Positions 1 through 64,000 of a DNA stretch of 64,000 bases are shown here, one piece after another (position 1 is the stretch's first letter; every line of letters starts with the position of its first letter). The position numbers and the translations under genes are program-made. Origin of the DNA: Thermodesulfobium sp. 4217-1. Lineage in GTDB: Bacteria > Thermodesulfobiota > Thermodesulfobiia > Thermodesulfobiales > Thermodesulfobiaceae. The stretch spans positions 148,345 through 212,344 of the forward strand of contig NZ_JBAGBW010000001.1 in assembly GCF_039822205.1 (NCBI RefSeq). The letters run 5' to 3'. The notes beneath the pieces were generated by a model, which had not been told where the DNA came from, made no database searches, and was given only the letters and a program-made list of their open reading frames with translations.

Positions 1-390
1 ATTCACAGCTGAGTGGGTCTGAGCAATAATAGCTTTTAATTCTGGGCTTAATAAAAAATAATAAAATGCAATAAGTATAGGGAGTTGAATAAGCATTGGC
101 AAGCATCCGCCAAATGGATTTATTTTATTATTTTTATAAAAGGCTACCATCTCAGTTTGAAGACGTTGGGGATCTGATTTAAATTTCTCTTGAAGTTCCT
201 TTATTTTAGGTTGAAGTTTTTGCATCTTTTTCATTTGATCGAGAGATATGTGGTTAAGCGGCCACAACAAAGCTCTAATCAAAAGAGTGATAAGAATAAT
301 TACCAAGCCAAAATCATGCAAAAAACTCAGCAAAGAATAAAAAATAGGGTGAAAAAGATTAGTATCAAACCAACTAAAAAAAGAATTCAC
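1..390 (-). CDS. yidC: Membrane protein insertase YidC (N-terminal part; cut by window edge)
   Basis: Inserts proteins into the cytoplasmic membrane. About 130 N-terminal residues are visible. They open with a GTG codon at 390 and start VNSFFSWFDTNLF, then a hydrophobic segment at about residues 28-45, a charged cytoplasmic stretch (LDQMKKMQKLQPKIKELQ) and a second hydrophobic segment after GGCLPMLIQLP. These are hallmarks of the short Gram-positive-type YidC/Oxa1 core, without the large periplasmic domain of enterobacterial YidC. The stop lies beyond base 1. The gene starts only 4 bp after the yidD stop, so it belongs to the rpmH-rnpA-yidD-yidC operon. The GTG start is chosen from the AGGAG motif just upstream. 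Confidence 0.92.
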   Translation of the reverse strand, partial: MNSFFSWFDTNLFHPIFYSLLSFLHDFGLVIILITLLIRALLWPLNHISLDQMKKMQKLQPKIKELQEKFKSDPQRLQTEMVAFYKNNKINPFGGCLPMLIQLPILIAFYYFLLSPELKAIIAQTHSAVN

Positions 391-394
391 TATT

Positions 395-643
395 TCATTT
401 CTCCTCTCGAACTAAGAAATTTTCTGGTACAGGGTCATATCCACCATGATTAAATGGGTGGCATCTTAAAACTCTCTTTATTGCCAAAAAACTGCCCTTA
501 AATGGTCCAAATCTAGAAATAGCAATAACTGCATATTCAGAGCAAGTAGGGTAAAAAATACAAGTTCTGCCCTTCAAGGGAGAAATAAATTTTTGGTAAA
601 ACTTTATTAAAAATATTAAAAAATATTTTAAATATATTTGCAT
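395..643 (-). CDS. yidD: Membrane protein insertion efficiency factor YidD
   Basis: An 82-residue YidD-family protein that assists YidC-dependent insertion. The family core is easy to read: an amphipathic N-terminus ([19 protein letters not shown]), then [11 protein letters not shown], then the tail [14 protein letters not shown]. It overlaps the end of rnpA by 16 bp, so its translation is probably coupled, and yidC follows after 4 bp. Length and cysteine pattern are normal for the family. Assignment is firm from motif and gene order. Confidence 0.95.
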
Positions 644-957
644 AAATTTATTAGCTCCTGTATAACCTCTCTTCTGTTAGCTTTTGTAAAAGATTTCCTA
701 ACCAAAATTACAATATCAAAAAAATCCTTTCTGTTTTTGTTACAAAAAAACTCTTTAACGCAAAAACTCTTTACAAGTCTTTTCATATAATTTCTCTTAA
801 CAGAACTTTTTGAAACTTTCTTAGATACAATAACACAAATTCTAAAAGATTGAGAGGGTCTGTAAAATACATTAAAATACAAGCCATCTCTTCTTTTAGA
901 ATTTAATACACTACGAATTTCTAATGAGTTGCTTAGTGATTTATCCTTACTAAGCAC
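628..957 (-). CDS. rnpA: Ribonuclease P protein component
   Basis: Protein subunit of RNase P, which matures the 5' end of tRNAs together with the catalytic RNA. The 109-residue product shows the RNR motif in [14 protein letters not shown] and the family pattern [13 protein letters not shown] before it. The reading frame starts at GTG (957) and overlaps the 3' end of rpmH by 8 bp, the classical rpmH-rnpA arrangement beside dnaA. It also overlaps yidD downstream. Basic composition is as expected. Confidence 0.95.
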
Positions 958-1093
958 TTACCGCAAGGTCGTGTCTACCTTTAGTTCTTCTAGATTTAAT
1001 AATTTTTCTACCAGCTTTAGTACTCATCCTGAGCAGAAAACCGTGTATCTTAAAACGCTTTCTGACTTTTGGTTGATAAGTTCTTTTTGACAT
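950..1093 (-). CDS. rpmH: 50S ribosomal protein L34
   Basis: A 47-residue protein that I translated by hand. It starts [15 protein letters not shown] and contains [15 protein letters not shown] and [10 protein letters not shown], the L34 signature. The ATG lies at 1093 behind a GAGGTGA ribosome-binding site. The stop (950-952) overlaps the start of rnpA. It is the first gene of the leftward operon and is divergent from dnaA across a 105-bp gap. Confidence 0.96.
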
Positions 1094-1198
1094 TAAGATT
1101 CACCTCAAATTTTAGGATAATATATGATAACCTATCTATGATAAAATATATCTACAAATTTTAAAAGAGGTAGAAGATAACTGAGAGGGTTCGGTGAC
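1094..1198. promoter_or_regulatory. Divergent promoter region between rpmH and dnaA
   Basis: This 105-bp AT-rich gap must hold promoters for both the leftward rpmH operon and rightward dnaA. It contains a direct repeat of TATGATAA at 1123-1130 and 1137-1144. I see no textbook TTGACA/TATAAT pair and no exact TTATCCACA box. The dnaA side ends in a GAGAGGG ribosome-binding site before the GTG at 1199. The promoter function is inferred from position only. Confidence 0.5.
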
Positions 1199-2536
1199 GT
1201 GAATAGTATATGGGATGAAATATTAGATACAGTTGAAGAAAAAATGGGAAAACCAACGGTAGAAGCCTTTTTAAAACCTTCAAAAGCAATAATTAACAAG
1301 GAAGAAAACAGGTTAACATTGATAGTGCCAAATGACTTTATAAAAACTTATGTAGAACAAAAATCTAGTAAGTTAAAGAACATCATAGAGGACATAATTG
1401 AAAGAGAAAATCTAAAATTATATTTAGAAGTAGATCAATCAATGGAAAGTTATGATGATGTTGAAAAAAGAAATAATAACCAAAGAATGCAACAGACAGA
1501 GAGAGTTGAACAAAACAGCTTCTTATCAAAATATACTTTTGAAACCTTTGTTATAGGTCCTGGAAACAGAATGGCACACGCAGCATCGCTTGCTGTAGCT
1601 GATAATCCAGGTAAGGCATACAACCCTCTTTTTATTTATGGGGGGGCAGGACTCGGTAAAACACATCTACTTCAAGCAATAGCGACAACTGTCAGAATCA
1701 AAAAACCAAATCTATACGTGTTATACATAACAAGTGAAAAATTTACAAATGAATTTATAAATGCAATAAAAGATGACAAAATTAACTCATTTCAAGAACA
1801 TTACAGAAATATAGATATATTATTAGTTGACGATATACAATTTATAGCAGGTAAAGAAAGAACTCAAGAGGAATTTTTTCATACTTTCAATACGCTTTAC
1901 GAGTCTGGAAAACAAATAGTGCTATCATCAGACAGACCACCAAAAGAGATTAGAACTTTAGAAGAAAGATTAAGAACAAGATTCGAAATGGGATTGATTG
2001 CTGATGTGCAGCCTCCAGATTTAGAAACAAGGATAGCAATACTCCAAAAAAAGGCAGAAATAGAAGAAATAGACATAGAGCAAAATGCACTAATTTTAAT
2101 AGCTGAAAAAGTAGCATCAAACATAAGGGAATTAGAAGGGGTTTTAACAAAAGCCATGGCCCTTTGTTCTATTAATCAAGAATCAAAAATAACTGTAGAA
2201 TACGCACAAGAAGCTTTAAAAAATATTGAAGAAAATAAGCTAAACAATCAACCAACTATGGATGAAATTTCTATTGCTGTTTCCAAAATAATGCAAATTA
2301 AACTCGAGGATCTAAAAAGCAGAGGAAGGAAAAGTCATCAGGCCAATGCAAGACAAATAGCAATGTATTTATGTAGAGAAATAACAAAAAATTCCCTACC
2401 GCAAATTGGAGAATACTTTGGAAGAGATCACTCTACTGTAATACACGCATATGAAAGAATTAAAGAAGATATAAGCAACGATCAATCAGTAAAAAGAATA
2501 GTGGAACAAATAAAGACATCTTTAAGAGTAACTTAA
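1199..2536 (+). CDS. dnaA: Chromosomal replication initiator DnaA
   Basis: Binds DnaA boxes at oriC and opens the duplex in an ATP-dependent way. The 445-residue protein has an N-terminal DnaB-interaction domain (about 1-85), a linker, the AAA+ core with Walker A GGAGLGKTHLL and Walker B LLVDDIQFIAG, and the C-terminal helix-turn-helix with the signature GRDHSTVIHAYE. The start is GTG at 1199. The GTG five bases earlier meets a stop after two codons. The gene lies between the rpmH operon and the box-rich gap before dnaN, which is the usual origin layout. Length is normal. Confidence 0.98.
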   Translation: MNSIWDEILDTVEEKMGKPTVEAFLKPSKAIINKEENRLTLIVPNDFIKTYVEQKSSKLKNIIEDIIERENLKLYLEVDQSMESYDDVEKRNNNQRMQQTERVEQNSFLSKYTFETFVIGPGNRMAHAASLAVADNPGKAYNPLFIYGGAGLGKTHLLQAIATTVRIKKPNLYVLYITSEKFTNEFINAIKDDKINSFQEHYRNIDILLVDDIQFIAGKERTQEEFFHTFNTLYESGKQIVLSSDRPPKEIRTLEERLRTRFEMGLIADVQPPDLETRIAILQKKAEIEEIDIEQNALILIAEKVASNIRELEGVLTKAMALCSINQESKITVEYAQEALKNIEENKLNNQPTMDEISIAVSKIMQIKLEDLKSRGRKSHQANARQIAMYLCREITKNSLPQIGEYFGRDHSTVIHAYERIKEDISNDQSVKRIVEQIKTSLRVT

Positions 2537-2765
2537 AAAAAGGTTGACTTATCAACAAATGTGGATAACCTGTTGATAACTTGTTAATATTGTGTGGATA
2601 AAAGTTAATAAACGGTTAATAACTTTAGATGTAATAAAAATTATCCACATAAGCATCAAACAGTAAACAAGTTTTCAACAACCAAAATAGCTTTACAACA
2701 TGTAAAAAGAGAGTTATCAACATATCCACAAGAACTATTACTATTACTTATAAAGGAGTTAAATA
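2537..2765. other. oriC: Putative replication origin (oriC) with DnaA boxes
   Basis: The 229-bp dnaA-dnaN gap holds seven 9-mers matching or close to the DnaA box. TTATCAACA occurs at 2549-2557 and 2714-2722; its complement occurs at 2571-2579. TTATCCACA occurs at 2641-2649; its complement occurs at 2560-2568 and 2593-2601. ATATCCACA lies at 2722-2730, sharing one base with its neighbour. The stretch 2600-2640 between the clusters is very AT-rich and could be the unwinding element. Origin function is inferred from box density and position. It also contains the dnaN promoter region. Confidence 0.85.
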
Positions 2766-3878
2766 ATGGAAGAGATAAAAGGCAATGTGGAAAACTCATC
2801 AAGTGAGGGAAAAATAAAAATAGAATTAGAAATAAAAGAGTTAAATAAAATAATACAAGACCTATCAAAAAATATTAAGAAACATCCAGTTGAAATATTA
2901 AGAAATATACAAGTACAAACAAAAGAAAAAAACATGATATTCAGATCTACTGATTTAGAAGTTGAAACTATTTATGTTTTTGAAATTAAAGAAGATGTAA
3001 CCATAGAACCAATCTTAATAGAGTCTAATGAAATATCCAATCTAATTAAAAACTATCCAAATGAAAAAATTACATTAGAATTTCAAGATGAGGAATTAAA
3101 CTTAAAGGGTGAAAACCTATCGGCAACAATACCGATAAAAAAAGATCCAAACTTTCCAGAACAAATTGATATATCTAAAATAGAACCAAAAATAATAAAA
3201 TTTTCAACAATAAAAAAGGCAATTGAAAAAGTAATAAACTCAAGCTCACAAAGCTCAGATTCTAAGATGAGCGGAGTAAACTTCAAGACAAAAGACAAAA
3301 CTACAACTATAGCAGCTACAGACGGATTTAGATTATCAATTTATAAGATAGAACCTGAAGAAGAATTAGATATGAACTTCACTATATCAAAAAAATGCGC
3401 ACAAGAAATAATTAAATTTGATGCAATAACTCCAATGTCATACTTAACAGATACACACTGGATATTATCAACTCACGAAAAAATTTTATCAGTTAAAAAA
3501 CTTAATTATGAATATCCAAATTATGAAAAGGCTATACCTTCAGACAACAAATACAGACTTCACATAAATAGAGAGGACTTTATAAAAAAGTTACTTTTTA
3601 CCTCTTCACAATCAGAAATAATAAAATTAATCTTAGAAAACGATGACATAACAATAAAATCATCAGATACAAGAATAAACACAAAATTAAAAACTAAATC
3701 GTTAACAGAGATTAATAAAATAGAATTTTTATTTAAGTCGCAATATTTAATAGACGGTTTAAAAATTTTTACAGAAGATGAAATATTATTTACATATAAA
3801 GACGAAAACAAACCTATAACAATAGAAAATGAATTAAATACTACTTATATAACACTTCCAGCAAGACCAGAAAGATAG
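2766..3878 (+). CDS. dnaN: DNA polymerase III beta sliding clamp
   Basis: Ring-shaped processivity factor for DNA polymerase III. The 370-residue length and three-domain organisation fit the family. Recognisable pieces are the region AATDGFRLSIYKIE in the second domain and the conserved C-terminal ending YITLPARPER, close to the usual family ending with PMR. The N-terminus has an extra acidic/serine lead of about 17 residues before IKIELEIKELNKIIQDL. It follows oriC and is 2 bp upstream of recF. The protein is rich in K, N and I, in line with local AT content. Confidence 0.95.
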   Translation: MEEIKGNVENSSSEGKIKIELEIKELNKIIQDLSKNIKKHPVEILRNIQVQTKEKNMIFRSTDLEVETIYVFEIKEDVTIEPILIESNEISNLIKNYPNEKITLEFQDEELNLKGENLSATIPIKKDPNFPEQIDISKIEPKIIKFSTIKKAIEKVINSSSQSSDSKMSGVNFKTKDKTTTIAATDGFRLSIYKIEPEEELDMNFTISKKCAQEIIKFDAITPMSYLTDTHWILSTHEKILSVKKLNYEYPNYEKAIPSDNKYRLHINREDFIKKLLFTSSQSEIIKLILENDDITIKSSDTRINTKLKTKSLTEINKIEFLFKSQYLIDGLKIFTEDEILFTYKDENKPITIENELNTTYITLPARPER

Positions 3879-3880
3879 AA

Positions 3881-4852
3881 ATGTTTTTAGAATTACACCA
3901 ATTTAGAAATTATGACCACAAAATATTCAATTTTAATGAAAAAAATTTAATAATTGGTGAGAATGCATCTGGAAAATCAAATTTAATAGAAGCAATTTAT
4001 TTAACATTAAGAGGGAAAACAAAAAATAATATTACAAATCAAAATCTAATAAATTTCTCAAAAAATAACTCACTTTTAAAAAATACGATTTACGGAAAAA
4101 GAATTGAAGTATCGATAAACAACAAAAATAAAATCATAAAATTCAATGATAAAAAATTAAATTCCAACTTAATTTTATGGAAGTATTTCAAAGTCTTTTA
4201 TATAAATTTATTCGATTCTCTTCTATTATCACAAGAACCAAAGAAAAAGAGGGAATTTTTAGATGAAACTATAATTAATATAAATCCAGAAAAAATAAAA
4301 CTTTATAAAGACATTAAAAACTTAAATACACAAAAAAACTTTATTTTAAAAAATAATAAAGATAGAGAATTATTAAAAAGCTATGATATAACGCTTACTC
4401 AGCTGTCAAATGATATATCAAATCTCAGAGAGGAAGTTCTAAATAAATTATTTATTAATATAAGAGAATTTATTGATGAAGAAGATTTAGACATCAAGTT
4501 TTATAAAAGTCTAGATTCAAAAGAAATGAAAAATAGAGAGATAATTGAATCAAAAATTAAAAGAAATTTAATAAACCCATCCAGGGATAACTTTACAATA
4601 AAAATAAAAAATATAGATTCAACATTTTTATCAACAGGAGAAATAAAAAAATTTTCTCTTGCGCTTCAATTAGCAAAAATAAAAATATTTGAAGATTATA
4701 ATTGTATTTCTTTATTTGACGAGTTTAATTCATTTTTGGATAGCATAAATACTAATAAGTTATTAAAGTGGATAGAAAAAATAAAAGGCTATATATTTAT
4801 CACAACAACTGCTAATTTAAACATTGAAGATTTTGAAAGAACTGTATTATAG
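3881..4852 (+). CDS. recF: DNA replication and repair protein RecF
   Basis: SMC-like ATPase that loads RecA at gaps together with RecO and RecR. Walker A is GENASGKSNLIEAIY near residue 27-41, the ABC signature is the diverged STGEIKKFSLALQLAKI, and Walker B is SLFDEFNSFLD. At 323 residues it is about 30 shorter than E. coli RecF, mostly in the coiled middle region. It starts 2 bp after the dnaN stop and is 8 bp before the DUF721 gene. Base composition is extremely AT-rich (about 20 percent G+C by eye), lower than the surrounding genes, with abundant N, K and I. Confidence 0.93.
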   Translation: MFLELHQFRNYDHKIFNFNEKNLIIGENASGKSNLIEAIYLTLRGKTKNNITNQNLINFSKNNSLLKNTIYGKRIEVSINNKNKIIKFNDKKLNSNLILWKYFKVFYINLFDSLLLSQEPKKKREFLDETIININPEKIKLYKDIKNLNTQKNFILKNNKDRELLKSYDITLTQLSNDISNLREEVLNKLFINIREFIDEEDLDIKFYKSLDSKEMKNREIIESKIKRNLINPSRDNFTIKIKNIDSTFLSTGEIKKFSLALQLAKIKIFEDYNCISLFDEFNSFLDSINTNKLLKWIEKIKGYIFITTTANLNIEDFERTVL

Positions 4853-4860
4853 TAAATCTT

Positions 4861-5301
4861 ATGTTTAAAATAGATTCGATAATATTAAATCAAGTTCCAA
4901 AGAATTTAAGATTATGTTTTATTATTGAAAAAAATTGGTTAGAAATTGTTGGACCAAAGCTTTCCAAGCTTTCAAGACCAACAAAATTGAGCAATAAAAC
5001 TTTAATCATATCAACGAACCATCCAATTATAAGTAGTGAAATTTCTCTATGTTCAAATATAATTTTTGATAGAATAAAAAAAAATTTAGGCATAGAAATA
5101 GATAATTTAAAATTTAAGACATCAAATTTTGAATTAAAAGAGATTTGTAAAATAGAAAAGGATGAAGAAATTAAAATTGAAATAGAATATCCAGAATGTC
5201 TTAATAATATTGAAAACGAAAAAATAAAAAAAAATTTATTAAATATATACAAAACGATTGTTAAAAAAAATTATTTAAAGGTTTCTAAAGGAGATGAATA
5301 A
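4861..5301 (+). CDS. DUF721 (DciA-like) protein
   Basis: A 146-residue protein of the DUF721/DciA type. The family fold is suggested by the N-terminal stretch with a conserved tryptophan (EKNWLEIVGPKLSKLSRPTKL) followed by NKTLIISTNHPIISSEISL. In many bacteria, members sit between recF and gyrB, as here. DciA is a loader of the replicative helicase in bacteria lacking DnaC; whether this copy does that is inference. It is very AT-rich and 3 bp before gyrB. The C-terminal half is not recognisable to me. Confidence 0.75.
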   Translation: MFKIDSIILNQVPKNLRLCFIIEKNWLEIVGPKLSKLSRPTKLSNKTLIISTNHPIISSEISLCSNIIFDRIKKNLGIEIDNLKFKTSNFELKEICKIEKDEEIKIEIEYPECLNNIENEKIKKNLLNIYKTIVKKNYLKVSKGDE

Positions 5302-5304
5302 ATA

Positions 5305-7203
5305 GTGAAATATACCTCAAAAGATATAGTAGTCTTAGAAGGAATGGAAGCAGTAAGAAAAAGACCGGGAATGTATATCGGTTCAATAGGTCTAAAAGGT
5401 TTATTACATTTGATATATGAAGTGATTGATAATTCAGTAGATGAATATATGGCTGGATACTGTAAAAATATTTCAATAAAAATTCATAAATCAAATTTTG
5501 TAACAATAGAAGATGATGGAAGAGGAATACCCACAGATTTACACGAACAAACAAACAAAAATGCTCTTGAACTTGTATTGACTACTCTACACGCAGGCGG
5601 AAAGTTTAATGATAAGGTCTACAAGGTGTCAGGCGGGTTACATGGAGTTGGTGTATCTGTTGTAAATGCCCTGTCTGAAAAATTCGTTGCAACTGTTTAT
5701 AGGGACGGTAAAATATTTACACAAGAATTTTCTAAGGGCATTCCAACTTCTGACATAAAGATAATCGGTGAGAGCAACAATCATGGTACCAAAATAAATT
5801 TCCTACCTGACAAAGAAATTTTTAAGGATATTACATGGGATGTAGACGATCTAAAATCAAGATTTCAAGAAATCGCATTTCTAAATCCTGGATTAACAAT
5901 TAAATTTTTTGATGAAAGAATTGATGAAAAAGAAGTTTTTTATGATGATAAGGGAATATCTGGATTTGTAGAGTATTTAAATAAAAATTCCAAAACTCTA
6001 TACTATCCGCCTATAGCTATTCAGGGAGAATATGATGAAGTATACGTTGATATTGCTCTCCAACATATTGATTCAACATATGAAAACATAATCTGTTTTG
6101 CAAACAATATTTCCACAAAAGAGGGAGGTTCGCATTTAACCGCCTTTAAAAATTCGCTGACAAAATTTACAAATCAGTACGCAAAAGATAAAAAGTTTCT
6201 AAAAGAAGAAGAAAATTTTCAAGGTGAAGATATAAGATGTGGTTTAACCGCTGTAATATCAGTAAAATTAAAAGAACCACTATTTGAAGGTCAAACAAAA
6301 ACTAAATTATCATCTCTAGAAGCTAAGATTGCTGTAGAAAAGCTTATGGAAAAATTTATAGTAGAATTAGAATCAAAACCAGAAATAGCAAATATGATAA
6401 TCAAGTCATCCCTAGCTGCAAAAGAGGCAAGAGAAGCAGCGAAAAAAGCAAGGGATATGGTAAGAAAGAAACACGATTTTACGACAAGCATCTCTCTACC
6501 TGGTAAATTAGCTCTATGCTCATCAAAGAAACCAGAAGAATGCGAACTATTTATTGTAGAAGGAGATAGCGCAGGTGGTTCTGCAAAACAAGGTAGAGAT
6601 AGAAGATTTCAAGCCATATTACCACTTAGAGGAAAAATACTTAACGTAGAAAAAGCAAATATAGATAAGATTTTAGCAAACCAAGAAATAAAGGCCCTTG
6701 CAGCTTCAATTGGTTTACCATTTTACGAAGAAGAAAGAACCACAACAGATTGGATTAAAAATCTAAGATTTCACAAGGTAATAATAATGACAGATGCTGA
6801 CGTAGACGGTTCACACATAAGAACCTTACTATTAACTTTATTTTTTAGATATTTTCGTCCACTGATAGAAATGGGCAAAATATTTATTGCACAACCACCG
6901 CTATATATGATTAGAAAGGGCAAAGAAAGAAGATATGCTATGAGCGACGATGAATTAAATAACATACTTTTAGAAATAAAAAATCCAGATTCGATACAAA
7001 GATTTAAAGGTTTAGGGGAAATGACTCCCACTCAACTTTGGGATATAGCAATGGATCCTGACAAAAGAACAATGTTAAGAGTTTGTATAGATGATGCAAG
7101 TGAAGCAAATAGGATATTCGAAATACTTATGGGAGATAATGTCGAATACAGAAAAGCTTTTATTGAAAGATATGCTCGGGAGGTAAAAAACTTAGATGTC
7201 TGA
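5305..7203 (+). CDS. gyrB: DNA gyrase subunit B
   Basis: ATPase subunit of DNA gyrase. The 632-residue protein has the GHKL ATP site ([36 protein letters not shown]), the transducer domain, and the TOPRIM domain with [15 protein letters not shown] and [15 protein letters not shown]. The C-terminus carries QRFKGLGEM. It starts at GTG 5305 immediately after the DUF721 stop and overlaps gyrA by 8 bp, so the two subunits are translationally coupled. Length fits the short GyrB class without the proteobacterial insert. Confidence 0.97.
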
Positions 7204-9610
7204 GATAATGAGAATAGTAGAAGAAGAAATAAAAGATTCATACTTAGATTATGCTATGAGCGTAATTGTTGGTAGAGCAATACCTGATATAAGAGACGGT
7301 CTAAAACCCGTTCAAAGAAGAATTGTTTATGCTATGAGCGAGATGGGTATGACTTACGATAAACCACACAAAAAGTGTGCAAGAGTAGTAGGAGAAGTTT
7401 TAGGAAAATTCCACCCTCACGGTGATACTGCAGTATACGATGCTCTTGTGAGAATGGCACAGGATTTTACTTATAGATACCCATTGATTGACGGTCATGG
7501 CAATTTTGGTTCTCTTGATGGAGACAGTGCAGCTGCTATGAGATACACTGAGGCAAGACTATCAAAGATTTCGAATACGCTTGTGTCAGAAATGAATTTC
7601 AATATTGTGCCCATGCAAGATAACTTTGATGGCTCTTTAAAAGAACCAGAGGTTTTGCCTGCAAAATTTCCGCAACTCTTAGCAAACGGCGCTTCTGGAA
7701 TAGCTGTTGGAATGGCTACTTCTATTCCTCCTCACAATTTAGGGGAATTAATTGACGCGCTTTTATTAATTTTAAGAAATCCTCAAACATCGGAAGAGGA
7801 ATTATTAAAAGTATTACCTGGTCCTGATTTTCCTACAGGAGGAATAATAGTAGGAAAAAATGGCATTAGAGAATATTTTTTCAATGGCAAGGGAAAGGTT
7901 ATCTTAAGAGGAAAATATCAAATAGAAATGGGCTCTAAAATAAATAAATTAGTTATAAGTGAGATTCCTTATTCTGTTAATAAGGCTATTTTAGTTGAAA
8001 AGATTGATCAGCTAATTAAAGAAAAAAGATTAGATGGAGTTTCAGAAGTAAGAGATGAATCTGGCAGAGAAGGAATAAGGGTTGTTTTGGAGCTTAAAAG
8101 AGATGCCAACTCTGAAAAAATTATGAAAAATCTATATAAACACACTACGATGCAGGTGACATTTGGCGTAATAATGCTCTCCTTGGTTGCTGGAGTTCCA
8201 AAGGTTTTGCCAGTAAAAGATGTTTTGTTACATTTTCTCACCTTTAGAAAGGATATCCAAAGGAAAAGACTGGAAAAAATCCTTGAAGACTTGAAAAAAA
8301 GATTGATTCTTTTAGATGCTCTGTCCAAAGCTTTGGATAAAATAGATCAAGTTATAGAGATAATTAAAAAATCCTTAAATCCAGCAGAAGCGAAGAAGTC
8401 GCTATGCGAATTTCTTGAAATAACAGAAGAAGGTGCTCAGGGCATTTTAGACCTAAGATTACAAAGATTGACATCTTTAGAAAGAGAAAAAATTCTTAGG
8501 GATCTTGAAAAAACTTTGTTAGAAATTAAAGAGACAGAATTTGCTTTAAACAATGAAGAAAAATTTTTAGAAATTTTGGAAAAAGAACTCTTTGAAATAA
8601 AATCAAATTTTGCTGACAAGAGAAGGACAGAGATCTCTTTGGATTTTGAAGAAGACGACATCGTTGAAGAGGACATCCCTGAAGGAGAAGTAATTGTTAC
8701 AATAAGCAAATTAGGATTTATAAAAAGGATGAAAAACGAAGTTTATGGAAGGCAAAATAAAGGCGGGAAAGGCATAGACGGAGTTCAAAAGAGCAGTGCA
8801 ATTCAAGATAGAATTCAAACTTCAATAACTCTATCAAACAAAGATAAAGTATTATTTATATCCTCAAGAGGTAGAGCCTATACACTCCTTGCTTACAGTA
8901 TTCCAGAATTTACAAGAACATCCAGAGGTACAGGCATAGCGAATATATTGCCACTTTCAGAGGACGAAAAAATTACATTTATGGTGCAGGTTAAAGATGA
9001 TGAAATAAAAAAAGACATAATACTTTCGACATCAAAAGGCTATTTAAAAAAAATAAAACTTGAAAATATTGTCTCAAAGAGAAGAAATGGAGTAATTGCG
9101 ATAAAACTTATTGATTCTGAATCTGTTGTAGGCGCGTGTATGGTATGTAAAGAGAGATTCTTGCTTTACTCCAGCAAAGGGTTTGCAACCCTGGCTAATT
9201 TAAAGGATTTGAGAAGTATGGGAAATAATTCACATGGCGTTATCGGCATGAGACTCTCTAAGGACGACAAACTGTTAGGCATAGTTCCAGATTCAGAATT
9301 TTTTATAGTTATTGATAAGGATGGAAATGGCAAGAGAGTTAGCAATAAGAATTTTACAGGTCACAACAGAGGGACAAAAGGAGTTAGGGTTGCAAAGTCA
9401 AGTCTTGCTACAATATTGAATTATGAACAGAATAAAGACTTAACAATATATACAGAAAAAGCCAAAGTTATAAGAATTGATATTGATTCGGTAAAGCAAC
9501 TTTCAAGAAGTGCAAAGGGAGTAAAACTCCAAAAATTAGATGGTACTGATAAGGTTTTGGATGCTTATACCTCTCCACCAAATAATGACTTAATTGATGA
9601 TAATTTATGA
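7196..9610 (+). CDS. gyrA: DNA gyrase subunit A
   Basis: DNA-breaking and wrapping subunit of gyrase, 804 residues. The quinolone-determining region reads [17 protein letters not shown]. The active-site tyrosine is in [12 protein letters not shown]. The C-terminal beta-pinwheel contains the GyrA box in the form QNKGGKG (consensus QRRGGKG), which supports gyrase rather than topoisomerase IV. It overlaps gyrB by 8 bp and the downstream prenyl synthase by 4 bp (ATGA), so the replication genes run straight into an isoprenoid gene. Confidence 0.97.
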
Positions 9611-10551
9611 ATGCTATAACGGTAAAATTAGAACTAAAATCTCATATAAAATTATCAGAAATTGAACTCTCAAGAATATTAGAAACTGATGTAGATACTT
9701 TACGAAAGGCATCTTTGCATTTGCTTGACGCAGGTGGTAAAAGAATTAGACCGGCAATAGTTTTTTTAAGCGCGCTTTGTATGAACCAAGATCTAGATAA
9801 AGTTGTAAAATACGCAGCAGTTGTAGAAGGTATACACCTGGCTACGCTTATACACGATGATGTTATTGACGAATCCAATATAAGAAGAGGCATGCCCAGC
9901 GTAAATGGCAAGTATGGATTCAAGGTTGCGATTCTCTCAGGAGACTTTATCCTGGCAAAGATAACTCATTATCTTTCTTTGTTGCCAAATAAAGAGCCTG
10001 TAAGCCTTATGGCAGAAGTAATAATGCGCATGGCTGAGGGAGAAGTGATGCAACAAGAAGACCTTTTTAAAATAGTGCCAGTGGAAAGATACATCATCAG
10101 GTGTATTAACAAAACTGCAAAACTGATAAGCTCTTCTGCTCTTCTGGGGACAATTGATGTTGTAGAAAAAAGAAATATTTTTGCTGATTTTGGGCTAAAT
10201 TTGGGCATCGCATTTCAAATAATTGACGACATCTTAGATTTTACCGGTGAAATGAAAAAATTGGGCAAGCTGCCCGGTTCAGATTTGAAGTCAGGCGTGG
10301 TTACTCTTCCTGTTCTATTGCTCTCAAAGAAGAGTAAAGAAGTGAGATTATTGTTAGAAAACAAAACGGAAGACGACTTAAATAAAATAATTGAAATGGT
10401 TAGAAATGAAGAAGTTCTAAAAGAGAGTGTAAATTTAGCGAAAAACTACTCCGAGCGAGCTCTTGAGTGTTTGAGCGAGTTAAATATTAACAATATATAC
10501 TCAAGAACTTTAATCGATTATGTAAAAATGCTTGAGGAGCGAGTGTCATAA
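9607..10551 (+). CDS. Polyprenyl diphosphate synthase (heptaprenyl/octaprenyl type)
   Basis: Trans-prenyltransferase that chains isopentenyl diphosphate onto an allylic primer, probably for the side chain of a respiratory quinone. The 314-residue sequence shows [10 protein letters not shown] (about 43-52), the first aspartate-rich motif DDVID at 84-88 and the second DDILD in [12 protein letters not shown]. Long-chain type is suggested by the length and small residues before the first motif. Exact chain length cannot be told. The ATG overlaps the gyrA stop, an unusual partnership that may just be tight packing. Confidence 0.88.
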
Positions 10552-11313
10552 TTGCCAGATGATATTATCGAGAAAGTTAATAATCCGGATGAGTTTTATA
10601 AATCTACAACAAAGATTGATATATATTTAATTAAGAGATCTGTATCTAAAGATGAACTTGAAGGTCCTTACGGATCTATAATATCTTACTTAGAAGACAA
10701 TAAAGAAATCCTTTGGATAGAGACTCCTATGGACAAGGGATACCCTCTTATTTTGGCACAAGGAGATCTCGTATTAGTTGACGTAAAAAAGGGAAAGACA
10801 ATTTATCAATTTCAGAGCGCTGTTTTAGGAAGAAAAAAGGATTCTAATACAAATTTATTTTTATTTGCATTAAACGTACCAAAAGAAGTAAAGAAGATTG
10901 AGAGAAGAGTTTTTTTTAGGCTTAAAATTACAGACTTGGATGTAGTTTTAAAAATTAAAAAAAACATGAATGACAAAGACTTTATCAGCTTTAAGGGAAA
11001 TGCGCACGACCTTTCTGGGGGCGGTATAAAGGTTAGGCTGATATTAAAAGACAAAAAGCCAAATGACTACGAAAAGATTTTAACTTTAATAAAAGAAGAG
11101 GCTATAACGTTTATCGAATTTGAAATTGATAAAAAGAAAAAAATAAATCAAAAAATAAAATTTATTAATTCACATAAAGATGAAGAAAATAAAATTGGAT
11201 ATATTTCTTTCTCTTTTGTTGAAATACCAAGGGGGATACAGGACTCAATCATTAGATATATTTTTAATAAACAGAGAGAAATGAAACAAAAAGGTATAGA
11301 ATTTGATGATTAA
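10552..11313 (+). CDS. PilZ domain protein (YcgR-like c-di-GMP receptor)
   Basis: A 253-residue protein with a YcgR-type N-terminal domain (about 35-110) and a C-terminal PilZ domain. The c-di-GMP-binding motifs are intact: RVFFR at 119-123 (RxxxR) and DLSGGG at 153-158 (DxSxxG). YcgR proteins slow or steer the flagellar motor when c-di-GMP is bound, which fits its place at the head of the motility cluster. The start is TTG at 10552, directly after the prenyl synthase stop. The closing gene of the same cluster has a GGDEF domain, so the two may form a local circuit (inference). Confidence 0.85.
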   Translation: MPDDIIEKVNNPDEFYKSTTKIDIYLIKRSVSKDELEGPYGSIISYLEDNKEILWIETPMDKGYPLILAQGDLVLVDVKKGKTIYQFQSAVLGRKKDSNTNLFLFALNVPKEVKKIERRVFFRLKITDLDVVLKIKKNMNDKDFISFKGNAHDLSGGGIKVRLILKDKKPNDYEKILTLIKEEAITFIEFEIDKKKKINQKIKFINSHKDEENKIGYISFSFVEIPRGIQDSIIRYIFNKQREMKQKGIEFDD

Positions 11314-11414
11314 TTTTATAAATAATAGATTATCTGATAAACTATTTATAAAGCAAACAGTTTGAAAGGATAAGGTGGACGGGTTGATTTCATTTTTATT
11401 TTTGAAGAACGAAA

Positions 11415-12086
11415 ATGTTAGATGAAAAAGCCCTTTGGATAAAATATAGAAATTCTACAACTCAAGAAAACAGGAATTTGCTCGCTCTTAATTATCTATC
11501 GTTAGTAAAAAGAATTGCAGCAAAGATATATACAAATATACAGGGCAAAGTTGAGTTTGAAGAGCTTTTAAACTATGGAATTTTCGGTTTATTAACGTCA
11601 ATTGAAAGATTCGAAGAATCTCGAGGTCTTAAATTCGAAACATTTGCTACACACAGAATTAGAGGGGCAATTTTAGATGGGCTTAGAGAACTAGATCCAT
11701 TGAAAAGAGGGACTCGTTCTAAGGTAAAAAAATTAGATAGAGCAATTAACGAGCTAAAATCCTCACTTGACAAAAATCCAAGCGACAAAGACATCGCAGA
11801 CTATCTGAGCATAACCCAAGAAGAGCTGCTTGATTGGTATGTTGAGATTGATGCGCCATCTGCCTTTGGAAATGAGTTAACCACTTCAGAAAATTCTTCG
11901 ATTGATTTATCAATGGCTATTGATAGCCTTGAAGATAGAGAAAAACAAATTATTGATCTATACTATTATGAGGATCTTTCTTTAGACGAGATCGCAAAGA
12001 TTTTAAATATATCGATTTCTAGGGTATCTCAGATTCACGGTAAGGCTCTGATAAAACTAAAATCACAGTTAGAGGGGGATGTATGA
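11415..12086 (+). CDS. fliA: RNA polymerase sigma factor for flagellar genes (FliA/SigD)
   Basis: Sigma-28 family factor, 223 residues. Region 2 is visible in YTNIQGKVEFEELLNYGIFGLL and FETFATHRIRGAILDGLRELD. Region 4 ends with DREKQIIDLYYYEDLSLDEIAKILNISISRVSQIHGKAL without a long region 3, as typical for FliA. It follows a 101-bp gap after the PilZ gene and overlaps the next gene by 4 bp. It likely drives late flagellar and chemotaxis genes. I could not find a convincing sigma-28 promoter in this window. Confidence 0.93.
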   Translation: MLDEKALWIKYRNSTTQENRNLLALNYLSLVKRIAAKIYTNIQGKVEFEELLNYGIFGLLTSIERFEESRGLKFETFATHRIRGAILDGLRELDPLKRGTRSKVKKLDRAINELKSSLDKNPSDKDIADYLSITQEELLDWYVEIDAPSAFGNELTTSENSSIDLSMAIDSLEDREKQIIDLYYYEDLSLDEIAKILNISISRVSQIHGKALIKLKSQLEGDV

Positions 12087-13441
12087 ATCTAGATTTAGAT
12101 CTTTCTGTTGATAAAATGTTGGCCACTATATGTATAAGAGTTCAAGAAGGAGAAACCTTGCCCTCCCTTGAAGATATGAGACAATATCTCAAAAAGGGCG
12201 GAATAAATTATGGCATAGATGAAGAAGCTCTAAATCAGGCTATTGCAAAGCCAGGCTCGATATTTACTGTTGCAAAAGGAGAGAGTCCTACAAGTCCTGT
12301 AGATGGAAAAGTTGAGTACAAATTTCCATTGAAAACACAAATTAAACCCAAAGAAGACAAAACTGGAAATGTAGACTATTTTGATTTAGGATTTGTATAT
12401 AACACTAAAGAAGGAGATCTTCTTGCAGTTAAAACTCCCCCGATAGAGGGACAGCCTGGGCACGATGTTACTGGGAGGGTTTTAATGCCAAAGAAACCAT
12501 TCAATCCAAAATTCGTGGCTGGTAAAGGGACAAAGTTGTCAGAAGATGGACTTAGTATATTTGCAGAAGCTGCAGGTACCCCAAGACTCATTGATGGTAA
12601 AATTGTTGTATTGCACACCCTTGACATAGACAAGGATATAGACTTTTCAACGGGAAATATTGTTTTTAATGGATCTGTCAACATAAAAGGCAGCGTTTTA
12701 TCAGGATTTTCTGTTGAGGCAGATGGGGATGTAATGGTAGCTGGCATAGTTGAAGAGTCTACAATTAAGGCAAAGGGCAATGTGGTAGTAAGATCGGGTT
12801 TTGAGGGAGGGTCAAATGGCTTTATTCAAGCTGGAAAATCGGTCAATATTAGATTTGTTCATAATGGCAAGATTGTTGCAGGCGAAGATGTCTTAATAGA
12901 GTCTGAGGCATTTTTTTCCAGCATCATGGCTGGCGGTAAGGTTATTATGCAGGGCAGAAATTCTCAAATTACAGGCGGCAGTGTAGAAGCCGGTGTTGAA
13001 ATTAGGTCGAGAGTTATCGGATCTTATAAACATACAAAAACCCAGGTAAGCGCAGGAATAGTTCCAGGTCTAAAGGAGAAATTAGAAACTATTTTAAACA
13101 GGATAAAGTCTATTGAAGCTCAGGTTAAGAAGGCTAAAGAAATAGAAGATAGATTTCTTTATCTTAAAAAGAGGCAAAAGGACAAATTTCCTCAAGCTCA
13201 ATTAGATTCTCTTGAAAATATTCAGAAAACTATAGAATCATATTTGGGTCAGATAGAATCTTTGAAAAAGGTAAAAGATGAGATAATTAAAACAAAAGAA
13301 GAAAGAAAGAGCGGAAGGATAATTTCAGATATAATATATCCAGGAGTAATTTTAACAATCGCCGATATATCTCAAGAGATATCGGAGGAGATGAGAGGCG
13401 TTAGCGTTAGAATTGAAGAAGGAGAGTTAAAGTTCTATTAA
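12083..13441 (+). CDS. FapA family protein (DUF342)
   Basis: A 452-residue DUF342/FapA protein. The central part (about 150-320) is a run of beta-strand repeats alternating G and V (FNGSVNIKGSVLSGFSVEAD, AKGNVVVRSGFEGG), typical of the polymer-forming solenoid. A predicted coiled coil follows (KEKLETILNRIKSIEAQVKKAK, about 330-400). In many firmicute-like genomes such genes sit between the motility sigma factor and motor genes, as here, but the role is not settled. It overlaps fliA by 4 bp and the next gene by one base. Confidence 0.85.
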   Translation: MNLDLDLSVDKMLATICIRVQEGETLPSLEDMRQYLKKGGINYGIDEEALNQAIAKPGSIFTVAKGESPTSPVDGKVEYKFPLKTQIKPKEDKTGNVDYFDLGFVYNTKEGDLLAVKTPPIEGQPGHDVTGRVLMPKKPFNPKFVAGKGTKLSEDGLSIFAEAAGTPRLIDGKIVVLHTLDIDKDIDFSTGNIVFNGSVNIKGSVLSGFSVEADGDVMVAGIVEESTIKAKGNVVVRSGFEGGSNGFIQAGKSVNIRFVHNGKIVAGEDVLIESEAFFSSIMAGGKVIMQGRNSQITGGSVEAGVEIRSRVIGSYKHTKTQVSAGIVPGLKEKLETILNRIKSIEAQVKKAKEIEDRFLYLKKRQKDKFPQAQLDSLENIQKTIESYLGQIESLKKVKDEIIKTKEERKSGRIISDIIYPGVILTIADISQEISEEMRGVSVRIEEGELKFY

Positions 13442-13944
13442 TGAAATGGTTAATGATCGTAGGATTTTTAATAATTGCTATTATTGGCACAGCTGCTGGA
13501 CTCTATTTTAGCGGCACGGTGAAATTTCCTTTTCTACCACCACAAAAATCTGTAAAAACACAGTCTGAGAGTGCTAATGTCTCTCAAAATCAAACTCAAC
13601 AACAGACACCTTCAACAATATCACCCGCCCTAAACGCATCTCAAAACAATGCCAACAATAGTGCTTCGATTACCAATAGTCAAAAAAATATTATCCAGTC
13701 CGCAGCAGATAAGGTGAAGCAGCAAGAGGTGCTGAAGTTACAAAGAGACGCAAGGGTTCTCTCCAATATGGATCCTTCCGATGCTGCTAAGATAATAGAA
13801 AACATGGACGATACCCAGGCTGCAAAGGTGCTTAGCTATATGGATAATAAAGAAGCATCTGATGTGTTGTCCGAGCTTACGTCTAGCAATCCAAAAAAGG
13901 CTACAAAACTCTTAAATATGATGGGAGCATCGCCTGGTGGCTAA
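13441..13944 (+). CDS. MotE-like / MgtE N-domain-like motor chaperone
   Basis: A 167-residue protein with one N-terminal membrane segment (about 4-24), a low-complexity N/Q/S/T linker (about 35-75) and a helical C-terminal repeat domain (VLSNMDPSDAAKIIENMDDTQAAKVLSYMDNKEA). That domain resembles the MgtE N-terminal repeats also found in FliG and MotE. MotE-type proteins act as periplasmic chaperones of the flagellar motor. Position just before motB, overlapping it by 8 bp, supports this role. I would not claim a precise orthologue. Confidence 0.7.
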   Translation: MKWLMIVGFLIIAIIGTAAGLYFSGTVKFPFLPPQKSVKTQSESANVSQNQTQQQTPSTISPALNASQNNANNSASITNSQKNIIQSAADKVKQQEVLKLQRDARVLSNMDPSDAAKIIENMDDTQAAKVLSYMDNKEASDVLSELTSSNPKKATKLLNMMGASPGG

Positions 13945-14665
13945 AAAAAAGAAAAGTTCAGGTGGAGGCGGAGGAGGTCATGATAGCGCTGGTGGTATGA
14001 GGTGGCTTTTGACCTACTCAGATATGATCACGCTCTTAATGGCTTTTTTCATCTTGCTATTTTCTATGGCTACCCTTAACGCTTCCAAATTTGCTGCAAC
14101 CGCACAAGCGCTAAGAGAGGCGTTTGGAGGTTACACTATCCTTGACAGGGGTTCATCTGTTATTGGAGAACCTGGTTCAACTACACAAAGCGCTCCTGTA
14201 ATGCCTGATTCTGCAATGAAGGCACAGGATGCATCTTTAAAAATAGCTCAGATTCTAAGACAGTCTTTAAACTCTAACCAATTTTCAGTTATTCAAACTG
14301 AAAGGGGTTATTTAATCTCTATCTTAACTGACAAGATACTTTTTGACTCTGGAAAAGCTAATCTCAAAACTGATGCCTTTCCACTTCTCACAAAGATCGC
14401 AGCAGTTTTAGAAAAGATTGACAATGAAGTATATGTTGAGGGCCATACTGACAACGTTCCTATACATACAGTAGAATTTCCATCCAACTGGGAGCTTTCT
14501 GCTGCAAGGGCTGCCTCAGTAGCAAAATATTTTATAGAAAAAGGCGTATCCTCCTCAAGGTTGGTGATAGCTGGGTATGCAGATACCAGACCCGTAGCCT
14601 CAGATGACACTGCTGCTGGTAGACAAAAAAATAGAAGAATTGATATTCTTATAACAAAGAAATAA
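13937..14665 (+). CDS. motB: Flagellar motor protein MotB
   Basis: Stator subunit anchoring the motor to peptidoglycan. The 242-residue protein has a glycine/lysine-rich start, one membrane segment with the proton-carrying aspartate (D28 in TYSDMITLLMAFF), and a C-terminal OmpA domain with YVEGHTDNVPI and ELSAARAASVAKYFI. The start is GTG at 13937, overlapping the preceding gene. Its usual partner motA is not adjacent and not found in the window, which is unusual because motA normally precedes motB. Confidence 0.92.
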   Translation: MAKKKKSSGGGGGGHDSAGGMRWLLTYSDMITLLMAFFILLFSMATLNASKFAATAQALREAFGGYTILDRGSSVIGEPGSTTQSAPVMPDSAMKAQDASLKIAQILRQSLNSNQFSVIQTERGYLISILTDKILFDSGKANLKTDAFPLLTKIAAVLEKIDNEVYVEGHTDNVPIHTVEFPSNWELSAARAASVAKYFIEKGVSSSRLVIAGYADTRPVASDDTAAGRQKNRRIDILITKK

Positions 14666-14691
14666 AGAAATTTGATATTTAGGAGGATAAA

Positions 14692-15171
14692 ATGAAATTG
14701 TTCTCAAATAAAAAGATGTTAATAGCTCTTGTAGTTTTGATAGTTTTGGGAGGTGGGATAGGCTTTTATGTTGCAAATATGTTGACTCCAAAGCCAGCCC
14801 CAAAAGAAAAACAAGAACCAATATTTTTTACTTATCCTCTCCAAGAGTTTGTGGTGAATACGAAGGATGGAAGGTTTCTAAAGGCTAGCATTGTCTTAGA
14901 ACTAAACGAAGAGATACCTCTTAAAAGTGAAGCTGCAGGCGGGGAAGGTAAAAAAGTTGTTTTAGAACCGAAGGCCAAACCTATCCTGGATGCCCTGACT
15001 CCACAATTAAGAAATGCTGCTATAATTATATTGTCGAGCCAGACATATCAGGAATTGATAACTTCTCAGGGTAAGGAAAGGCTTAGACAGATATTATTTC
15101 AAAAGTTTAACCAAATTGTAGGACGCGATGTTGTAAAAGATGTTTACTTTACAAGTCTTGTTATGCAATAA
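14692..15171 (+). CDS. fliL: Flagellar basal body-associated protein FliL
   Basis: A 159-residue single-pass membrane protein (segment about 9-28, ALVVLIVLGGGIGFYVANML) with the FliL periplasmic domain (FVVNTKDGRFLKASIVLELNE and KERLRQILFQKFNQIVGRDVVKDVYFTSLVMQ). FliL stabilises the stator around the motor. It has a clear AGGAGG site before the ATG and follows motB by 26 bp. Length and C-terminal pattern agree well with the family. Confidence 0.92.
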   Translation: MKLFSNKKMLIALVVLIVLGGGIGFYVANMLTPKPAPKEKQEPIFFTYPLQEFVVNTKDGRFLKASIVLELNEEIPLKSEAAGGEGKKVVLEPKAKPILDALTPQLRNAAIIILSSQTYQELITSQGKERLRQILFQKFNQIVGRDVVKDVYFTSLVMQ

Positions 15172-15206
15172 TATTTTTACCTTAAAACTTATGATAGGGG
15201 GAAACT

Positions 15207-15566
15207 ATGGCAAAAATATTGATTACTGATGACGCTACATTTATGAGGAAGATGTTAAAGGACATTTTAACAAAAAATGGTCATGAGGTGGTGGGTGAGG
15301 GAGTAAATGGTTTAGAAGCTTTAGAAAAATACAAAGAACTCAAGCCTGAGTTGACTTTGTTGGATATCACTATGCCTGAAAGAGACGGTCTTTGGGCTCT
15401 TAAGGAGATTAAGGCTTTTGATTCCAATGCTAAGATTATAATGGTGTCTGCAATGGGTCAGCAAGCAATAGTAATTGAGGCCATACAAGCTGGAGCAAGA
15501 GATTTTGTTGTAAAACCATTTCAACCAGACAGAGTATTGGAGGCAGTTAGGAAGGCCCTTTCTTAA
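15207..15566 (+). CDS. cheY: Chemotaxis response regulator CheY
   Basis: A single receiver domain of 119 residues. Acidic pocket D8/D9, phospho-acceptor D53 (LLDITMPERDG), switch residue S81 (MVSAMGQQ) and K103 (VVKPF) are all present. The protein would be phosphorylated by the CheA encoded about 8 kb downstream and act at the flagellar switch. It is embedded between fliL and fliO, as in several thermophilic and firmicute motility operons. No output domain is fused. Confidence 0.95.
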   Translation: MAKILITDDATFMRKMLKDILTKNGHEVVGEGVNGLEALEKYKELKPELTLLDITMPERDGLWALKEIKAFDSNAKIIMVSAMGQQAIVIEAIQAGARDFVVKPFQPDRVLEAVRKALS

Positions 15567-15567
15567 A

Positions 15568-16440
15568 TTGATCATGCGCTTTATATATATATTTTTATTT
15601 ATAGCGCTTTTATCGTCAAACGCGTTTGCAGCCCAAAAAAATATAAATGGGCCGCTTCCTTCCTTCTTTCAAACTGACTCAACGCCTTCTATAAAGTTTG
15701 GGGTAAACAATCCTAAAGATATATATGTGCTAAATACAGACGACAATCAAAATAAAAACAATCTAAGTAAAACAAACACCCCAATCGAAGAAAAGGCTAT
15801 TTCTATAGATAAGACCTCTAAAGCTGCGAACAATACTAGCTCTAATAACTTAGAACCAATACAATACACCCAAAACTCTTCACCTCAATATCACCAACTC
15901 GATAAAATCTCCTCAAATGATAATATAAAAGTAAATAGCCCTGAAGAAGCAAAGACGAATAATGTTGTAGAAAGTACTAACGCGGCTCAAAATCAAAACA
16001 ATCCGTCAAAGGATAATTCTCTGGGTTTAACGGTAGACAACTCCCAAAATCAACATAATTCATCCGCTCCCGATATTATGGGCTATCTCATTAGGTTTTC
16101 AATATTTTTGATTTTATTAGTTCTTGTTCCAATGTTAATTATCAGAAGACTAAAGGGAAAGCTTAAGGTCAGCTATTCTATACCAAAATCAACTAACGGC
16201 TTTGTCCGAGTAGTTGATAAGTTAACCCTATCATACTCTGAGCTTTTTATAGTTGAAGTTATGGATAAATATCTTCTGTTGTCAGTGTCTAAAGATGGCG
16301 ACATAAAACTTTTAAGAGAATTTGAAACTATAGGAATTTTTCCAGAAAAAGATATTAAAGAAAAAAAATTGGAAAAAAGCAGTTTTTTGGATGTATTGAG
16401 AAAGTTAAAAAAAGAAGTAAAACAGTTAAATAATAGTTAA
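15568..16440 (+). CDS. fliO: Flagellar export protein FliO-like
   Basis: A 290-residue protein with a signal-like N-terminus (FIYIFLFIALLSSNAFA), a long N/S/Q/K-rich extracytoplasmic stretch (about 30-165), one membrane segment (about 170-190) and a FliO cytoplasmic domain (GFVRVVDKLTLSYSELFIVEVMDKYLLLSVS). FliO helps assemble the FliP/FliR export gate. The large disordered periplasmic part makes it longer than most FliO. The start may be TTG at 15568 or ATG at 15574; neither has a strong ribosome-binding site. fliP follows after 2 bp. Confidence 0.82.
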   Translation: MIMRFIYIFLFIALLSSNAFAAQKNINGPLPSFFQTDSTPSIKFGVNNPKDIYVLNTDDNQNKNNLSKTNTPIEEKAISIDKTSKAANNTSSNNLEPIQYTQNSSPQYHQLDKISSNDNIKVNSPEEAKTNNVVESTNAAQNQNNPSKDNSLGLTVDNSQNQHNSSAPDIMGYLIRFSIFLILLVLVPMLIIRRLKGKLKVSYSIPKSTNGFVRVVDKLTLSYSELFIVEVMDKYLLLSVSKDGDIKLLREFETIGIFPEKDIKEKKLEKSSFLDVLRKLKKEVKQLNNS

Positions 16441-16442
16441 CA

Positions 16443-17183
16443 GTGAAAAAAAATTTTATATTTTTATTTTTTCTTTTGGGATTGGTTGTTTGCTCTCATA
16501 CAGCTAATGCCGCTCCAAATATAAATATCGATTTAGGCGCTGGTTCGCCAAACGATATTGCAAATTCTTTAAAAGTTTTATTCATTCTAACCATTCTTGC
16601 TTTTGCGCCACTATTACTCTTGATGACCACTTCTTTTTTGAGACTGATAATAGTATTTGGTTTTTTAAGAAACGCCCTTGGTGTGCAGCAAATAATACCT
16701 GGTCAGATTATAATAGGGCTTTCTTTGTTTCTTACGCTTTTTATTATGACCCCTATAATCCAGAAAATTGAGCAAGACGCATATACTCCATATCAAAAAG
16801 GCCAGATCACTTTTCAAGACGCAATTGAAAAAGGATATGTCCCACTCAGAGACTTTATGCTTCACAATACTAGAAAGAGCGACCTGTCCTTAATGATAGA
16901 TCTTTCTCGATCCCCTAGGCCAAATTCTGTAAATGATATTCCTCCAACAGTAACCATAAGCGCATATGTATTGAGCGAATTAAAAACATCATTTATAATT
17001 GGTATAGTAATATATTTACCTTTTGTTATAATAGATCTTGCAGTTGCAAGCATACTTATGTCTATGGGAATGATGATGATTCCACCTGTTATGATTTCTT
17101 TGCCGCTAAAGATACTTCTTTTCGTTTTGGCTGATGGCTGGTCCCTTTTGGTAAAAAGTTTGATTGCAAGTTTTACAATTTAG
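16443..17183 (+). CDS. fliP: Flagellar type III export protein FliP
   Basis: Core subunit of the export gate. The 246-residue protein has a cleavable signal (ending about residue 23), then membrane segments and the signatures MTTSFLRLIIVFGFLRNALG and AYVLSELKTSFIIGIVIYLPFVIIDLAVASILMSMGMMM, which are diagnostic for FliP. Start is GTG at 16443. It sits between fliO and cheB, with fliQ and fliR displaced about 3 kb downstream behind four che genes. Confidence 0.96.
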   Translation: MKKNFIFLFFLLGLVVCSHTANAAPNINIDLGAGSPNDIANSLKVLFILTILAFAPLLLLMTTSFLRLIIVFGFLRNALGVQQIIPGQIIIGLSLFLTLFIMTPIIQKIEQDAYTPYQKGQITFQDAIEKGYVPLRDFMLHNTRKSDLSLMIDLSRSPRPNSVNDIPPTVTISAYVLSELKTSFIIGIVIYLPFVIIDLAVASILMSMGMMMIPPVMISLPLKILLFVLADGWSLLVKSLIASFTI

Positions 17184-17192
17184 GAGGCTGTA

Positions 17193-18227
17193 GTGTCTAA
17201 AATAAAACTATTTATAGTAGAAGACTCATTAGTCATAAGATCAATTCTCAAAAGAATGCTTCTTGAGGAAAGCGATATAGAGGTAGTTGGCGAAGCTGGC
17301 AAGGTAAAAGACGCCATAGATGGGATAACTTCTTTAAGACCAGACGTAGTTACTCTTGATGTTATATTACCCGATGGCTCTGGACTGGATGTTTTGAAAC
17401 AATTATCTGATAGCGGAACTCCTTTTATAATGCTTAGCTCTTCTACAACAGAGGGGGCTCAGGTAACAGTAGACGCACTTAACTATGGTGCCTTTGATTA
17501 TGTTGCTAAGGTTAACCCCCCTCTTGGAGTTATGTCTGCTAAGGATGAATTGTTAAAAAAAATCAGAGCAGCCTATCTTGCAAGGGGAAAGATTAGAGTA
17601 AAGCCATGCATAGAGTGTTTGCCACCTAAAAAAACGCCCATAAAAATAGAAAGAAAGATTGCCAATAAGGCTGTTGCAATAGTCGCATCTACAGGTGCTC
17701 CTCCACAAATCAGAAAGGTCGTGTCAGAGTTAGATCCAGATTTTGATGCATCGCTGATAATCGTCCAGCACATGCCTGTCGGATTTACAAAGATTTTTTC
17801 AGATAGCTTAAATACAATCTGTCCCTTTCCTATAAGCGAAGCTGAGGACGGGCAATTGCTTTTGTCAAATACAGGAATTGTTGCAAAAGGCGGATACCAC
17901 TTGAGAGTAAAAAATGACAAATCAATATATTTAGATGATAAAACTCAAGCTTATTTTGGCCTAAGGCCGGCAGGGGATATGACGCTTGAAACGCTTGGCC
18001 CAGTCTTTAGAGAAAAACTCTTGGTAGTTATAATGACTGGTATGGGATCTGATGGTACTAGTGGTGCGAAAATAGTCAGAGAATCGGGTGGCAAGATCTA
18101 CGCAGAGGATGAAAGTTCTTGTGTTGTTTATGGAATGCCTGGCTCAATTGTTCGCTCAAATTTACAAGACAAAATAGTAAATTTATCTGGTATACCTAAT
18201 GCTATAATGGAATTTGTTAAAGATTAG
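17193..18227 (+). CDS. cheB: Chemotaxis protein-glutamate methylesterase CheB
   Basis: Receiver domain with phospho-acceptor D56 joined to a methylesterase domain. The catalytic triad can be assigned as S167 (VASTGAP), H193 (IVQHMPVGFT) and D287 (MGSDGTSG). The usual ASTGGP is ASTGAP here. The linker contains CIECLPPKK (C139/C142), a cysteine pair that is not a family feature I know. It demethylates chemoreceptors such as the one encoded at 42851. Start GTG behind AGGAGG. cheR follows in 20 bp. Confidence 0.94.
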   Translation: MSKIKLFIVEDSLVIRSILKRMLLEESDIEVVGEAGKVKDAIDGITSLRPDVVTLDVILPDGSGLDVLKQLSDSGTPFIMLSSSTTEGAQVTVDALNYGAFDYVAKVNPPLGVMSAKDELLKKIRAAYLARGKIRVKPCIECLPPKKTPIKIERKIANKAVAIVASTGAPPQIRKVVSELDPDFDASLIIVQHMPVGFTKIFSDSLNTICPFPISEAEDGQLLLSNTGIVAKGGYHLRVKNDKSIYLDDKTQAYFGLRPAGDMTLETLGPVFREKLLVVIMTGMGSDGTSGAKIVRESGGKIYAEDESSCVVYGMPGSIVRSNLQDKIVNLSGIPNAIMEFVKD

Positions 18228-18247
18228 AATATTTTAGGGAGTGAATA

Positions 18248-19030
18248 ATGGACGATCAAAAGGAATATAAAGAATTTACTGAAGAGATATTCAGGCTAAC
18301 AAGCATTCCATTGCATTTATACAGAGAAAACCAGGTAAGAAGAAGGGTAACTCTGTGGATGAGCTTTTTAGGCATAAAGACATTTGGAGAGTATTTAGGC
18401 TACCTTAAGTCGAATCCAAAGGCGTTGGAAGAGTTTAAGAAAAAATTTACCATAAACGTGTCTGAGTTTTTCAGAAATCCAGAGCTTTTTGAAGAGCTAC
18501 AAAAATACATACCAGAACTATCAAAAAAAACAGACGTGTTGAAAATTTACAGCGCTGGTTGTTCTGTGGGGGCAGAGGCATACACCGTTGCAATAATACT
18601 TAATGAATATTTTAAAGGCATAAAGTATCATATATGGGGGCTTGATATTGACGATGAAGCTCTTGAAAAAGCTAAGATAGGAATCTATACGAAAGATTTT
18701 TTTAAAAGCGCAAAAGCGCAACTGCTTGAAAAGTATTTCAAGAAATTTCCAGATGAAAAATATCAGGTTAACGACGATATTAAGCAGAATACAACATTTG
18801 TGAGGGGAGACTTGATTCTGGGTGAACCTCCAAGATTGGATTTTGATATTGTACTTTGCAGAAATGTGGTAATATATTTTGATGAAGAGGCAAAAGAGAA
18901 GGTTTATGCAAATATTAGCAAGAGTCTTAAATTAGGGGGAATTCTTTTTGTGGGAGCCACCGAGCGAGTTTTTAATGCAAGAAGATTTTCCTTGGAATAT
19001 GTCTCGTCATTTATATATAAAAAGGTCTGA
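18248..19030 (+). CDS. cheR: Chemotaxis protein methyltransferase CheR
   Basis: S-adenosylmethionine-dependent methyltransferase for chemoreceptor glutamates. The 260-residue protein has the helical N-terminal domain (YRENQVRRRV, FTINVSEFFRNPELFEEL), the SAM-binding loop YSAGCSVGAEAYTVA and the conserved FDIVLCRNVVIYFD. Length and order of motifs are standard. It pairs with cheB upstream and cheC downstream (9 bp gap). Confidence 0.95.
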   Translation: MDDQKEYKEFTEEIFRLTSIPLHLYRENQVRRRVTLWMSFLGIKTFGEYLGYLKSNPKALEEFKKKFTINVSEFFRNPELFEELQKYIPELSKKTDVLKIYSAGCSVGAEAYTVAIILNEYFKGIKYHIWGLDIDDEALEKAKIGIYTKDFFKSAKAQLLEKYFKKFPDEKYQVNDDIKQNTTFVRGDLILGEPPRLDFDIVLCRNVVIYFDEEAKEKVYANISKSLKLGGILFVGATERVFNARRFSLEYVSSFIYKKV

Positions 19031-19039
19031 GGAGGTTCC

Positions 19040-19648
19040 ATGGGATACGAAAAGCTTGAAGCTGACCACTTAGATGCTTTAAAAGAATTAGGCAACATTG
19101 GTGCCGGCAATGCTGTTACTGCCCTGTCTTCTTTCTTGAATACCGAGATAAATATGGAGGTAGTGGAGGCGAAGCTTGCCACCTTTAATGAGGCTGCTAA
19201 TATCTTTGGCAGTCCAGAAAAGGAAGTGGCAGCTGTGTATTTAGCAATTTCTGGCAATCTAAAGGGCCACGTTTTATATCTTTGGCCAGTCCAAAGCGCA
19301 AAGGCAATAGCAGGCATGCTTATGGGTATGAATCCAGATGAGCTTGAGTTTGATGAGATGACAATGTCTGCGATTTCTGAAATAGGCAACATTATGTCTG
19401 GATCATATATAACTGCCCTATCCTCTTTTACTGGTATGACATTCGATATTAGCCCTCCTGCTGTGGCAGTAGATATGAACGGTGCACTTTTAGACGGCAT
19501 TATATCCTTAACTGCTGTGGGCGATAGAGTTTTGATTATACAGACAAGCATGGTTGCTTATGGCGTAAGAATTGCTGGAGTTTTGGCCGTTTTGTTTGAA
19601 CCAGATTCTTTAATAAAACTTTTAGAGTCAATTGGAATGGGTGTTTGA
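19040..19648 (+). CDS. cheC: Chemotaxis protein CheC (CheY-P phosphatase)
   Basis: A 202-residue CheC with both phosphatase helices intact: DALKELGNIGAGNAVTALS near residue 10-28 and SAISEIGNIMSGSYITALS near 112-130, each with the ExxN pair. CheC removes phosphate from CheY-P and is stimulated by CheD, whose gene follows immediately. No CheZ or CheX gene is seen in the window, so this pair is the apparent signal-termination system. Confidence 0.94.
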   Translation: MGYEKLEADHLDALKELGNIGAGNAVTALSSFLNTEINMEVVEAKLATFNEAANIFGSPEKEVAAVYLAISGNLKGHVLYLWPVQSAKAIAGMLMGMNPDELEFDEMTMSAISEIGNIMSGSYITALSSFTGMTFDISPPAVAVDMNGALLDGIISLTAVGDRVLIIQTSMVAYGVRIAGVLAVLFEPDSLIKLLESIGMGV

Positions 19649-19649
19649 T

Positions 19650-20120
19650 ATGGCTGAGTATTTTTGTGGTATGGGAGAATGGGCTGTGGGTCAGGTGGGG
19701 GATATTCTTTGTGCGAGAGGTCTTGGTTCTTGTTTAGGTCTGGTGCTTATTGACAACAAAAAACGTATGGCTGCTATGGCTCATGTAATGCTTCCATCTT
19801 CTAATGGCAAGGTGGATATGCCTGCTAAATATGCTGATACTGCGGTAATGTATCTTTTAGAGCAATTAAAGAAAAATGGTTCGAGTATGAATATTAGTTG
19901 TAAAATGGCTGGCGGGTCAAAGATGTTTAATGTTTCGGAGTCTTCTCTTTTGGATATAGGCAGAAGGAATGCCGAGGCCCTGGAAAATTCCTTAAAAGAA
20001 AATGGGATCCAACTTCTAAGTAAGGATGTAGGCGGAAGCTTTGCCAGAACAGTCATTTTTGACGTTATGAAAAGGAAATTTTTAGTTAGGACAATCGGAC
20101 GAGGTGAGGTAGAGATCTGA
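19650..20120 (+). CDS. cheD: Chemoreceptor glutamine deamidase CheD
   Basis: Deamidates receptor glutamines and partners with CheC. The catalytic pair is visible as C28 in GLGSCLGLVL and H45 in AHVMLP, followed by the family glycine-rich end (GGSKMFNV, IGRRNAEAL, GGSFARTVIFDV). I take the ATG at 19650, right after the cheC stop; an in-frame ATG at 19632 lies inside cheC and would add six atypical residues. The stop overlaps the fliQ start by one base. Confidence 0.93.
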   Translation: MAEYFCGMGEWAVGQVGDILCARGLGSCLGLVLIDNKKRMAAMAHVMLPSSNGKVDMPAKYADTAVMYLLEQLKKNGSSMNISCKMAGGSKMFNVSESSLLDIGRRNAEALENSLKENGIQLLSKDVGGSFARTVIFDVMKRKFLVRTIGRGEVEI

Positions 20121-20389
20121 TGAGCCAGGGGCTTGTTCTCGACCTTTCGAGGAATGCAATGTTAATTCTTCTTCTAATAACAGCCCCAGTTTTATTTGTT
20201 GCTTTGTTTATCGGTCTGTTTTTGGGAATATTTCAGGCTGCAACACAGCTTCAGGATATTACCATATCTTTTGTTCCAAAACTTTTAGCAGTCATTATAG
20301 TTATGTTTTTATTGGGCCCATTCACTTTAAACGTTTTGACAGACTATATAATAAGACTCTATCAAAATATTCCTAATATCATAAAATGA
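20120..20389 (+). CDS. fliQ: Flagellar type III export protein FliQ
   Basis: An 89-residue, two-segment membrane protein with the FliQ features LLITAPVLFVALFIGLFLGIFQAATQLQDITISFVPK and GPFTLNVLTDYIIRLY. It forms the export gate with FliP and FliR. The ATG overlaps the cheD stop and its end overlaps fliR by 4 bp, so the fliQ-fliR-flhB trio is translationally coupled. Confidence 0.95.
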   Translation: MSQGLVLDLSRNAMLILLLITAPVLFVALFIGLFLGIFQAATQLQDITISFVPKLLAVIIVMFLLGPFTLNVLTDYIIRLYQNIPNIIK

Positions 20390-21156
20390 ACGATATATCC
20401 CTTTTCTGGGATATGGTGATTCGCTCTTTGATGCCGATACTTAGGTTTTCAGGCTTTTTTGCTGTCGCTCCGTTCTTTAGCACAAAGGTGATACCGACTC
20501 AAGTTAAAATATTGATAATTCTTATCTTTTCTATATTGATTACAATGAACATGAAGATTAATGTCCCAGATAATCCCATAATCTTTATTTTTTCGTCAAT
20601 TTTTGAAGTTTTGATAGGAATGTGGATGGGCTTTATATTTTATTTATTTTTGTGGATCCTTGAATTCGCGGGCGGGTTATTTGATATGCAATCTGGAATG
20701 GGTATGGCTGCGTTCTATGACCCTCAAATGGGGACTGAGACATCTGTTTATGGCAATTTTTTTACGCTACTGGGACTTTTGATGTTCTTAATAGGAAATT
20801 TTCACTATCTTCTTTTAAAAATATTTGTTGAAAGCTATTATATCTTGCCAGTGGGTCAATTTATCAAACCAGGACCCTCATACCAGCTATTAATGACCAC
20901 TTTAATGTGGGCGATGATTGCGGGATTGCAGATGGCTTTGCCGGTTGTTTTAATTTTATTTTTGATAGATTTTAGTTTAGGAATAATGGCAAGAACTGCG
21001 CCTCAACTAAACGTCTTGTTGTTAGGGCTTCCTTTAAAAATTCTTATTACCACTATGATGATTATTATATTTTTGGGTTTTGCCCTGCCTTTTATAAACC
21101 AATGTTTTAATTATATGAACACTGTTTCAATGGAGCTAATCAATGCCCTTCGATGA
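20386..21156 (+). CDS. fliR: Flagellar type III export protein FliR
   Basis: A 256-residue polytopic membrane protein. FliR features include LRFSGFFAVAPFFSTKVIPTQVK, FEVLIGMWMGF, the GGLFDMQSGMGMAAFYDPQMG loop and ARTAPQLNVLLLGLPLKI. It is part of the FliPQR gate. It overlaps fliQ by 4 bp and flhB by 14 bp. Length is typical. Confidence 0.95.
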   Translation: MNDISLFWDMVIRSLMPILRFSGFFAVAPFFSTKVIPTQVKILIILIFSILITMNMKINVPDNPIIFIFSSIFEVLIGMWMGFIFYLFLWILEFAGGLFDMQSGMGMAAFYDPQMGTETSVYGNFFTLLGLLMFLIGNFHYLLLKIFVESYYILPVGQFIKPGPSYQLLMTTLMWAMIAGLQMALPVVLILFLIDFSLGIMARTAPQLNVLLLGLPLKILITTMMIIIFLGFALPFINQCFNYMNTVSMELINALR

Positions 21157-22192
21157 GGGAGATAAGACAGAGCCGGCTACAGACAAAAGAAGGCGAGAGG
21201 CCAGAAAAATGGGTCAGGTAGCGAAATCTCAAGAGCTCTCTAGCATTCTTGTATTTTTTGGAAGTTACATGATTTTACAGTTCTTTTTATTTACATTTTT
21301 TAATAGCTGGTTTAATCTATGGAAGAGTTTTTTAGCTTTTGATACCCTTGACTTAAACGTTCAATATCATAATTTTTTGATTGCTTTTTTAGTTCTTATG
21401 GTCCCCCCCGTGATTGGGGCTCTTTTTATGTCATTGTTATCAAATATTTTGCAGGTTGGTTTCGTAATAACGCCACAAGTTCTTATTCCAAAATTTTCTA
21501 ATCTTGACATTTTAAAGTACTTCAAAAGGCTTTTTTCTGTTAGGGGATTTGTAGATCAAGTCTTGAAGCCAGCTATTAAGATATTGATCCTTGCATATAT
21601 TTTAATATCTTCTCTATTGGTTGTTCTTCCTGAAATCTTAAACCTCTCCTTCATAGATATTCACAAAAGTTTTCAAATCGTTATAGAAATTGTTTCATCA
21701 ATTCTTGTGAAGACTATGATAGTGTTGTTTTTCTTTGCATTGATTGACTATCTTTTTCAAAGATGGCAATATGAAAAGGGCATTAGGATGAGCAAACAAG
21801 AGATCAAAGAGGAATATAAGAGCACAGAAGGGGATCCTCTCGTAAAATCCAGGATAAAAAGGTTGCAAAGTGAAATGGCGAGAAGGAGGATGATGCAAGA
21901 GGTTCCAAAGGCCGATGTAATCATTACAAACCCTACTCACGTTGCAGTTGCTATATTTTATGATCCAGAGAAATATAGAGCACCAAAGGTCGTGGCTAAA
22001 GGAATGGGCATCGTAGCTGAAAAAATTATGCAAATAGCTAAAGAAAACGATGTTCCACTAATAAGAAATGAAATTTTGGCGAGGTCGATTTTTAAAGAGG
22101 TAGAAATCAACTTCGAAATTCCCGAAAAGTTTTATAAAGCTGTTGCAAGTATTTTGGCAACGGTATATAAGGGAAAAAAGAAGGTGATCTAA
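21143..22192 (+). CDS. flhB: Flagellar type III export protein FlhB
   Basis: Substrate-specificity switch of the export apparatus. The 349-residue protein starts with the charged motif EGDKTEPATDKRRREARKMGQVAKS, has four membrane segments, and contains the autocleavage site NPTH at 263-266 (VIITNPTHVAVAIFYD) followed by the C-terminal tail. It overlaps fliR by 14 bp. A separate small gene downstream repeats the tail domain. flhA, usually next, is absent from the window. Confidence 0.96.
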   Translation: MPFDEGDKTEPATDKRRREARKMGQVAKSQELSSILVFFGSYMILQFFLFTFFNSWFNLWKSFLAFDTLDLNVQYHNFLIAFLVLMVPPVIGALFMSLLSNILQVGFVITPQVLIPKFSNLDILKYFKRLFSVRGFVDQVLKPAIKILILAYILISSLLVVLPEILNLSFIDIHKSFQIVIEIVSSILVKTMIVLFFFALIDYLFQRWQYEKGIRMSKQEIKEEYKSTEGDPLVKSRIKRLQSEMARRRMMQEVPKADVIITNPTHVAVAIFYDPEKYRAPKVVAKGMGIVAEKIMQIAKENDVPLIRNEILARSIFKEVEINFEIPEKFYKAVASILATVYKGKKKVI

Positions 22193-22207
22193 GTCAAGAA
22201 AAGAGTC

Positions 22208-22456
22208 GTGGCTTTAAAATATGATAAATCTAAAGGGCCCCCAAGAGTTGTAGCTAAGGGCCAAGACGAGCTTGCTGAGAGAATTATAAATATGGCAAGA
22301 TTGCACAACATTCCTGAGATAAAAGATCCCAATCTCTTAAAAGACCTGTATAAAGTTAATATTGGTGACGATATACCAGTAGGACTATATGAATCGGTTG
22401 CAAAAATTATTGCAAAAATCTACCTATTAAAGGGCAAAAAGAGTATTGACCAGTGA
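22208..22456 (+). CDS. FlhB C-terminal-domain paralogue (FhlB/YlqH type)
   Basis: An 82-residue soluble protein matching the FlhB cytoplasmic tail: VALKYDKSKGPPRVVAKGQDELAERIINMARLHNIPEI resembles the segment after the FlhB cleavage site. The NPTH cleavage motif is not present, so this would mimic the already-cleaved tail. Similar small proteins in other bacteria can partly replace the FlhB tail in export. It starts at GTG 22208, 15 bp after flhB. Confidence 0.85.
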   Translation: MALKYDKSKGPPRVVAKGQDELAERIINMARLHNIPEIKDPNLLKDLYKVNIGDDIPVGLYESVAKIIAKIYLLKGKKSIDQ

Positions 22457-22512
22457 GTCATATATATTTTAATTTGATGATATACTTAAAATATTGATAA
22501 GAGGTGATATGA

Positions 22513-22773
22513 ATGATTAGCTCTGTTGATATGCAAGGGGTACTTATGCAAATAACAGAATCAGGGAGGGCACAGCTTGCCAACCCCGGTTCAAGAGTTG
22601 ATGCTGCTCAGCAATCAATGGCTATTCAATTTCAAAAGATCCTTGAGGAAAATCGAAATAAGGTTAAAAAGACAGAGGAAGCTGAAAAATCTTCCTCAAT
22701 AAAAAGGGTGTCGCATAGACAGACCAAGGGTGAACAGGGCAAGAATAACAAAGGACTCAATGTGGTGGTTTAA
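22513..22773 (+). CDS. Small uncharacterised protein in motility cluster
   Basis: An 86-residue protein that I do not recognise. It has an N-terminal half with an amphipathic pattern (SSVDMQGVLMQITESGRAQLAN, AAQQSMAIQFQKILEEN) and a highly basic, probably disordered tail (KRVSHRQTKGEQGKNNKG). No membrane segment or signal is visible. It has a good GAGGTG site before the ATG and abuts the next gene. Its place between the FlhB paralogue and cheW suggests a motility role, but this is inference from location alone. Confidence 0.6.
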   Translation: MISSVDMQGVLMQITESGRAQLANPGSRVDAAQQSMAIQFQKILEENRNKVKKTEEAEKSSSIKRVSHRQTKGEQGKNNKGLNVVV

Positions 22774-23211
22774 ATGGAGCTATTAATTTTATTGTTTCAG
22801 ATTGTTATTCTTGGCGCATCTATCTTTTTTCTTTACTCGCGAGAGGTGAGGTTGAGGGATATTTATTCAAAGCTTCCTTCTGAAAGCGAGATTATAGAGC
22901 TTGAGAGTGAGATGAGGGAAATACTTTATGAGTTAAAAGATTCCTTGAGAAGGGTGAAAACTCTTGAGTCAGATGAAGCGCTAAAGGTTGAACACCTTGA
23001 GCAAGCGGATGAAAAATATACCGATCTTGATATTGAAAATATTTTGCCAAAATCCTTGGAGCAAAACGGCGTTTATGATGATGTTATAGGGCTTTTTAAT
23101 AAAGGTATGTCAGAATTTGAAATTTGCAGGAAGCTCAGTCTTCCTAAGGGAAAGGTAGATCTTATCTTGAATTTAGAAAAGCTAAAAAAAGAATTTAAAG
23201 GGGGTTTTTAA
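22774..23211 (+). CDS. Membrane-anchored DUF2802/DUF6115-like protein
   Basis: A 145-residue protein with one N-terminal membrane segment (ELLILLFQIVILGASIFFLY), then a coiled-coil stretch (about 35-70, ESEIIELESEMREILYELKDSLRRVK), and a C-terminal helix-turn-helix-like piece (DDVIGLFNKGMSEFEICRKLSLPKGKVDLILNLEKL). This architecture matches DUF2802/DUF6115 proteins often found in flagellar operons. Function is unknown. The ATG follows the preceding stop with no gap. Confidence 0.65.
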   Translation: MELLILLFQIVILGASIFFLYSREVRLRDIYSKLPSESEIIELESEMREILYELKDSLRRVKTLESDEALKVEHLEQADEKYTDLDIENILPKSLEQNGVYDDVIGLFNKGMSEFEICRKLSLPKGKVDLILNLEKLKKEFKGGF

Positions 23212-23212
23212 T

Positions 23213-23701
23213 TTGGAAAAAGATATTTTAACATCTGATGTTTATGAGATCCAGCTTGTGGTTTTCAAGCTTGCAAAGGAATTTTATGGAATCGAGATTT
23301 CATCTGTTCAGGAGATAATTAAGATTCAAGACATCACGCGGGTGCCAAAGGCACCAGGTTTTGTCGAAGGGGTTATAAATCTGAGAGGCAAGATAGTTCC
23401 AATTGTCGATCTTAGAAGGCGATTTGAGCTTGGACAAACTGAGCGAACAAAGGATACCAGAGTAATAGTTGTAGAGACTTCAGGCAATATTGTAGGCTTC
23501 ATTGTAGATCTTGTTACTGAGATACTTAGATTTTCTTCAGATTCTCTTGAGCCGCCTCCGCCAATTTTTTCTGGAATTGATGCAGAGTACATAAAGGGTG
23601 TTGCAAAAGTTGACGAAAGGTTGATAGTTTTACTAGACATCAACTTAATGTTCAAAGGGGAAGAAGAAGATGGATTGAAGATGCTTGAGGCAGGCAAATA
23701 G
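23213..23701 (+). CDS. cheW: Chemotaxis coupling protein CheW
   Basis: Adaptor linking chemoreceptors to CheA. The 162-residue protein carries the family signatures FYGIEISSVQEIIK, VINLRGKIVPIVDLRRRF and VAKVDERLIVLLDINLMF. It starts at TTG 23213 with GGGGG upstream, one base after the previous stop. cheA follows after 9 bp, the expected pairing. Confidence 0.95.
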   Translation: MEKDILTSDVYEIQLVVFKLAKEFYGIEISSVQEIIKIQDITRVPKAPGFVEGVINLRGKIVPIVDLRRRFELGQTERTKDTRVIVVETSGNIVGFIVDLVTEILRFSSDSLEPPPPIFSGIDAEYIKGVAKVDERLIVLLDINLMFKGEEEDGLKMLEAGK

Positions 23702-23710
23702 GAGGCATTT

Positions 23711-25759
23711 ATGGATATTGACGTAAATGAATATCGGTCTATATTTTTAGAAGAAACTAAAGAGCTCATAGAGCAGTTTGAAAAATCTCTCTTAGAGTTA
23801 GAAAAACAACCTAATAACACAGACGCTATACAATCGCTTTTTAGAGCGGCTCATACTATAAAGGGCTCTTCGTCATCGCTTGGTTTTGATTCGCTTGCTA
23901 AGTTTACCCATAGCCTTGAAAGCCTTATGGATATGGTTAGAAGCTCAAAGCTTTCTCTTAATCAAAACATTATAAACATCCTCTTTAAGGGTTTGGATTT
24001 TATACAAGAAGCTGTTGACGATATAGAAGAGGGACACAATGGAGATATAGACTCATCAGAGCTTGTGTCAATGATTGAAAAAGCCAAAACATCGCCATCA
24101 GAACTCAGCATCCCTACTGTTGATTCTGTAATAGAAAAAAACGTAGTGCGTTCTTTAGATGTGCTTAACGAAGCTGAAACGGGAGTTATTAACGAGGCGT
24201 TTATAAAAGGGCTTAACGTTTTTGTTGTGAAGTTTTCTCTTGCTCAAGGATGCCAGATGAAGTACCCCAGGGCATATATGGTCTTGAAATCTCTTGAACA
24301 GCTCGGTGAGATATTCAAAACTCTTCCAGCTGTTACAGAAATTGAGCAGGAGAAGTTCGACCTTGATCTGACATATTACATCGTCACAAAATCAACTGAA
24401 GAGGAAATAAAAAACGTCGTTCAAGGCATAGCTGAGGTTGAGATGGTAGAGGTGTTGCCATATGAATCGGCTAGAACAGAGCAAATTCAAAGTGTTTCCC
24501 AAGAGAATATCGAAAAGGATGAAAAGAGTGAAATAAAAGTTAAAACAGATTTCAAAAAAAGCCAAACTATACGTATTAGTGTTGAAAGACTCGATAATCT
24601 GATGAACCTTGTCGGAGAACTTGTCATTGACAGGACGAGGCTTATAAAGATTAGCGAAGACGTAGGAGAGGCCCTTTCAGGATCTGACTCTGTAACCTCG
24701 CTTTCTGAGGTTACCACCCATATGGGCAGGACTATTAACCTGCTTCAAGATGAGATACTCAGAACAAGAATGCTGCCTGTGTCGCACATATTTGAGAGAT
24801 TCCCAAGACTGGTTAGAGACCTCTCGCATCAATTGAATAAGCAAATAGACTTTATCGTCTCGGGCGAGGAAACAGAGCTTGATAAATCTATAATAGACGA
24901 GATTGGTGAGCCTCTTGTCCACCTTATTAGAAATTCACTTGATCACGGAGTCGAATCTCCTGAAGAAAGAAAGTCTAAAGGTAAACCTGAGAGAGGCAAG
25001 CTTAAGTTATCTGCCAAACAGGAAGAAGGTTATGTTGTTATTCAGATTGAAGACGATGGAAGAGGCTTAAATCCGGATAAAATAAGGGAAAAGGCAAAAA
25101 AGAGAGACATAGTGTCTCCAAATATCTTAGATCAGATGGACGATCAGGCGCTGTTTGAACTCCTTTTCCTGCCAGGATTTTCTACAGCCGATAAGGTGTC
25201 TGAAGTTTCCGGCAGAGGTGTAGGCCTTGATGTCGTAAAATCTGTGGTAGAAAGGTTAAACGGTTCCGTTTCTTTGATCAGCAAGTTGGGAGAATATACT
25301 CGCTTTACCCTAAAATTCCCTCTTACACTTGCTATTATTCAGGCTTTGCTTGTTAAAGTTGGCAAGGAGGTTTATGCTTTGCCCTTAAACGTAGTTCTTG
25401 AAACAAGATTCTTAGAAGAAGAAGAGGTACAATCAATACAGTCGCAGCAGGTAACGCTTTTTAGAGGTGAGGTTTTGCCAGTCTTAAGGCTTGCTGATAT
25501 ATTTGAAACTCCAGGCAAACAAGATTTTAATGAAAACTTCCTTGTAGTCGTTTCAACCTCTGATAAAAATGTAGTTTTATCTGTGAGCGATCTTATAGGG
25601 AATTCAGAAGTTGTTATAAAACCATTGGGATACATTGTCAATAGAGTAAAAGGCTTTTTTGGTGCTACTATATTAGGTGACGGCAGGGTTGCTTTGATTG
25701 TTGATACTGTTTCTTTAATGAGTGCCGTTAAAGAGAAAAACTTTATAAAGGTGGGTTAA
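23711..25759 (+). CDS. cheA: Chemotaxis histidine kinase CheA
   Basis: A 682-residue kinase. Domains in order: HPt P1 with the phosphorylated histidine in LFRAAHTIKGSSSSLGF (about residue 48); a P2-like region (about 165-250); dimerisation P3 beginning QTIRISVERLDNLMNLVGELVI; HATPase P4 with HLIRNSLDHGVE, DDGRGLNPDKI and GRGVGLDVVKSV; and the CheW-like P5 at the end. All ATP-lid boxes look intact. It would phosphorylate the CheY and CheB encoded upstream. An HDOD gene follows after 2 bp. Confidence 0.96.
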   Translation: MDIDVNEYRSIFLEETKELIEQFEKSLLELEKQPNNTDAIQSLFRAAHTIKGSSSSLGFDSLAKFTHSLESLMDMVRSSKLSLNQNIINILFKGLDFIQEAVDDIEEGHNGDIDSSELVSMIEKAKTSPSELSIPTVDSVIEKNVVRSLDVLNEAETGVINEAFIKGLNVFVVKFSLAQGCQMKYPRAYMVLKSLEQLGEIFKTLPAVTEIEQEKFDLDLTYYIVTKSTEEEIKNVVQGIAEVEMVEVLPYESARTEQIQSVSQENIEKDEKSEIKVKTDFKKSQTIRISVERLDNLMNLVGELVIDRTRLIKISEDVGEALSGSDSVTSLSEVTTHMGRTINLLQDEILRTRMLPVSHIFERFPRLVRDLSHQLNKQIDFIVSGEETELDKSIIDEIGEPLVHLIRNSLDHGVESPEERKSKGKPERGKLKLSAKQEEGYVVIQIEDDGRGLNPDKIREKAKKRDIVSPNILDQMDDQALFELLFLPGFSTADKVSEVSGRGVGLDVVKSVVERLNGSVSLISKLGEYTRFTLKFPLTLAIIQALLVKVGKEVYALPLNVVLETRFLEEEEVQSIQSQQVTLFRGEVLPVLRLADIFETPGKQDFNENFLVVVSTSDKNVVLSVSDLIGNSEVVIKPLGYIVNRVKGFFGATILGDGRVALIVDTVSLMSAVKEKNFIKVG

Positions 25760-25761
25760 CA

Positions 25762-26631
25762 ATGATAGATCTTTCTCAAAGGGCACAAGAAAATATGAAG
25801 CAAATCTTGGATAGAGTATCTGATATACCCCCTTTACCACATATAGTAATAGAAGCTCTAAACATTATAAAAGATCCAAAATCAACGGCGGTAAATCTGG
25901 CAAACGTTATAAGTCAGGATCAGGCTCTTACGGCAAGAGTTTTAAGGCTTTCAAACGCTGCCTATTTTGGATATGCAAGAAGGATCAAGACTGTTACTGA
26001 GGCAATTGTTATATTGGGGTTCGGAGTAGTTGAAAACATACTTTATGCAGCAGCTCTTCATGCGCACTTGTCCAAGGAGGTTGAGGGCTATGAACTTCAA
26101 AAAGGAGCTCTTTGGGAACACTCAATGTCTGTGGCTATCGGAGCAAAAACTCTTGCAAAATTAATAAAATATCCTAAGCCAGAAGAGCCATTTACCGCTG
26201 GAATACTTCACGATATAGGCAAAACTATAATCGGCAAATTTGTTCAAAAGGAATTTCAGACCATAAATGAACTTGTAGAAGAGGGCAAGTCATTCCAGGA
26301 AGCTGAGATCGCAGTTCTTGGGTTTGATCATGCATATCTTGGCGGCAAAGTTGCTGAAAAATGGAATTTACCTCCAATGCTGATTGAAGCTATTGCTCAT
26401 CATCACAGCCCAATGGATGCTAAGGATTTTGTAGACATTGTTTGCATTGTCCATATTGCTGATGCAGTCGCCCTTATGAGTGGTCAGGGGGTCGGTGCCG
26501 ATGGTCTTTTGTATAGGCTGGAGCCTAAGGCCATGGAGGTATTAAATATTAAAGAAGAGCACCTTGAAAACATTTACACTCAAGTTGTCCAGGCATTCAT
26601 AGACCACAGACAACTTTTGGAGATAGACTGA
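25762..26631 (+). CDS. HDOD domain protein
   Basis: A 289-residue HDOD-domain protein with the N-terminal pattern DIPPLPHIVIEALNIIKDPKS and SQDQALTARVLRLSNAAYFG, followed by the HD-like core where HDIGK and IAHHHSP survive. HDOD proteins are signalling helpers related to HD-GYP phosphodiesterases but usually lack catalysis. Because some histidine/aspartate residues remain, activity cannot be excluded from sequence. It is locked into the che operon, 2 bp after cheA and overlapping flgB by one base. Confidence 0.88.
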   Translation: MIDLSQRAQENMKQILDRVSDIPPLPHIVIEALNIIKDPKSTAVNLANVISQDQALTARVLRLSNAAYFGYARRIKTVTEAIVILGFGVVENILYAAALHAHLSKEVEGYELQKGALWEHSMSVAIGAKTLAKLIKYPKPEEPFTAGILHDIGKTIIGKFVQKEFQTINELVEEGKSFQEAEIAVLGFDHAYLGGKVAEKWNLPPMLIEAIAHHHSPMDAKDFVDIVCIVHIADAVALMSGQGVGADGLLYRLEPKAMEVLNIKEEHLENIYTQVVQAFIDHRQLLEID

Positions 26632-27035
26632 TGATAATTAATGACCCCGTTTTTAAAGTACTTGGATTTGGGCTTTCTGGCGCTTATAAGAGAAACGAAG
26701 TCCTTGCCCAAAATATAGCAAACGCTGATACTCCAGGATACAAGTCTTATGATATTAATTTTATGGCCCAGTTAAGGGAGGTTTTAAAAAAAGATGAGAA
26801 CAACCTCCCACTGAAGAGAACCGATCCATTGCATATTGACGATAGTCAAACTCTTGATGAGGGTTTTAAGACAGTAAAAAGAAATGAAGGCGTCTATACA
26901 AACGGCAATGACGTTGATCCAGAGAGGGAAAACGCAATGCTCCTTGATAATGCCCTTTATTATGAATCATTGCTTGGCAGCATCTCTAAGGAGTTTTCTA
27001 TATGGATGAACGTGGTGTCAGAGGGCAAAAAGTAA
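26631..27035 (+). CDS. flgB: Flagellar basal-body rod protein FlgB
   Basis: Proximal rod component, 134 residues. The N-terminal rod signature is FKVLGFGLSGAYKRNEVLAQNIANADTPGYKSYDINF, and the C-terminal half has NGNDVDPERENAMLLDNALYYESLL, both FlgB-specific. It overlaps the HDOD gene by one base. Its usual partners flgC and fliE do not follow; a muramidase gene does, which could help rod passage through peptidoglycan. Confidence 0.93.
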   Translation: MIINDPVFKVLGFGLSGAYKRNEVLAQNIANADTPGYKSYDINFMAQLREVLKKDENNLPLKRTDPLHIDDSQTLDEGFKTVKRNEGVYTNGNDVDPERENAMLLDNALYYESLLGSISKEFSIWMNVVSEGKK

Positions 27036-27095
27036 TTATAAATAGCTATCTTATTTTAATACTCAATTAGCTTTAAAATATTAACGGAGGTTAAG

Positions 27096-27740
27096 ATGAA
27101 AAGGGTAACCCAGAAGCAGGGACTTGATATTTCAAGCTTGATATCTAGCTCTGGCTCTTTTAAAGAGGACTATAAAACTGACTTCAAGAGCGTTTTGAAG
27201 GAGACTGAAAGTAAAAAAAATCTGGCTGCAACTTCACCTTCAAAATTTAATGGTTTGATATCCTCTTCGGGCGCTGTGTTCTCTTCAGAAATCAATTCAG
27301 TTGTAGCTCAGGCTGATCCTGTTAATCAAAATTATGACAAAACCGAAATAAATCAGATCGCGTCTAGTGATTGGGAGAAAGAGCTCCCGGATATAGCCAA
27401 TGAATATGGCATCAAGCCAAGCTTGTTAAAGGCAATAGTTTTAGCTGAATCTAATGGAAATCCAAATGCCGTGTCACCTGATGGGGCTCTTGGGTTGGGC
27501 CAACTTATGCCAGCTACAGCAAGGGGTTTGGGTGTGGATAACCCGCTCGATCCCATAGAAAACCTCAGAGGAACAGCAAAATATCTTTCAAGTCTCTTAA
27601 AAACATTTAAGAGCGTTGATCTTGCACTTGCTGCGTACAACGCAGGCCCGGGCTCCGTTGAAAGATTTAACGGCGTGCCTCCTTATGCTGAAACCATTAA
27701 TTATATCAGGCGAGTTAAAAGTTTGATGGTTTCGGTCTAA
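27096..27740 (+). CDS. Lytic transglycosylase (SLT domain)
   Basis: A 214-residue protein with a low-complexity N-terminal 85 residues and a C-terminal SLT muramidase domain. The catalytic glutamate sits in [29 protein letters not shown]; the domain closes with [16 protein letters not shown] and ETINYIRRV. There is no obvious signal peptide; export may be through the flagellar apparatus, as for FlgJ-type enzymes (inference). It follows flgB after 60 bp and has an ACGGAGG site. A role in opening the wall for the rod is plausible. Confidence 0.85.
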
Positions 27741-27749
27741 TTTTTTGCT

Positions 27750-29738
27750 ATGACATTGAACCCCATTGAAAATTGTGATGTAAGGAGCATAAGATGTAGA
27801 ATTTTAATTGTAATTATTTTATCCTTTTTAATTCCAGTTTTGTTTTTTGCATGCACCCTTTTTATCCAGTATCAGGATTTTAAAAACGATATTTCAAACA
27901 ACCTTGGCTCTTCAACTGAAAGGTATAAAAGCACATTAGAGAACTTTATTTCAAGTGAATTCTATAAACTTGAGATGCTTTCATCGCTCGATAGCATAAA
28001 GAGAGCGTCCCCTGAGTCTGAATCTATATTGAGAAATCTAAAGGGCTCTTTTCCCGAAGCTCAAAGTATAGCTTATGTCAATGTATCAGGCCAGATTGAA
28101 TATTCAACGACTAAGATTAAAAATATTTCCGTTGCCGATAGAAGTTATTTTATTAAAGCCATGAAGGGAGAAAAGTCAGTTTCTGGGCTACTCCTTTCAA
28201 GGTTTGACAATGAAAGAGTGATAGTTTTTGCTGTGCCAGTTTTTACTAAGGATAATTTTATAACAGGCGTAGTCATATCCATAATCCCAGTTGAAAATAT
28301 TTATAAGATTATTTCACCGATTAATAGCTCGATAAATGGTTTGGGTTCTCAGGTACGTTTCGCATTAATAGACCAAAATTCAAACGTTATTGTGTCCAAT
28401 CCTAAGTACTCTACTCAGTTTATAGGGAAGGATTTTAAAGCATTTTTTATAAACAATCCTGTTAATTTTTTTAATCTTATCTTTTTTGATCGATGGTTAA
28501 GCAGTGAGACTAAATTAACAACTTCTGGATGGACAATCTACTTCGCCATCTCGTCAAGCGTTTTCTTAAGCCTTGTTAGGTTTACTTTTATTGCTATCTT
28601 TTTTTGTCTTTTAGCTATGATAATGCTGCTTTGGTTTGGATATTTTTTTGTTTACAAAGAATTTGCCAAACCAATTAAAGTTCTTGAAGATATTTTTTAT
28701 AAAGACAGAAGAGATGTTAGAGAGATTTGCTCCATTCAGTCAGACAAGTTTACGCTGGAATTTAAATCGCTATTCGATAACCTCATTAAAATATTGAAAC
28801 AACTAGATCAAAAGGACACTGAACTTGAAGATGTTAATAAAGAGCTAAGATCTGCTGAAAGAAAATATAGAGCCTTAGTTGACAACTCGCTTACTGGAAT
28901 ATTTATGCTCGCTCCTGATTTTACATTTAGGTATGCAAATGTTCAGTTTGCCAGTATTTTTGGCCTCTCTATCGAAGAGCTTTTAGTAAAATCTCCTCTT
29001 GAGCTGTTTACAAAAGATGGTCAAGAGGCGATAAGATCTGTCGTTACCGAAGAAGGCATGGTAATTGGCGATCGATTTCATTCAATCGTTACAGGAAATC
29101 ATAAAGATGGCAGTTTAATATATTTAGAAGTGCTCTTGACATATCTTCTTGATGACGAGGGTATATATTTATTCGGTACCGCTGCTGACGTTTCTGACAA
29201 GGTGGAATACCAGAGAAATCTTGAATTTTTGAGCTATAGGGATTCGCTTACCGGGATATATAACAGGAGATTTTTTGAAGAGGAATTAGCGAAGCTTAGC
29301 ATTTCAAAACTAAAAAGAAAAATTGCAATAGTCGTAGTAGATATCGACTGTTTGAAATGGGCAAACGATAGAATAGGACACGCAGAGGGCGACAATTTGA
29401 TAATTCGTACTGCCCACTTGCTGGACGGCATTTTCAAAGAGATTGGTCGCGTGTGTAGGATAGGCGGAGATGAATTTGCGGCTGTTTGTACCGATTATAG
29501 AAGCGATGAGCTAAACGCTGCTATTGACAAATTAAAAAATAATATAGGGTTGGCTGAAGGTGAGCATGTCCCGCTGTATATGTCTTTTGGCTTGGCATTT
29601 GGCCACGTGCCTGGAGACGATTTGCAGGATATCTTCAGAAGAGCTGACGACGAAATGTACATAGACAAAGGGTCTCATCATGAGGCTGTATACAATATAC
29701 TGAAGACCTATGCCAAAGAGCGGGGATTTGAGTCTTAG
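27750..29738 (+). CDS. Cache-PAS-GGDEF diguanylate cyclase
   Basis: A 662-residue membrane sensor. It has a membrane segment at about 16-40, an extracytoplasmic dCache-like domain (to about 270), a second segment at about 275-302, a PAS domain (about 373-490) and a GGDEF domain. The catalytic signature is intact (CRIGGDEFAAVC). The position of the allosteric RxxD site reads KEIG, so product inhibition through an I-site is not expected. It closes the motility cluster and converges with the MFS gene, overlapping by 4 bp. It may make the c-di-GMP sensed by the PilZ protein at 10552. Confidence 0.88.
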   Translation: MTLNPIENCDVRSIRCRILIVIILSFLIPVLFFACTLFIQYQDFKNDISNNLGSSTERYKSTLENFISSEFYKLEMLSSLDSIKRASPESESILRNLKGSFPEAQSIAYVNVSGQIEYSTTKIKNISVADRSYFIKAMKGEKSVSGLLLSRFDNERVIVFAVPVFTKDNFITGVVISIIPVENIYKIISPINSSINGLGSQVRFALIDQNSNVIVSNPKYSTQFIGKDFKAFFINNPVNFFNLIFFDRWLSSETKLTTSGWTIYFAISSSVFLSLVRFTFIAIFFCLLAMIMLLWFGYFFVYKEFAKPIKVLEDIFYKDRRDVREICSIQSDKFTLEFKSLFDNLIKILKQLDQKDTELEDVNKELRSAERKYRALVDNSLTGIFMLAPDFTFRYANVQFASIFGLSIEELLVKSPLELFTKDGQEAIRSVVTEEGMVIGDRFHSIVTGNHKDGSLIYLEVLLTYLLDDEGIYLFGTAADVSDKVEYQRNLEFLSYRDSLTGIYNRRFFEEELAKLSISKLKRKIAIVVVDIDCLKWANDRIGHAEGDNLIIRTAHLLDGIFKEIGRVCRIGGDEFAAVCTDYRSDELNAAIDKLKNNIGLAEGEHVPLYMSFGLAFGHVPGDDLQDIFRRADDEMYIDKGSHHEAVYNILKTYAKERGFES

Positions 29739-30877
29739 TCTTTGGGCAGGCAAAAAGATAATGGGATGGCTATTAAGGGTATTATAGCTATAACGTAAAA
29801 TGCAGAAATTAATCCATAGCTGTCTGCTAAAACTCCCAACAAGGGTGCGATTATTCCGCCCACGCTAACAGCAAGGCCAATAGTTACCCCTGATGCCAAG
29901 CCCATGCTGTTTGGAAGATATTTTTGACCAAGGACTACCATCGGGCTAAACGCCATATATACTGCAAAACCTATGGGCACTAACAGCGCCATTGCTAAGG
30001 TTTGATTGTTTATAAAAGGAAATGCAAGAAGGGCTGGCAATAGGACAATGAATCCAAATCTAACTATATTGACGTATCCAATCCTGTCAGCTAAATTGCC
30101 ACCTAGTACTGTTCCTATCGCACCCATTAGAAAGAATATTGCCAGTGCAATACTGCCTTCGGTTTGAGAAGAGTGATAGTAGTTTATCCACAAAAGAGGA
30201 ATAAAGGTATTTAGACCAAAAAATATACTTGATCTACAGAACACAATGCCAGTAAGGATTGAAAAAGCACTAATTTGGTTTTTTGTATTTTTTGCCCAGG
30301 CAGTTTTTGTTTCCTTTGGGCTTTTAAGTATCTTGTCAAAAAACGGAATGTGAGGTATAAACAGGATAGCCATAAAAAGGCTTAATATGAGCAGAATAAT
30401 TGTGGCATGAAATCCAAAATGCAGTATTGCTATTGTGGCAATGATTGGTCCAAGAGCGTAGCCACCATTACCACCAAGCGCGAATAAAGAAAGCCCACTT
30501 GCCTTTTTGCTGCCTGCAAGCTTATTGGCCAAGAGAGCCCCTTCTGGGTGAAACATCGCAACCCCCAAACCGCTTATTGATATAATGCAAAACAATATTG
30601 TATAATTTGGAATATAACCAGAAAAGCCAATGCCAAGGCCAGCTAAAAATATTCCAGCTATCATCATCCAGGCTCTTGCATGTTTGTCTGCCATTATTCC
30701 AAATATTGGTTGGACTACAGAGGACAAAAAATTTGCAGCAAAAATGAGACCAGCAGCTTGAGCGTAATTTAAACCGTGCTCTGTAATCATAAAGGGCAGC
30801 AGGGCTGGCAAAGCACCCTGATTTAGGTCGGTAAAAAGATGACCCATTGTTAACAAAAATAAATATTTATAATTCAT
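29735..30877 (-). CDS. MFS transporter (fosmidomycin-resistance Fsr-like)
   Basis: A 380-residue, roughly 12-segment major facilitator. The N-terminus GHLFTDLNQGALPALLPFMI, the loop GIMADKHARAWMM and the segment GLGVAMFHPEGALLANKLAG resemble the Fsr-type branch. The substrate cannot be told from sequence. It is a single gene with a GGAGG site, convergent with and overlapping the GGDEF gene end. A 187-bp gap separates it from the MORN gene on the other strand. Confidence 0.82.
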   Translation of the reverse strand: MNYKYLFLLTMGHLFTDLNQGALPALLPFMITEHGLNYAQAAGLIFAANFLSSVVQPIFGIMADKHARAWMMIAGIFLAGLGIGFSGYIPNYTILFCIISISGLGVAMFHPEGALLANKLAGSKKASGLSLFALGGNGGYALGPIIATIAILHFGFHATIILLILSLFMAILFIPHIPFFDKILKSPKETKTAWAKNTKNQISAFSILTGIVFCRSSIFFGLNTFIPLLWINYYHSSQTEGSIALAIFFLMGAIGTVLGGNLADRIGYVNIVRFGFIVLLPALLAFPFINNQTLAMALLVPIGFAVYMAFSPMVVLGQKYLPNSMGLASGVTIGLAVSVGGIIAPLLGVLADSYGLISAFYVIAIIPLIAIPLSFCLPKD

Positions 30878-31064
30878 TTAAAACCTCCAGAAGTGTAACT
30901 GGTTTTTTTGATATTTTATAGTATTATACAGTTTATTTCAAAAACTTTTTATATGTCAAACTTTTTATTTAGTATCGCCCAAAAATTTGTTATACTAAAA
31001 ATTCTATATTGTTAGAGCTATCTATGAGGCTTGTATATTATTAGATGTTTGAAAGGAGATAATT

Positions 31065-31775
31065 ATGGGTAAGGATTCCAGCGACAAGATTGTATTTGAA
31101 AATGGAGCAATCTACGAGGGCGATATTTTAAATGGAGAGCCACACGGAAGAGGCATTATGAATTATGTTGATGGTACTGTATACGAAGGCGATTTCGTTC
31201 AAGGCAAGAGGAATGGCAGAGGGAAGATTGCATGGCTTACAGGCGATGAGTACGAGGGAGACTGGAAAAACGACAGGATAAGCGGATATGGGAATTTTTC
31301 TTTTCACGATGGGCGACAGTATGTTGGAGAATGGAAGGATGACAAGGAAAATGGTTATGGCAGGCTTAGCTTTCCTGATGGACGTTATTACGAGGGCGAC
31401 TGGATTGATGGCAAGAAGCAGGGAAAGGGCGAGTTTGCCTGGCCTGACGGCACCTTTTATTTAGGAGAATTTTATCAGGACCATTTTAACGGTCAGGGTC
31501 TATTTTGCCAGGCTGACGGCACGAGATTCGCTGGCACATTTAATATGAACAGAACGGAAGGCAGGGTCGTAGTTACATATTCTGATGGTTCATGGTATGC
31601 AGGTGGCTATCTTAATGGCAAAAGACATGGATTTGGTGTTCTGGTATTGCCAGATATGACGAGATATGTGGGTGGGTGGAAAGAAGATTTAAAACATGGT
31701 GAGGGCAAACTTGTCACTCCTGATGGTAAATCTGAAGATGGAGTTTGGGCAGAGGACGAAATTGTAGAAAAATAA
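31065..31775 (+). CDS. Cytoplasmic MORN-repeat protein
   Basis: A 236-residue protein made almost wholly of MORN repeats, about nine units with the pattern YEGDWKNDRISGYGNFSF, at roughly 23-residue spacing. No signal peptide or catalytic domain is visible. MORN repeats form extended beta sheets and bind lipids or partner proteins; the function here is unknown. It is a single gene with an AAAGGAG site before the ATG, lying between an MFS gene and cooC. A second, secreted MORN protein is encoded at 37654. Confidence 0.85.
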   Translation: MGKDSSDKIVFENGAIYEGDILNGEPHGRGIMNYVDGTVYEGDFVQGKRNGRGKIAWLTGDEYEGDWKNDRISGYGNFSFHDGRQYVGEWKDDKENGYGRLSFPDGRYYEGDWIDGKKQGKGEFAWPDGTFYLGEFYQDHFNGQGLFCQADGTRFAGTFNMNRTEGRVVVTYSDGSWYAGGYLNGKRHGFGVLVLPDMTRYVGGWKEDLKHGEGKLVTPDGKSEDGVWAEDEIVEK

Positions 31776-31918
31776 GCTCTATCTATATCCTTAATTTTTT
31801 ACTATTTATTATGTTTATGAATACATAACAATTCTTAATTCATAATATGTTTAATTATCGATTTGTTTGATTTATAATCTAAGTTAGCGTTTAGGATTTG
31901 CCCAAAGGAGGGTAAATA

Positions 31919-32665
31919 GTGAAAATAGCTGTAGCGGGCAAAGGTGGTGTAGGTAAGACCACTGTTTGTGCTTGGTTTGCTGACTTTCTTTCAAGGCAGG
32001 GGAAGGACGTCCTCTTGATAGATGCTGATTCAAACGCAACATTGGGTCTGGCTTTGGGGTTTTCTGAAGGTCAATTGCCTGTCCCTATATCTGAAGAGCT
32101 AGAGTTAATTAATTCCAGAGTGGGGAGCGGGATTATAAACCTAAATCCAAAAGTAGAAGACATTCCTGAAAGATACTCTGTCAAAAAAGAAAATATTAAG
32201 TTATTGGTCCTTGGGGGGATAAAAGCTGCAGGTAGCGGTTGCTCTTGCAATGCCAATGCATTCTTAAAAGCCCTTCTCGCGCACGTAGTGCTCGAGAGAG
32301 ACGAAATAATTTTGGTAGATCTGGAGGGGGGAATAGAACATTTAGGCAGAGGTACAGTAGAGGGGATGGATGCCTTGATAGTTGTTAGCGAGCCAACCTT
32401 AGTTAGCTTTAAAACAGCTAAGAACATTTCTTCAATGGCGACCGAGCTTGGTCTGACAAAAAGAATTCTTATTTTCAATAAATCAGATAAAGATAATTTC
32501 GACTTTAATGGCTATAGCAATTTTGACAATATTAATTTCATTGATTATCTGCCAGATCTTGTAAGGATGGGCATGTCAAATCCATGTATTTTGGACATTG
32601 AACAGAGAAAGATATGCGATCCTATTTTTTCTGATATATTTAAATTTTTGAATAAGGAGGACTAA
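31919..32665 (+). CDS. cooC: CO dehydrogenase nickel-insertion ATPase CooC
   Basis: MinD/NifH-like ATPase that supports nickel insertion into the C-cluster of CODH. The 248-residue protein has the deviant Walker A GKGGVGKTT (7-15), DADSN for switch function, and the metal-binding CXC as C108 and C110 in GSGCSCNANA. Start is GTG at 31919 behind AAAGGAGGG. It is one base upstream of cooS. A TATAAT hexamer at 31873-31878 may be the operon's -10 element. Confidence 0.93.
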   Translation: MKIAVAGKGGVGKTTVCAWFADFLSRQGKDVLLIDADSNATLGLALGFSEGQLPVPISEELELINSRVGSGIINLNPKVEDIPERYSVKKENIKLLVLGGIKAAGSGCSCNANAFLKALLAHVVLERDEIILVDLEGGIEHLGRGTVEGMDALIVVSEPTLVSFKTAKNISSMATELGLTKRILIFNKSDKDNFDFNGYSNFDNINFIDYLPDLVRMGMSNPCILDIEQRKICDPIFSDIFKFLNKED

Positions 32666-32666
32666 A

Positions 32667-34550
32667 ATGGCACGAAGCCAGGATGAGATCGAAGAGCTAA
32701 GTATTTGTAAGGATGCTCAGATTATGATCGAAAAGGCCGAAAAGGACGGGGTTGTAACTGTTTGGGATAGGTTTAAAGCCCAGCAACCACAGTGTACATT
32801 TTGTAAACAGGGACTTTCATGTAGAAATTGTACTATGGGACCCTGTAGGATAGTACCTGGTAAGGAAAAAAGCCTTGGCGTGTGCGGCGCAAATGCAGAT
32901 ACCATTGTAGCAAGGAACTTCGGTAGGGGTGTTGCGGCTGGCGCTGCGGCCCATTCTGATCATGGAAGGGATCTACTCGAAACCCTTGATGCAGTTGCAA
33001 ACTCAGAAACACAAAGCTATGAGATTAGAGATGTAGATAAGCTTCTAAGGATAGCCAAGGAATTGGGCATTAATACAGAGGGAAAAGAGACCTTGCAAGT
33101 AGCAAAGGATCTATCCAGCACTCTTTTTGATGAGTTTGGCATAAAGAAGGGCAATATTGGTTTTGCTATGAGGGCACCAGAATCAAGGAGAAAGCTCTGG
33201 GAATCCCTGACTATATCACCAAGAGGCATTGATCGCGAAGTGGTAGAGATGATGCACAGAACTCATATGGGCGTAGATCAGGATCCCGTAAGCTTGCTTT
33301 TGCATTCCGCAAGAGTATCGCTTTCTGATGGTTGGGGCGGTTCAATGGTTGCAACAGAGCTATCTGACATCCTTTTTGGTACCCCTAAGCCCGTAGAGTC
33401 TAAGGTTAACCTGGGGGTTCTTAAGCAAGATGAGGTAAATATACTCGTTCATGGACACAGTCCTATAGTTTCTGAAGCAGTCTTGACAGCAGTTAGAGAC
33501 AAAAATAATATTGAGAGTGCAAAGGCTGCGGGTGCAAATGGTATAAATTTAGCTGGTCTTTGCTGCACTGGCAACGAGCTTTTGATGAGACAAGGCATAC
33601 CGATGGCTGGGAATCACCTTATGACAGAGCTGGCTATCGCTACTGGTGCCGTAGAATTAGTCATAGTAGATTATCAGTGTATAATGCCAGGCTTGATACC
33701 CGCAATGAATTGTTATCATACTAAAATGATTACTACCTCTCCAAAGGCGAAATTCCCGGGGGCCGAGCACGTAGAGTTTAGCGTAAAGAACGCTCGAACT
33801 CAGGCGCAAAAGCTCGTTGAAATGGCAATTGAGCTCTATAAGAAGAGGGATAAAAACAGAGTTTTGATTCCTGTTGAGCCAGTTCCAATGATGAGCGGTT
33901 TTTCAAACGAGGCAATATTGGAGGCTTTAGGTGGCTCTCTTACACCTCTTCTGGATGCTATAAAATCAGGAAAGATAAGAGGAGTAGCAGGGCTTGTTGG
34001 ATGCAATAATCCGAGAAGAAAACACGATTATTGTCATGTAACCCTTACAAAAGAGTTGATAAAGAATGACATTCTGGTTTTAGGAACGGGCTGTTCTGCT
34101 GTAGCTATGGGCAAGGCAGGACTTTATATGCCAGAAGCAGCATCCCTTGCTGGTCCTGGTTTGAGCTCAGTTTGCAAGGCTCTTAATATACCCCCTGCAC
34201 TTCATGTGGGAAGCTGTGTAGACAATTCAAGAATATTGCATCTTTGCGGTTTGGTGGCAAAAGAGCTTGGCGTCGATATCTCTGATCTCCCTGTGGCAGG
34301 ATCAGCGCCTGAATGGTATTCAGAAAAGGCACTCTCTATCGGACTGTATTTTGTAGCAAGCGGCGTTTATACTGTCTTGGGAGTGACTCCAAACATTACT
34401 GGCAGCAAACTCGTCACAGACCTGGCACTTGATGGCCTGACCAACGTAGTGGGCGCCTGTTTTGCTGTAGAAACGGATCCGCATAAGATGGCAGAACTGA
34501 TGATTAATCATATAAACAAGAAGAGAAAGAAGCTTAATCTCCCTGTATAA
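32667..34550 (+). CDS. cooS: Anaerobic carbon monoxide dehydrogenase catalytic subunit CooS
   Basis: Ni-Fe CODH interconverting CO and CO2, 627 residues. The N-terminus carries D-cluster cysteines C43 and C46 (PQCTFC, CX2C spacing) and B-cluster cysteines C52, C55, C60 and C73. C-cluster ligands are recognisable in GHSPIVSEAV, LCCTGNELL, GCNNPRRKHDYC, GTGCSAVAMGKAG and HVGSCVDNSRI. The CX2C spacing resembles the Desulfovibrio vulgaris type rather than CX7C. No cooF, hydrogenase or acetyl-CoA synthase gene is adjacent. A strong terminator follows. Confidence 0.96.
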   Translation: MARSQDEIEELSICKDAQIMIEKAEKDGVVTVWDRFKAQQPQCTFCKQGLSCRNCTMGPCRIVPGKEKSLGVCGANADTIVARNFGRGVAAGAAAHSDHGRDLLETLDAVANSETQSYEIRDVDKLLRIAKELGINTEGKETLQVAKDLSSTLFDEFGIKKGNIGFAMRAPESRRKLWESLTISPRGIDREVVEMMHRTHMGVDQDPVSLLLHSARVSLSDGWGGSMVATELSDILFGTPKPVESKVNLGVLKQDEVNILVHGHSPIVSEAVLTAVRDKNNIESAKAAGANGINLAGLCCTGNELLMRQGIPMAGNHLMTELAIATGAVELVIVDYQCIMPGLIPAMNCYHTKMITTSPKAKFPGAEHVEFSVKNARTQAQKLVEMAIELYKKRDKNRVLIPVEPVPMMSGFSNEAILEALGGSLTPLLDAIKSGKIRGVAGLVGCNNPRRKHDYCHVTLTKELIKNDILVLGTGCSAVAMGKAGLYMPEAASLAGPGLSSVCKALNIPPALHVGSCVDNSRILHLCGLVAKELGVDISDLPVAGSAPEWYSEKALSIGLYFVASGVYTVLGVTPNITGSKLVTDLALDGLTNVVGACFAVETDPHKMAELMINHINKKRKKLNLPV

Positions 34551-34560
34551 AATTATATAA

Positions 34561-34585
34561 AGGGCCGCTTCGGCGGCCCTTTATT
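34561..34585 (+). terminator. Rho-independent terminator after cooS
   Basis: A perfect 8-bp stem AGGGCCGC/GCGGCCCT closed by a TTCG tetraloop (34561-34580) followed by TTTATT. It stands 10 bp after the cooS stop and is by far the most GC-rich element in its surroundings. It should end the cooC-cooS transcript. Confidence 0.93.
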
Positions 34586-34600
34586 ATGTTTTAATAATAA

Positions 34601-34616
34601 AGTTTATAAATAAACT
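34601..34616. repeat. Short palindrome upstream of MOSC gene
   Basis: AGTTTAT and ATAAACT form a perfect 7-bp inverted repeat with a 2-bp centre, between the cooS terminator and the MOSC gene start at 34637. It could be an operator for the MOSC-ade pair, but AT-rich palindromes of this length are common here. Confidence 0.35.
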
Positions 34617-34636
34617 ATAATTTAAGGAGATGAATT

Positions 34637-35071
34637 ATGGGGACAATATTGTCTATTAATGTTAGCAAGAACAAGGGTGAAGTTAAAAAACCAGTTAATG
34701 AAGCTTTATTGGTAAATGATTTTGGAATTGAGGGCGATGCACATTTTGGTTTTGGTCACAGGCAGGTTAGCCTTTTAAGCATATTTAGTCTGGATAGAGC
34801 TAGAGAAAAACATAAGGACTTGAGTTTTGGAGATTTTGCAGAAAATTTTACTGTTGATATAGATCTAAGCACACTTACAATAGGAACAAAATTGAAATTG
34901 GGCAATTCTATAATATCTATTAGTCAAATTGGAAAAGAGTGTCACACAAAGTGTGCAGTTTACGAAAAAACAGGCGACTGTATAATGCCCAAAGAAGGCT
35001 ATTTTGCCTCGGTAGAAGAAGGGGGAATTGTTAGGGTTGGTGATACAATTGAAGTTATAAAAATTGAATAA
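34637..35071 (+). CDS. MOSC domain protein
   Basis: A 144-residue stand-alone MOSC (molybdenum cofactor sulfurase C-terminal) domain. Family features are GIEGDAHFGFGHRQVSLLS, a conserved cysteine region (IGKECHTKCAVYEKTGDCIMPKEG) and the end GGIVRVGDTIEV. Such small proteins are linked to sulfur handling for molybdenum enzymes, but no substrate is known for this one. It is followed by adenine deaminase with a 16-bp gap to the preferred start. Confidence 0.88.
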   Translation: MGTILSINVSKNKGEVKKPVNEALLVNDFGIEGDAHFGFGHRQVSLLSIFSLDRAREKHKDLSFGDFAENFTVDIDLSTLTIGTKLKLGNSIISISQIGKECHTKCAVYEKTGDCIMPKEGYFASVEEGGIVRVGDTIEVIKIE

Positions 35072-35087
35072 TCTGAAAGGGAGCCTT

Positions 35088-36710
35088 ATGTTTGACGTTG
35101 CAATTAATAACTGTTTTATACCTGACTTTGAAAAAAATATATTTACAAAAACCTCTGTTGGTATTAGAGACAATCTAATTTCGTATATAGGCGAAAAAAA
35201 TATTGAGGCAAAAGTAGTAATTGAAGCTGAAAACAAAATACTTTCTCCAGGCTTAATTGACGGACACTGTCACATAGAAAGCTCAATGCTTCCTCCTTCA
35301 ATTTTTGGGAATCTGGTTTCAAGATTTGGCACTCTATATGTAGTCTCAGATAATCATGAGATTGCTAATATTTTTGGGGTAAAGGGAATCAGACTGTTTA
35401 TGAAGGATGCAAAGAGCTCTTTGTCAAAGATCTTTTTTGCCATACCATCAAGCGTTCCTGCTACAAGGTTTGTGAAATCTGGCTCAAAGATCACTGCTAA
35501 GGATATTAAGAAGCTAATAGAGGAGCCCGATGTAATCTCTATAGGAGAGATGATGAACGTATATGGGGTTATAAATGACGATGAGCCTTATAAGTCAATT
35601 CTTGATCTTGCAAAAGAGAAAAATATTTTAATCAATGGTCACTTTCCTTATAGGGATAGTGAAATGTTAAAAAAATACATTTCAAAAGGCATCTCAGATG
35701 ACCACGAAAGCGAGACCTATGACGATCTAAAAAGCAAGATAGATGCAGGTATGTTCGTGTTTATCAGAGAGGGCAGCGCTGAGGCTATGCAAGATTTGGC
35801 CTATAGAGTAATTTCAGAATATCCTGATAAAGTGGGTTTTTGCACTGATGATAAGAGCGTTGTCGATCTTAAAAGGACTGGTAGCGTAATATTTAATCTT
35901 AGAAAGGCTGTAACATTGGGTATAGATCCAATTCTGGCACTAAGGGCTGCAACTTATAACACTCTCAATCATTATGGCTTAAATATGTACTCTCAAGTCA
36001 AAGAGGGCAGTTTCGCCAACCTTGTTTTATTTAAGGATTTTAAAGAATTTGAAATTTGTAAGGTAATAGTTAACGGTAAAATAATAGAAAACTTTAATAC
36101 AAAGAAAAAAAGATTTTCAAAAGCATTCTTTAACTCCTTTAGAGTAAACAGAGATGAAATTGTAATACCTGAGATAGATGAAAGAATAAGATCACTGTGT
36201 ATTGTTGCAAAGGACAAGAGCCTTATCACAGAACTGTTTTCTACCGAGAAAGACGAATTTGATATAGCAGAAGATATCCTAAAGTTGGTAGTGATATCAA
36301 GATATGAGAAAAATAAAGGCTCAGCGTGTAAGATTAAGGGTTTTGGCTTAAAAAGAGGGGCTGTTGCAACGTCAATCTCTCACGATTGTCACAACGTTAT
36401 ATGTGTAGGAGCAGATGATTTATCTATCAAAAAGGCCGTTGAGAGGGTTTTCGACTTAAAAGGAGGGCTTGTCTATTTTGATGGAGAATATTTCACACAA
36501 GTAGGGCTGCCTCTGGCCGGTATACTGTCAGACTCAGACGAAGACAATCTAATTTCTGAATTGGATAAGTTAAATGATGCTGTTAGAAAAAATGGCTCTG
36601 AGTTAAGCGATCCGTTTGGCACGTTAAGCTTTATGGCGCTTGAAGTAATTGGCCATGTAAAGCTCACTGTCAATGGGCTGTTTAATGTCGATAAGTTTGA
36701 GTTTATTTAA
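35088..36710 (+). CDS. ade: Adenine deaminase
   Basis: Hydrolyses adenine to hypoxanthine and ammonia in purine salvage. The 540-residue amidohydrolase has the metal-site motif GLIDGHCHIESSML, then VVSDNHEIANIFG, NGHFPYRDSE, SDDHESETYDDLKSK and GFCTDDKS, plus the C-terminal Ade domain (TSISHDCHNVICVG, GGLVYFDGE). I choose ATG 35088 behind AAAGGGAG; an in-frame TTG at 35064 would overlap the MOSC gene. The end converges with the next gene, overlapping by 8 bp. Confidence 0.93.
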   Translation: MFDVAINNCFIPDFEKNIFTKTSVGIRDNLISYIGEKNIEAKVVIEAENKILSPGLIDGHCHIESSMLPPSIFGNLVSRFGTLYVVSDNHEIANIFGVKGIRLFMKDAKSSLSKIFFAIPSSVPATRFVKSGSKITAKDIKKLIEEPDVISIGEMMNVYGVINDDEPYKSILDLAKEKNILINGHFPYRDSEMLKKYISKGISDDHESETYDDLKSKIDAGMFVFIREGSAEAMQDLAYRVISEYPDKVGFCTDDKSVVDLKRTGSVIFNLRKAVTLGIDPILALRAATYNTLNHYGLNMYSQVKEGSFANLVLFKDFKEFEICKVIVNGKIIENFNTKKKRFSKAFFNSFRVNRDEIVIPEIDERIRSLCIVAKDKSLITELFSTEKDEFDIAEDILKLVVISRYEKNKGSACKIKGFGLKRGAVATSISHDCHNVICVGADDLSIKKAVERVFDLKGGLVYFDGEYFTQVGLPLAGILSDSDEDNLISELDKLNDAVRKNGSELSDPFGTLSFMALEVIGHVKLTVNGLFNVDKFEFI

Positions 36711-37557
36711 CCCTTTCCCAATAAACCCTTGCGTTTTCCAGAAAGAAATCAACTTTATTTATCCTGGTAAGGGCGCTCAGGTGGCTCTTTATAACGGTTA
36801 CTGCAATCCAATATTGAGCAAGAGAGTTGCTTATTTCAAGTGATGACAAGACGTCTGATATTATCTCTTCAGTTGAGCAGGGAGATTCCAAAAGCCTTAG
36901 GATAAGATTGTCAATTTCGTTAATTTTATCTATATGATACTCTATTTCTTCCATTGCCTCTTTTTTAGACAAGATCTTGCCATGACCTGGAACAAGGTAA
37001 TCAAATTCAATGCTGCCAATTCTCTTCAGGGACTGTTTTACCAGTAAAGGGTCGATTGAATATGGCAGTGGAAATGTTTTCCACAGCTCCTTTGTATATA
37101 GTGCATCGCCTGTGAAAAAAATTTTATCAGATGTAAGATAGCCCACCTGAGATATAGAATGACCTGGCAGGGGGACTACTGTAATGCCTGGATAGAAAAA
37201 GTTTTCGCTATATATATCGACTTTGCATGGAACGCCTTTCATAAGAGAGCTGACCATTGCATCGGGAGGTATGGCCCAGCTAAACGTTGCTCTTACGTTT
37301 ATTTCCGGATTTTCTACGAAGATGCACTCCTCCTTGGGCGCAACTATTTTTGTTCCTTTCCCCTTAAATAAAAAGGCAATTCTAAAGTGATCTGCATGTC
37401 CGTGAGTTAGAAGCAAGTATTCCGGGTTTATCTTTTTGTGGTTGTGCATCTCCCATGGGGTATCTATCATACAGTTGTCATAAAATCCACAGTTTACCTG
37501 ACCCGGGATGTATGAAGTTTTTCCTGTAATCGCTTCTATAAGAAATTTCTCGTCCAT
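36703..37557 (-). CDS. Metallo-beta-lactamase-fold hydrolase
   Basis: A 284-residue MBL-fold protein with the metal-binding motif HGHADH at 52-57, a later histidine in PLPGHSISQVGY and an aspartate in FFTGDALYTKELW, and a final histidine in LVPGHGKI. The C-terminal about 80 residues look helical and may form a winged-helix tail as in LACTB2-type proteins. The substrate is unknown. It stands alone, convergent with ade. Confidence 0.82.
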   Translation of the reverse strand: MDEKFLIEAITGKTSYIPGQVNCGFYDNCMIDTPWEMHNHKKINPEYLLLTHGHADHFRIAFLFKGKGTKIVAPKEECIFVENPEINVRATFSWAIPPDAMVSSLMKGVPCKVDIYSENFFYPGITVVPLPGHSISQVGYLTSDKIFFTGDALYTKELWKTFPLPYSIDPLLVKQSLKRIGSIEFDYLVPGHGKILSKKEAMEEIEYHIDKINEIDNLILRLLESPCSTEEIISDVLSSLEISNSLAQYWIAVTVIKSHLSALTRINKVDFFLENARVYWERVK

Positions 37558-37653
37558 TTTTTTATTATATCAAATGAATCTTTAATTTATTAGCATTTGA
37601 AATATTGTATGATAAGATCTTAAAAATAAATAATGATTTAAGGGGGCACACGC

Positions 37654-38214
37654 TTGAAGTACTTTCAAATATTAATAATTTTGCTTTGTCTGTTTGTTTT
37701 GCAACAGAGTGCCTTTGCTGATTTTGTAACAGTAGAAGATCCTAACTCTTCTTGCCAGATAAAGTTATTAAAACCCTTAGCACAAGGAGAGTCAGTATCC
37801 TGGTCTGGGCCATGTGAAAACGGTTTAGCGAACGGCGAAGGCGTTTTTGTTCTTTATGATAAGAATGGAAACGAACTTTATAAGTATTCTGGGTTTATAA
37901 AAGACGGCGTGCGAGAAGGGCATGCAACAATTGGGACTCCAAACTATAAATATGAAGGAGATGTAAAAGACTGCGTTTTTGACGGCTTTGGCAAGATCGA
38001 ATATTCGAACAAAAATTCAAACGTTGTTTCATACGAAGGCGAGTTTAAAAGAGGCTTTTATAACGGAAAGGGTTCGATAAAATATAAAGATGGCAGTGTT
38101 TATACGGGCGAGTTTAAAAATGGTCTAAGAGATGGCTATGGAACTTTCAGGAACTCTAAGGGCAAAATTATTTATGACGGTCTTTGGAAAGAGAACGTTT
38201 TCTTAGGCAAATAA
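37654..38214 (+). CDS. Secreted MORN-repeat protein
   Basis: A 186-residue protein with a clear signal peptide (FQILIILLCLFVLQQSAFA, cleavage about residue 22-23) and five or so MORN-like repeats, such as YEGEFKRGFYNGKGSIKYKDG and YTGEFKNGLRDGYGTF. The first repeats are degenerate. Two cysteines (about 32 and 51) in the N-terminal part and one in KDCVFDG could form a disulfide in the periplasm. Start is TTG behind AAGGGGG. Function unknown; it is the exported counterpart of the MORN protein at 31065. Confidence 0.8.
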   Translation: MKYFQILIILLCLFVLQQSAFADFVTVEDPNSSCQIKLLKPLAQGESVSWSGPCENGLANGEGVFVLYDKNGNELYKYSGFIKDGVREGHATIGTPNYKYEGDVKDCVFDGFGKIEYSNKNSNVVSYEGEFKRGFYNGKGSIKYKDGSVYTGEFKNGLRDGYGTFRNSKGKIIYDGLWKENVFLGK

Positions 38215-38263
38215 AAGTTTGCAATATTGGCTTTGCGTAGAAATATTTTTGGTTGCTTAAAAG

Positions 38264-39100
38264 TTATGAGTGCTCAATTTCAAAGTTTATCTTTTCCATA
38301 ACGTCTTTGTAAAAATCATTGGGTGTAACGTCAAATACCTCAGTAAAGGCTCGGCTCCAGGATACGTTTTCGTGCATAAGTCTATATACTTCTTGAATTT
38401 TCGAAAAATTATCCCCTGTTAAGTGAAGAACCATAAGAGTGGCAAGAGAGTATACGGGAACTTTTTTTGACATACAATCTCTCCAGGTAGCTTCATTTAA
38501 AGTTTCTGGGTTTGGCAAAGAGTTATGGGTTAACTTTACGTACATGTTCAGTCTTGCAAGCGGATCTTGAAACGCTATCTCTTTTGAGGTAATACCAGCT
38601 TTTACCTGGGCAATATACCTGAATGCCTCTGGGGTTCCCTCTTCAAACCATATTGGCACATTTGTTTGCTTTCCATACTGTCTTTGAATCTGGTGAAAGA
38701 TCTCGTGCGGAAGGACCCTAAATGCCTCTGCTTTATACTTATCAAGCCTATCAGAGCCCCTGATTATAACGATAGGCTCTTTTGTAGAGCTTTCCCCTCC
38801 TGATATGCTTGCTTCCTTTTCTGCTAAGGCCTCTGAATAATGAAAGTACTCAATTAAAGCATTTTTATAGTCCTCTTTGTCACTTGTTATGACCACATTT
38901 ATTCTTTCGTTCAATACGAAGCCATAATCTTTGATCATCTCGCTGGTGGTATTAAGTGCTAAATTTATATTATCAATTTCGTTCTGAGTAACTCCAGATC
39001 TAATTATCAAATGAAAAATATCAGCTCTAGCTATACCATTAAGAGGAGCAAATAATAGACAAATAAAGAAGAGTATTGCAGAAAAAAGATGCTTTGTCAT
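38264..39100 (-). CDS. Secreted gluzincin-type metallopeptidase
   Basis: A 278-residue exported protein (signal peptide about 1-26, LFSAILFFICLLFAPLNGIARA) of the peptidase MA type. The zinc motif HEIFH is at 132-136, with the third ligand probably in WFEEGTPEAF (E153 or E154). The spacing and EG context match MA-family bacterial enzymes. The substrate is unknown. It stands alone on the minus strand between two plus-strand genes. Confidence 0.78.
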   Translation of the reverse strand: MTKHLFSAILFFICLLFAPLNGIARADIFHLIIRSGVTQNEIDNINLALNTTSEMIKDYGFVLNERINVVITSDKEDYKNALIEYFHYSEALAEKEASISGGESSTKEPIVIIRGSDRLDKYKAEAFRVLPHEIFHQIQRQYGKQTNVPIWFEEGTPEAFRYIAQVKAGITSKEIAFQDPLARLNMYVKLTHNSLPNPETLNEATWRDCMSKKVPVYSLATLMVLHLTGDNFSKIQEVYRLMHENVSWSRAFTEVFDVTPNDFYKDVMEKINFEIEHS

Positions 39101-39250
39101 ATCCTCTCCTTAAATCAAGAATTTGGTATATGCATATTATATATCTAAAATTTAATAACTTAAGAAATCAAATTTTTAAATGTGATTTTAAATTTCTATA
39201 CCTTTTTGCTATATAATACGTAATATTAATTTTCAAGGGAGGTTTTGGTG

Positions 39251-40546
39251 GTGGACAGAACTCAATTAGATGAGATGTTAAAAAGAACATTGAGCAAAAG
39301 GTATTTTAATGTGATTTTGCCATTATTTATTGCTTCTGTATTGGCATTTCTCGATCGCCTCAATCTGAGCTATGCTGCACTGACTATGAACAAGGCGTTA
39401 GGCTTTTCACCTGAGGTTTTCGGTTTTGGTGCAGGCATTTTATTTTGGGGATATGTGCTTTTTGAAGTCCCGGGCGCTATATGTGCTGCAAAATGGAGTG
39501 CGTCAAAATGGATTGTGAGAATTCTAGTTACGTGGAGCATCGCTACCTCTCTTATGATTTTTGTTAAAACCCCAATAGAGTTTTACGTTGTTCGATTTTT
39601 AATAGGAGCTGCTGAGGCAAGCTTTTATCCAGTGTGCTATGCTATTTTTTTCCCAAGATGGTTCGCACCAAATGAAAGGGCCAGAGCAATTTCTATCATG
39701 CTTACCTCTCTACTGGTTGCAAGTATTATAGGATCGCCATTAGCTGGCATTATAATTGGGACATCAATGTTTAATATGGTTGGCTGGCAGCTTTTGTTCC
39801 TTGTAGAAGGTTGTCTGTCCCTTCTTCTTGGCATAGTTTTGTGGTTTTGGCTCAAAGATTGGCCTAAAGATGTGAATTGGCTAACAGCTGAAGAAAAACT
39901 TCTATTTTCTGACCTTTATCAGCATGAGATAACCGCTAAAAACAAAGTAAGGAAATACACATTGTTGGAAGGGCTCAAAGATCCTGAGGTTCTAAAACTT
40001 GGTTTTATTTATTTTATGTGGATTGTGGGCTTTTGGGGTTTTGGTTTTTGGCTGCCCACTGTTTTGAAATCGGTTTCAGGCCTGTCTAATGCAAATGTTA
40101 GCTTTTTGGTTACAATACCAATGGTGCTTTCTCTAATAGGATTTTTAATTGTTGGCAATTCGTCTTCTAAAAGCGGTGAAAAGAGATATCACGTAGCAGT
40201 TCCATTGTTTATAGGAGCTATAGGCTTAGCTGGCACAGTGTTAACAACCGATCCACTTTTGAACTTTGTTTTTATTAACCTTGCTGCAATAGGTGTATAC
40301 AGTGGAATGGGCGTGTGGTGGTCTATTCCAACTACATTTTTATCTGAGGGCGCAGCTGCTGGGGCAATTGGTTTGATAAACTCTATTGGCAACATAGGTG
40401 GGTGGGTTGGACCCTTTTTAATAGGCATTGTGAAGAGTTATACGGGCTCATATAACTTGGCTTATTTGTGCTTGGCACTATCTTTGATTATCTCCGGACT
40501 ATTGATATATACCTTGCCGAAAAAACGCCCAACTGACAACTTCTAA
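39251..40546 (+). CDS. MFS transporter, anion:cation symporter (ACS) type
   Basis: A roughly 431-residue 12-segment transporter. The N-terminal stretch FLDRLNLSYAALTMNKALGFSPEVFGFGAGIFWGY-like region, FFPRWFAPNERARAI and the second-half motif GVWWSIPTTFLSEGAAAGAIGLINSIGN are typical of the ACS family, which moves organic anions such as tartrate, galactarate or phthalate-like acids. The substrate is unknown. Start choice: GTG at 39251 is 8 bp from GGGAGG (39237-39242); GTG 39248 or TTG 39245 are possible. Confidence 0.85.
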   Translation: MDRTQLDEMLKRTLSKRYFNVILPLFIASVLAFLDRLNLSYAALTMNKALGFSPEVFGFGAGILFWGYVLFEVPGAICAAKWSASKWIVRILVTWSIATSLMIFVKTPIEFYVVRFLIGAAEASFYPVCYAIFFPRWFAPNERARAISIMLTSLLVASIIGSPLAGIIIGTSMFNMVGWQLLFLVEGCLSLLLGIVLWFWLKDWPKDVNWLTAEEKLLFSDLYQHEITAKNKVRKYTLLEGLKDPEVLKLGFIYFMWIVGFWGFGFWLPTVLKSVSGLSNANVSFLVTIPMVLSLIGFLIVGNSSSKSGEKRYHVAVPLFIGAIGLAGTVLTTDPLLNFVFINLAAIGVYSGMGVWWSIPTTFLSEGAAAGAIGLINSIGNIGGWVGPFLIGIVKSYTGSYNLAYLCLALSLIISGLLIYTLPKKRPTDNF

Positions 40547-40608
40547 TTGCTGAAAAATTTAATAAGATAACCTTATCAAAGCACTAATATCGGGAAGTTT
40601 TTAACCCC

Positions 40609-40635
40609 TTGACATTAGTGATTAAACGATATAAT
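40609..40635 (+). promoter_or_regulatory. groESL promoter (-35/-10)
   Basis: TTGACA at 40609-40614 and TATAAT at 40630-40635 form a consensus housekeeping promoter with a 15-bp spacer, slightly shorter than the optimum. It lies just upstream of the CIRCE-like repeat, so a bound repressor would block transcription start or early escape. Confidence 0.82.
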
Positions 40636-40645
40636 ATTTTATTTG

Positions 40646-40672
40646 TTAGCACTCATCAAAGTTTAGTGCTAA
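40646..40672. promoter_or_regulatory. CIRCE operator (HrcA site)
   Basis: TTAGCACTC, a 9-bp spacer and TAGTGCTAA form the CIRCE inverted repeat. Only the first base of the right half departs from the consensus GAGTGCTAA. HrcA binding here would make groES-groEL heat-inducible. No hrcA gene is in this window. Confidence 0.9.
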
Positions 40673-40702
40673 CAAATAATTAAAAATTTTGGAGGTGATT
40701 CT

Positions 40703-40990
40703 ATGAATCTTAAACCATTGGGCGATCGCATAATTGTTGAGCCTGTGGAAGCTGAGGAGAGGACTTTATCTGGTATAGTTTTGCCAGACACTGCAAAGGA
40801 AAAACCACAAGAGGGCGTTGTGGTTGCCGTTGGGACGGGCAGAATTCTTGATAATGGAACAAGGGTAGCCTTGGAAGTAAAAGTAGGAGACAGAGTTGTT
40901 TTTGCCAAGTATGGCGGTACAGAGATTAAGGTCGATGCAAAGGATTATTTGATCCTTGCAGAACGCGATATATACGCTATTAAAGGATAA
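40703..40990 (+). CDS. groES: Co-chaperonin GroES
   Basis: A 95-residue lid protein for GroEL. It begins [20 protein letters not shown], contains the mobile loop [16 protein letters not shown] and ends [12 protein letters not shown]. All are family-standard. It has a GGAGGTG site and is 15 bp upstream of groEL, behind the CIRCE operator. Confidence 0.98.
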
Positions 40991-42643
<1,653 letters not shown>

Positions 42644-42674
42644 AAGTTGTTTGGATAGTATCTTTAATAGTGTG

Positions 42675-42699
42675 CCCCTCCAGTGATGGAGGGGTTTTT
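42675..42699 (+). terminator. Rho-independent terminator after groEL
   Basis: An 8-bp perfect stem CCCCTCCA/TGGAGGGG with a GTGA loop (42675-42694) followed by TTTTT. It should end the groES-groEL transcript. The following gap to 42850 is AT-rich and presumably carries the chemoreceptor promoter. Confidence 0.93.
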
Positions 42700-42850
42700 A
42701 TTTTATTTGTAAAATTTAATAACTTGTAATTGAATTATAATGATAATAAAAAAAATTTTTTACTTTTGATATATAATATTATTATAAAAGTAATTTACAC
42801 CTAGAAATAATTATTATTACATTATATTTTGCTTTCAAGGGGGCAAGTAG

Positions 42851-45037
42851 ATGAAAAAGTTCTTTAAATTTTTTTTAGATCTATCTTTAAGAAAGAAATT
42901 AGGGTTTTCTGTTTTTGTAAGTTTTCTTGTTTTTGGCCTATTTCTGTCGGGTGGGGGCCTATTGCAACTGAGTAATGCTTTTAATATCTCTGCAAACTAC
43001 GACGTAAAGACACTTTACGATGGAGCAAATCTATTACTTGAGAGCGACATATCAACCGCAAAACAAATGGCTATAGTGGTTTCAAAGGAACCAGACGTAG
43101 TCTCTGCAATAAAGTCAAACAATATGGCACAACTTCAAACTATTCTAACTAGTTATGTGAAGGATCACCCAGGATTTTTTATTACCGTTGTAAATCCTCA
43201 GGAACAGGTATTAATGAGGGGGCACGATCCTGCAAAAAGGCTCGATACCATAAAAGAAGCGGTTGAGGTGAACAAGGCCCTTAAGGGCGAGGTGGTCTCG
43301 GGCATTTCGAAAGGCAATGTAACTGGGTTGTCTATTAGAGCAGGCGCACCCATAAAGGACGATACTGGCAAGATCATCGGTGCGGTTTCTACTGGCATGA
43401 TGATATCTGGTTCTAATGCTATTGTGGATCAGATTAAAGAAAAGATGGGCGCAGAAGCGACATTTTTTGACAGCGATACGCGGGTTAGCACCACTCTCAC
43501 AAAACAAGACGGCTCACGTGCCATCGGAACCAAGAAGGACAACTCCAAGATTTTGGATTCAGTCCTAAAGGAAGGAAAGCCTCTACAAATTAAAAACTCT
43601 CTATTTGGCAAGCCTTATTACTCATACTATGCTCCGTTGAAGGATATAGATGGCAAGGTTATAGGGATGCTCTTTGTTGCAAAGAGCGCAGGGTTCTATG
43701 ATTCTGGGCTTTTTAATTTTACTTTAATTCAATTCGGTCTTAATTTGCTTGCAATTATTATAGGCATAGCGCTTCTTATGTTCGCATTGGAGATATTCTT
43801 GATGAAGCCAATATACAAAACTGTCGACGGAATAGAGAGAATAGCAAGAGGAGATATCAGCACCAAGATGCAGCGAGTATACGAAGACGAGATGGGCACT
43901 ATCGCAAAATCTATTGAAAGAATGAGGCAAAGTCTGGTAAGCATAATTTCTAATATTAACTCTTCTTCAGACGAAATTTTAAATATTTCAGACCAACTCT
44001 TAAAGGTATCAGATTCAGTATCGTGTGCGGCACAGGAGGCGTCGAAAACTTCTGAGGGCACTGCAAAGGGCGTGGAAGCTCTTTCCAATATTGCACAAAA
44101 ATTGACAAATAGCGCTCAGGTGCTTATAGGAGGCATTACTGCAATTGCAAAGGGAGCAGAGGAACAGGCGACAAACGCGTCTTCGATTGCCGAAAGCGTA
44201 GCCAATATTGCAAAGAATACCGACACTCTTCAAAAGGCTACATTAGGGGTTAATACTCTTGCGGCAAACGTAGATAAAAAAGCAAAAAATGGTCATGAAG
44301 TACTTGGCAAGAGAGAAGAGCTTGCAGAGAGAATTGCACACGCAGTTGATGATTTGTCCAAAAATATTGGCATTCTCGATCAAAGATCTGATGACATAGG
44401 AAAGATTGTCGATTTTATTTCAAATATAGCCGATCAGACAAATCTATTAGCCTTAAATGCAGCCATTGAAGCAGCAAGGGCGGGAGATGCGGGAAGAGGC
44501 TTTGCAGTTGTAGCTGATGAAGTCAGAAAGCTCGCTGAAGAATCACAAAAAGCAGCAAACGAAATAGCTCTCTTGATCAACGAAACAAGGAGAGAGACCA
44601 AGGCTGCATCGGCGTCAATGGCCGAGGCACTATCTGAAGTAGATGGCGGAAGGGCTCTGTCATCTGAAGTTAAGGGATCTTTTGATATGATTACTGTTAA
44701 TATCGCAGGCTTGTTAAAGCAGATAACAAGGGCAAGGGATAGCGTAAATGAAGTTACGAGCGGTATAAAAAATATTGAGGCAAATGTTAGCAACCTTGCT
44801 GCTCTATCAGAAGAATATTCAGCTAGCGCAAACGAGATGAACGATGCTGCACTAGAAGTTCAGAAAGAAGTTGAAAATGTAGCCGCAATATCAGAAGAGA
44901 GCGCTGCCTCTACAGAAGAGATTTGTGCAACCACACAAGAGCAGACAGGAATGATGGATCAACTCAAGGGTATTTCTCAATCTCTAAAGGAGAAGATAGA
45001 AGGCCTTGATAAAGAAGTTGATAAGTTTAAAGTTTAA
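42851..45037 (+). CDS. Methyl-accepting chemotaxis protein with Cache sensor
   Basis: A 728-residue receptor. It has a membrane segment at about 19-42, a periplasmic single-Cache-like ligand domain (about 45-290, with [18 protein letters not shown] and [29 protein letters not shown]), a second segment at about 297-320, HAMP, and a signalling domain with the conserved hairpin tip ([44 protein letters not shown]). The tail lacks a CheR-tethering NWETF-like peptide. It is the only receptor in the window and the likely client of the CheW/CheA/CheR/CheB/CheD set. The ligand is unknown. Confidence 0.94.
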
Positions 45038-45059
45038 ATAGCATTGCGTTAAAGTTAAA

Positions 45060-45100
45060 AAACTTAGAAAGGACTTCTTTAAGAAGTCCTTTCTAAGTTT
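45060..45100. terminator. Bidirectional terminator between chemoreceptor and ogt
   Basis: A 20-bp perfect inverted repeat (arms 45060-45079 and 45081-45100) flanked by A-rich sequence on the left and T-rich on the right, so it can act on both strands. It overlaps the stop codon of the minus-strand alkyltransferase gene. The arm sequence begins AAACTTAGAAAGGAC. Confidence 0.9.
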
Positions 45101-45564
45101 AGAAGATATGATTTGATTTGGCTAAATTCATTATCCTGACCGAAAAAACCACCCTGGCCTTTTGTGGAAATAATTCTATGACATGGAACAATTATTGGCA
45201 GGACATTTTTACTGCAAGCGTTGCCGACTGCTCTTGTTGCAAGAGGTTTGTCAATTTCTTTTGCTATATCAGAATACCTTTTAACTTCTGAATACCCAAT
45301 GCCCAATATTTTTTCCCAGACGATTTTTTGAAATTCCGTACCTAAAAGCTCATAATGAATGTCGAATTTTTTTCTTTTGCCATCTATGTACTCAGTTAAC
45401 TGCATTACTTCATCTTTTAAGATAAGATCGTTTCTCTTTGGATTATTTTTTTCATAAAAAGACAAAAAACTATCATCATTTAGAAAAATTCTTTTAACAA
45501 ATTCGTTTTCCTTCACTATATAAATATTTGAATATCTGTAAGACAAAGAAGAAAAATAACTCAT
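45079..45564 (-). CDS. ogt: Methylated-DNA--protein-cysteine methyltransferase
   Basis: Suicide repair protein that removes alkyl groups from O6-alkylguanine. The 161-residue sequence has the active-site motif IVPCHRII with C128, the DNA-binding helix region GYSEVKRYSDIAKEIDKPLATRAVGNACSKN and the arginine finger in that stretch. The N-terminal domain is short and divergent. It overlaps the upstream secreted-protein gene by 4 bp (ATGA), so the two are likely co-transcribed. Confidence 0.92.
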   Translation of the reverse strand: MSYFSSLSYRYSNIYIVKENEFVKRIFLNDDSFLSFYEKNNPKRNDLILKDEVMQLTEYIDGKRKKFDIHYELLGTEFQKIVWEKILGIGYSEVKRYSDIAKEIDKPLATRAVGNACSKNVLPIIVPCHRIISTKGQGGFFGQDNEFSQIKSYLLNLERTS

Positions 45565-46217
45565 TTAAGTAACTTTAATAAATATATTTCAAAGCCAGTT
45601 TTTCCATTTGATTTTATTCTTGCTATAAATGGAACAGCGCTGTCAGTTTTATACATAAAGCTTGTTCCCGAGATAAAAGCTGCACCAGTGTTGTCCTCTA
45701 TTACTGTGTCTGATTTTGTCACCAGTGTTCCCCAAATATCATTCGTGTTAACTGGTCTTGACCAGCCGAGAAATCTAGCGTTCAATCTTACAAAGCTATT
45801 TATAAACTTATCCGGGCTATCGTTTATATCCTTTATCGTGACCAGGGGTATATCGTCTGCTGGTGAGATATAAATATCATACGTAAGAGGTTTTGAGCTT
45901 TCTTTGTCTGACTTGACAACTATTTTTGTGTTTGAGACCTTATCTGCAACTGCTTTGAAGTAATAGATTTTGTTACCTGACAAGCTCTCGTCTCTCGTTA
46001 GTTCTAGGAGATTTTTGTCATAATCTATAGAAAAATTACTATTATCTCGATCGTTGATGCTAATTTCAAAATATTCGCCCGGCAAAACAAGGTTTGTCTC
46101 TCCTTGTTTGAGGAGCAACTCGTTTTGAGATATGTTGCTAAGGTTAAAGTCGGCGTATGAAGTTTTTACAAGCATTAGCAAGGCTAAAATTAAAAAGATA
46201 AAGGTGCACTTTTTCAT
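45561..46217 (-). CDS. Secreted protein of unknown function
   Basis: A 218-residue exported protein (signal peptide about 1-22, FIFLILALLMLVKTSYA). The middle part (about 28-110) has an all-beta look resembling chagasin-type or Ig-like domains (GETNLVLPGEYFEISI, YYFKAVADKVSNTKIVVKS). The C-terminal part (about 135-218) reads like an OB-fold (NSFVRLNARFLGW, IEDNTGAAFISG). Both domain ideas are weak inferences. It overlaps ogt by 4 bp. Confidence 0.6.
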   Translation of the reverse strand: MKKCTFIFLILALLMLVKTSYADFNLSNISQNELLLKQGETNLVLPGEYFEISINDRDNSNFSIDYDKNLLELTRDESLSGNKIYYFKAVADKVSNTKIVVKSDKESSKPLTYDIYISPADDIPLVTIKDINDSPDKFINSFVRLNARFLGWSRPVNTNDIWGTLVTKSDTVIEDNTGAAFISGTSFMYKTDSAVPFIARIKSNGKTGFEIYLLKLLK

Positions 46218-46235
46218 AATCTTTCTCCTTAATAT

Positions 46236-46961
46236 TTAGGTAATTTTAAACTCTTTTGGCGCGGTCTCTTCCCAATTTGTATTGCTATAAATTATAACCT
46301 TTAAATCGGTTAATTTCTTTATTTCTTTGTTAAAGCTAAATATTGAGTCATGACCTGGAACAAAATTAATTGCCATCTGTTTTGCTCTTTTCAGCGACTC
46401 TCTATAATCGTGAATGTCTCCGAAAACAAGTAGCGTGTCCAATTCGTTGTAGAATTCTTTAATATTTTTGACAGCGTCTCCGCCTATCAAAGTTTTCGTG
46501 CTCTCTAAAAGAAATCCCATAGATCCAGGGGTGTGTCCAGGCAGATCTATTGCGACTATGTCATCTAAGACTTTCTCGTTATTTCTTAATATTACGGGAT
46601 TTCTATTTAAAAGATAACTTATCATAGATTTAGGCACATAGAGATCTGATGCTTTTTCGAAAAAACCGCTTGTAATGTACTTGTATTCTCTTTCTGACAT
46701 ATAAATTTTAGCGTTTTCAAAAAGTTCAATGTTTATTGCGTGGTCAAAATGAAAGTGAGTAAGAAATATTCCCTTTATTTCTGATAAATTGACCCCTAAA
46801 TTTTTTAGAGAATCTAAGAGCTCTCTTCTATCTCCATAACTGCCAGTATCAAAGAGAAAATAACCATTTGATGTGGACATCAAGACTACATTACACCATC
46901 CAAGCCACCCTCTGTTTGATTTTGCAGGGAAACCCTGTAATACAACCTTCAATCTATCCAT
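46236..46961 (-). CDS. Metallo-beta-lactamase-fold hydrolase
   Basis: A 241-residue MBL-fold protein with HFHFDH at 69-74, a glycine-aspartate site in LIGGDAVKN, a histidine in DLPGHTPGSMGF and a final histidine in NFVPGHDSIF. These match the glyoxalase II/AHL-lactonase-like branch. The substrate cannot be told. I choose the ATG at 46961 with GGGGG just upstream over a TTG at 46973. It precedes the secreted-protein/ogt pair by 18 bp, so the three may be one transcript. Confidence 0.82.
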   Translation of the reverse strand: MDRLKVVLQGFPAKSNRGWLGWCNVVLMSTSNGYFLFDTGSYGDRRELLDSLKNLGVNLSEIKGIFLTHFHFDHAINIELFENAKIYMSEREYKYITSGFFEKASDLYVPKSMISYLLNRNPVILRNNEKVLDDIVAIDLPGHTPGSMGFLLESTKTLIGGDAVKNIKEFYNELDTLLVFGDIHDYRESLKRAKQMAINFVPGHDSIFSFNKEIKKLTDLKVIIYSNTNWEETAPKEFKIT

Positions 46962-47058
46962 TCTTACCCCCAATATTTTTGATCTTAATATATTATAGAG
47001 GAAATCTTGTCATAACAATATATAATTTTAGGAAACTACTCTAAACAAGAGGTGAAAG

Positions 47059-48651
47059 ATGTTTGACTTTCAAAGATATCCCTATCCTTCAGAAAGGCAC
47101 GTTTGCTTTGCAAAAAATGGAATGGTTCTTACTACCCAGCCACTTGCATCTCAGGCAGGTTTGTCTATTTTACAAAAAGGAGGCAATGCTGTTGACGCAG
47201 CCCTTGCAGCGGCTGCAGCCCTTACAGTGGTTGAACCAACTTCTTGCGGGGTTGGTGGGGACTCTTTCGCGATGATTTGGAAGGATTCCAAACTTCATGC
47301 CCTCAATTCAAGCGGGTATGCGCCTTCAAATATAAACCTTGATCTCTTGACTAAAAAAGGATTTAAGAAAATGCCTAGATTTGGATTTGAGTCTATTACT
47401 GTTCCTGGCGTAGCATGGGGATGGGGAGAGCTTTCGTCAAAGTTTGGAAGGCTAAGTCTTTCTGATGTATTTGCTCCTGCTATAGATTTAGCTCGCTATG
47501 GATATCCTGTATCGCCGATAATTTCTAGGCTATGGGAGAATTTCTACAATGTCATCTCAGAGCAAAAAGGAGATGAGTTTGGTCATTGGTTTGAAAACTT
47601 TGCAAAGGATGGGGCACCAAAGCCTGCTTCAATATTTAAAAATACTAATCTTGCCAAAACCTTAGAAGAATTAGCTCTAACTAATTGCAAATCCTTTTAT
47701 GACGGCCCGCTAGCCGAAAAGATTGTTTCATTCTTTAAAAAACATAAAGGTTATATATCTGAGCGCGACTTAAAGGATTTTAAAGGCGAGTGGGTAGAGC
47801 CATTGAAAATTGACTATCACGGATATGATATATGGGAGCTTCCGCCAAACGGTCAAGGAATAGTGGCTCTTATGTCGCTAAACATCTTGAAACGTTTTGA
47901 TATTTTAAGAGACAGCTCATATTTTCATAGATGTATTGAAGCGCTAAAATTGTCCTTTGAAGACGCTCTATCTTATGTTGGAGATATTAAAGATATGAAG
48001 AAAGATGTCTTGGAGCTTCTTAGCGAGGAGTATGGATTTAATAGATCGAAGGTTATATCAGATAGTGCTTTTTTGCCAAAAACTCAAAGTGCATATTGCG
48101 GGAATACCGTATATCTGTGTACCGCTGATGGCTATGGAAATATGGTTAGCTACATACAGAGCAACTACATGGGCTTTGGTTCTGGCATAGTAATAGATGA
48201 TACTTCAATTGCTATGCACAATAGGGGGGCGAATTTCGTCCTTGAAGAGGGCCATCCCAATTGCATTGCCCCGAAGAAAAGGCCATATCATACTATTATT
48301 CCTGGTTTTATAACGAAAGATTACAATGCAGTTGGCCCATTCGGCGTAATGGGGGCATTTATGCAGCCACAGGGACACGTTCAGGTCCTTGTAAATATGA
48401 TCAACTTTTTGGATAATCCTCAGGCTGCACTTGATGCGCCAAGATTTCAGTGGCTTGGCGGCAAGAAGGTGCTTGTTGAAAGTGGGATTGGCCAAAATAT
48501 AGCTGATGACCTTGTGAAGATGGGACACGACGTAGATGTTACTTCAGATTCAATAAGCTTTGGCAGAGGACAGATTATTGTCAAATTGGACAATGGAGTT
48601 TTGGTTGGTGGATCAGAGCCAAGAGCAGATGGATATCCTGCATGCTATTAG
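47059..48651 (+). CDS. ggt: Gamma-glutamyltransferase family protein (Ntn hydrolase)
   Basis: A 530-residue self-processing enzyme of the GGT family. Early signature: ASQAGLSILQKGGNAVDAALAAAAALTVVEPTSCGVGGD. The nucleophile is probably T350 in GNTVYLCTADGYGN, where the small subunit begins. NYMGFGSGIVIDD and the C-terminal GGSEPRADGYPACY also fit. No signal peptide is seen, so it is likely cytoplasmic and closer to YwrD-type members than to periplasmic E. coli GGT. It overlaps the next gene by 10 bp, suggesting a shared pathway. Confidence 0.88.
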   Translation: MFDFQRYPYPSERHVCFAKNGMVLTTQPLASQAGLSILQKGGNAVDAALAAAAALTVVEPTSCGVGGDSFAMIWKDSKLHALNSSGYAPSNINLDLLTKKGFKKMPRFGFESITVPGVAWGWGELSSKFGRLSLSDVFAPAIDLARYGYPVSPIISRLWENFYNVISEQKGDEFGHWFENFAKDGAPKPASIFKNTNLAKTLEELALTNCKSFYDGPLAEKIVSFFKKHKGYISERDLKDFKGEWVEPLKIDYHGYDIWELPPNGQGIVALMSLNILKRFDILRDSSYFHRCIEALKLSFEDALSYVGDIKDMKKDVLELLSEEYGFNRSKVISDSAFLPKTQSAYCGNTVYLCTADGYGNMVSYIQSNYMGFGSGIVIDDTSIAMHNRGANFVLEEGHPNCIAPKKRPYHTIIPGFITKDYNAVGPFGVMGAFMQPQGHVQVLVNMINFLDNPQAALDAPRFQWLGGKKVLVESGIGQNIADDLVKMGHDVDVTSDSISFGRGQIIVKLDNGVLVGGSEPRADGYPACY

Positions 48652-50927
48652 AAATAGATAGCGTAAATCAAGTATTATGCGTCGATCCAAATATTTTGGT
48701 TAGAGACTTAAATTTAGAACTGTCTAAGGGGGATCTTGTTTTCTTGCCTACTGCCAACCAACTTTATCCGCAGTTGAGGATTGTTGACCTTTTTCATCTA
48801 AAATTGCCAAATCCATCTCATCATCTGTATGGCTCTATCTTTAATTTTGCATTAGGTTCAATCTTTGAGACAAAATTTGGTAAGAAAATCGATCTAAATA
48901 AAAAAGTGGTAAAGTGTGCGAGCGGCTACGACTTTACAAGGTTTTTGCTAGGTTTTAAAGAGTTAGCTATTCCAACAAATTTAGTGCTCAGACTGCATCC
49001 AAAGAGAGAAAACAGGATTTTTAATTTTTTTCTTGAAGAAATTTCTCAATTAACCAATTTGAATTCTATTTTAGAACAATTAAGGGTTCTCACCTTTGCT
49101 TTTTATTTAATACACAAGGAAGAATTTTTTGATAAATTCTTTGCAACGATTATAGTTGACAAAGAGGTGGCAGGTGAACTTGAAATTCAGCTAAAGCCCT
49201 TAATTGGCAGTAATTCAGGAAATCATGAAGTTTCAGAACTAAATTTTCCAAATGATGAGGGCTTGATTAAAAAGATAAAATTTGATAATAAAGATTTTAT
49301 AGATAAGACGAAACGTATTAAAAATATTTTAAAAGGCTTAAATATAGACTGCGATGAAATTATTTTTCCACTAATGAGCCTTGTTTGCTTAATTTTTAAG
49401 GAATTTAGCGATTTAGAAAAATTCGAAAGGGCATTTCAATCTGAATTTATAAATGATCAAGGTTTTTATTCTAATCTTAACTCTAATGATAAGATTGATA
49501 AAATAAAGGCTGATATTCTTAACGCAGTTCAGAAAATTGATTTAAAAGATAATCATATCAAGACTTCACTGCCATATTCTAAGTTTAAAAAAGAACTTGA
49601 AAGATCTATAGGCAAAAGAAGGATAACCGATGATTCAGAGGACCTCTATTTGTACTCTTATGACGCAACCTTTAAGAACTCTTTGCCTGAGATGGTAGTT
49701 TTTGGCGAATCCACTCAACAAATTTCTCAGGTTTTGAATCTTGCAAGCAAGTATAGGGTTTCTGTTACCTGTAGGGGTGCTGGTACCAATCTTTCTGGCG
49801 GCAGCGTGCCCCTAAAAGGGGGGATATCCCTTGTGCTAACTCAAATGAACAAAATTATTAGCCTGGATGTGGATAACAAGTTGGCTGTTGTTGAGCCTGG
49901 TGTTGTAACGAAAGAGCTTGCAGACTTCGCCTCTAAAAAGGGTCTTTTTTATCCTCCGGACCCTGCAAGCAGTGCGTGGTGCACTATTGGCGGCAACGTG
50001 TCTGAGTGTGCGGGAGGGCCAATGTGTTTTAAATATGGTGTTACTAGAGACTACATTGAATTTCTCGAAGTTGTTTTGTCAGATGGCAGCGTGATAAGTG
50101 TCGACGTATTTCAAAATCCAGACCTAATTGATTTGTTTACTGGTTCTGAGGGTACACTTGGAGTGTTTACAAAGGTAGGCTTAAGGCTTATAAGAAATCC
50201 AGACACAAGAAATCTCTTTTTGATAAGCTTTAAAGACCTTGAAGATGCTGCAGTTTGTATAAACGATATAGTTAGCCAGGGCATAGTACCCAAGACCTTT
50301 GAAATAATGGACAGGACTGCCATAGATATAGTGAAGGAATATGCCTTTTTTGATGTGTCTTCTGATACAAATGCCTTGCTTATCCTTGAGGTTGACGGCA
50401 TTAAGGAGGAAGTAGAATCAGTTGTTAATACAATTGCCAAATTTTTGAATTCGAAAGGTTTTAACTTTATTTTAGCAAAAGATAATAACGAAATGGACAA
50501 AATTTGGATTCTGAGAAGAGCTATATCTCCTGCTTGCGGAAAAATAGCTCCAACAAAGATTTCTGAAGACGCTACCGTACCGCGTTCGAAAATTGCCGAT
50601 ATGATAAAGGGAATAAACTTAATTGCCAAAAAATACTCTTTGAAAGTAATAATCTTTGGTCATGCTGGAGATGGAAATCTTCACCCAAATATACTTACCG
50701 ATAAGAGAAATGAAGAGGAAATGAAAAGAGTGCAAGATGCTATAAGAGAAATATTTGAATTGGCGATAAATCTTGGGGGTACGCTTTCAGGAGAACACGG
50801 AATAGGCTATATGAAGGCCCCCTTTCTAAGGCTTGAGTTTGATGAAGGAGCTATAGAACTCGGAAGGGCTATAAAGGCTGCACTCGATCCCAACAGTTTG
50901 CTAAATCCAGATAAGATTTTTGATTAG
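48642..50927 (+). CDS. FAD-linked oxidase, GlcE-GlcD fusion
   Basis: A 761-residue protein that appears to fuse two FAD-oxidase modules. Residues 1 to about 320 resemble GlcE (DSVNQVLCVDPNILVRDL; NKKVVKCASGYDFTRFLLGFKELAIPTNLVLRL) with a degraded FAD loop. Residues about 325-761 are a full GlcD/lactate dehydrogenase-like domain (CRGAGTNLSGGSVPLKGG, GNVSECAGGPMCFKYGV, GSEGTLGVFTKVGLRL, GHAGDGNLHPN, SGEHGIGYMKAPFL). Glycolate or D-lactate is a plausible substrate, not shown. The iron-sulfur GlcF partner is not adjacent. Start overlaps ggt. Confidence 0.85.
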   Translation: MLLEIDSVNQVLCVDPNILVRDLNLELSKGDLVFLPTANQLYPQLRIVDLFHLKLPNPSHHLYGSIFNFALGSIFETKFGKKIDLNKKVVKCASGYDFTRFLLGFKELAIPTNLVLRLHPKRENRIFNFFLEEISQLTNLNSILEQLRVLTFAFYLIHKEEFFDKFFATIIVDKEVAGELEIQLKPLIGSNSGNHEVSELNFPNDEGLIKKIKFDNKDFIDKTKRIKNILKGLNIDCDEIIFPLMSLVCLIFKEFSDLEKFERAFQSEFINDQGFYSNLNSNDKIDKIKADILNAVQKIDLKDNHIKTSLPYSKFKKELERSIGKRRITDDSEDLYLYSYDATFKNSLPEMVVFGESTQQISQVLNLASKYRVSVTCRGAGTNLSGGSVPLKGGISLVLTQMNKIISLDVDNKLAVVEPGVVTKELADFASKKGLFYPPDPASSAWCTIGGNVSECAGGPMCFKYGVTRDYIEFLEVVLSDGSVISVDVFQNPDLIDLFTGSEGTLGVFTKVGLRLIRNPDTRNLFLISFKDLEDAAVCINDIVSQGIVPKTFEIMDRTAIDIVKEYAFFDVSSDTNALLILEVDGIKEEVESVVNTIAKFLNSKGFNFILAKDNNEMDKIWILRRAISPACGKIAPTKISEDATVPRSKIADMIKGINLIAKKYSLKVIIFGHAGDGNLHPNILTDKRNEEEMKRVQDAIREIFELAINLGGTLSGEHGIGYMKAPFLRLEFDEGAIELGRAIKAALDPNSLLNPDKIFD

Positions 50928-50941
50928 GCATTAAATTTAGA

Positions 50942-50991
50942 TTGACAAAAATTTAATTTTAAGTAATAATAATAATAATTATTACTTAAAA
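50942..50991 (+). promoter_or_regulatory. Peroxiredoxin promoter with palindromic operator candidate
   Basis: TTGACA at 50942-50947 is followed 16-17 bp later by an AT-rich -10 (TAATAAT). Over it lies a perfect 14-bp inverted repeat: TTTTAAGTAATAAT at 50957-50970 and ATTATTACTTAAAA at 50978-50991, with a 7-bp centre. The symmetry and AT content recall Fur/PerR-family boxes. Repressor binding would cover the -10. Regulator identity is inference. Confidence 0.65.
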
Positions 50992-51008
50992 AATTAGGAG
51001 GTAATTTT

Positions 51009-51647
51009 ATGACGTTTCCGCTTTTGGGTGAAAAAATTGAAAATAGAAAAGTAAAAACAACTCAGGGCTTGGTTAATCTACCAGATGATTATTCTGGTAA
51101 ATGGGTAGTGTTATTTAGCCATCCTGCTGACTTTACGCCAGTGTGTACCACTGAATTCGTTGCTTTTCAAAAAAAGTTAGGTGATTTTAAGGCTTTGAAT
51201 GCTGAATTAATTGGCTTGTCAATTGATCAGGTATTTTCTCACATTAAATGGATTGAGTGGATTAAAGAAAAACTTGGAGTAAACATTGAATTTCCTGTAA
51301 TTGCAGATGATATGGGTGAGGTAGCAAAATCTTTTGGAATGATACAGCCTGCAAAAGGGACAAACACAGTTAGGGCAGTGTTTGTAATTGACGATAAATC
51401 TATATTAAGGCTTGTATTGTATTATCCACAAGAATTGGGCAGAAATATAGATGAGATACTTAGAGCAGTTAAAGCCTTGCAGGTCTCTGATAAAAATAAG
51501 GTTGCAATTCCAGCAAATTGGCCCAATAGTGATTTGGTAGGCTCTGACGTAATAGTTCCACCTCCTTCTGATGTAAAAGGTGCCGCAGAAAGGTCGGGTC
51601 AAGTCAATTGTTTTGATTGGTGGTTTTGTCACAAGAGCGTTAAGTAG
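51009..51647 (+). CDS. Peroxiredoxin (Prx6-type, archaeal-like 2-Cys)
   Basis: A 212-residue thiol peroxidase. The peroxidatic cysteine is C46 in [13 protein letters not shown], and two C-terminal cysteines C201 and C207 sit in [10 protein letters not shown]. That tail resembles the thermophile archaeal peroxiredoxins where the last cysteines act in resolving. It reduces H2O2 or organic peroxides, probably via thioredoxin-like donors. Good AGGAGG site; it is a single gene ended by a strong terminator and preceded by the palindromic promoter. Confidence 0.93.
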
Positions 51648-51681
51648 AATTTATAATTAATAAATTTAATTTAATAATATT

Positions 51682-51724
51682 TTAGCAGTTACGGAATTAT
51701 TAATTCTGTGACTGCTAATTTTTT
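51682..51724 (+). terminator. Rho-independent terminator after peroxiredoxin
   Basis: A 17-bp stem with two G-U pairs in RNA (left arm from TTAGCAGTTACGG, right arm ending GTGACTGCTAA) and a 3-base loop, followed by six T. It stands about 35 bp after the peroxiredoxin stop. Confidence 0.9.
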
Positions 51725-51795
51725 GGGATATTTTTTATTCATAAACTTTCAAATGACATTATTTTATGACATTATTTATGCTAATATAATAGTTT

Positions 51796-52905
51796 ATGCA
51801 AAAGAGAATTGATTGGGTCGATAAAGCAAAATTTTATGGAATATTTTGGATAGCTTTTGGGCATACCACCTATTTTTCTCCTGAAGTATTAATTAAATAT
51901 GCATATTCATTTCATTTGGCTCTTTTTTGGTTTGTAGCAGGCTTTGTGTTTAACCCAAAGCTTAAGATGGGTCCTGGTCATGTCCTTTTAAGAAATATAA
52001 GAAGATATATTATTCCCTATTTCTTTTTTGGGATTCTTATTTATATATATTCTATGCTTATCCTGACCTCACATAGACCGATTTTCTTTACGTACTTTAC
52101 AAATCTCTTAATAGTAAAAGAGAATCAATTTACAACGCCCCTTTGGTTCTTGCCTGCGATATTTTTTGTTTCTACTTTGTATGATTATGTTTTAAGGTGT
52201 TCAAAGAAAAAGTATATAATCTTTGTTATCTTTATCTCTTGTATGTGTATTGGGTTACAAATTGACGCTATAAGCTCATCTTTAAAACTTTTTGACAACG
52301 CTCAAGTTTTTTGGTTAAGAGCCATTAGAAGCTATGGAGTTTTATTTTTTTGGGGAATCGCAGCGGGGTTTATATGGTTTGGTTTGGGGTATGCTTTCAA
52401 AAGCTCTAAATTTCTAAACACCTTATTGAATAATTTTATAGGGATAAAAAAATATAAATTATTGCTCTTTTTATTTGTTCTTATAATAAACGCTGCGCTT
52501 TTTTTACTCATTGACGAATTTGATGTATTTCAAGGCCTGTTTTTTTCTGACTTTTTGGGATATTTTGTAACTATTAGTGGAATATCATTCTGGCTTTATG
52601 TATCAAATATTACAAAAAACAACCCTTTTATGCTTTACATTGGTAAAAACACCCTTACTGTGTTTACCCTTCATGAGGCAATCTTTTACTTTTTTCAAAA
52701 AACAAATGAATATCTTTTTTACCATTTCGGCTTTCCTGATTTTTTTATCACGAGCAAAAAATTTTTTATCGAACAATGTATTAGCGGCTTTGGTTTGACA
52801 GCGGTTTCTTTATTTTTTTCTATCCTTGTAATATGGTTTCTAAATAGATATTTTTCTATTTTTTTGGGCAGACTATCAAGAAGGACAATGGGTAATAATA
52901 AATAA
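51796..52905 (+). CDS. Membrane acyltransferase (acyltransferase-3 family)
   Basis: A 369-residue protein with about ten membrane segments. The N-terminus RIDWVDKAKFYGIFWIAFGHT (charged residues and the catalytic-type histidine) and the following FHLALFWFVAGFVFNPK are characteristic of acyltransferase-3 enzymes, including sugar O-acetylases. It probably decorates a surface polysaccharide. Position next to rmlA and rmlD supports this, but the substrate is unknown. No clear Shine-Dalgarno is visible before the ATG. Confidence 0.82.
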   Translation: MQKRIDWVDKAKFYGIFWIAFGHTTYFSPEVLIKYAYSFHLALFWFVAGFVFNPKLKMGPGHVLLRNIRRYIIPYFFFGILIYIYSMLILTSHRPIFFTYFTNLLIVKENQFTTPLWFLPAIFFVSTLYDYVLRCSKKKYIIFVIFISCMCIGLQIDAISSSLKLFDNAQVFWLRAIRSYGVLFFWGIAAGFIWFGLGYAFKSSKFLNTLLNNFIGIKKYKLLLFLFVLIINAALFLLIDEFDVFQGLFFSDFLGYFVTISGISFWLYVSNITKNNPFMLYIGKNTLTVFTLHEAIFYFFQKTNEYLFYHFGFPDFFITSKKFFIEQCISGFGLTAVSLFFSILVIWFLNRYFSIFLGRLSRRTMGNNK

Positions 52906-52952
52906 AATCATAATTGTGTTTTATAATAATAAGAAAAAATAAAGGGGTTCTT

Positions 52953-54035
52953 ATGAAAAGAGCAAAGGCGCTTATATTAAGTGGTGGCAAGGGAACAAGG
53001 CTCAGGCCATTTACCTACACCTTTACAAAACAGCTGATACCTGTAGCCAATAGACCTATACTATATTTTGTTATCGATGACATACTACAGGCTGGGATAG
53101 AGGATATTGGGGTAATAATAGCTCCTGAGACAGGTGAAGAGGTAAAAAGAGTTCTTGCAGAGTATACTTTTGACAATAAAAAAATAGATTTTAATTTTAT
53201 CTTGCAGGAAAAGCCTCTTGGTTTGGCGCACGCAGTTAAAACCGCCCAGGGCTTTTTGCAGGATAGTCCTTTTGTGATGTTTTTGGGCGATAATCTCATA
53301 GAGAATGGTATAAGTTCTTATATAGATAGATTTTTTTCTGAAGGTCTTGATGCGATGATCTTTCTTAAAGAGGTTGATGATCCTACGAGATTTGGAGTCG
53401 CTGTTTTAGATGACAATGGCAATGTAACAAAACTTATAGAGAAACCAAAGGATCCGCCTTCAAACCTTGCCCTTGTGGGAATTTACATTTTCTCGAATAA
53501 GATTCACGACGCTATCAAGCTGATAAAGCCTTCCTGGAGAAATGAGCTTGAGATTACAGACGCAATAGATACAATGGTCACAGGAAAAAATTTTGTAAAA
53601 GCACAGGTTCTACAAGGTTGGTGGCTTGATACAGGCAAAAAAGATGAAATTTTGGAAGCGAATAGAATAGTCTTGGATGAAAAGATTAAAAGACAGGTTT
53701 TGGGAGAAAATGTAGACTCTAAAATTGTTGGCAGGGTTCAAGTTGATAGAACTGCAAGAATTGAGAGGAGTGAAGTCAGAGGACCAGCGGTCATAGGGGC
53801 TGGAGCGATTATAATAGATTCATTTATAGGGCCATATACCAGCATCGGTGACAGGTGCCATATTGAGAAAAGTGAGATTGAACACTCTGTCGTCCTTGAG
53901 GAAAGTAAAATTTTTGGCGTAGGGAGAATCGATACCTCTTTGATAGGTAGAAGGACATATATTTCCAAAGAAGAAGAATTGGTAAAGGCTTATAGGTTTT
54001 TTATAGGCGACGATGCCCAGGTTGAGGTTTATTAG
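52953..54035 (+). CDS. rmlA: Glucose-1-phosphate thymidylyltransferase (long RmlA type)
   Basis: Nucleotidyltransferase making dTDP-glucose (or a related NDP-sugar). The 360-residue product has GGKGTRLRPFTYTFTKQLIPVANRPI, FLGDNLIENG and a C-terminal left-handed beta-helix (VGRVQVDRTARIERSEVRGPAVIGAGAIIIDSFIGPYTSIG), the domain set of the long RmlA branch. The preferred ATG at 52953 has AAAGGGG upstream; an in-frame TTG at 52914 is less likely. It overlaps rmlD by one base. rmlB and rmlC are not in the window. Confidence 0.88.
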   Translation: MKRAKALILSGGKGTRLRPFTYTFTKQLIPVANRPILYFVIDDILQAGIEDIGVIIAPETGEEVKRVLAEYTFDNKKIDFNFILQEKPLGLAHAVKTAQGFLQDSPFVMFLGDNLIENGISSYIDRFFSEGLDAMIFLKEVDDPTRFGVAVLDDNGNVTKLIEKPKDPPSNLALVGIYIFSNKIHDAIKLIKPSWRNELEITDAIDTMVTGKNFVKAQVLQGWWLDTGKKDEILEANRIVLDEKIKRQVLGENVDSKIVGRVQVDRTARIERSEVRGPAVIGAGAIIIDSFIGPYTSIGDRCHIEKSEIEHSVVLEESKIFGVGRIDTSLIGRRTYISKEEELVKAYRFFIGDDAQVEVY

Positions 54036-54868
54036 TGAAAGTAATTCTTTTGGGTTCAAATGGTCAGCTCGCAAAAGAGTTTTTGACTAACTCAGCAAAT
54101 TTTAATTTTGAGTTGATATCTTTTAATAAAACTATGTTGGACATAACTAACTTTTTTGAATTAAAAGAGGCGATGAAAAATTATATGCCAGATATTGTTT
54201 TAAACTGTGCTGCCTATAACCAAGTTGATAGGGCTGAATCTGATCAGGAAACAGCGTATAGAGTTAACGCCTTGGGCCCCAGAAACCTTGCTGTGTTATC
54301 GAACGAACTTAACTTTGTACTTGTGCACTTTAGCTCAGACTATGTTTTTGATGGGACTTCGAAGAGACCGTATTTGATCTTTGATGAGACAAATCCAATT
54401 TCAGTTTATGGCAAATCAAAGCTTTCTGGCGAAAGAGAAGTGTCTTCTTTGTGCTCAAGGCATTATATTGTAAGGACTAGCTGGGTATTTGGTGATGGTC
54501 CAAACTCTTTTCCAAGGAAGCTTGTTGAGTGGTCTAAAGGCAAGAGCAGCCTTAAGATAGTAGACGATCAGATTTCTAGTCCAACTAGTGCAAGATATTT
54601 GGCCCTGAAAACATTAAATATGATAAATAATATGCCCTATGGCACTTACCATATTACAAATTCTGGATACTGCTCAAGATTTCAATGGGCTGAGTTTATT
54701 TTTAAGACCATTAAGTTAAATATAGAGCTTGTTCCTGCTAAGTCAGATGAATTTGTTACGCCTGCAAAAAGACCTTTATTTTCAGTTTTGGATAATTTCC
54801 CGCTGACTAGCGATGAAGACTGGAAAGATACTACCATCAATTATCTTTTAACAAATTTACAATTATGA
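54035..54868 (+). CDS. rmlD: dTDP-4-dehydrorhamnose reductase RmlD
   Basis: NAD(P)-dependent reductase for the last step of dTDP-rhamnose synthesis. The 277-residue short-chain dehydrogenase has LLGSNGQLAKEF, LNCAAYNQVDRAE, FSSDYVFDG (catalytic region), SVYGKSKLSGE (YxxxK) and VRTSWVFGDG. Start is GTG at 54035 inside the rmlA stop. It may feed rhamnose into O-antigen, in line with the neighbouring acyltransferase. Confidence 0.9.
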   Translation: MKVILLGSNGQLAKEFLTNSANFNFELISFNKTMLDITNFFELKEAMKNYMPDIVLNCAAYNQVDRAESDQETAYRVNALGPRNLAVLSNELNFVLVHFSSDYVFDGTSKRPYLIFDETNPISVYGKSKLSGEREVSSLCSRHYIVRTSWVFGDGPNSFPRKLVEWSKGKSSLKIVDDQISSPTSARYLALKTLNMINNMPYGTYHITNSGYCSRFQWAEFIFKTIKLNIELVPAKSDEFVTPAKRPLFSVLDNFPLTSDEDWKDTTINYLLTNLQL

Positions 54869-54915
54869 TATGATAGCTTTATCGAATCACAAAATTTATT
54901 GAGAGGGGAGAAAAT

Positions 54916-56637
54916 ATGCCCTGGCGTTTTTTTATAATTAGTTTTTTTCTCGTAACTTTATTGGTTGGTTTGTCTGCGGTTTCTTTTGCTGACGGGGGAA
55001 GTTCTGGCAGCAGCTATGTTAAGGTAACTGCATTTGGGGTAGAAGGTAATAAAAACATTGCGACTGAGGACATATTGTCTGCGGTCCCTTTTAGAATTGG
55101 CTCCAATATTACTCCAAATGACGTTCAAGAGAGTCTGAAGTCTATCTATGCTTTAGGTTATTTTAGCGATGTGAAGGCAAAAACAGAGCCATTTGAGGAC
55201 GGAGTCAAGCTTATTTACGTTGTTACAGAGAATCCAATTCTTGAAGGAGTTCTAATACAAGGCAATACTGTTATCCCAACTGATAAAATTCTTAGCATAA
55301 TGAATTTGCCCACAGGCAAAGTTTTTAACTACAACGAGATGGACAAGTCTCTAAAAAGGGTTGAGGATTACTATGCAAGCCAGGGATACACAGCAGCAAG
55401 GATAATGGACGCAAATCTTGATCCTTCGGGACATTTGTTGGTGACTATAGCAGAAGGAAAGATACAGGCTATAAAGATATTGGGCAACCACAGAACTGTA
55501 GAACACGTTATTAGAAGAGAGCTTAGCGTGAAGCCAGGCGAGATATTTAATTACAACAAAGTTAAGGCAGATATAAACAAACTTTATGATATGAACATAT
55601 TTGACGATGTAGGCGTAATGTTTGAGCCAGGAACAAAGCCAGGCGAAATATTCCTTGACATAGACGTGAAGGAGAAGAAAACTGGTTCTGTTACGTTTGG
55701 GGCAGGATACAGCACTGCATACAATGCCATAGGTATGATAACTCTATCTGATACCAATATGTTCGGTAGGGCGCAAACTATGTCTATTGGACTGCAGTTT
55801 GGCACAAATCAATCCTATTATTCAATTAGCTTTTCAGATCCTAACTTCAACGATCACAATATGTCCTTTGCAGCAAACCTGTACAATTATAGAACTTATG
55901 GCTTGCTGATAGGCGGTTATACTACCGATGAGAAGGCAGCAGGGTTTAATATGTCATTTGGCTTCCCAATTTTCGATAAATATACAAGACAGACTATCAC
56001 TCCTGGTTATGAAAGGGTTCACCTTTCTACAGATCAGACGATTAATCCAAACGATCAATATGATAGGCCAAACGGTTCTTATAGATCTCTAACCTATGCG
56101 CTATCAAGGGACACCAGGGATCAGACCAGAGACCCTCGTCAGGGATACTTTGCAAGCGCGAGCATATCTCAGACAAACGGCTTCCTTGGGGGGTCAAGTT
56201 TGTACTCATTCGACAAGGTGATTGCCGAATTCAGAGATTATATACCTTTGGATAAGTCAAAAGAACACGTATTTGCCTCTAGATTTATGGGTGGCACCTC
56301 TATAGTTCCTTCTGGCAAGATAATGCCTGTATACTATCAATACTATGTTGGCGGTCAGGGAACGGTTAGGGGCATAACAGATAACAAATACTATGGCAAA
56401 TACTTTGCAATTGGCAATTTTGAATACAGGTTCCCATTTATAAGAGGCACTAGGGGCGCACTGTTTACCGATATTGGTGATGCCTGGGGCGGCAATACCG
56501 ATTGGCCAAACTTTAAGCTTCATGCAGGCGTCGGTATGGGTATAATGTTAAATACCCCATTTGGCCCAGTTCGTGTTGATGGTGCATATTCGTCCAATCA
56601 CTTCAAGGGTTACTTTGGTATGGGGAACCCATTCTAA
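54916..56637 (+). CDS. bamA: Outer membrane assembly protein BamA
   Basis: Omp85 insertase for beta-barrel proteins, 573 residues. It has a signal peptide (to about 25), three POTRA domains (about 34-105, 106-182 and 183-258) and a C-terminal 16-strand-type barrel. The barrel carries the lid motif as QGTVRGIT (VRGF/Y in most) and ends with an aromatic residue. Three POTRAs instead of the proteobacterial five is a notable difference. It opens the LPS operon and proves an outer membrane. GAGGGGAG precedes the ATG. Confidence 0.93.
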   Translation: MPWRFFIISFFLVTLLVGLSAVSFADGGSSGSSYVKVTAFGVEGNKNIATEDILSAVPFRIGSNITPNDVQESLKSIYALGYFSDVKAKTEPFEDGVKLIYVVTENPILEGVLIQGNTVIPTDKILSIMNLPTGKVFNYNEMDKSLKRVEDYYASQGYTAARIMDANLDPSGHLLVTIAEGKIQAIKILGNHRTVEHVIRRELSVKPGEIFNYNKVKADINKLYDMNIFDDVGVMFEPGTKPGEIFLDIDVKEKKTGSVTFGAGYSTAYNAIGMITLSDTNMFGRAQTMSIGLQFGTNQSYYSISFSDPNFNDHNMSFAANLYNYRTYGLLIGGYTTDEKAAGFNMSFGFPIFDKYTRQTITPGYERVHLSTDQTINPNDQYDRPNGSYRSLTYALSRDTRDQTRDPRQGYFASASISQTNGFLGGSSLYSFDKVIAEFRDYIPLDKSKEHVFASRFMGGTSIVPSGKIMPVYYQYYVGGQGTVRGITDNKYYGKYFAIGNFEYRFPFIRGTRGALFTDIGDAWGGNTDWPNFKLHAGVGMGIMLNTPFGPVRVDGAYSSNHFKGYFGMGNPF

Positions 56638-56749
56638 GGTGCTAGAGGTTTTGCTTAAAGACGGTAATAATCAGTTAGCGGTGAAGAGCATAGGTGTTTG
56701 TTAAGTGCCTTACGCTAATAGTTTATTGAATATAAAAGGAGGGCTTTAT

Positions 56750-57226
56750 TTGAAGAAGAGTTTGTTATTGTTTGCTTGTGCAATTTTAGTTTTGTTTACA
56801 TTTCAAACTAAGGCGATGGCAAAGGACAATGTAGTTGCCTATATCGATCTTATGAAAGTTGAGGCAGGAGTTAACGAGTTGAAACCTCTTATCGATCAAA
56901 AGAATCAGGTTGAAACCCAATTTGAGCAATTGAGAAATCAGAAACAGCAAGAATTTGCTCAGGCTCAAGCTTCTGGCCAATCTCAAGATCAGCTGAAAAA
57001 GTTATACGATCAAATCAACCAGGAACTTGCTCTTAAGGCAAAAGACGTTGATGCTGCAAGATCTGCGATTGATGCGAAGTTGCAAACTGTGCTTCCTAAG
57101 ATTAAAACAGCTATTGATGCGGTCGCAAAGCAAGATGGGGTCTCAATAGTTCTCGATAATGCTATAGTTTGGTGGGGCGGTTTGGACATTACCGATCAGG
57201 TAATAGCTAAGGTGAATGGACAATAA
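56750..57226 (+). CDS. Periplasmic chaperone Skp/OmpH family
   Basis: A 158-residue exported chaperone-like protein. Signal peptide LKKSLLLFACAILVLFTFQTKAMA, then AYIDLMKVEAGVNEL, a long helical tentacle region rich in Q/K/A (about 50-110) and a final strand pair (QDGVSIVLDNAIVWWGGLDITDQVI), the Skp fold plan. I take TTG at 56750 with AGGAGGG just upstream; GTG 56705 would prepend a non-signal-like stretch. It lies between bamA and lpxD, the usual place. It overlaps lpxD by 11 bp. Confidence 0.88.
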   Translation: MKKSLLLFACAILVLFTFQTKAMAKDNVVAYIDLMKVEAGVNELKPLIDQKNQVETQFEQLRNQKQQEFAQAQASGQSQDQLKKLYDQINQELALKAKDVDAARSAIDAKLQTVLPKIKTAIDAVAKQDGVSIVLDNAIVWWGGLDITDQVIAKVNGQ

Positions 57227-58256
57227 ACTTTTATCCGAACTTGCTAAAGAAATTGGCGGTGTTTTAAGCGGAGATGACATTGCTGTAAATGATGTCAAAC
57301 CCTTAGTTGTTGCATCTGGTAATGATTTAAGCTTTGTTATAGATAAGACCAATAATGAAAGTGCCCGCTCCTCGAAAGCGGGCGCCTTTCTTTGTTACAA
57401 GGGGTTTAAATCAGACAAGCCTACCATAGAGGTAGATTCGCCTAAATTGGCTCTGGCAAGAGTACTTAACATATTTTATCCGAAGATACATAGAGAGCCA
57501 TATATTCACAAGAGTTCTGTAATATCTAACAGTGCCAATATTTCTGATAAATCATATATAGGTCCCTACTGTGTCATAGAAGATGGGGCTATCATAGAAG
57601 ATGACGTTGAACTCGTAGCCTTTGTGTATGTCGGAGAGGGCACCTCGATCGGCAAGGGAACAAAGATATTCCCTTTTGTGAGCGTTAGAGAAAGATGTAG
57701 GATAGGCGAAAACTGCTTGATCCAAGCAGGTGTAACAATAGGAAATGATGGTTTTGGCTATGCGACTGATGCTTATGGGCATCATACATGGATACCACAG
57801 ATAGGCGGAGTTTCAATAGGCGATGAGGTAGATATTGGATCAAATACTGCTATAGATAGAGGAGCCTTTTCTAACAGCGTTATCAAGGATAATGTAAAGA
57901 TAGACAACCTTGTGCAAATTGCTCACAACTGCATCCTTGAAAAAAGCGTTATACTTGTTTCTATGGTTGGCTTATCGGGCTCTGTTCATGTCAAGGAAAA
58001 TGCCGTTCTTGCTGGGCAAGTAGGTGCAAAGGATCACCTTACAATTGGAAAAGGAGCTACGGTTCTTGCAAAATCAGGTCTTATGAAAGATGTTCCAGAT
58101 GGCTCAACTGTTATGGGTTATCCTGCGAGACCTTACATAGATTTTTTTAAAGAGAGAATTTTGATAGAACGACTACCTGAAATTGAAAAAAGAATTAAGA
58201 AGTTAGAAGAGCAGATTGAGAGCTTAAGCGATCAAAATAATTGCGAAGAATTTTAA
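57216..58256 (+). CDS. lpxD: UDP-3-O-acylglucosamine N-acyltransferase LpxD
   Basis: Third acylation step of lipid A synthesis. The 346-residue protein has the N-terminal UDP-binding domain, the hexapeptide-repeat beta-helix (IQAGVTIGNDGFGYATDAYGHHTWIPQIGGVSIGDEVDIGSNTAIDRG) with the catalytic histidine in LVQIAHNC, and a C-terminal helix (KRIKKLEEQIESL). Length agrees with the family. It overlaps skp and is followed by a 66-bp gap. Confidence 0.95.
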   Translation: MDNKLLSELAKEIGGVLSGDDIAVNDVKPLVVASGNDLSFVIDKTNNESARSSKAGAFLCYKGFKSDKPTIEVDSPKLALARVLNIFYPKIHREPYIHKSSVISNSANISDKSYIGPYCVIEDGAIIEDDVELVAFVYVGEGTSIGKGTKIFPFVSVRERCRIGENCLIQAGVTIGNDGFGYATDAYGHHTWIPQIGGVSIGDEVDIGSNTAIDRGAFSNSVIKDNVKIDNLVQIAHNCILEKSVILVSMVGLSGSVHVKENAVLAGQVGAKDHLTIGKGATVLAKSGLMKDVPDGSTVMGYPARPYIDFFKERILIERLPEIEKRIKKLEEQIESLSDQNNCEEF

Positions 58257-58322
58257 TTAAAAGCAGTAGTAAAGATTATATGCTTTTTATTATTTTTATA
58301 TATATGTCTTTTAGGAGGAAAA

Positions 58323-58787
58323 ATGAAAAATATCATTAGGTTACAGCAATTGGTTGTTGTTACAATTTTTCTCTCCCTATTTTTAATTTCCTTTTCTGCC
58401 AGTGCATTTTCATCAAATTTGGTAGAAGAGTATCCCAATGCGTCAATTGATTGGGGTAAAAATCAGATTGTTGCGATTGGTTTTGGTGTTGGAGGATTTA
58501 CCAGCTCAGATCCCTTTAAAAGTTCTTACGATGCTGCAATGAAAAATGCTAAGGAAAGAATGATCTCTGTAATTATGATGCTAAAAGACAATAGAGGCGT
58601 TAGTTTGAAACAACTTTTATCTAATCCGCAAAATATGGATAAATTAAATGCATGGATTGAAAACCTTGATGCTAAGGTTCTAAAATACTCTGACAATAGC
58701 GTTAAAGTAATATTAACTGGAACATTGCAAGATAAACCCGACTCATTAGAAAATGCTTTAGGGGTTGAACTACAATCTCCAAATTAA
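58323..58787 (+). CDS. Small secreted protein (LPP20-like)
   Basis: A 154-residue protein with a signal peptide (about 1-29, VVVTIFLSLFLISFSASAFS). The mature part begins YPNASIDWGKNQIVAIGFGVGG and shows an A/K-rich helix (SYDAAMKNAKERMISVIMML), a pattern similar to LPP20-type small exported proteins. There is no lipobox cysteine. Function unknown. It sits between lpxD and lpxC with an AGGAGG site, and lpxC begins inside its last codons in another frame. Confidence 0.65.
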   Translation: MKNIIRLQQLVVVTIFLSLFLISFSASAFSSNLVEEYPNASIDWGKNQIVAIGFGVGGFTSSDPFKSSYDAAMKNAKERMISVIMMLKDNRGVSLKQLLSNPQNMDKLNAWIENLDAKVLKYSDNSVKVILTGTLQDKPDSLENALGVELQSPN

Positions 58788-59566
58788 ATAAGGCTACATT
58801 CGAAGGTATAGGGATTCATACAGGCAAGGTTTGTAAGATTGAGGTTTATCCGTCTGATAAGGGGCTTTGGATAAAAAAAGGTGATATGATTTTCTCAAAC
58901 TTTCAGGATATGGCTATTCATTCTGAAAACGCTACTGTTCTTGAAAATTGTTATTTTAGACTATCTACCGTTGAACATCTTTTATGCGCACTTGCTATGT
59001 TAAACGTTAATGACGCTGTAATTGAAATTTTACAGGGCGAAGAGATTCCGATTTTAGATGGAAGTGCTATTAAATTCTTTAAAAAATTATCTGATGTTTT
59101 TTCGAAAAAAAATAAAAAAAATATTTTTAAGTCTATTGAAAAGCCAATACTTTATAAAGAAGATGAATCTTTTATTTATCTGTTCCCATATAAAAGGTTT
59201 GAACTTAGGGTTTATTTGGATTATACTTCAAAGGGTTTAGGGCTTCTTAGCGACGAGTTTATTTTCGGAAGAGACAAAAGAGAATCCATTCTGAACTCGA
59301 GGACTTTCGGTTTTCTATCTGACTATGATTTATTAAAATCTAAGGGAAAGGCAATGGGAGCGTCTTTAGATAATGTTCTTGTATTCGATGAAAAAGGACA
59401 CCCTTTAAGGAGAATGAGGAGCTCAAAAGAGGCGTCAAGGCACAAGATCCTTGATTTAATTGGAGATCTTTACCTTAATGGATTTTTGCCGCGTGCCCAG
59501 ATAGTTGCTGTTAGGCCTAGCCATAAAATAAACACAGCAGTTAGTAAAATGCTAAACAAAATATAA
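58775..59566 (+). CDS. lpxC: UDP-3-O-acyl-N-acetylglucosamine deacetylase LpxC (non-canonical start)
   Basis: Zinc deacetylase and committed step of lipid A synthesis. With ATC 58775 as first codon it has 263 residues. The conserved N-terminal TFEGIGIHTGK (8-18) lies upstream of the first ATG (58886), and no ATG, GTG or TTG occurs between the in-frame stop at 58766 and 58886. Zinc ligands are H68 (STVEHLLCAL), H223 and D227 (SRHKILDLIGD), with H250 in RPSHK. AGGGG at 58760-58764 sits 10 bp before the ATC. Starting at 58886 would lose conserved sequence. An ATC start is inferred; a frameshift from the upstream gene is the alternative. Confidence 0.85.
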   Translation: MSKLNKATFEGIGIHTGKVCKIEVYPSDKGLWIKKGDMIFSNFQDMAIHSENATVLENCYFRLSTVEHLLCALAMLNVNDAVIEILQGEEIPILDGSAIKFFKKLSDVFSKKNKKNIFKSIEKPILYKEDESFIYLFPYKRFELRVYLDYTSKGLGLLSDEFIFGRDKRESILNSRTFGFLSDYDLLKSKGKAMGASLDNVLVFDEKGHPLRRMRSSKEASRHKILDLIGDLYLNGFLPRAQIVAVRPSHKINTAVSKMLNKI

Positions 59567-59602
59567 ATTTAGATTCTTTAGATTTATTGAGGAGGTGTTG
59601 TA

Positions 59603-60028
59603 TTGTACGATATAAACGATATTATGAAGGTTTTACCGCACAGGTACCCTATGCTTTTGGTAGAAAAAATCCTTGAATTAGAACCAAACGTTAGGGCGGT
59701 AGGATTAAAAAATGTTTCAAATAACGATCCCTATCTTGTTGGACACTTCCCAAACGACCCTATTTTCCCTGGTGTTCTAATGGTAGAGGCAATGGCGCAG
59801 GTTGCGGGTTTTCTTTCACTGGTATCCTTGAAAAAAGAGGGGACAATTGCTTTTTTTAGTTCGGTAGAGAAGGCAAAATTTAGGAAAGTAGTGAGACCTG
59901 GCGACACCCTTATCATGGAGGCTAATGTGTCAAAGATAAAGTTGCCATTTTGTAAGATGAGTTGCACTGCTAAGGTAGAAGATAAGCTTGTGTGTGAAGC
60001 AGATCTAATGTTCTACCTTCCAAAATAA
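59603..60028 (+). CDS. fabZ: 3-hydroxyacyl-ACP dehydratase FabZ
   Basis: Dehydrates 3-hydroxyacyl-ACP in fatty acid synthesis, and here competes with or balances LpxA for substrate. The 141-residue hot-dog protein has LPHRYPMLLVEKIL and the active site GHFPNDPIFPGVLMVEAMAQVAG. Start TTG at 59603 behind GGAGGTG. One base separates it from lpxA, the classical fabZ-lpxA pair. Confidence 0.96.
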   Translation: MYDINDIMKVLPHRYPMLLVEKILELEPNVRAVGLKNVSNNDPYLVGHFPNDPIFPGVLMVEAMAQVAGFLSLVSLKKEGTIAFFSSVEKAKFRKVVRPGDTLIMEANVSKIKLPFCKMSCTAKVEDKLVCEADLMFYLPK

Positions 60029-60029
60029 T

Positions 60030-60815
60030 ATGATTAAAGTTCACTCCACTGCGATAGTTTCTCCAAAGGCCAATATAGGTGATGAGGTAGAAATTGGCCC
60101 CTTTTGTATAGTTGAAGACGACGTGACGGTCGGTAGTAGCGCCCGTTTAGCTAATAACGTCTTGCTCAAAAATGGCACTAGAGTTGGCAATAATTGTCTT
60201 ATATCAACTGGATCCTGTTTGGGTCAGGATCCGCAAGACTTTCACTATAAGGGCGAGAAAAGTTTTGTGAATATTGCGAATAACGTCACTATAAGAGAGT
60301 ATGTGGTTATACACAAGGCAACAGGCGAGGGCGAAGAGACCTATGTAGGAGAAAATTCATATTTAATGTGCTATACGCACCTTGGTCACAATGCAAAGGT
60401 TTATGAAAATTGCACATTAGCTGCATATGCGGTTCTTGGAGGCCATGTAGTTGTTGAAAAAGAGGCCTTTCTGGGTGGCGCCTCAGCATTTCACCAATTT
60501 GTTAGAGTGGGCAGGATGTGTATGGTGGGAGGACTTGCAAAAGTTGTCCAAGACATACCGCCATTTGTGATGAGCGATGGAAACCCTGCTATTCCAAAGG
60601 GCCTAAACTTAGTGGCACTAAGGAGAAATGGCTTTTCTCAAGAGAAAATTAGCGCAATAAAAAAAATATATAAGATTTTGATAGAAGAGATTCACCCAAA
60701 AGATGAGCTTATAAGTATAATAAAGCGTGATTTTTCTAAATATGAGGAACACAAAGATTTTGTTGAGTTTATTATGAAAAGTAAAAGGGGTTTTAGGCGT
60801 GTTCAGGATAAATGA
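60030..60815 (+). CDS. lpxA: UDP-N-acetylglucosamine acyltransferase LpxA
   Basis: First step of lipid A synthesis. The 261-residue hexapeptide-repeat enzyme starts IKVHSTAIVSPKANIGDEVEIGPFCIVEDDVTVG and has GQDPQDFHYKGEKSFVNIANNVTIREYVVIHKATGEGEETYVG, the catalytic histidine region YTHLGHNAKV and the C-terminal helical domain. Overlaps kdsA by 17 bp. lpxB, which often follows, is not in the window. Confidence 0.96.
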   Translation: MIKVHSTAIVSPKANIGDEVEIGPFCIVEDDVTVGSSARLANNVLLKNGTRVGNNCLISTGSCLGQDPQDFHYKGEKSFVNIANNVTIREYVVIHKATGEGEETYVGENSYLMCYTHLGHNAKVYENCTLAAYAVLGGHVVVEKEAFLGGASAFHQFVRVGRMCMVGGLAKVVQDIPPFVMSDGNPAIPKGLNLVALRRNGFSQEKISAIKKIYKILIEEIHPKDELISIIKRDFSKYEEHKDFVEFIMKSKRGFRRVQDK

Positions 60816-61608
60816 TGTAGAAATTGGCGGCAAAGATTTATTTTTTATATTGGGCCCTTGTGTTATTGAAGGCGAAGACCACGTAATGAAAATGGCAAAC
60901 ATTATTAAGGAAATCGCAAATTCATTGAATATCCAGGTGATATTCAAAAGCTCATACGATAAAGCAAATAGAACGTCGCTCTCTTCATATAGAGGTCCTG
61001 GAATTAAAGAGGGATTGAGGATTCTTAATAGAGTAAAACGAGAAGTTGGTTTGCCAATAACTACTGATGTTCATAGTATAGAGGAAGTATCTATTGCGTC
61101 TGAAGTTATCGATCTAATTCAATTGCCTGCATTTTTATGCAGACAAACCGATCTGCTCTTATCTGCGGGCAAAGCAAAAAAGCCTGTCAACATTAAAAAA
61201 GGTCAATTTGTAGCGCCTCATTCTATTGGCCCAATGATTGAGAAGGTTAAGTCTACTGGCGAAGAAAGAGTTTGTATGACAGAAAGAGGATATTCTTTTG
61301 GGTACAACAACTTAGTGGTTGATATGAGGTCAATTCAGATCATGAGGTCATTTAATGTGCCAGTCATATTTGATGCAACTCATAGCGTTCAGCTACCAGG
61401 AGGTTTAGGGGATTCTTCGGGAGGAGAAAGAAAATTTGTTCCTACTCTTGCTAAGGCTGCTGTGGCAGCGGGCGCTGATGGCGTATTTATGGAATGTCAT
61501 GACTGCCCTGAGTGTGCTCTTTGCGACGGTCCAAATTCTATGCCAGTTAATGAGGTTGAGGACCTTTTAAAGAGTCTGATAGCAATAAAAAAGATTGTAG
61601 GATCTTAA
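60799..61608 (+). CDS. kdsA: 3-deoxy-D-manno-octulosonate 8-phosphate synthase KdsA (metal-dependent class)
   Basis: Condenses phosphoenolpyruvate with arabinose 5-phosphate. The 269-residue product belongs to the metal-dependent class: C21 (FILGPCVIE), H195 (FDATHSVQLPGG), E232 and D243 are the expected metal ligands. Between the last two lies MECHDCPECALCDGPNS, with cysteines 233, 236, 239 and 242 in a CX2CX2CX2C ladder where homologues usually have proline, lysine and serine. That is odd and is described in the findings. GTG start overlaps lpxA. Confidence 0.94.
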   Translation: MFRINDVEIGGKDLFFILGPCVIEGEDHVMKMANIIKEIANSLNIQVIFKSSYDKANRTSLSSYRGPGIKEGLRILNRVKREVGLPITTDVHSIEEVSIASEVIDLIQLPAFLCRQTDLLLSAGKAKKPVNIKKGQFVAPHSIGPMIEKVKSTGEERVCMTERGYSFGYNNLVVDMRSIQIMRSFNVPVIFDATHSVQLPGGLGDSSGGERKFVPTLAKAAVAAGADGVFMECHDCPECALCDGPNSMPVNEVEDLLKSLIAIKKIVGS

Positions 61609-61665
61609 ATAAACATAAACATCTTGAATTAAAATTTTACAATTGTTTACATTTTGGAGGCATTT

Positions 61666-62637
61666 ATGGATAGAGAAGAAGTATTGTCCCTTGCTAAGGA
61701 GGTATGCTTTGTCGAAAGAGAGAGCATAGACCAACTTTGCGATAAGATTAATAAATCGTTTTTAGACGCCATAGATCTTATTCTTAACTGTGATGGGAGA
61801 GTAATTATCACGGGAATGGGGAAGTCGGGACTTATTGGCAGAAAGATTGCAGCAACTCTTTCAAGTACAGGAACTCCATCGTTGTTTTTACACCCTGCAG
61901 AGGGCATTCATGGCGATCTTGGTATGGTTACTGGCAAAGACCTTGTTATTGCAATTTCTTATAGCGGAGAAAATTCAGAGCTAATTACTATTTGCCCAGT
62001 TTTAAGAAGAATTGGGGTAAAGATAATTGCTATGACAGGCAACCTCTCATCTGCGCTTGCCACTTTGGCGGATATCGTGCTTGACATAGGCGTGAAGAAA
62101 GAGGCTTGTCCATATAATATTGTTCCTACCTCTTCAACAACGGTTACACTGGTTCTTGGAGATGCCCTTGCAATGTGTCTTTTGAAATTAAGAGACTTTA
62201 GACCTCAGGATTTCGCTCTTTTTCATCCAGGGGGCGCACTTGGCAGGAGTTTGATAACCAGGGTTTGTGATCTGATGCACAAGGGCAAAGACAACCCTGT
62301 AGTTAATCTCGAAACTATCGTCAAAGAGGCTCTTTTCGAGATCAGCAAAAAGGGTCTTGGCGCAGTTTCTGTTATTGATAAAAATGGCGTGCTAAAAGGT
62401 CTTATAACCGATGGCGATATAAGAAGGAAGGTAGAGATTGACGACCTGTTTTTAAAGAGACGTGCTGAAGAAGTTATGACAAAACAGCCTGTTTATATCC
62501 ATGAAAAACGGTTAGCTACTGAGGCTTTGAAGATTTTGCAAGATAAAAATATAAATTTATTGCCTGTCGTGGACGAGGAATTAAGATCGGTAGGCATGAT
62601 TCACTTACACGACATACTAAAGGCAGGCATAGTCTAA
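61666..62637 (+). CDS. kdsD: D-arabinose 5-phosphate isomerase KdsD/KpsF
   Basis: Makes arabinose 5-phosphate from ribulose 5-phosphate for KDO synthesis. The 323-residue protein has a SIS sugar-isomerase domain (VIITGMGKSGLIGRKIAATLSSTGTPSLFLHPAEGIHGDLGMV, ISYSGENSEL, VPTSSTTVTLVLGDALA) and two C-terminal CBS domains (from about residue 200). I choose ATG 61666; an in-frame TTG at 61654 lies in the GGAGG ribosome-binding site itself. It sits between kdsA and kdsC. Confidence 0.94.
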   Translation: MDREEVLSLAKEVCFVERESIDQLCDKINKSFLDAIDLILNCDGRVIITGMGKSGLIGRKIAATLSSTGTPSLFLHPAEGIHGDLGMVTGKDLVIAISYSGENSELITICPVLRRIGVKIIAMTGNLSSALATLADIVLDIGVKKEACPYNIVPTSSTTVTLVLGDALAMCLLKLRDFRPQDFALFHPGGALGRSLITRVCDLMHKGKDNPVVNLETIVKEALFEISKKGLGAVSVIDKNGVLKGLITDGDIRRKVEIDDLFLKRRAEEVMTKQPVYIHEKRLATEALKILQDKNINLLPVVDEELRSVGMIHLHDILKAGIV

Positions 62638-62690
62638 ATTTAAATTTTTTTGATACAATTACTAAAAAATGTATAAAAAGGAGTTTTAGG

Positions 62691-63215
62691 TTGAGTCTTG
62701 AAGATAGAATAAAGAAAATAAAAATACTTGCCTTTGATGTAGACGGAGTTCTTACCGATGGAGGCATAGTTGTTTCTTCAAAAGAAGAAATAAAAGTTTT
62801 TAACGTAAAGGATGGTCTTGGCCTTGCGATGGCAAGGAGGCTGGGTTTTATAACTCTCTTTATAAGCGGCAGGAGTTCTATCTCTCTTGAAAATAGGGCA
62901 AGAGAGCTGAAAGTGGACTATCTTATAATGAGTTGTGACAATAAGATAGTTGAGCTAAACAAAATTCTGAAAGAGCTAAATATGAATTATGAGAACGTTG
63001 CTTATATGGGAGATGACTATAACGACTTGCCAATACTGGAAGTTTGTGGAGTGAGCGCTTGTCCGGGTGACGCCGTTGAGGCTGTAAGAGAAAGAGTTGA
63101 TGTTGTTATTGAGGATTTTGGCGGTAAAGGCGCAGCGAGAGCGTTTATAGAAAAGATATTAAGAATCCAAAATAAGTTGGAACAGGGCATAAAACTGTAT
63201 TTTGAAGATTATTAA
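62691..63215 (+). CDS. kdsC: KDO 8-phosphate phosphatase KdsC
   Basis: HAD-family phosphatase that releases KDO. The 174-residue tetramer-type protein has motif I FDVDGVLTDGGI, motif II region LFISGRSS, a lysine in CDNKIVELNKIL and motif III YMGDDYNDLPIL with GVSACPGDA after it. Start TTG behind AGGAG. It follows kdsD by 53 bp and precedes lptC by 2 bp, the usual order. Confidence 0.95.
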   Translation: MSLEDRIKKIKILAFDVDGVLTDGGIVVSSKEEIKVFNVKDGLGLAMARRLGFITLFISGRSSISLENRARELKVDYLIMSCDNKIVELNKILKELNMNYENVAYMGDDYNDLPILEVCGVSACPGDAVEAVRERVDVVIEDFGGKGAARAFIEKILRIQNKLEQGIKLYFEDY

Positions 63216-63217
63216 AA

Positions 63218-63742
63218 GTGTATAGAAAATTTTTAGTATTAACTGTATTAGTTTTGCTAATATTTGCATCTCTTGCTTTGTTTACTAATTTCTTAATTTT
63301 ACATAAATCCAATAATTCAAACAATGATACTGAAAAGCTAATAAATAGTTTTAAGGATATTCAGCTCCCATTTAAGATGAAGGCGAAAAACGTTTACGAT
63401 AATCAAAATGAGATTATAGGCGATGATTTTGAAATAATTTATGATAAAAACGAATCAATTCTCATTACGGGCAAAAGTGCTGCATATGACAAAAAGACGA
63501 AGATGGTAAACATCTTGTCTGGAACAGTCTCTGTTAATGGATATACAATGTACTTTAATTCGGGGGAATTTGATCCAAACAATGGCACTTTAAAGTGTAC
63601 CGACTTTAGTCTAAAGGGCAAGGATGAGCAGCTAAGTTCAAAAACTGCAGACATTGACTTTATAAACAAAAAGATAACTGCTAAGGATGCTGTAGTTAAG
63701 AGCTTAACCCATCTTCGTCAAAAACCTCCTAAATTTAGCTAA
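63218..63742 (+). CDS. lptC: LPS export protein LptC-like
   Basis: A 174-residue protein with one N-terminal membrane segment (FLVLTVLVLLIFASLALFTNFLIL) and a periplasmic beta-jellyroll pattern (MKAKNVYDNQNEIIGDDFEIIYDK, GKSAAYDKKTKMVNILSGTVSVNG, SSKTADIDFINKKITAKDAV), as in LptC/LptA family domains. It would relay LPS from the LptBFG transporter to LptA. GTG start, 2 bp after kdsC. lptA and lptB would be expected next but an insertion sequence begins instead. Confidence 0.82.
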   Translation: MYRKFLVLTVLVLLIFASLALFTNFLILHKSNNSNNDTEKLINSFKDIQLPFKMKAKNVYDNQNEIIGDDFEIIYDKNESILITGKSAAYDKKTKMVNILSGTVSVNGYTMYFNSGEFDPNNGTLKCTDFSLKGKDEQLSSKTADIDFINKKITAKDAVVKSLTHLRQKPPKFS

Positions 63743-63886
63743 AATACCGTACCCCTAAAAACCCAAACGTTATCCAAAAGCCATCTTTTGTAGTAATATT
63801 TGTCATTTTGCTTAAAAAGTGTAATTTAGTGACTGAATATTAATATAGTACTTGACAAATAAAATTTGATAGTATATATTGTATTT
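63743..63886 (+). promoter_or_regulatory. IS left flank with transposase promoter
   Basis: The 144-bp stretch between lptC and the transposase start should contain the left end of the insertion sequence. TTGACA at 63852-63857 and TATATT at 63875-63880, 17 bp apart, form a good promoter for the transposase. The terminal inverted repeat cannot be defined without the right end; a boundary near ACCGTACCCCTAAAAACCC (about 63747-63765) is only a guess. Confidence 0.5.
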
Positions 63887-64000
63887 ATGTACATTCGACC
63901 TAACACAAAGACAGATAAAAAGAATAATAAAAAATATACAACATATGAACTTGTCCAATCCTACAACACACCAAAAGGACCAAGGCAGGAAGTTATCTTG
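63887..64000 (+). mobile_element. IS1634-type transposase, N-terminal fragment
   Basis: Thirty-eight codons are visible, reading MYIRPNTKTDKKNN, then YTTYELVQSYNTPKGPRQEVI. The MYIR opening and the YELVQSYNTPKGPRQ segment are typical for IS1634-family (IS4-related DDE) transposases. The frame is open to the window edge. A consensus promoter lies upstream. No ribosome-binding site is obvious. The element lies directly after lptC. Confidence 0.72.

Follow-up and report, generated by a model that had tools for sequence, protein, structure and literature searches.

A probable AUC start codon for lpxC in Thermodesulfobium, within the 3' end of an upstream open reading frame

LpxC is the committed step of lipid A synthesis and its level is tightly set. 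Where does translation of lpxC begin in Thermodesulfobium, a genus of thermophilic sulfate reducers? In the window (the whole stretch of 64,000 nucleotides that we analyzed), the reading frame of lpxC ends with TAA at 59564-59566 and is limited at its 5' side by a TGA codon. The first-pass annotation of this DNA had placed the conserved N-terminal block of LpxC ahead of every standard start codon, and we obtained the same positions:

58766-58768, + strand: in-frame TGA that bounds the lpxC start upstream, kept in four of four genomes
58796-58828, + strand: conserved LpxC N-terminal block TFEGIGIHTGK, 5' of every standard start in the frame
58886-58888, + strand: ATG, the first standard in-frame start; its use would cost 37 residues, including the GIGIHTG block

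Following the TGA, the frame reads ACT ACA ATC TCC AAA TTA AAT AAG GCT ACA TTC GAA GGT ATA GGG ATT CAT ACA GGC AAG. The earliest in-frame ATG, GTG, TTG or CTG is the ATG at 58886, and this codon lies within the fold of the protein.

The lpxC frame and its missing standard start

We found that this frame matches LpxC over nearly its entire length. A profile search with the Pfam model PF03331 (LpxC) matched residues 7-262 of the 265 in the open frame (E = 9.1e-59), and the solved Aquifex-type LpxC (2go3/1p42) could be aligned from residue 5 after the ATC at 58775. In that alignment the zinc/catalytic motifs TVEH and RHKxxDLIGD and the late histidine were all found in the frame. The NCBIfam model TIGR00325 also matched (E = 8.6e-45), with a score of 153 bits that is under its curated cut-off of 187. 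A search of the genome revealed no second copy of lpxC; that is, the gene is single-copy. Based on their sequences, we take the genes of this neighborhood to be, in order, bamA-like, skp-like, lpxD, an upstream open reading frame, lpxC, fabZ, lpxA, kdsA-like and kdsD-like. The identities of lpxC and of its neighbor fabZ are backed by Pfam.

We compared this locus in four genomes, all from one genus that makes up the whole phylum in the collection used. Two of the four are single-contig. The lpxC open frames in the three congeners are 265-266 amino acids long and 81-98% identical. Like the window, each congener has the TGA and the ATC at 58775 and lacks a standard start at this site. We also compared lpxC outside the genus, using loci that have the GxGxHTG block and no long upstream frame joined to them. 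There, a standard start is present 12-18 codons ahead of the block. In Thermodesulfobium, the in-frame stop is 13 codons ahead of the block, leaving a possible start region of 12 codons, and the ATC is 10 codons ahead. An LpxC begun at the AUC would be about two residues shorter at its N terminus than any standard LpxC in the comparison.

Initiation at AUC 58775 and the alternatives

We propose that lpxC of this genus initiates at AUC 58775, within the 3' end of the upstream open reading frame, and we assign this reading a probability of roughly 80%. The features that bear on it are:

58775-58777, + strand: ATC, the proposed lpxC start codon, present in four of four genomes; from the TGA as far as the conserved block, the frame has no other ATN, CTG, GTG or TTG codon
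58775-59566, + strand: lpxC coding region counted from the ATC, 263 amino acids plus stop
58760-58764, + strand: AGGGG (TGGGG in G001, TGGAG in G003), similar to a Shine-Dalgarno (SD) sequence, 10 nucleotides 5' of the ATC
58323-58787, + strand: upstream open reading frame of 154 amino acids with a signal-peptide-like N terminus, between lpxD and lpxC

A rare ATC start had been suggested in the first-pass annotation, which also noted the AGGGG at the distance that we find. It is the best-supported reading: all four genomes keep the codon, the frame offers no other start-like codon here, SD-like bases precede it, and other genes of the genus have probable ATT or ATA starts (see below). Some of this evidence is qualified. 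The ATC is embedded in the codons CAA TCT of the upstream open reading frame, so part of its conservation can be put down to that frame. The SD-like pairing is weak (-6.0 to -6.9 kcal/mol, near the median of -6.3 for genes with ATG starts), the spacer is 10 nucleotides, and the SD-like bases are themselves paired in a predicted hairpin.

The initiator tRNA would read AUC 58775 with a mismatch at the third position, and the N terminus of the product would be (M)SKLNKATFEGIGIHTGK. The initiator tRNA gene that we found is ordinary, with a CAU anticodon, three G-C pairs in the anticodon stem, and C1-A72. We therefore rejected an unusual initiator tRNA as the cause of AUH (AUU, AUC or AUA) starts. 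In E. coli, AUC is reported to be a functional yet reduced start codon (cited in PMC13068326).

It is unlikely that lpxC instead starts at another codon near 58775 (ACA, TTA, AAT or AAG), or by some other route, for example re-initiation in which the codon is barely recognized. A ribosome re-initiating after the stop codon at 58785-58787 may accept poor codons, and the bases near the start are dual-coding. However, the alternative codons either pair less well with the initiator anticodon or vary; the codon at 58790 is AAG, AAG, AAA and AGA in the four genomes.

We consider it quite unlikely that a -1 ribosomal frameshift joins LpxC to the upstream protein, the alternative raised in the first-pass annotation. 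In all four genomes the two frames do overlap, by 19 nucleotides in the -1 direction (58769-58787), but the overlap, GAA CTA CAA TCT CCA AAT TAA, contains no slippery heptamer of the form X XXY YYZ, and the fusion would put a signal-peptide-like N terminus on a cytoplasmic enzyme.

Initiation at ATG 58886, with the DNA 5' of it untranslated or dispensable, is very unlikely. This ATG is kept in four genomes, but a protein beginning there would lose TFEGIGIHTGK, which is included in the Pfam model and in the solved LpxC structures. In addition, an earlier ATG is present in G001 and G003 and is likewise 3' of the block. Protein-coding selection also acts, in the lpxC frame, on the stretch preceding ATG 58886. 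We counted codon changes in codons 5-36 after the ATC (58790-58885), an interval chosen to lie beyond the overlap with the upstream open reading frame and before the conserved ATG. Between G000 and G001 there were 14 synonymous and 4 amino-acid codon changes, and between G000 and G003 there were 13 and 7, respectively. In the remainder of lpxC, G000 and G001 differ by 86 synonymous and 43 amino-acid codon changes. The bias toward synonymous changes ahead of ATG 58886 is like that of the rest of the gene, indicating that this stretch is translated in the lpxC frame.

Finally, one base change could make a standard start, and a base error had been named as something that might overturn the ATC reading, but the same TGA, ATC and missing start recur in four separate genomes, of which two are single contigs; this excludes chance and leaves a negligible probability that a standard start was lost through sequencing or assembly error.

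The upstream open reading frame and a predicted hairpin at the lpxC start

Initiation at AUC 58775 would take place inside another gene. The upstream open reading frame had no family match in Pfam or NCBIfam. It is 77-79% identical in two congeners and its C terminus, GVELQSPN, is invariant. The codons for these last residues overlap the lpxC start, and the stop codon, TAA at 58785-58787, is just 3' of the ATC. The same region is predicted to fold:

58761-58779, + strand: predicted 7-pair hairpin, 58761-58767 with 58773-58779 and a loop at 58768-58772, in which the SD-like bases pair with the start region

Variants of this hairpin are predicted in all four genomes, with energies of -5.9 to -8.1 kcal/mol (25-mer, -16 to +9); in G003, GGAG is paired with CUCC. 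Among sampled ATG starts (n = 347), only 2.3% reach -5 kcal/mol and 1.4% reach -6 kcal/mol, which places the lpxC hairpin in the most stable 1.4-2.3%. A 46-nucleotide fold at the lpxC start had a z-score of -2.1, and longer folds (76 nucleotides) were no more stable than shuffled sequences.

The first-pass annotation left out both the position of the start within the upstream open reading frame and the pairing of the SD-like bases, and both point to coupling. With the start overlapped, and with both the AUC and the SD-like bases held in the predicted hairpin, initiation of lpxC is probably coupled to translation of the upstream open reading frame. A ribosome that terminates at TAA 58785-58787 would lie over the predicted hairpin and open it, and ribosomes leaving the upstream open reading frame would then probably initiate, or re-initiate, on lpxC. 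The expected outcome would be low, coupled synthesis of LpxC. This arrangement shares with general translational coupling the overlapping reading frames and a hairpin, holding the SD sequence and the start, that an upstream ribosome can open. It differs in that the putative coupled start of lpxC, judged from sequence, is AUC.

Rare starts elsewhere in the genus and what they may mean

Rare starts like the one proposed for lpxC seem to occur in several further genes of the genus. We surveyed 464 conserved genes, taken from about one quarter of two congeners, and compared further genes across the genus. In infC, GGAGGT is followed after 7 nucleotides by ATA as the probable start in four of four genomes, and the sole in-frame GTG falls inside the SD sequence. 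Two genes have no standard start ahead of the conserved N terminus and have ATT after an SD sequence in all four genomes: one for a Gfo/Idh oxidoreductase, where ATT follows AGAGGTGAA, and one for a LivH permease, where it follows GAGGGGAGTGATTTTACA. In a gene for a GNAT acetyltransferase, ATT follows AGGAGGACAAAA in two genomes and AAGGAGGAAATTGAA in the other two. Its context, AGGAGG ACAAAA ATT ATT ATT AGA, gives a probable ATT start, and the first ATG in G001 is 26 codons further in. In a gene for a GmhB-like HAD phosphatase, ATT follows AAGAGGAGTCAAAA in two genomes and has a related context in the remaining two; in two species the ATT start is preceded by AAGAGGAG. The G000 version of this gene has a TTG two codons earlier, indicating that the start may have changed recently.

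Including lpxC, 6 of the 464 genes (1.3%; 95% interval 0.5-2.8%) are probable AUH-start genes. In an unbiased codon count, there was no excess of AUH codons at SD-spaced positions (20 observed, 20.2 expected, p = 0.56). Isoleucine codons are common, which accounts for the lack of enrichment, and without a genome-wide signal the case for AUH starts rests on the individual genes. Candidates at 26568 and 48510 of the window were rejected because overlap with an upstream gene accounts for them. Others were set aside as likely shadow open reading frames, tRNA or rRNA regions, or repeats (71805 in G001). Two further genes of G001 have a possible ATT start after a strong SD sequence and a standard codon close by: a GtrA-like gene (G001:C1:411849-412310) and an ArsR-like gene (G001:C1:471619, minus strand).

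There are precedents in other bacteria. The pcnB gene of E. coli has an AUU start; it shares with the proposed lpxC start a rare AUH codon in a housekeeping gene, and the gene and context differ. The start of infC is ATT in E. coli and ATC in Streptomyces (PMC5472188). As proposed for lpxC, the autoregulated infC, which encodes IF3, has an AUH start codon (AUU or AUC) in an essential gene. In contrast to infC, lpxC does not encode a translation factor and a direct feedback loop is not evident; lpxC has a weak SD sequence and the overlap with the upstream open reading frame. Streptomyces sigR has a GTC start and is repressed by IF3 (PMC5472188). There a non-canonical start holds down a level-sensitive protein that is not part of the translation machinery, as may be the case for lpxC. 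It differs in its codon, and repression by IF3 has been shown for sigR and is a possibility for lpxC. In Listeria, an ATT start of infC and an ATC start of rnhC were confirmed, and start-codon reporters ranked ATG > ATA > ATT (PMC13068326). As proposed for lpxC, rnhC has an AUC start outside infC. In lpxC there are also the overlap and the predicted hairpin, and the passages of PMC13068326 consulted describe neither for rnhC. Fewer than 0.3% of Listeria core open reading frames are reported to have rare or flexible starts (PMC13068326), a figure that compares only loosely with our 1.3% because the methods differ. The literature searched, which was mostly outside subscription papers, contained no account of a non-canonical start for lpxC and none of Thermodesulfobium start codons.

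If lpxC initiates at AUC, its synthesis may be sensitive to the fidelity of IF3. Since other genes seem to have rare starts as well, we treat regulation by it as an idea: a weak start may limit the level of LpxC through initiation fidelity. In E. coli, LpxC is controlled through proteolysis by FtsH (PMC12444477). A broader proposal, which we regard as tentative and rather doubtful, is that the genus has relaxed start choice (about 1% or more of genes at AUU, AUC or AUA), and that the AUC start and coupling hairpin make LpxC synthesis depend on the level of IF3 and on whether the upstream envelope gene is translated, either in place of proteolytic control of lipid A synthesis or alongside it. 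If true, a conserved AUC start inside the upstream envelope gene would mean translational control of LpxC, unlike the FtsH proteolysis of E. coli. In this lineage, annotation limited to the usual start codons would cut short, or overlook, lpxC and the genes for LivH, the GNAT acetyltransferase, the oxidoreductase, the GmhB-like phosphatase and IF3.
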